A DNA stretch of 10,780 nucleotides from Bacteroidia bacterium (lineage in GTDB: Bacteria > Bacteroidota > Bacteroidia > JAESSM01 > NORP286): NCBI GenBank assembly GCA_016764115.1, contig JAESSM010000232.1, positions 1 to 10,780 of the forward strand, written 5' to 3'. Position 1 is the first letter of the stretch. Each line of letters begins with the position of its first letter. The translations under genes were made by a program, and so were the position numbers. The notes beneath the pieces are model-generated. The model did not search any database and was not told the origin of the DNA. It was given only the letters and a program-made list of their open reading frames with translations. Positions 1 to 10,780 of the stretch are shown here, one piece after another.

Positions 1-672
1 ATAAGTATGATGATATTTTTGAGATTGCCCCTGGTCTCTCATCGCTTTTACCTTTTCAGCGATCTCGGCATTGTTTGTTGTAATGGCCCCTCCTTCTCCA
101 TAAGCACCTAAATTCTTTCCAGGATAAAAACTGAATGAAGCAGCATCTGCCAATCCTCCGATCTTTTGCCCATTAAATTCAGCCAAATGTGCTTGAGCAG
201 CATCCTCAAACAACAAAATATTTCTTTTTTCAGCAATTTCTTTTAAAGCAGCCATATTTGCGGGTTGACCGTACAGGTGAACTGCCAATATTGCTTTTGT
301 ATTTTCTGTTATTGCATCTTCTACTTTTGTAGGATCAATATTGTAGCTATCTGCTTCACAATCAACAAAGACCGGCTTTGCACCACATAAGGTAATTCCC
401 CAAATAGAAGCAATAAATGTATTTGCAGGAACAATTACTTCATCACCAGGTCCTATATCGTAAGCCCACACAACCAAATGGTTACCATCTGTTCCTGAGC
501 TAACTCCAAGACAATGATCTACATTATGAGCTTCAGCAAATGCATTTTCAAATGCCTGTACTTTTGGCCCTAAAATGTAGGCTGTATTTTCTAATACATC
601 ACTTATTTCCTTTTGTATCTCCTCCTTTACTTGGCTGTAATTAGCTTTTAAATCTAAAAATGGAACTTTCAT
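1..672 (-). CDS. DegT/DnrJ/EryC1/StrS-family nucleotide-sugar aminotransferase, 3' end cut by window edge
   Basis: PLP-dependent transfer of an amino group onto a keto nucleotide sugar, acting in the cytoplasm. The ATG at 672 opens a frame that runs without a stop to position 1, giving 224 residues of a protein usually near 370. It begins MKVPFLDLKANY, a typical DegT-family start. Visible landmarks are YILGP near residue 32, SSGTDGN (substrate/PLP loop), PGDEVIVPANTF, FEDAAQAH with the PLP-binding Asp157 and Gln160, and FYPGKNLGAYGEGG with the Schiff-base Lys186. The region after the lysine (MRDQGQ) also fits the family. Together with the dehydrogenase at 2390-3436 it could form a WbpB/WbpE-type pair that makes a 3-amino sugar. 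The FYPGKNLG motif is equally at home in FdtB/QdtB-like dTDP-3-keto-hexose aminotransferases, so the substrate is open. It is the last visible gene and has its own promoter-like box 31 bases upstream. Confidence 0.93.
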   Translation of the reverse strand, partial: MKVPFLDLKANYSQVKEEIQKEISDVLENTAYILGPKVQAFENAFAEAHNVDHCLGVSSGTDGNHLVVWAYDIGPGDEVIVPANTFIASIWGITLCGAKPVFVDCEADSYNIDPTKVEDAITENTKAILAVHLYGQPANMAALKEIAEKRNILLFEDAAQAHLAEFNGQKIGGLADAASFSFYPGKNLGAYGEGGAITTNNAEIAEKVKAMRDQGQSQKYHHTY

Positions 673-703
673 GTCAATTTATTTTCTAAAATTAAATAAT
701 CGG

Positions 704-711
704 CAAAGATA
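704..711 (-). promoter_or_regulatory. Bacteroidota-type -7 promoter box for the aminotransferase gene
   Basis: On the minus strand this reads TATCTTTG, an exact match to the Bacteroidota -7 consensus TAnnTTTG. It lies 31 bases before the ATG at 672, in the 61-base gap after the Wzi-like gene. No convincing -33 TTTG element is visible at the expected distance, so this is a consensus match only, with no experimental support. Confidence 0.45.
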
Positions 712-733
712 GTATTTATTTTACAGATTTACT

Positions 734-2344
734 CTAAAAACCATAGCTTATGCCTCCTGAAATAGTATTGGTTTTACCTCTAAAAACATCAGGTGTATAC
801 ACATTTAAGCTATCGCCTGAAATATTTGCCATTGAATAAGAAATATGTGTATAAACGCCATTCATAAGTTCATATTTTACCTTCATCGTAAAAGTTGAGT
901 TTTTCCATTCAACCTTATCCATGAAAGGCAAACCAAGGCCACTAACCCCTACCCCTGTATAAATATAATCTGTTCCTATCTCTGCCTTGAGATAATCAAC
1001 TATTATGTTTAATCCTCTAATCGGCTTCCATGCAAGTGAAAAATATAACTCACGGGCATTATCTCCTAAGTAGTGCCCTAAATTGTATTTATTTGATTCA
1101 AAAGTAGTAGTAGGAATAAAGTGATTGTATGTAATTGGATTTGTTCGAGTATACTCTGCTGTCAATGAGATATTTTGATTTGCAATATTGCTAAATCTGC
1201 TTCCTAATTTAAAACTAAGCCAATTCGATTGATTTGACTTATCGAAAATATTAAACAATCCAATCTCATCAATAAACAAGGAACTATATAAATGTAATTT
1301 CTTAATTTGTCTTGAGCTCACATCCAAAAACATTTGAGCATTTTGACCTGTATAGTTAAACTGACCCATAGTTCCAGTCTGCTGATGATCAATTGATTTA
1401 TAAAAGAATACAGGAATTAGATAGGCCGGGTGTATTCCTATATCACTATATACTACCGAGTTCCCAACTGATATATTCAAGTGTTTCATTGGAGTAAAAG
1501 TGAAAAAATTAGCAGCTAAATATTTTTCATAAAAAACTTGGCGTGTACCGTTCTGAAAAGTATAAGATCTTAAACTGTCTATTTCTTCTGACACCAGCCA
1601 GCCATGAACGTAGTTAAAATCAAACCACTTAACAGGACTTATATTTAATTTCAATTGTGCAAATGATGGAGTTCTGCCTGAAAAGATATTAGAGCCATTG
1701 TAATTATTACCCCAAACTAAATGATCTTTAATAAGCGCAACAGAACCCCAATTCCAGTCATATGTAAACCCACCTCTCATTTCGCTATAATCATTTCTTG
1801 AGTGATAATTAACGCCCATTCTTTGAGTTTTAATCTCTTCACCTACCAGCTTCTTACTTTCAGTGTTATCTCTTAAGCTTGTATAAAAACCAAAGTGCTT
1901 ACCAATTGTACCAAACACTTCTCCACCTATCCATCTATGGTAAAAGTCATTAATACCATTTATAAAATAATCAGCACCAACTACAGGATTTATTGCCATT
2001 TTCAGCAACGAATCCTGATAATAAAACAAAGGTCTTCGTTTAATATCAAACAACTTATTGCCTTCTTTCACATCATAATAATTTAGAAAGAACTCCAAAT
2101 CCTCTTTTTGAGTTTTATTCAATATTTCTTTTTGCTCATTTACTTCTTTTAATTTTAAAGCAATGTGTTTGTTAGAATAGGGTTTAACAGAGCTATTAAT
2201 ATTGATTAGATGATGATTTGCCATATCATCGAGAAAGTCATAAATAGTTATATAGGAGGTATGCTCATATACTACCTGTCCAAAAGAAAGAGAAGTAGAC
2301 CAGAAAATCACAATCAATAATGCAAGAAATGTCCTATTTATCAT
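734..2344 (-). CDS. Wzi-like capsule-assembly outer-membrane beta-barrel protein
   Basis: Predicted outer-membrane protein of 536 residues, probably helping to anchor or assemble surface polysaccharide. A Sec signal peptide is clear: MINRT, then the hydrophobic stretch FLALLIVIFW, with likely cleavage near FG-Q at residues 21-23. The mature part starts with YDFLDDMAN and SSVKPYSNK, then long alternating stretches rich in aromatic residues (YHRWIGGE, DYSEMRGG, NNYNGSNIFSGRTPSFAQ, VHGWLVSEE, HPAYLIPVFFYKS). It ends in Gly-Phe, typical of a terminal barrel strand. In my recollection this pattern matches Bacteroidota proteins annotated as capsule assembly Wzi family, which are similar in size to or longer than E. 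coli Wzi. The frame can be extended two codons upstream to a TTG at 2350, but the ATG at 2344 directly before the signal peptide is the better start. The assignment rests on pattern recall and location, not alignment. Confidence 0.72.
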   Translation of the reverse strand: MINRTFLALLIVIFWSTSLSFGQVVYEHTSYITIYDFLDDMANHHLININSSVKPYSNKHIALKLKEVNEQKEILNKTQKEDLEFFLNYYDVKEGNKLFDIKRRPLFYYQDSLLKMAINPVVGADYFINGINDFYHRWIGGEVFGTIGKHFGFYTSLRDNTESKKLVGEEIKTQRMGVNYHSRNDYSEMRGGFTYDWNWGSVALIKDHLVWGNNYNGSNIFSGRTPSFAQLKLNISPVKWFDFNYVHGWLVSEEIDSLRSYTFQNGTRQVFYEKYLAANFFTFTPMKHLNISVGNSVVYSDIGIHPAYLIPVFFYKSIDHQQTGTMGQFNYTGQNAQMFLDVSSRQIKKLHLYSSLFIDEIGLFNIFDKSNQSNWLSFKLGSRFSNIANQNISLTAEYTRTNPITYNHFIPTTTFESNKYNLGHYLGDNARELYFSLAWKPIRGLNIIVDYLKAEIGTDYIYTGVGVSGLGLPFMDKVEWKNSTFTMKVKYELMNGVYTHISYSMANISGDSLNVYTPDVFRGKTNTISGGISYGF

Positions 2345-2389
2345 GACCAAAACTAATAAGAAATTGAAAATGTGGAGAGAAGTTGATGA

Positions 2390-3436
2390 TTAGGTTAAGC
2401 TATACTCTACCCCATTATGGGTTACTTTCTGAGCACGGGCATAAGTATATATTTTATCAATAATTTCTACTGTTTTTAAACCCTCAAAACCATTTGTGGC
2501 AATAACCCCCTTGTTTGTAAGTACATCAACAACATTTTCGTAAACTTCTCCATGGTTTGACATTGAGCCTTGATAATGGCCGTAATCATTGGCTGAGTTA
2601 CCCTTAGGCAAATTTGTTATCTCAAAACCTTCGATATTTTGATATTCCAATTCGTTTAAATACTGACCACCAACTTTCACAGTACCTTTTTCACCAAAAA
2701 CAGTAATTGATCCTTCCATATTTTTATTATAGCTATTTACAGTATAACTAAAAGAACCTATTGCTCCACTAAAAAATTCTAGTATAACTGCTCCCGTATC
2801 TTCAAATTCAATGGTATCAAGATGTGCAAAGTTTCCTGTGGCAGCATAAACCTTTTTAACATCACCTAACATCCAATAAATCAAATCAATAAAATGGCTG
2901 AATTGCGTGAATAATGTACCCCCATCTAGCTCTCTAGTACCTTTCCAATCAGAATTATTGTAATAATCGAAATTTCTATTCCAAAAACAATTAACCTGAG
3001 CGCTTAATATTTTACCTAGCTTACCCTCATCAATTGCTTTTTTTAAAGCCGCTACTGGAGGATTAAACCTATTTTGCTTTACTATAAATAAGCGTTTATT
3101 GGCTTTCTCCGCCTCATTGATCATTCTTCCACAATCTACAACCTTTATAGCCATCGGTTTTTCGCATAATACATGGAATCCTGCCCGAAACGCTAGTATA
3201 GAATGCTCTGTATGTAATCCATTTGGTGTACAAATAGAAACAACATCAATTTCGGAATCTTTTAATAATTCATCTATTGAAGTATACGCTGTTGAGGAAT
3301 ATTGCTGGGCTAACTGGTCTGCTTTTGAAGAATCTGTATCGCATACAGCTTTTAAACATCCATTTTTAGAAATGTGTTCTGCATGTCTTTCACCAATTCT
3401 ACCACACCCTACTAAAGCAAAGTTTAGGGAACCCAT
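2390..3436 (-). CDS. Gfo/Idh/MocA-family sugar dehydrogenase, WlbA/WbpB-like
   Basis: NAD(P)-dependent oxidoreductase of 348 residues, probably oxidising C3 of a nucleotide sugar. The N-terminal Rossmann fold shows GCGRIGERHAE at 10-20, CDTD at 32-35 and SICTPNGLHTEHS at 67-79. CEKPMA (91-96) carries the conserved Lys93 of the family. KQNRFNPPVAALK at 120-132 closely resembles WlbA/WbpB proteins, which oxidise UDP-GlcNAc-uronate. DWKGTRELDGGTLF followed by FSHFIDLIYW places the conserved Asp/His residues (His181, Asp184) at the active site. Length is normal and the ATG at 3436 is unambiguous. It starts only 2 bases after the sugar transferase stop, so the two genes are co-transcribed and probably translationally coupled. 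With the aminotransferase at 1-672 it would yield a 3-amino-3-deoxy sugar. The exact substrate is inferred from family resemblance and could be another nucleotide sugar. Confidence 0.85.
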   Translation of the reverse strand: MGSLNFALVGCGRIGERHAEHISKNGCLKAVCDTDSSKADQLAQQYSSTAYTSIDELLKDSEIDVVSICTPNGLHTEHSILAFRAGFHVLCEKPMAIKVVDCGRMINEAEKANKRLFIVKQNRFNPPVAALKKAIDEGKLGKILSAQVNCFWNRNFDYYNNSDWKGTRELDGGTLFTQFSHFIDLIYWMLGDVKKVYAATGNFAHLDTIEFEDTGAVILEFFSGAIGSFSYTVNSYNKNMEGSITVFGEKGTVKVGGQYLNELEYQNIEGFEITNLPKGNSANDYGHYQGSMSNHGEVYENVVDVLTNKGVIATNGFEGLKTVEIIDKIYTYARAQKVTHNGVEYSLT

Positions 3437-3438
3437 AA

Positions 3439-4476
3439 TTAAGTACTTCTTATCTTATTCGCAAGAATATTATAAACGCCCTTGTAGAAGTATTTCAGAT
3501 CAGTGAATATTGGGTGTTGCTTTGAATCCAAAAGATATTGTCTTTCTGCTTCAATCGATTCATCCATACCTTGCATTAGTAAAGCAACATACGGTGGAAT
3601 ACACCCAGGCTTATGGCTTAACCTCATACCCTTAACATCTTCAGGGTAATCATGAAATACCTTTTTACTCAACGGTCTGATGCCAACCAACTTCATTTCA
3701 CCTCTTATTACATTAATAAGTTGAGGAATTTCGTCTATCCAGAACTTCCTAAAGAATCTCCCCCAGGATGTTATTCGAATATCATAGGCTGGTTTACCTA
3801 TATTGCTGTACCCATTCATCTTAAGTATATAATCTTGAAGATACTCTGCATAAGGGTGCATAGTCCTGAATTTATATACATTAATTGTATTTCCGTTTTT
3901 ACCAACTCTTTGCATTTTGAATATAGGGCCATAAGATGGATGAGGATCTGTAGAAGGTTGGGAAACTTTTCTAGTCACAAAATAAGTCAGTCCATTAATC
4001 TCTTTGTAAGTATCAATTTCAAAGCCACAATACACCAAACGTCCTAAAGCTTCAGCCATAGTCAATACCCTGTTTCTCCCATGAGTAATAGAAAAATAAA
4101 TTCTCTTTAGATATGGAAGTTTGGGAATTACTCTTTTGAAAATGAAATCAACAAAATAATATGGACGACTAATAAATCTTGGATATTTATTTAAAATCCT
4201 TCTTCTTCTTAAAAGAAATGTCTCTACGCAACCAATAAAAACGCCTCCGTTTGGTAATTTTGAATTTACTGAGATGAAAAACTTATTGATTCTTTGGATA
4301 TCATTAATACGTTGAAGATTAACGTACGCTTTGTAAGTATCATCATACAAATAATCAACTTCAAATATGGAAACAGTTTTTTGAACTGTCGAAGTTTGAT
4401 GATCCTCCAGATCAACATAGTCGCATATTAAATCATACGCACCTACCCCGGCTTCTTGAATGATTAAGTTTTCCAA
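3439..4476 (-). CDS. Sugar transferase (polyprenyl-phosphate phosphoglycosyltransferase fold) with N-terminal methyltransferase-like domain
   Basis: A 345-residue protein whose C-terminal half (about 181-345) is the bacterial sugar transferase domain: YGPIFKMQRVGKNG, then YKFRTM at 201-206, the catalytic Asp-Glu pair in WIDEIPQLINV (Asp248/Glu249), GEMKLVGIRPLS, and KPGCIPP. Such enzymes load the first sugar phosphate onto undecaprenyl phosphate. The N-terminal half (about 1-170) has no obvious membrane segment. It carries NLQRINDIQRINKFF, LPNGGVFIGCVE and GRLVYCGFEI, a pattern like the C-terminal half of SAM-dependent methyltransferases. The reentrant membrane helix that normally precedes the GP-x-F-x-Q-R motif is not visible. 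The start must be the TTG at 4476: a TAA lies directly before it in frame and no in-frame ATG occurs until residue 140. The preceding 226-base gap suggests that this gene opens a new transcript. Confidence 0.85.
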   Translation of the reverse strand: MENLIIQEAGVGAYDLICDYVDLEDHQTSTVQKTVSIFEVDYLYDDTYKAYVNLQRINDIQRINKFFISVNSKLPNGGVFIGCVETFLLRRRRILNKYPRFISRPYYFVDFIFKRVIPKLPYLKRIYFSITHGRNRVLTMAEALGRLVYCGFEIDTYKEINGLTYFVTRKVSQPSTDPHPSYGPIFKMQRVGKNGNTINVYKFRTMHPYAEYLQDYILKMNGYSNIGKPAYDIRITSWGRFFRKFWIDEIPQLINVIRGEMKLVGIRPLSKKVFHDYPEDVKGMRLSHKPGCIPPYVALLMQGMDESIEAERQYLLDSKQHPIFTDLKYFYKGVYNILANKIRST

Positions 4477-4509
4477 TTAAATTAATTGATTGAATTTGGC
4501 GTGGGAATG

Positions 4510-4517
4510 CAAAGGTA
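4510..4517 (-). promoter_or_regulatory. Bacteroidota-type -7 promoter box in the 226-base gap before the sugar transferase gene
   Basis: The minus strand reads TACCTTTG, matching TAnnTTTG, 33 bases before the TTG start at 4476. About 19 bases further upstream is TTTC, a one-mismatch version of the -33 TTTG element. The rest of the gap (4477-4702) is AT-rich, with no recognisable gene and no strong hairpin. A weak 5-bp stem, ACAAT-TTTG-ATTGT, is too poor to call a terminator. This is the likeliest start of a second transcription unit. Confidence 0.5.
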
Positions 4518-4702
4518 ACTAAATAAATGGTTTTTTGAAATCTATTATACTGAGATACTACACTAAATTTACGTATAATTGAATGCCTCTTTACACTATT
4601 ATTACTACTATAAGAGTGGGATTTAAATAAATTATTATTGGCTACAATCAAAATTGTGAAAGTAATAAGCCTATTGATTGCCTGAACAACTGATACTATA
4701 AT

Positions 4703-5827
4703 TTACATAAAATTAGTACTATAAGAAGGGTCGGATTTTACCTGCTGGGCACTTTCTGGATAATTTTCAACAAACCACACAAAAAAAGAAGTAACGTCTA
4801 TTTTTTCTGAAAGCATTTTATCAGCTCTTTCTCTCCACTTAGGCTTTATATTAGAAACCTCAAGTAATTCTTTAACCTTTTTCATAAGCTTATCAGGGTT
4901 GTTAGTTTTTACACCATAAGTTAAATCATACTGATGCTCTAATTCTTCCAATACACTAATTTCTCCTGCAAAATCACTATACCGAACTGATGGAGTTCCA
5001 AGGATTGCAGCTTCTACAGTCATACTTTGACTATCTCCAACCAGAAGGTTAGCAAAACTTAGCGCATGATGCATAAGGGAAGGATTAATTCTAAATCTGA
5101 ATTGTTCAAACCGAGGAGCTAATTGTCTTTCAGACGATATGTAAACTTTGCCTTTTGGCTGTAATATCTCTAATAAGTTATCCACTAAATTATCATTTAA
5201 GCCCTGAATATTAACATCATGACTCGCAGTTAATGCAGACAATCTCAAGATATAATATGGTCGATCGTTTTCTATTAATTCTGAAACTTTATTAATATCA
5301 GGCTTAAAATAATTTGGATGAAGGTAGGCAAGTTTGTGATAGCCTGCATAACCGATTTTTTTCTTATTATATCTACCATATTCGCAAAGATGAGGTGTAA
5401 GAATATGTGTAGCAAAAGGCAATGTTGGGTGACAAAATTCTGGATGAACAGCTAAATCATCTTCAATAGTTATAATCGAGGGTATACCAGTTACAAAACC
5501 AATGTGAGCTATTGATGGCTCGCTTCCTATCATCAGATCTGGCTTGAAATTCTTTACTATCGGATACAATCGAAAATCCCTTATTAACAAATCATAAAAG
5601 CTATGAGCTAGAATCGAAAATCTATTCTTTTGTCTTTTTTTATTAGCAACACGTTGAATATTTTGGTATTCAAAGCCTTCATTTTTAATAAGCTCTTCTA
5701 AAATATCCTTTTCTTTAATGAGTACCAATAACTTATGTCCATTTTCTTCAAGCCTCTTGATTATATTCTTATATAGATGAAAATGTGCAGGATGTCCTAA
5801 AAAGATTAAAAATTTCTTCATTTTCAA
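4703..5827 (-). CDS. DUF354-family GT-B-like glycosyltransferase/epimerase-related protein
   Basis: A 374-residue cytoplasmic protein with the layout of the DUF354 family, which shares the GT-B fold of UDP-GlcNAc 2-epimerases and glycosyltransferases. The N-terminal domain begins KFLIFLGHPAHFHLYKNII, with the GHPAHFH loop at 11-17, and includes KPDLMIGSEPSIAHIG near 95-110. The C-terminal nucleotide-sugar-binding domain starts around 188 (YYILRLSA, then SHDVNIQGLND), and shows KVYISSE near 227 and the diagnostic GDSQSMTVEAAILGTPSVR at 264-282. Length is typical. No close characterised relative is known to me, so donor and acceptor are unknown. It follows hisF by 42 bases. DUF354 genes recur beside amidation genes in O-antigen and capsule clusters. 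A decayed paralog of the same family lies at 7686-7871 on the other side of hisH/hisF. Confidence 0.85.
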   Translation of the reverse strand: MKMKKFLIFLGHPAHFHLYKNIIKRLEENGHKLLVLIKEKDILEELIKNEGFEYQNIQRVANKKRQKNRFSILAHSFYDLLIRDFRLYPIVKNFKPDLMIGSEPSIAHIGFVTGIPSIITIEDDLAVHPEFCHPTLPFATHILTPHLCEYGRYNKKKIGYAGYHKLAYLHPNYFKPDINKVSELIENDRPYYILRLSALTASHDVNIQGLNDNLVDNLLEILQPKGKVYISSERQLAPRFEQFRFRINPSLMHHALSFANLLVGDSQSMTVEAAILGTPSVRYSDFAGEISVLEELEHQYDLTYGVKTNNPDKLMKKVKELLEVSNIKPKWRERADKMLSEKIDVTSFFVWFVENYPESAQQVKSDPSYSTNFM

Positions 5828-5869
5828 CTATAACTCCAAATAATAATATTGATTATCAGTCTAAGTAAT

Positions 5870-6631
5870 TCAATTAAATAATTGCAACAGCTCACTCTGA
5901 GTTGGAAAATTTATCAATACCGCACGTCTTGGTCCATGAAAAACAAACATACTTCCCGCAGCTACCGCAGAAGCATTACCTTTCTCTACTGCTTCCTTGA
6001 AATCATTTAAGCTAGAAGCTCCACCTAAGGCAACCACTGGAACATTTACTGCGTCAGATATCCTCCGAACAAGATTAATATCATAGCCCTCCATCATACC
6101 ATCCCTTTCGACTGAATTAATTAAAATTTCACCAGCACCTTTCTCAGCCATTAACACTGCTAATTCCACCGGATCAATTCCTGTGGCTTTAGTTCCTCCA
6201 TATATATAAGCCTGTTCTTTAGAAAAAAGTTTCTTTTTTACATCTATAGATACTACAATAGTTGAAGTACCAAATTCTTCGGCAGCTTGTCGGATAAAAT
6301 CTGGGTTTTCAACAGCATAAGAATTCAGACAAACTTTTTCAGCCCCTGCATTAAGAATTTTTCTGATACTTTCTATACTGCGAATGCCTCCCCCTACAGC
6401 AAAAGGCATATTACACTCATCTCCAATCCTTTGAACCAATTCAATATCAATCGTTTTTTTCTCCGTTGATGCTGTAATATCAAGAAAAATCAGTTCATCC
6501 GCATTTTTATCATTAAAGATCTTTACAGCATTCATGGGATCACCTACGTATGTGTAATCTTTAAATTTTACAGATTTTACCAATCCGAGGTTTTTAAGTA
6601 AAAGACAAGGTATTACGCGAGGTCTAAACAT
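5870..6631 (-). CDS. wbuZ: HisF-like glycosyl-amidation protein (WbuZ/HisF2)
   Basis: A 253-residue TIM-barrel protein related to the cyclase subunit of imidazole glycerol phosphate synthase, but of the sugar-amidation subfamily. It opens RPRVIPCLLLKNLGLVKSVKF. True HisF has CLDVKDGRVVKG here, so catalytic Asp11 is Leu in this protein, as I recall for WbuZ/WbpI-locus HisF paralogs. The second catalytic Asp is retained in VVSIDVK (Asp130). Phosphate-binding loops VGGGIRS (79-85) and LGGASS (202-207) and the LINSVERDGM segment are intact. With HisH it should form a complex that produces ammonia from glutamine and channels it. In amidation pathways the ammonia goes to the WbuX/WbpG N-acetyl sugar amidotransferase, which is a pseudogene in this window. 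The gene lies 45 bases after hisH and has a promoter-like box in that gap. A role in histidine synthesis is unlikely because no other his genes flank it. Confidence 0.9.
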   Translation of the reverse strand: MFRPRVIPCLLLKNLGLVKSVKFKDYTYVGDPMNAVKIFNDKNADELIFLDITASTEKKTIDIELVQRIGDECNMPFAVGGGIRSIESIRKILNAGAEKVCLNSYAVENPDFIRQAAEEFGTSTIVVSIDVKKKLFSKEQAYIYGGTKATGIDPVELAVLMAEKGAGEILINSVERDGMMEGYDINLVRRISDAVNVPVVALGGASSLNDFKEAVEKGNASAVAAGSMFVFHGPRRAVLINFPTQSELLQLFN

Positions 6632-6656
6632 GAATTGCTGCCTAAAATAAAGGCTG

Positions 6657-6664
6657 CAAAGCTA
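6657..6664 (-). promoter_or_regulatory. Bacteroidota-type -7 promoter box between hisH and wbuZ
   Basis: The minus strand reads TAGCTTTG, a match to TAnnTTTG, 25 bases before the ATG at 6631. A TTTG lies about 23 bases further upstream, inside the last codons of hisH, at the long end of the spacing accepted for the -33 element. If used, wbuZ and the DUF354 gene could be expressed separately from hisH and the upstream genes. Confidence 0.42.
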
Positions 6665-6676
6665 TAAAAATTCGCT

Positions 6677-7285
6677 TTATATTTTAGCAAAATTTCTAAT
6701 CAGTTCAAGTCCATCTTCATGACTCTTTTCAGGATGGAATTGTGTACCGTAAATATTACCTTTCTGAATACTTGATGTAAATTCAAATTCGTAAGAAGTC
6801 GTGCCAAGTATTTCTGACTGATCAGCACAGCTGACATAATAACTATGTACGAAATAGAAAAGGGAATCATTTGTATGTCCATTCAGTAAAACATTATCTT
6901 TTTGTTTTACAACTGAATTCCATCCCATATGCGGAACTTTAAACTTACTATCTTTATGATTGAACTTCTTAACCTCTCCTTTGATCCATTTTAGCCCTTC
7001 AACATCTCCCTCCTCACTATGATCCAGAAATAATTGCATTCCCAAACATATTCCCAGGATAGGAGTTTTGTCCGTTAAGACTTTTTTTGCTAATGCAGTA
7101 TCTATACCTGATTCCTTAAGTTTACTAATCCCTTTTGCGAAATGACCAACTCCAGGTAAAATTAGCTTAGATGCTTCTTCAATATCCGTTAAGGATTCTG
7201 ATATTTTTGCAGGAACATTGATCTTCTTGAATTTATTCAATACTGATCTTAAATTCCCTAATCCATAATCTACAATTACAATCAT
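6677..7285 (-). CDS. hisH: HisH-like glutamine amidotransferase subunit of the sugar-amidation type
   Basis: A class I glutamine amidotransferase of 202 residues that hydrolyses glutamine and passes ammonia to its HisF partner. It starts MIVIVDYGLGNLRSVLNKF, the usual HisH opening. The oxyanion/binding loop is LPGVGHF (43-49), the nucleophile Cys80 sits in GICLGMQLF, PHMGWN is at 118-123, VHSYYV at 146-151, and the catalytic His184 and Glu186 sit in QFHPEKS. All triad residues are present and the length is normal, so the enzyme should be active. It is followed by wbuZ and preceded, 15 bases away, by the tail of a decayed wbuX, the usual order of an amidation cassette. The symbol denotes the paralog class. 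A separate housekeeping HisH is expected elsewhere in the genome. Confidence 0.92.
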   Translation of the reverse strand: MIVIVDYGLGNLRSVLNKFKKINVPAKISESLTDIEEASKLILPGVGHFAKGISKLKESGIDTALAKKVLTDKTPILGICLGMQLFLDHSEEGDVEGLKWIKGEVKKFNHKDSKFKVPHMGWNSVVKQKDNVLLNGHTNDSLFYFVHSYYVSCADQSEILGTTSYEFEFTSSIQKGNIYGTQFHPEKSHEDGLELIRNFAKI

Positions 7286-7292
7286 ACCAAAG

Positions 7293-7300
7293 CAAAGTTA
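7293..7300 (-). promoter_or_regulatory. Possible -7 promoter box immediately before hisH (weak)
   Basis: The minus strand reads TAACTTTG, matching TAnnTTTG, but only 7 bases before the hisH ATG at 7285. A transcript would begin at or within a few bases of the start codon. It may have gained importance once wbuX decayed, or it may be a chance match. Confidence 0.25.
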
Positions 7301-7690
7301 TCAATCTTTCGCATATTTTTCAAAAAGGATTTTAGGAATTAAATGCATTGCCGCTGCAATTTTCAAAGGTTTTTTGCAGGCCTTAATAATTGAATAATAA
7401 GTAGGATAATCATGATAAGTTTTGAGTGGAGCACTCATAATCTGATCAAATTCTTCCTGAGTAAAACCCAACTTCTTTATCACATATTCAATTAGTTCTT
7501 CTTTATATGGGTAAGGATCTTTAATCTCTTCCAAAACATCTTTGCGTGTTCTTTGTTAAGAACGGACAAGCGCAGAATATTCAACTTTCCTTTTGTACAT
7601 ATTGAATTTTTACGATAAATAATTTGATTGAAAAAAGTGAATATAATGAGATCTATGATGATGCCCTCCGTAATCTTCCCAACCTGTTTC
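7301..7690 (-). pseudogene. wbuX: Decayed C-terminal part of N-acetyl sugar amidotransferase (WbuX/WbpG family)
   Basis: Reading the minus strand in one frame from 7690 gives the last ~130 codons of a WbuX/WbpG-type enzyme, which swaps an N-acetyl group for an acetamidino group using ammonia from HisH/HisF. Matches to the family pattern, from recall, are ETGWEDYGGHHHRS (family: LGWxDYGGKHYES), HFFQSNYL (FFQxYYLP), KRKVEYSALVRS (KRKAHxSSLIxSGQM) and TRKDVLEEI. The intact tail follows: YVIKKLGFTQEEF, then KTYHDYPTYYS and IPKILFEKY. Two in-frame stops interrupt it: TAA at 7610-7612 and TAA at 7556-7558, the latter at the conserved Gly of SGQM. The N-terminal two thirds, with the PP-loop ATP site and Cys ligands, are missing. 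Several conserved residues are substituted (KHYES has become HHHRS). A 77-codon frame with a TTG at 7534 remains open, but it is the tail of this dead gene, not an independent protein. Confidence 0.82.
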
Positions 7691-7871
7691 CATTTTCTTT
7701 AAGTAATTCAATGATATCTAAAATAAGTTTTTGATTCAGCCCCTTTATTCCAAAATCGTGGTAAGCGTTCAGTTTTGAAACACACAAAATGAAATACCTG
7801 TCTTTTCCATTAAGTAAACTTTATATCTTTTGCCTGTCTGGCTTGGCCTTATTGGGATGCACTGGCAGCAT
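7686..7871 (-). pseudogene. Remnant of a second DUF354-family gene, fused to the wbuX remnant
   Basis: One minus-strand frame from about 7808 to 7686 reads GKDRYFILCVSKLNAY, HDFGIKGLNQKL and DIIELLKENGN. This aligns with residues 188-227 of the intact DUF354 protein at 4703-5827 (DRPYYILRLSALTAS, HDVNIQGLND, LLEILQPKGK). By eye, about 18 of 39 positions are identical. Further 5', after a frameshift near 7810-7825, another frame (7859 downward) gives HPNKAKPD, matching HPNYFKPD at 170-177 of the intact copy. The order and spacing of the two matches agree with the intact protein. The remnant ends abruptly around 7686-7692, where the wbuX remnant starts in a different frame, so a deletion junction lies there. 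The N-terminal domain and the GDSQS region are both missing. The 5' limit is uncertain and overlaps the 3' end of the small lipoprotein gene. Confidence 0.72.
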
Positions 7872-8028
7872 CTTTCATACATTTAGCTTTGGCTTTTATA
7901 TTAGCTGCATTGGCCATACACTCACAATAGGTAGAAGTAACTTTCTCAACCTTATATGCTGGGCTGTTGTTGCATGAACTTAAAATCAGTAATCCTATCG
8001 TTGCTGTTAATATTTTGGCTCTATTCAT
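7849..8028 (-). CDS. Small cysteine-containing lipoprotein, 59 residues, function unknown
   Basis: The ATG at 8028 opens a 59-codon frame ending with TAA at 7849-7851. It starts MNRAKILTATIGLLILSSC, a compact lipoprotein signal peptide with a charged n-region, a hydrophobic core and the lipobox LSSC (Cys19). The mature part is short and charged: NNSPAYKVEKV, then TYCECMANAANIKAKAKC, with three further cysteines (35, 37, 50), ending DAASASQ. It should be lipid-anchored in the periplasm or outer membrane. It follows the PIG-L gene by 16 bases and so belongs to that transcript. I do not recognise the family; the C-x-C plus distal C pattern may bind metal or form disulfides. Its last ~20 bases overlap the DUF354 remnant in another frame, so its C-terminus may be newly acquired. 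The opposite strand (7789-7977) is also open but has no such coherent structure. Confidence 0.68.
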   Translation of the reverse strand: MNRAKILTATIGLLILSSCNNSPAYKVEKVTSTYCECMANAANIKAKAKCMKDAASASQ

Positions 8029-8044
8029 TATCGTTAATTGTTAA

Positions 8045-8680
8045 TTAGATGATCCATCTAATATTTTCAAAAGCTTCAGCATAATCAACTCCAATTTGAG
8101 TACCCCTCACTTTTGCCAATCCTTTTATAAAATCATCATCTTTGTAGTTTCTATAATTCTGTGATTCATATTCACTTAGAGCCTTGACTTTTGCCTCCAA
8201 GTGAACATCTTCCAAAATGCAGTGCATATTATTGGTAAATGTAAAACTGTTCCAGGGCATCTCATAACCAACCATTCGTGTATTCTTAAATGCCCTTACA
8301 CCTTCACAATGTATTGTTTGGTGGTCTTGGTGTACATCTTTCGAATTGGGGAGGAAAACCAAATCAGGAGCTATTTGTTTGTTTAAAGCAACTAAGTTTT
8401 CAAGTATCAGCTGCCTGTTTACAGGGAATTCTCTTACAGGATAATCATAAGTGATCAATCTTTCTTCAGTTATTCCTAAATGGGTAATTGACATTTTTAG
8501 TTCTTCGAACAACTTGTTTTCGTCAAACTCACTTTGGAGAGATTTATTACATGGTGAAAAGGCAACATACCAAACCTCACTTCCTGATTCGATTAATTTT
8601 TTAACCGTGCCTCCGCAACCAAACTCAACATCATCAGGGTGTGGTGCAAGCGCAATTACTTTTTTTAATCCTTCTATCAT
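8045..8680 (-). CDS. PIG-L/LmbE-family zinc N-deacetylase
   Basis: A 211-residue protein of the PIG-L family, which removes the acetyl group from N-acetylglucosamine-type sugars in glycolipids, thiols or nucleotide-sugar pathways. Motif 1 is ALAPHPDDVEFGCGG at residues 10-24, giving the expected zinc ligands His14 and Asp17 with Asp16 as general base. Motif 2 is KDVHQDHQTIH at 113-123, with the third zinc ligand His119. DLVFLPNSKD precedes it as in the family, and the C-terminal KALSEYESQ (166-176 region) is also typical. There is no signal peptide, so it acts in the cytoplasm, presumably on a sugar precursor or lipid-linked intermediate. It lies 30 bases after the sulfotransferase and 16 bases before the small lipoprotein. 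The specific substrate cannot be read from the sequence. Confidence 0.9.
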   Translation of the reverse strand: MIEGLKKVIALAPHPDDVEFGCGGTVKKLIESGSEVWYVAFSPCNKSLQSEFDENKLFEELKMSITHLGITEERLITYDYPVREFPVNRQLILENLVALNKQIAPDLVFLPNSKDVHQDHQTIHCEGVRAFKNTRMVGYEMPWNSFTFTNNMHCILEDVHLEAKVKALSEYESQNYRNYKDDDFIKGLAKVRGTQIGVDYAEAFENIRWII

Positions 8681-8710
8681 TAATTTGAAATTATAGAATC
8701 ATCAAATATT

Positions 8711-9583
8711 CTAATTTTCTGTATCATAGCCAACTTTATTCATAATTGGACCAAATTTATCATAAAGCAAACTCAAGCTTTCTGCATCAAAATGTTCTTT
8801 CCATTCCTCAGCATTACCCTGTCTTATAAATGGAATTGAAGTATCAATTTTCATTTTTTCATGAAGCTCTTTTCTTTCATTATTAAACTTCTTCATGTTT
8901 TCGATAGAACTGTATTCAATCGCTTTTTCTATCAGATACTCATCCTTTTTAAGGTCAAAAAAATCTGCAATTTTGTTCAATGCTAAACTAGTATTTGTTC
9001 TAAGGTCCTCATATTTTATAAGTAAAAATCTATTATCGTCATGACCAATGCCTCCTATCCAACTACCAACATGCTCTTCCCATGAACCAAAATTGGAATA
9101 AATACCCTGACTGTATTTCCCATGAATAAAATCTTTCAAATAATCTTTGAAAATTATATTTTCTGGTATTCTTTTATCCCTTTTCAATAAATAATAATAG
9201 GAAACTGCAACACTTCTAGGATCACGTACCAGATATACCACTCTCTTATACCGGGGATCAAAAACTTCATGACTCTTAAGTACTCTTGGAGAACTAATTG
9301 AATCTATTCTGTTTGACAATTTAAAATCTTCAATAGAACCAACTATTTTCCAATAAGTACTATTGGTCAAAGGTTTATCTTCTTTGTTTATTAAATTAGC
9401 AACAAGAAAACGAGTCCATGTATTTCCACTTCTGGGATAGGAAACTATCATATTATCGTCAGCCCTAATTTCGTGTAATCGAGATTTTACAGGATAAATT
9501 CTAAGGCCGGTAAATCGATATAATATCTGATTTACTCTTTCAAAGAGCAGAACTTTCTTTTTTAAACTATCCGTTAAATGCAT
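8711..9583 (-). CDS. PAPS-dependent carbohydrate sulfotransferase
   Basis: A 290-residue soluble sulfotransferase of the Sulfotransfer_1 type that moves sulfate from PAPS to an acceptor, here probably a sugar hydroxyl or amine. The 5'-phosphosulfate loop is VSYPRSGNTWTRFLVANL (47-64). The catalytic-base segment is VLKSHEVF with His105. The 3'-phosphate-binding motif is VVYLVRDPRSVAVSYYY (115-131). LLIKYEDLRTNTSLALNKI follows at 187-205, and the C-terminal PAPS-contacting segment is FIRQGNAEEWKEHF (252-265), a variant of the usual RKG..G.WK. All core motifs are present and length is normal. The ATG at 9583 starts 3 bases after the stop of the deacetylase-like gene, implying coupled translation. 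It implies that the genome can make PAPS, and that the product may be a sulfated glycan or glycolipid. Confidence 0.9.
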   Translation of the reverse strand: MHLTDSLKKKVLLFERVNQILYRFTGLRIYPVKSRLHEIRADDNMIVSYPRSGNTWTRFLVANLINKEDKPLTNSTYWKIVGSIEDFKLSNRIDSISSPRVLKSHEVFDPRYKRVVYLVRDPRSVAVSYYYLLKRDKRIPENIIFKDYLKDFIHGKYSQGIYSNFGSWEEHVGSWIGGIGHDDNRFLLIKYEDLRTNTSLALNKIADFFDLKKDEYLIEKAIEYSSIENMKKFNNERKELHEKMKIDTSIPFIRQGNAEEWKEHFDAESLSLLYDKFGPIMNKVGYDTEN

Positions 9584-9586
9584 TCC

Positions 9587-10780
9587 CTAACAATAATCTT
9601 CAGCCAACTGCTTATCGCTAACATTCTCAAAATGATTATCTCTCATATATTCCAAAATCATCTTATAAACGTCTTTATATCCCTTAAACTTATAATCACT
9701 GAAGAATTTATTGTGCCATAATATTGAAAACATAGTATTCTCCTTATTCGATTCGAGAAAATCCATGACATTCTTACCTGCACTTTCCGAGGAAAGTTTT
9801 TGGTAATGCCATAACGATGCATCCATCACGTGCAAAGGTATTGAAACTACATCCAATTGTCTATTTAAATCCATATCAAATGGCTTAAAAGGCATTGAAT
9901 AACTATTTCGAAACCCTGTTATTTCAACAAAGCCCAAACTGAAGTCCATTTTAATGCCTGCCTCTTCCATTTCTCGTAAAGAGTCAGGTATTTTTATTTT
10001 TAAAAAGTGATTTCTGTTCAGCACTGTTGCCCAACCAAGTTTCTCCAATTCAATACCATACGAATCATTGGAAAAGCTCTTATGCAAACCATTGTTAAAC
10101 CCTCTTCTTTCAATTTCTTTAATTAAGGCCTGTACTTTGGTGCTTTTTATATCGTAATCCGCATTATGCACGGTTCCATGGACTTTCCCTTGATTCACCA
10201 ACCAGAAAAATGTTGATCTCACTCCAAACTGATCTTCAATGTCCATAATCTTATTCAGATTGAGCCAATTTGATTTTCCAATCATTTCATTGTACAACAA
10301 TTTTAGTAGAACATCCAATCTAAACTTTTTGATTGCATAAAATCCATCTTGAAACAAGGAGCCATAAAATGTATCATTGTCATGAGAAACAAAGAACTTA
10401 TTGCGATGATGAGGTCTTTTGTAATGAGAATTAATTTGGGGTAACTGATCATACAGTTTATCGAAATACTGTGCTACTAGATTTTGATTTATACAATTAT
10501 ATTTATGCTGATAGCTATCTCTGTAACTAAAACGTCCATGTTGATCTGATTTCTCCTCACCATACTCTTGTAAACAATTGATCATATAGAAACTTGTAGA
10601 GAGATAATCAGGTTTATTCTCTTTATTGTAGATCAATGGTTCTTTTTCAAAGAAATTTGTAAAAGAGAATGTTTTTGAATTTAAATTGCCAATGAACTTT
10701 TCGGAAATCTGCACATCCCCGCTTTCATTAGAACTTATTGTTATATCCGAGTCATTTTCAACAAAATCTGATTCAAAACC
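9587..10780 (-). CDS. Polysaccharide-deacetylase-like protein (probably DUF7033 type), 5' end outside the window
   Basis: The frame ending with TAG at 9587-9589 stays open to the window edge, giving 397 residues. The GTG at 10714 is inside the gene and should not be taken as the start: 22 more codons (GFESDFVEND... GDV) precede it in frame. The NodB-like core begins FFVSHDNDTFYG, with the HDND metal/catalytic motif at 10373-10384, then RSTFFWLV. A motif-2-like GLHKSFSND follows, its His codon at 10082-10084. Next come KMDFSLGFVEITGFRNSYSMPF and a late ILWHNKFFSDYKF. This order (HDxD, STFF, GLHxS, DFSLGF..GFR, PF) matches Bacteroidota polysaccharide-deacetylase-like proteins that carry an N-terminal DUF7033 domain. 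They are presumed to deacetylate or otherwise modify a polysaccharide; the exact reaction is not established. It is followed 3 bases later by the sulfotransferase. Confidence 0.8.
   Translation of the reverse strand, partial: GFESDFVENDSDITISSNESGDVQISEKFIGNLNSKTFSFTNFFEKEPLIYNKENKPDYLSTSFYMINCLQEYGEEKSDQHGRFSYRDSYQHKYNCINQNLVAQYFDKLYDQLPQINSHYKRPHHRNKFFVSHDNDTFYGSLFQDGFYAIKKFRLDVLLKLLYNEMIGKSNWLNLNKIMDIEDQFGVRSTFFWLVNQGKVHGTVHNADYDIKSTKVQALIKEIERRGFNNGLHKSFSNDSYGIELEKLGWATVLNRNHFLKIKIPDSLREMEEAGIKMDFSLGFVEITGFRNSYSMPFKPFDMDLNRQLDVVSIPLHVMDASLWHYQKLSSESAGKNVMDFLESNKENTMFSILWHNKFFSDYKFKGYKDVYKMILEYMRDNHFENVSDKQLAEDYC

Follow-up and report, generated by a model that had tools for sequence, protein, structure and literature searches.

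In the WbpG/HisH2/HisF2 set of Pseudomonas and the WbuX/WbuY/WbuZ set of Escherichia coli, the surface-sugar gene cluster encodes an amidotransferase alongside subunits of the HisH and HisF2 types; as far as its gene content is considered here, it also includes a Gfo/Idh dehydrogenase, a DegT aminotransferase, and a glycosyltransferase. The two subunits belong to the same families as imidazole glycerol phosphate synthase of histidine synthesis, in which HisH contributes a glutaminase triad and ammonia is channelled to HisF. The reaction and motifs of WbuX and the roles of WbpG and WbuX are described in PMC10607449, from which we took the tetracysteine and SGGxDS motifs as criteria for WbuX. 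Extra copies of hisH2 and hisF2 outside the histidine operon are described for some Bacteroidota and one member of the Chlorobiota (PMC8305728). A literature search that covered few subscription papers returned no report of HisH/HisF2 supplying WbuX in trans or of a nitrilase as a partner of WbuX.

The window analyzed here is an entire contig (C209) of 10,780 nt from a Bacteroidia assembly of 2.09 Mb in 244 contigs, which is about 69% complete, so that the lists of linkages and partners given below are partial. With the Pseudomonas and E. coli sets, the window shares the HisH and HisF2-type subunits, the dehydrogenase, the aminotransferase, and a glycosyltransferase; unlike in those sets, its amidotransferase is dead, and directly next to it lies what is left of a DUF354-type glycosyltransferase (GT354). 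As in the pairs of PMC8305728, its hisH and hisF2 lie outside a histidine operon, whereas for those pairs the available part of the paper gives no sugar role and does not mention wbuX. The order GT354, WbuX, HisH, HisF2, GT354 recurs identically in a cassette of the Bacteroidales MAG fen_974 (L063, PLNT01000017.1), whose HisF2 is 65% identical to that of the window and which differs in that GT354 and WbuX form one intact protein of 752 aa. With moderate confidence, we interpret the window as containing such a cassette in a decayed state, GT354 and WbuX having been either fused or adjacent, with the HisH-HisF2 pair kept, most likely to supply a WbuX encoded elsewhere in trans.

Gene content of the window

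On the minus strand, the genes are arranged in the order VimE/DUF7033-like deacetylase, sulfotransferase, PIG-L deacetylase, a 59-aa frame, the decayed stretch, hisH, hisF2, GT354, initiating sugar transferase, Gfo/Idh dehydrogenase, a 538-aa protein without any Pfam or NCBIfam match, and DegT aminotransferase (Table 1). Judging from the family names, this is a surface-sugar cluster whose enzymes fit the synthesis of a 2,3-diamino sugar. Homologues of the PIG-L deacetylase, 46–59% identical to that of the window, recur at the hisF2/wbuX loci named in Table 1, among which L036 is the same record as L081. The 59-aa frame, for which no Pfam match was found, may be either a small gene or a chance open frame. 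Sites resembling what we take to be the Bacteroidota promoter consensus precede hisH and hisF2; the window contains three such sites compared with 1.03 expected, and 18 of 200 shuffles reach three, which makes them weak evidence.

Table 1. Coordinates of genes, remnants, and sites in the window
Feature	Position	Strand	Evidence and remarks
DUF7033/VimE-like sugar deacetylase	9587..10714	-	NF053580 84.5 bits, below cut-off 440; PF23019
Sulfotransferase	8711..9583	-	PF00685
PIG-L family deacetylase, upstream of remnant	8045..8680	-	PF02585; homologues close to hisF2/wbuX in L036, L070, L074, L086
59-aa lipoprotein-like frame, between PIG-L gene and pseudogene	7849..8028	-	Open frame; 23-nt overlap with GT354 remnant
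DUF354-type glycosyltransferase remnant (model 154-215 of 358)	7689..7871	-	Two profiles; other frame, abuts wbuX remnant
wbuX remnant, C-terminal third (model ~250-344 plus tail)	7301..7696	-	TIGR03573; two in-frame TAA
In-frame TAA stop	7610..7612	-	Translation
In-frame TAA stop	7556..7558	-	Translation
Promoter-like site, Bacteroidota type, just before hisH	7293..7324	-	TTTG-N20-TANNTTTG; overlaps wbuX remnant end
hisH (HisH2), glutaminase subunit, intact	6677..7285	-	TIGR01855 237.2 bits; Cys80/His184/Glu186
Promoter-like site, Bacteroidota type, before hisF2	6657..6691	-	N23; consensus as for hisH site
hisF2 (WbuZ/AglZ type), intact	5870..6631	-	NF038364 356.7 bits, cut-off 310; Asp130 kept, Leu11
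DUF354-type glycosyltransferase (GT354), intact, after hisF2	4703..5827	-	PF04007; hisH-hisF2-GT354 order as in L063
Bacterial sugar transferase (initiating transferase)	3439..4476	-	PF02397
Gfo/Idh/MocA sugar dehydrogenase	2390..3436	-	Family match; WbpB/WlbA-like role inferred
DegT-family sugar aminotransferase, cut by contig end	1..672	-	PF01041; WbpE/WlbC-like role inferred

Remnants of WbuX and of a glycosyltransferase

The original prediction had described the sequence upstream of hisH as a C-terminal wbuX fragment that lacks the N-terminal two thirds and is broken by two in-frame TAA stops. Translation of the minus strand confirmed both stops in the WbuX-like frame. In a profile search of the genome, TIGR03573 matched nucleotides 7436–7696, with model positions 250–343 of 344 (E 2.3e-8) and with both stops inside the match; for positions 1–249, no match was reported at this locus. 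The score of 33.9 bits compares with a family cut-off of 203.2 bits. With a second, mixed profile of 17 proteins (GT354-WbuX proteins and others picked for PF04007, some of them apparently tandem GT354), the WbuX-remnant frame scored 114 bits, far beyond chance. The truncated 77-aa frame at 7304–7534 clusters, at 90% identity, with one other sequence; two contigs are involved, the longest of 15,447 bp, and a truncated frame of this kind is therefore recorded on a second contig.

The conserved columns were less informative. A first count over 54 WbuX rows left just five columns at 90% conservation, of which the remnant keeps two, and these are too few; the count was redone on 52 rows realigned without the distant rows L053 and L100:6193. 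Here, the remnant keeps 21 of 29 columns at 75% conservation, 15 of 22 at 80%, 7 of 11 at 90%, and 2 of 3 at 95%, and 6, 4, 4, and 0 of the 52 rows, respectively, keep less. When each row was left out in turn, the median share of columns kept at the 80% level was 95%. Because four of the 52 WbuX rows, including an intact WbuX on contig C130 of the same assembly, keep fewer of these columns than the remnant, column loss alone is no proof of death. The case for a dead gene is carried by the stops and the absent ATP-binding part more than by the column count. Taken together, wbuX at this locus is a real pseudogene, and its amidotransferase is dead. The decay is of an ordinary kind, inside a mosaic sugar cluster.

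The description of the upstream stretch as a wbuX fragment was correct for the wbuX part and incomplete, as nucleotides 7871–7689 are a GT354 remnant. This remnant is a new finding, and the decayed stretch reaches back to position 7871. With a six-row GT354 profile, in which two rows are one record under two ids and one row is the window's own GT354, it scored 36.6 bits, and none of 500 shuffled sequences (two-base blocks) exceeded 5.5; with the mixed profile, it scored 20.1 bits. In the mixed profile, the GT354 match covers positions 155–212 and the WbuX match positions 618–757 of 759, so that about 405 positions, or about 1.2 kb, are missing between them. The two remnants abut in the order of the fusion and in different frames across the deletion, an arrangement that would also suit two adjacent separate genes. 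The best single matches of the GT remnant are tandem-like GT354 proteins, such as P0026 (E 2e-6), which looks like a tandem GT354 and is matched twice, rather than the L063 fusion (E 0.002); a fusion before the decay is therefore unproven. The deletion of about 1.2 kb would thus have cut either one fused gene or two adjacent ones. GT354-WbuX fusions recur: in a protein search that scored the 7994 candidates sharing most words, P0001 to P0009, of which P0001 is L063's own protein, aligned over 97–100% of the L063 fusion.

In a tree of 63 rows, from which repeats, four distant rows, the C119 WbuX, and short pieces had been left out, the remnant groups with the WbuX of L076, L063, and L044 (support 97/88, the bootstrap not being fully settled). 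By tree path, the nearest rows to the HisF2 of the window are L062, L026 (from G086, the genome of L044), and L063. Given this agreement, the WbuX remnant and the hisH/hisF2 pair were probably once parts of one cassette.

HisH and HisF2

The original prediction of an intact HisH with Cys80, His184, and Glu186 and an intact WbuZ/HisF2 with Asp130 held when the residues were counted on the sequences. HisH exceeds the TIGR01855 cut-off of 105.4 bits and has the complete Cys-His-Glu triad, and HisF2 exceeds the curated cut-off of the AglZ/HisF2 acetamidino family. Together they comprise 1371 nt of open frame. HisH keeps 50 of 50, and HisF2 55 of 56, of the columns that show at least 90% conservation among their respective 47 relatives, and both look functional. 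The nearest HisF2 is just 71% identical (the two closest named HisF2 records, at 71% and 65%, are from Bacteroidales MAGs), so that the conserved columns cannot reveal selection after the loss of wbuX, and synonymous sites are expected to be saturated.

In contrast to HisF of histidine synthesis, the window's HisF2 stays below the TIGR00735 cut-off (241.3 versus 294.55 bits) and has Leu at position 11. Across a HisF set of 60 rows, seven of which repeat records that occur under two ids, Asp occurs at this position in none, Leu in 55, and Q, T, T, V, and one gap in the others; the lack of Asp at this cyclase position is what we take to be the mark of the acetamidino-type HisF2. In the source assembly, neither a hisD match nor a further HisF-profile match above 30 bits was found. 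A role of the pair in histidine synthesis was rejected on the basis of Leu11 and the lack of a hisD match in this assembly.

Further WbuX proteins in the assembly

The suggestion that a second WbuX might be encoded elsewhere was borne out by the profile search of the contigs, which revealed two further matches over the TIGR03573 cut-off in the same assembly. On contig C119, WbuX is fused behind a VimE/DUF7033-like deacetylase domain and breaks off at model position 181, where the contig ends; this partial protein scored 206.4 bits in the genome profile search and 202.2 bits with hmmscan, on either side of the cut-off. P0110, a protein of 809 aa encoded on a 77-kb contig, is 99% identical to it, represents the complete form, and carries the tetracysteine and SGGxDS motifs. 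The WbuX part of the C119 protein is 60–62% identical over 207 aa to the WbuX parts of the GT4-WbuX fusions of G086 and G003; with the fusion of G049 the value is 45%, in an alignment that runs into other parts. In the tree, it falls into a 26-row group (97/96) that mixes unlinked and linked WbuX, its nearest place being with a WbuX of G046 (weak support, 90/71). The search for an intact wbuX in the rest of the genome found one on contig C130: it encodes a WbuX of 385 aa that scores 207.9 bits and adjoins a nitrilase-like hydrolase.

Fused and nitrilase-linked WbuX

WbuX is found fused behind different enzymes, namely a VimE/DUF7033-like deacetylase, a GT4 or DUF354 glycosyltransferase, or a part without family match (L056), which is probably a glycosyltransferase; examples include L025 (2–1927), L045–L047, L056, L063, P0062, P0074, P0086, and others. 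Database proteins of 650–690 aa whose alignment spans about half of the query contain the HisF domain PF00977.

In 149 genomes searched (E at most 1e-30), a nitrilase-like CN hydrolase was found in six, and in five of these it lies directly beside WbuX, at L024 (G000:C130, 194–2212), G026:C16, G119:C178, G090:C17, and G041:C197; no WbuX was found beside the sixth, at G123:C57. The five nitrilase-linked WbuX form one clade (100/98). Glu, Lys, and Cys, presumably the key nitrilase residues, are kept in all six sequences. NAD synthetase offers an analogue of a nitrilase-type glutaminase partner, and by this analogy the nitrilase-like enzyme may take the place of HisH/HisF as a glutaminase partner. 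This pair is a more surprising lead than the pseudogene of the window.

Linkage of HisF2 and WbuX in relatives

To assess linkage, 148 relatives, which have only the class in common with the source assembly, were surveyed, and WbuX was counted at 100 bits or more. HisF2 loci over the NF038364 cut-off numbered 38, in 37 genomes. WbuX lies within 2 kb of 26 of these loci and at 9.95–19.6 kb from four; eight have none on the contig, one of them being on a 4.3-kb contig and so uninformative. The view that a retained HisH/HisF pair without an adjacent WbuX is unusual is thus not supported, since WbuX is likewise separate from HisF2 at 12 of the 38 loci. Each of the 37 genomes has a WbuX match that reaches 100 bits (over the family cut-off in 35, below it in G070 and G095), while any WbuX match at E 1e-3 was present in 34 of the 111 genomes without an over-cut-off HisF2.

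In both G003 and G049, the single WbuX match and the single over-cut-off HisF2, the latter with HisH beside it, are on different contigs, which is the arrangement that we propose for the window. Trans supply is not a clean fit for three of the 12 unlinked loci: in G119 (87% complete), the sole over-cut-off WbuX is the nitrilase-linked one, besides one of 127 bits; the sole WbuX of G070 (143 bits) belongs to a remote branch; and that of G095 is a contig-end fragment of 104 bits. On a HisF2 tree of 54 rows (10 unlinked, 41 linked, 3 unlabelled), the unlinked state requires at least seven changes, a minimum that depends on labelling L061, L059, and L106 (WbuX 4.8–10.2 kb away) as linked and L026 and L039 (11–20 kb) as unlinked; 17 of 500 label shuffles gave values as low as seven. 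Altogether, the separation of HisF2 and WbuX is recurrent, not rare, and compatible with function in trans.

Several loci had individual features. The hisF2 nearest to that of the window (71%; L062, 4798–5562, in G149), with no hisH or WbuX within 15.5 kb, stands by inspection among uvrB- and rmuC-looking genes; its genome has hisH2 on another contig and WbuX matches on four contigs. The pairs of G031 and G070 stand, likewise by inspection, among genes without an evident sugar role. At L049 (G046:C22, 6872–10315), a frame that by inspection resembles asparagine synthase, a possible other user of ammonia, directly precedes hisH and hisF2. In G056 (C1:3288279-3289023), hisF2 is split into two adjacent frames (residues 1–121 and 121–248) beside a full-length WbuX, which reflects either damage of the opposite kind or a frameshift from sequencing.

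Possible roles of the retained pair

In our interpretation, a frame-shifting deletion of about 1.2 kb took away the C-terminal portion of the glycosyltransferase together with the N-terminal, ATP-binding two thirds of WbuX. The beginning of the glycosyltransferase is missing as well, and the remaining sequence contains two nonsense changes; the order of these events is a reconstruction. HisH would still hydrolyze glutamine, and HisF2, without the cyclase Asp11, would merely channel the ammonia to a WbuX encoded elsewhere, which would use it to make an acetamidino group from the N-acetyl group of a sugar. The best candidate partner is the deacetylase-WbuX fusion on C119, and the pair probably supplies ammonia in trans to a fusion of this type. 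Such supply is the likely reason why hisH and hisF2 stayed intact.

The original prediction had offered two alternatives, ammonia supply to a WbuX elsewhere and a recent loss of the acetamidino group. The first agrees with the present results; the second, a recent total loss, is less likely given the other WbuX copies in the assembly. That wbuX was lost lately, leaving hisH and hisF2 as jobless passengers that have not yet decayed, is the alternative that survives best, and we regard it as unlikely. The remnant is 57.8% identical to the WbuX of L076, much as L076 is to L044 and L063 over the same region (57.4 and 56.6%), and its end branch (0.47, median 0.41) is not unusual, both of which speak for recent decay. 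However, two further WbuX genes are present in the assembly, the frames of both hisH and hisF2 are open with their key residues kept, and unlinked pairs recur among the relatives.

Alternatively, the pair might serve the nitrilase-adjacent WbuX of C130, alone or additionally. This protein is intact and over the family cut-off, its clade lies within a 13-row set (98/90) that includes the remnant, and G119 combines an unlinked HisH/HisF2 with a nitrilase-linked WbuX as its sole over-cut-off one. However, the nitrilase neighboring this clade, with its conserved Glu, Lys, and Cys, may supply ammonia of its own, and the C130 WbuX keeps just 14 of 28 columns conserved at 75%, so we consider this option rather improbable. 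An acceptor enzyme of a non-WbuX kind is more doubtful still: the unlinked pair of G046 directly follows the asparagine-synthase-like frame, but no such neighbor was seen by inspection at L026, L027, L030, L048, or L057, and WbuX matches accompany HisF2 in all 37 relatives. That the stops and the deletion are assembly errors hiding a full-length gene is hardly credible, for although the assembly is fragmented, a 77-aa frame of the same cluster lies on a second, longer contig, and the damage comprises two separate stops, lost conserved residues, and a missing middle.

Implications

Beyond trans supply in this one assembly, we tentatively propose, as a possibility, that HisH-HisF2 is a free-standing ammonia module for WbuX proteins whose genes lie elsewhere; several such proteins are fusions with enzymes of neighboring steps (a deacetylase, GT4, DUF354 or another glycosyltransferase). 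A single genome would then feed sugar amidation by two routes: the deacetylase-WbuX fusion would draw on HisH/HisF2 in trans, and the C130 WbuX on a partner of the nitrilase type. The results suggest that an ammonia-supplying pair can outlive the adjacent amidotransferase. They also suggest that a hisH2/hisF2 pair in a cluster is no proof of acetamidino-sugar synthesis by that cluster and that, conversely, a WbuX without neighboring hisH/hisF is not necessarily dead, which bears on the prediction of sugar structures from gene clusters.
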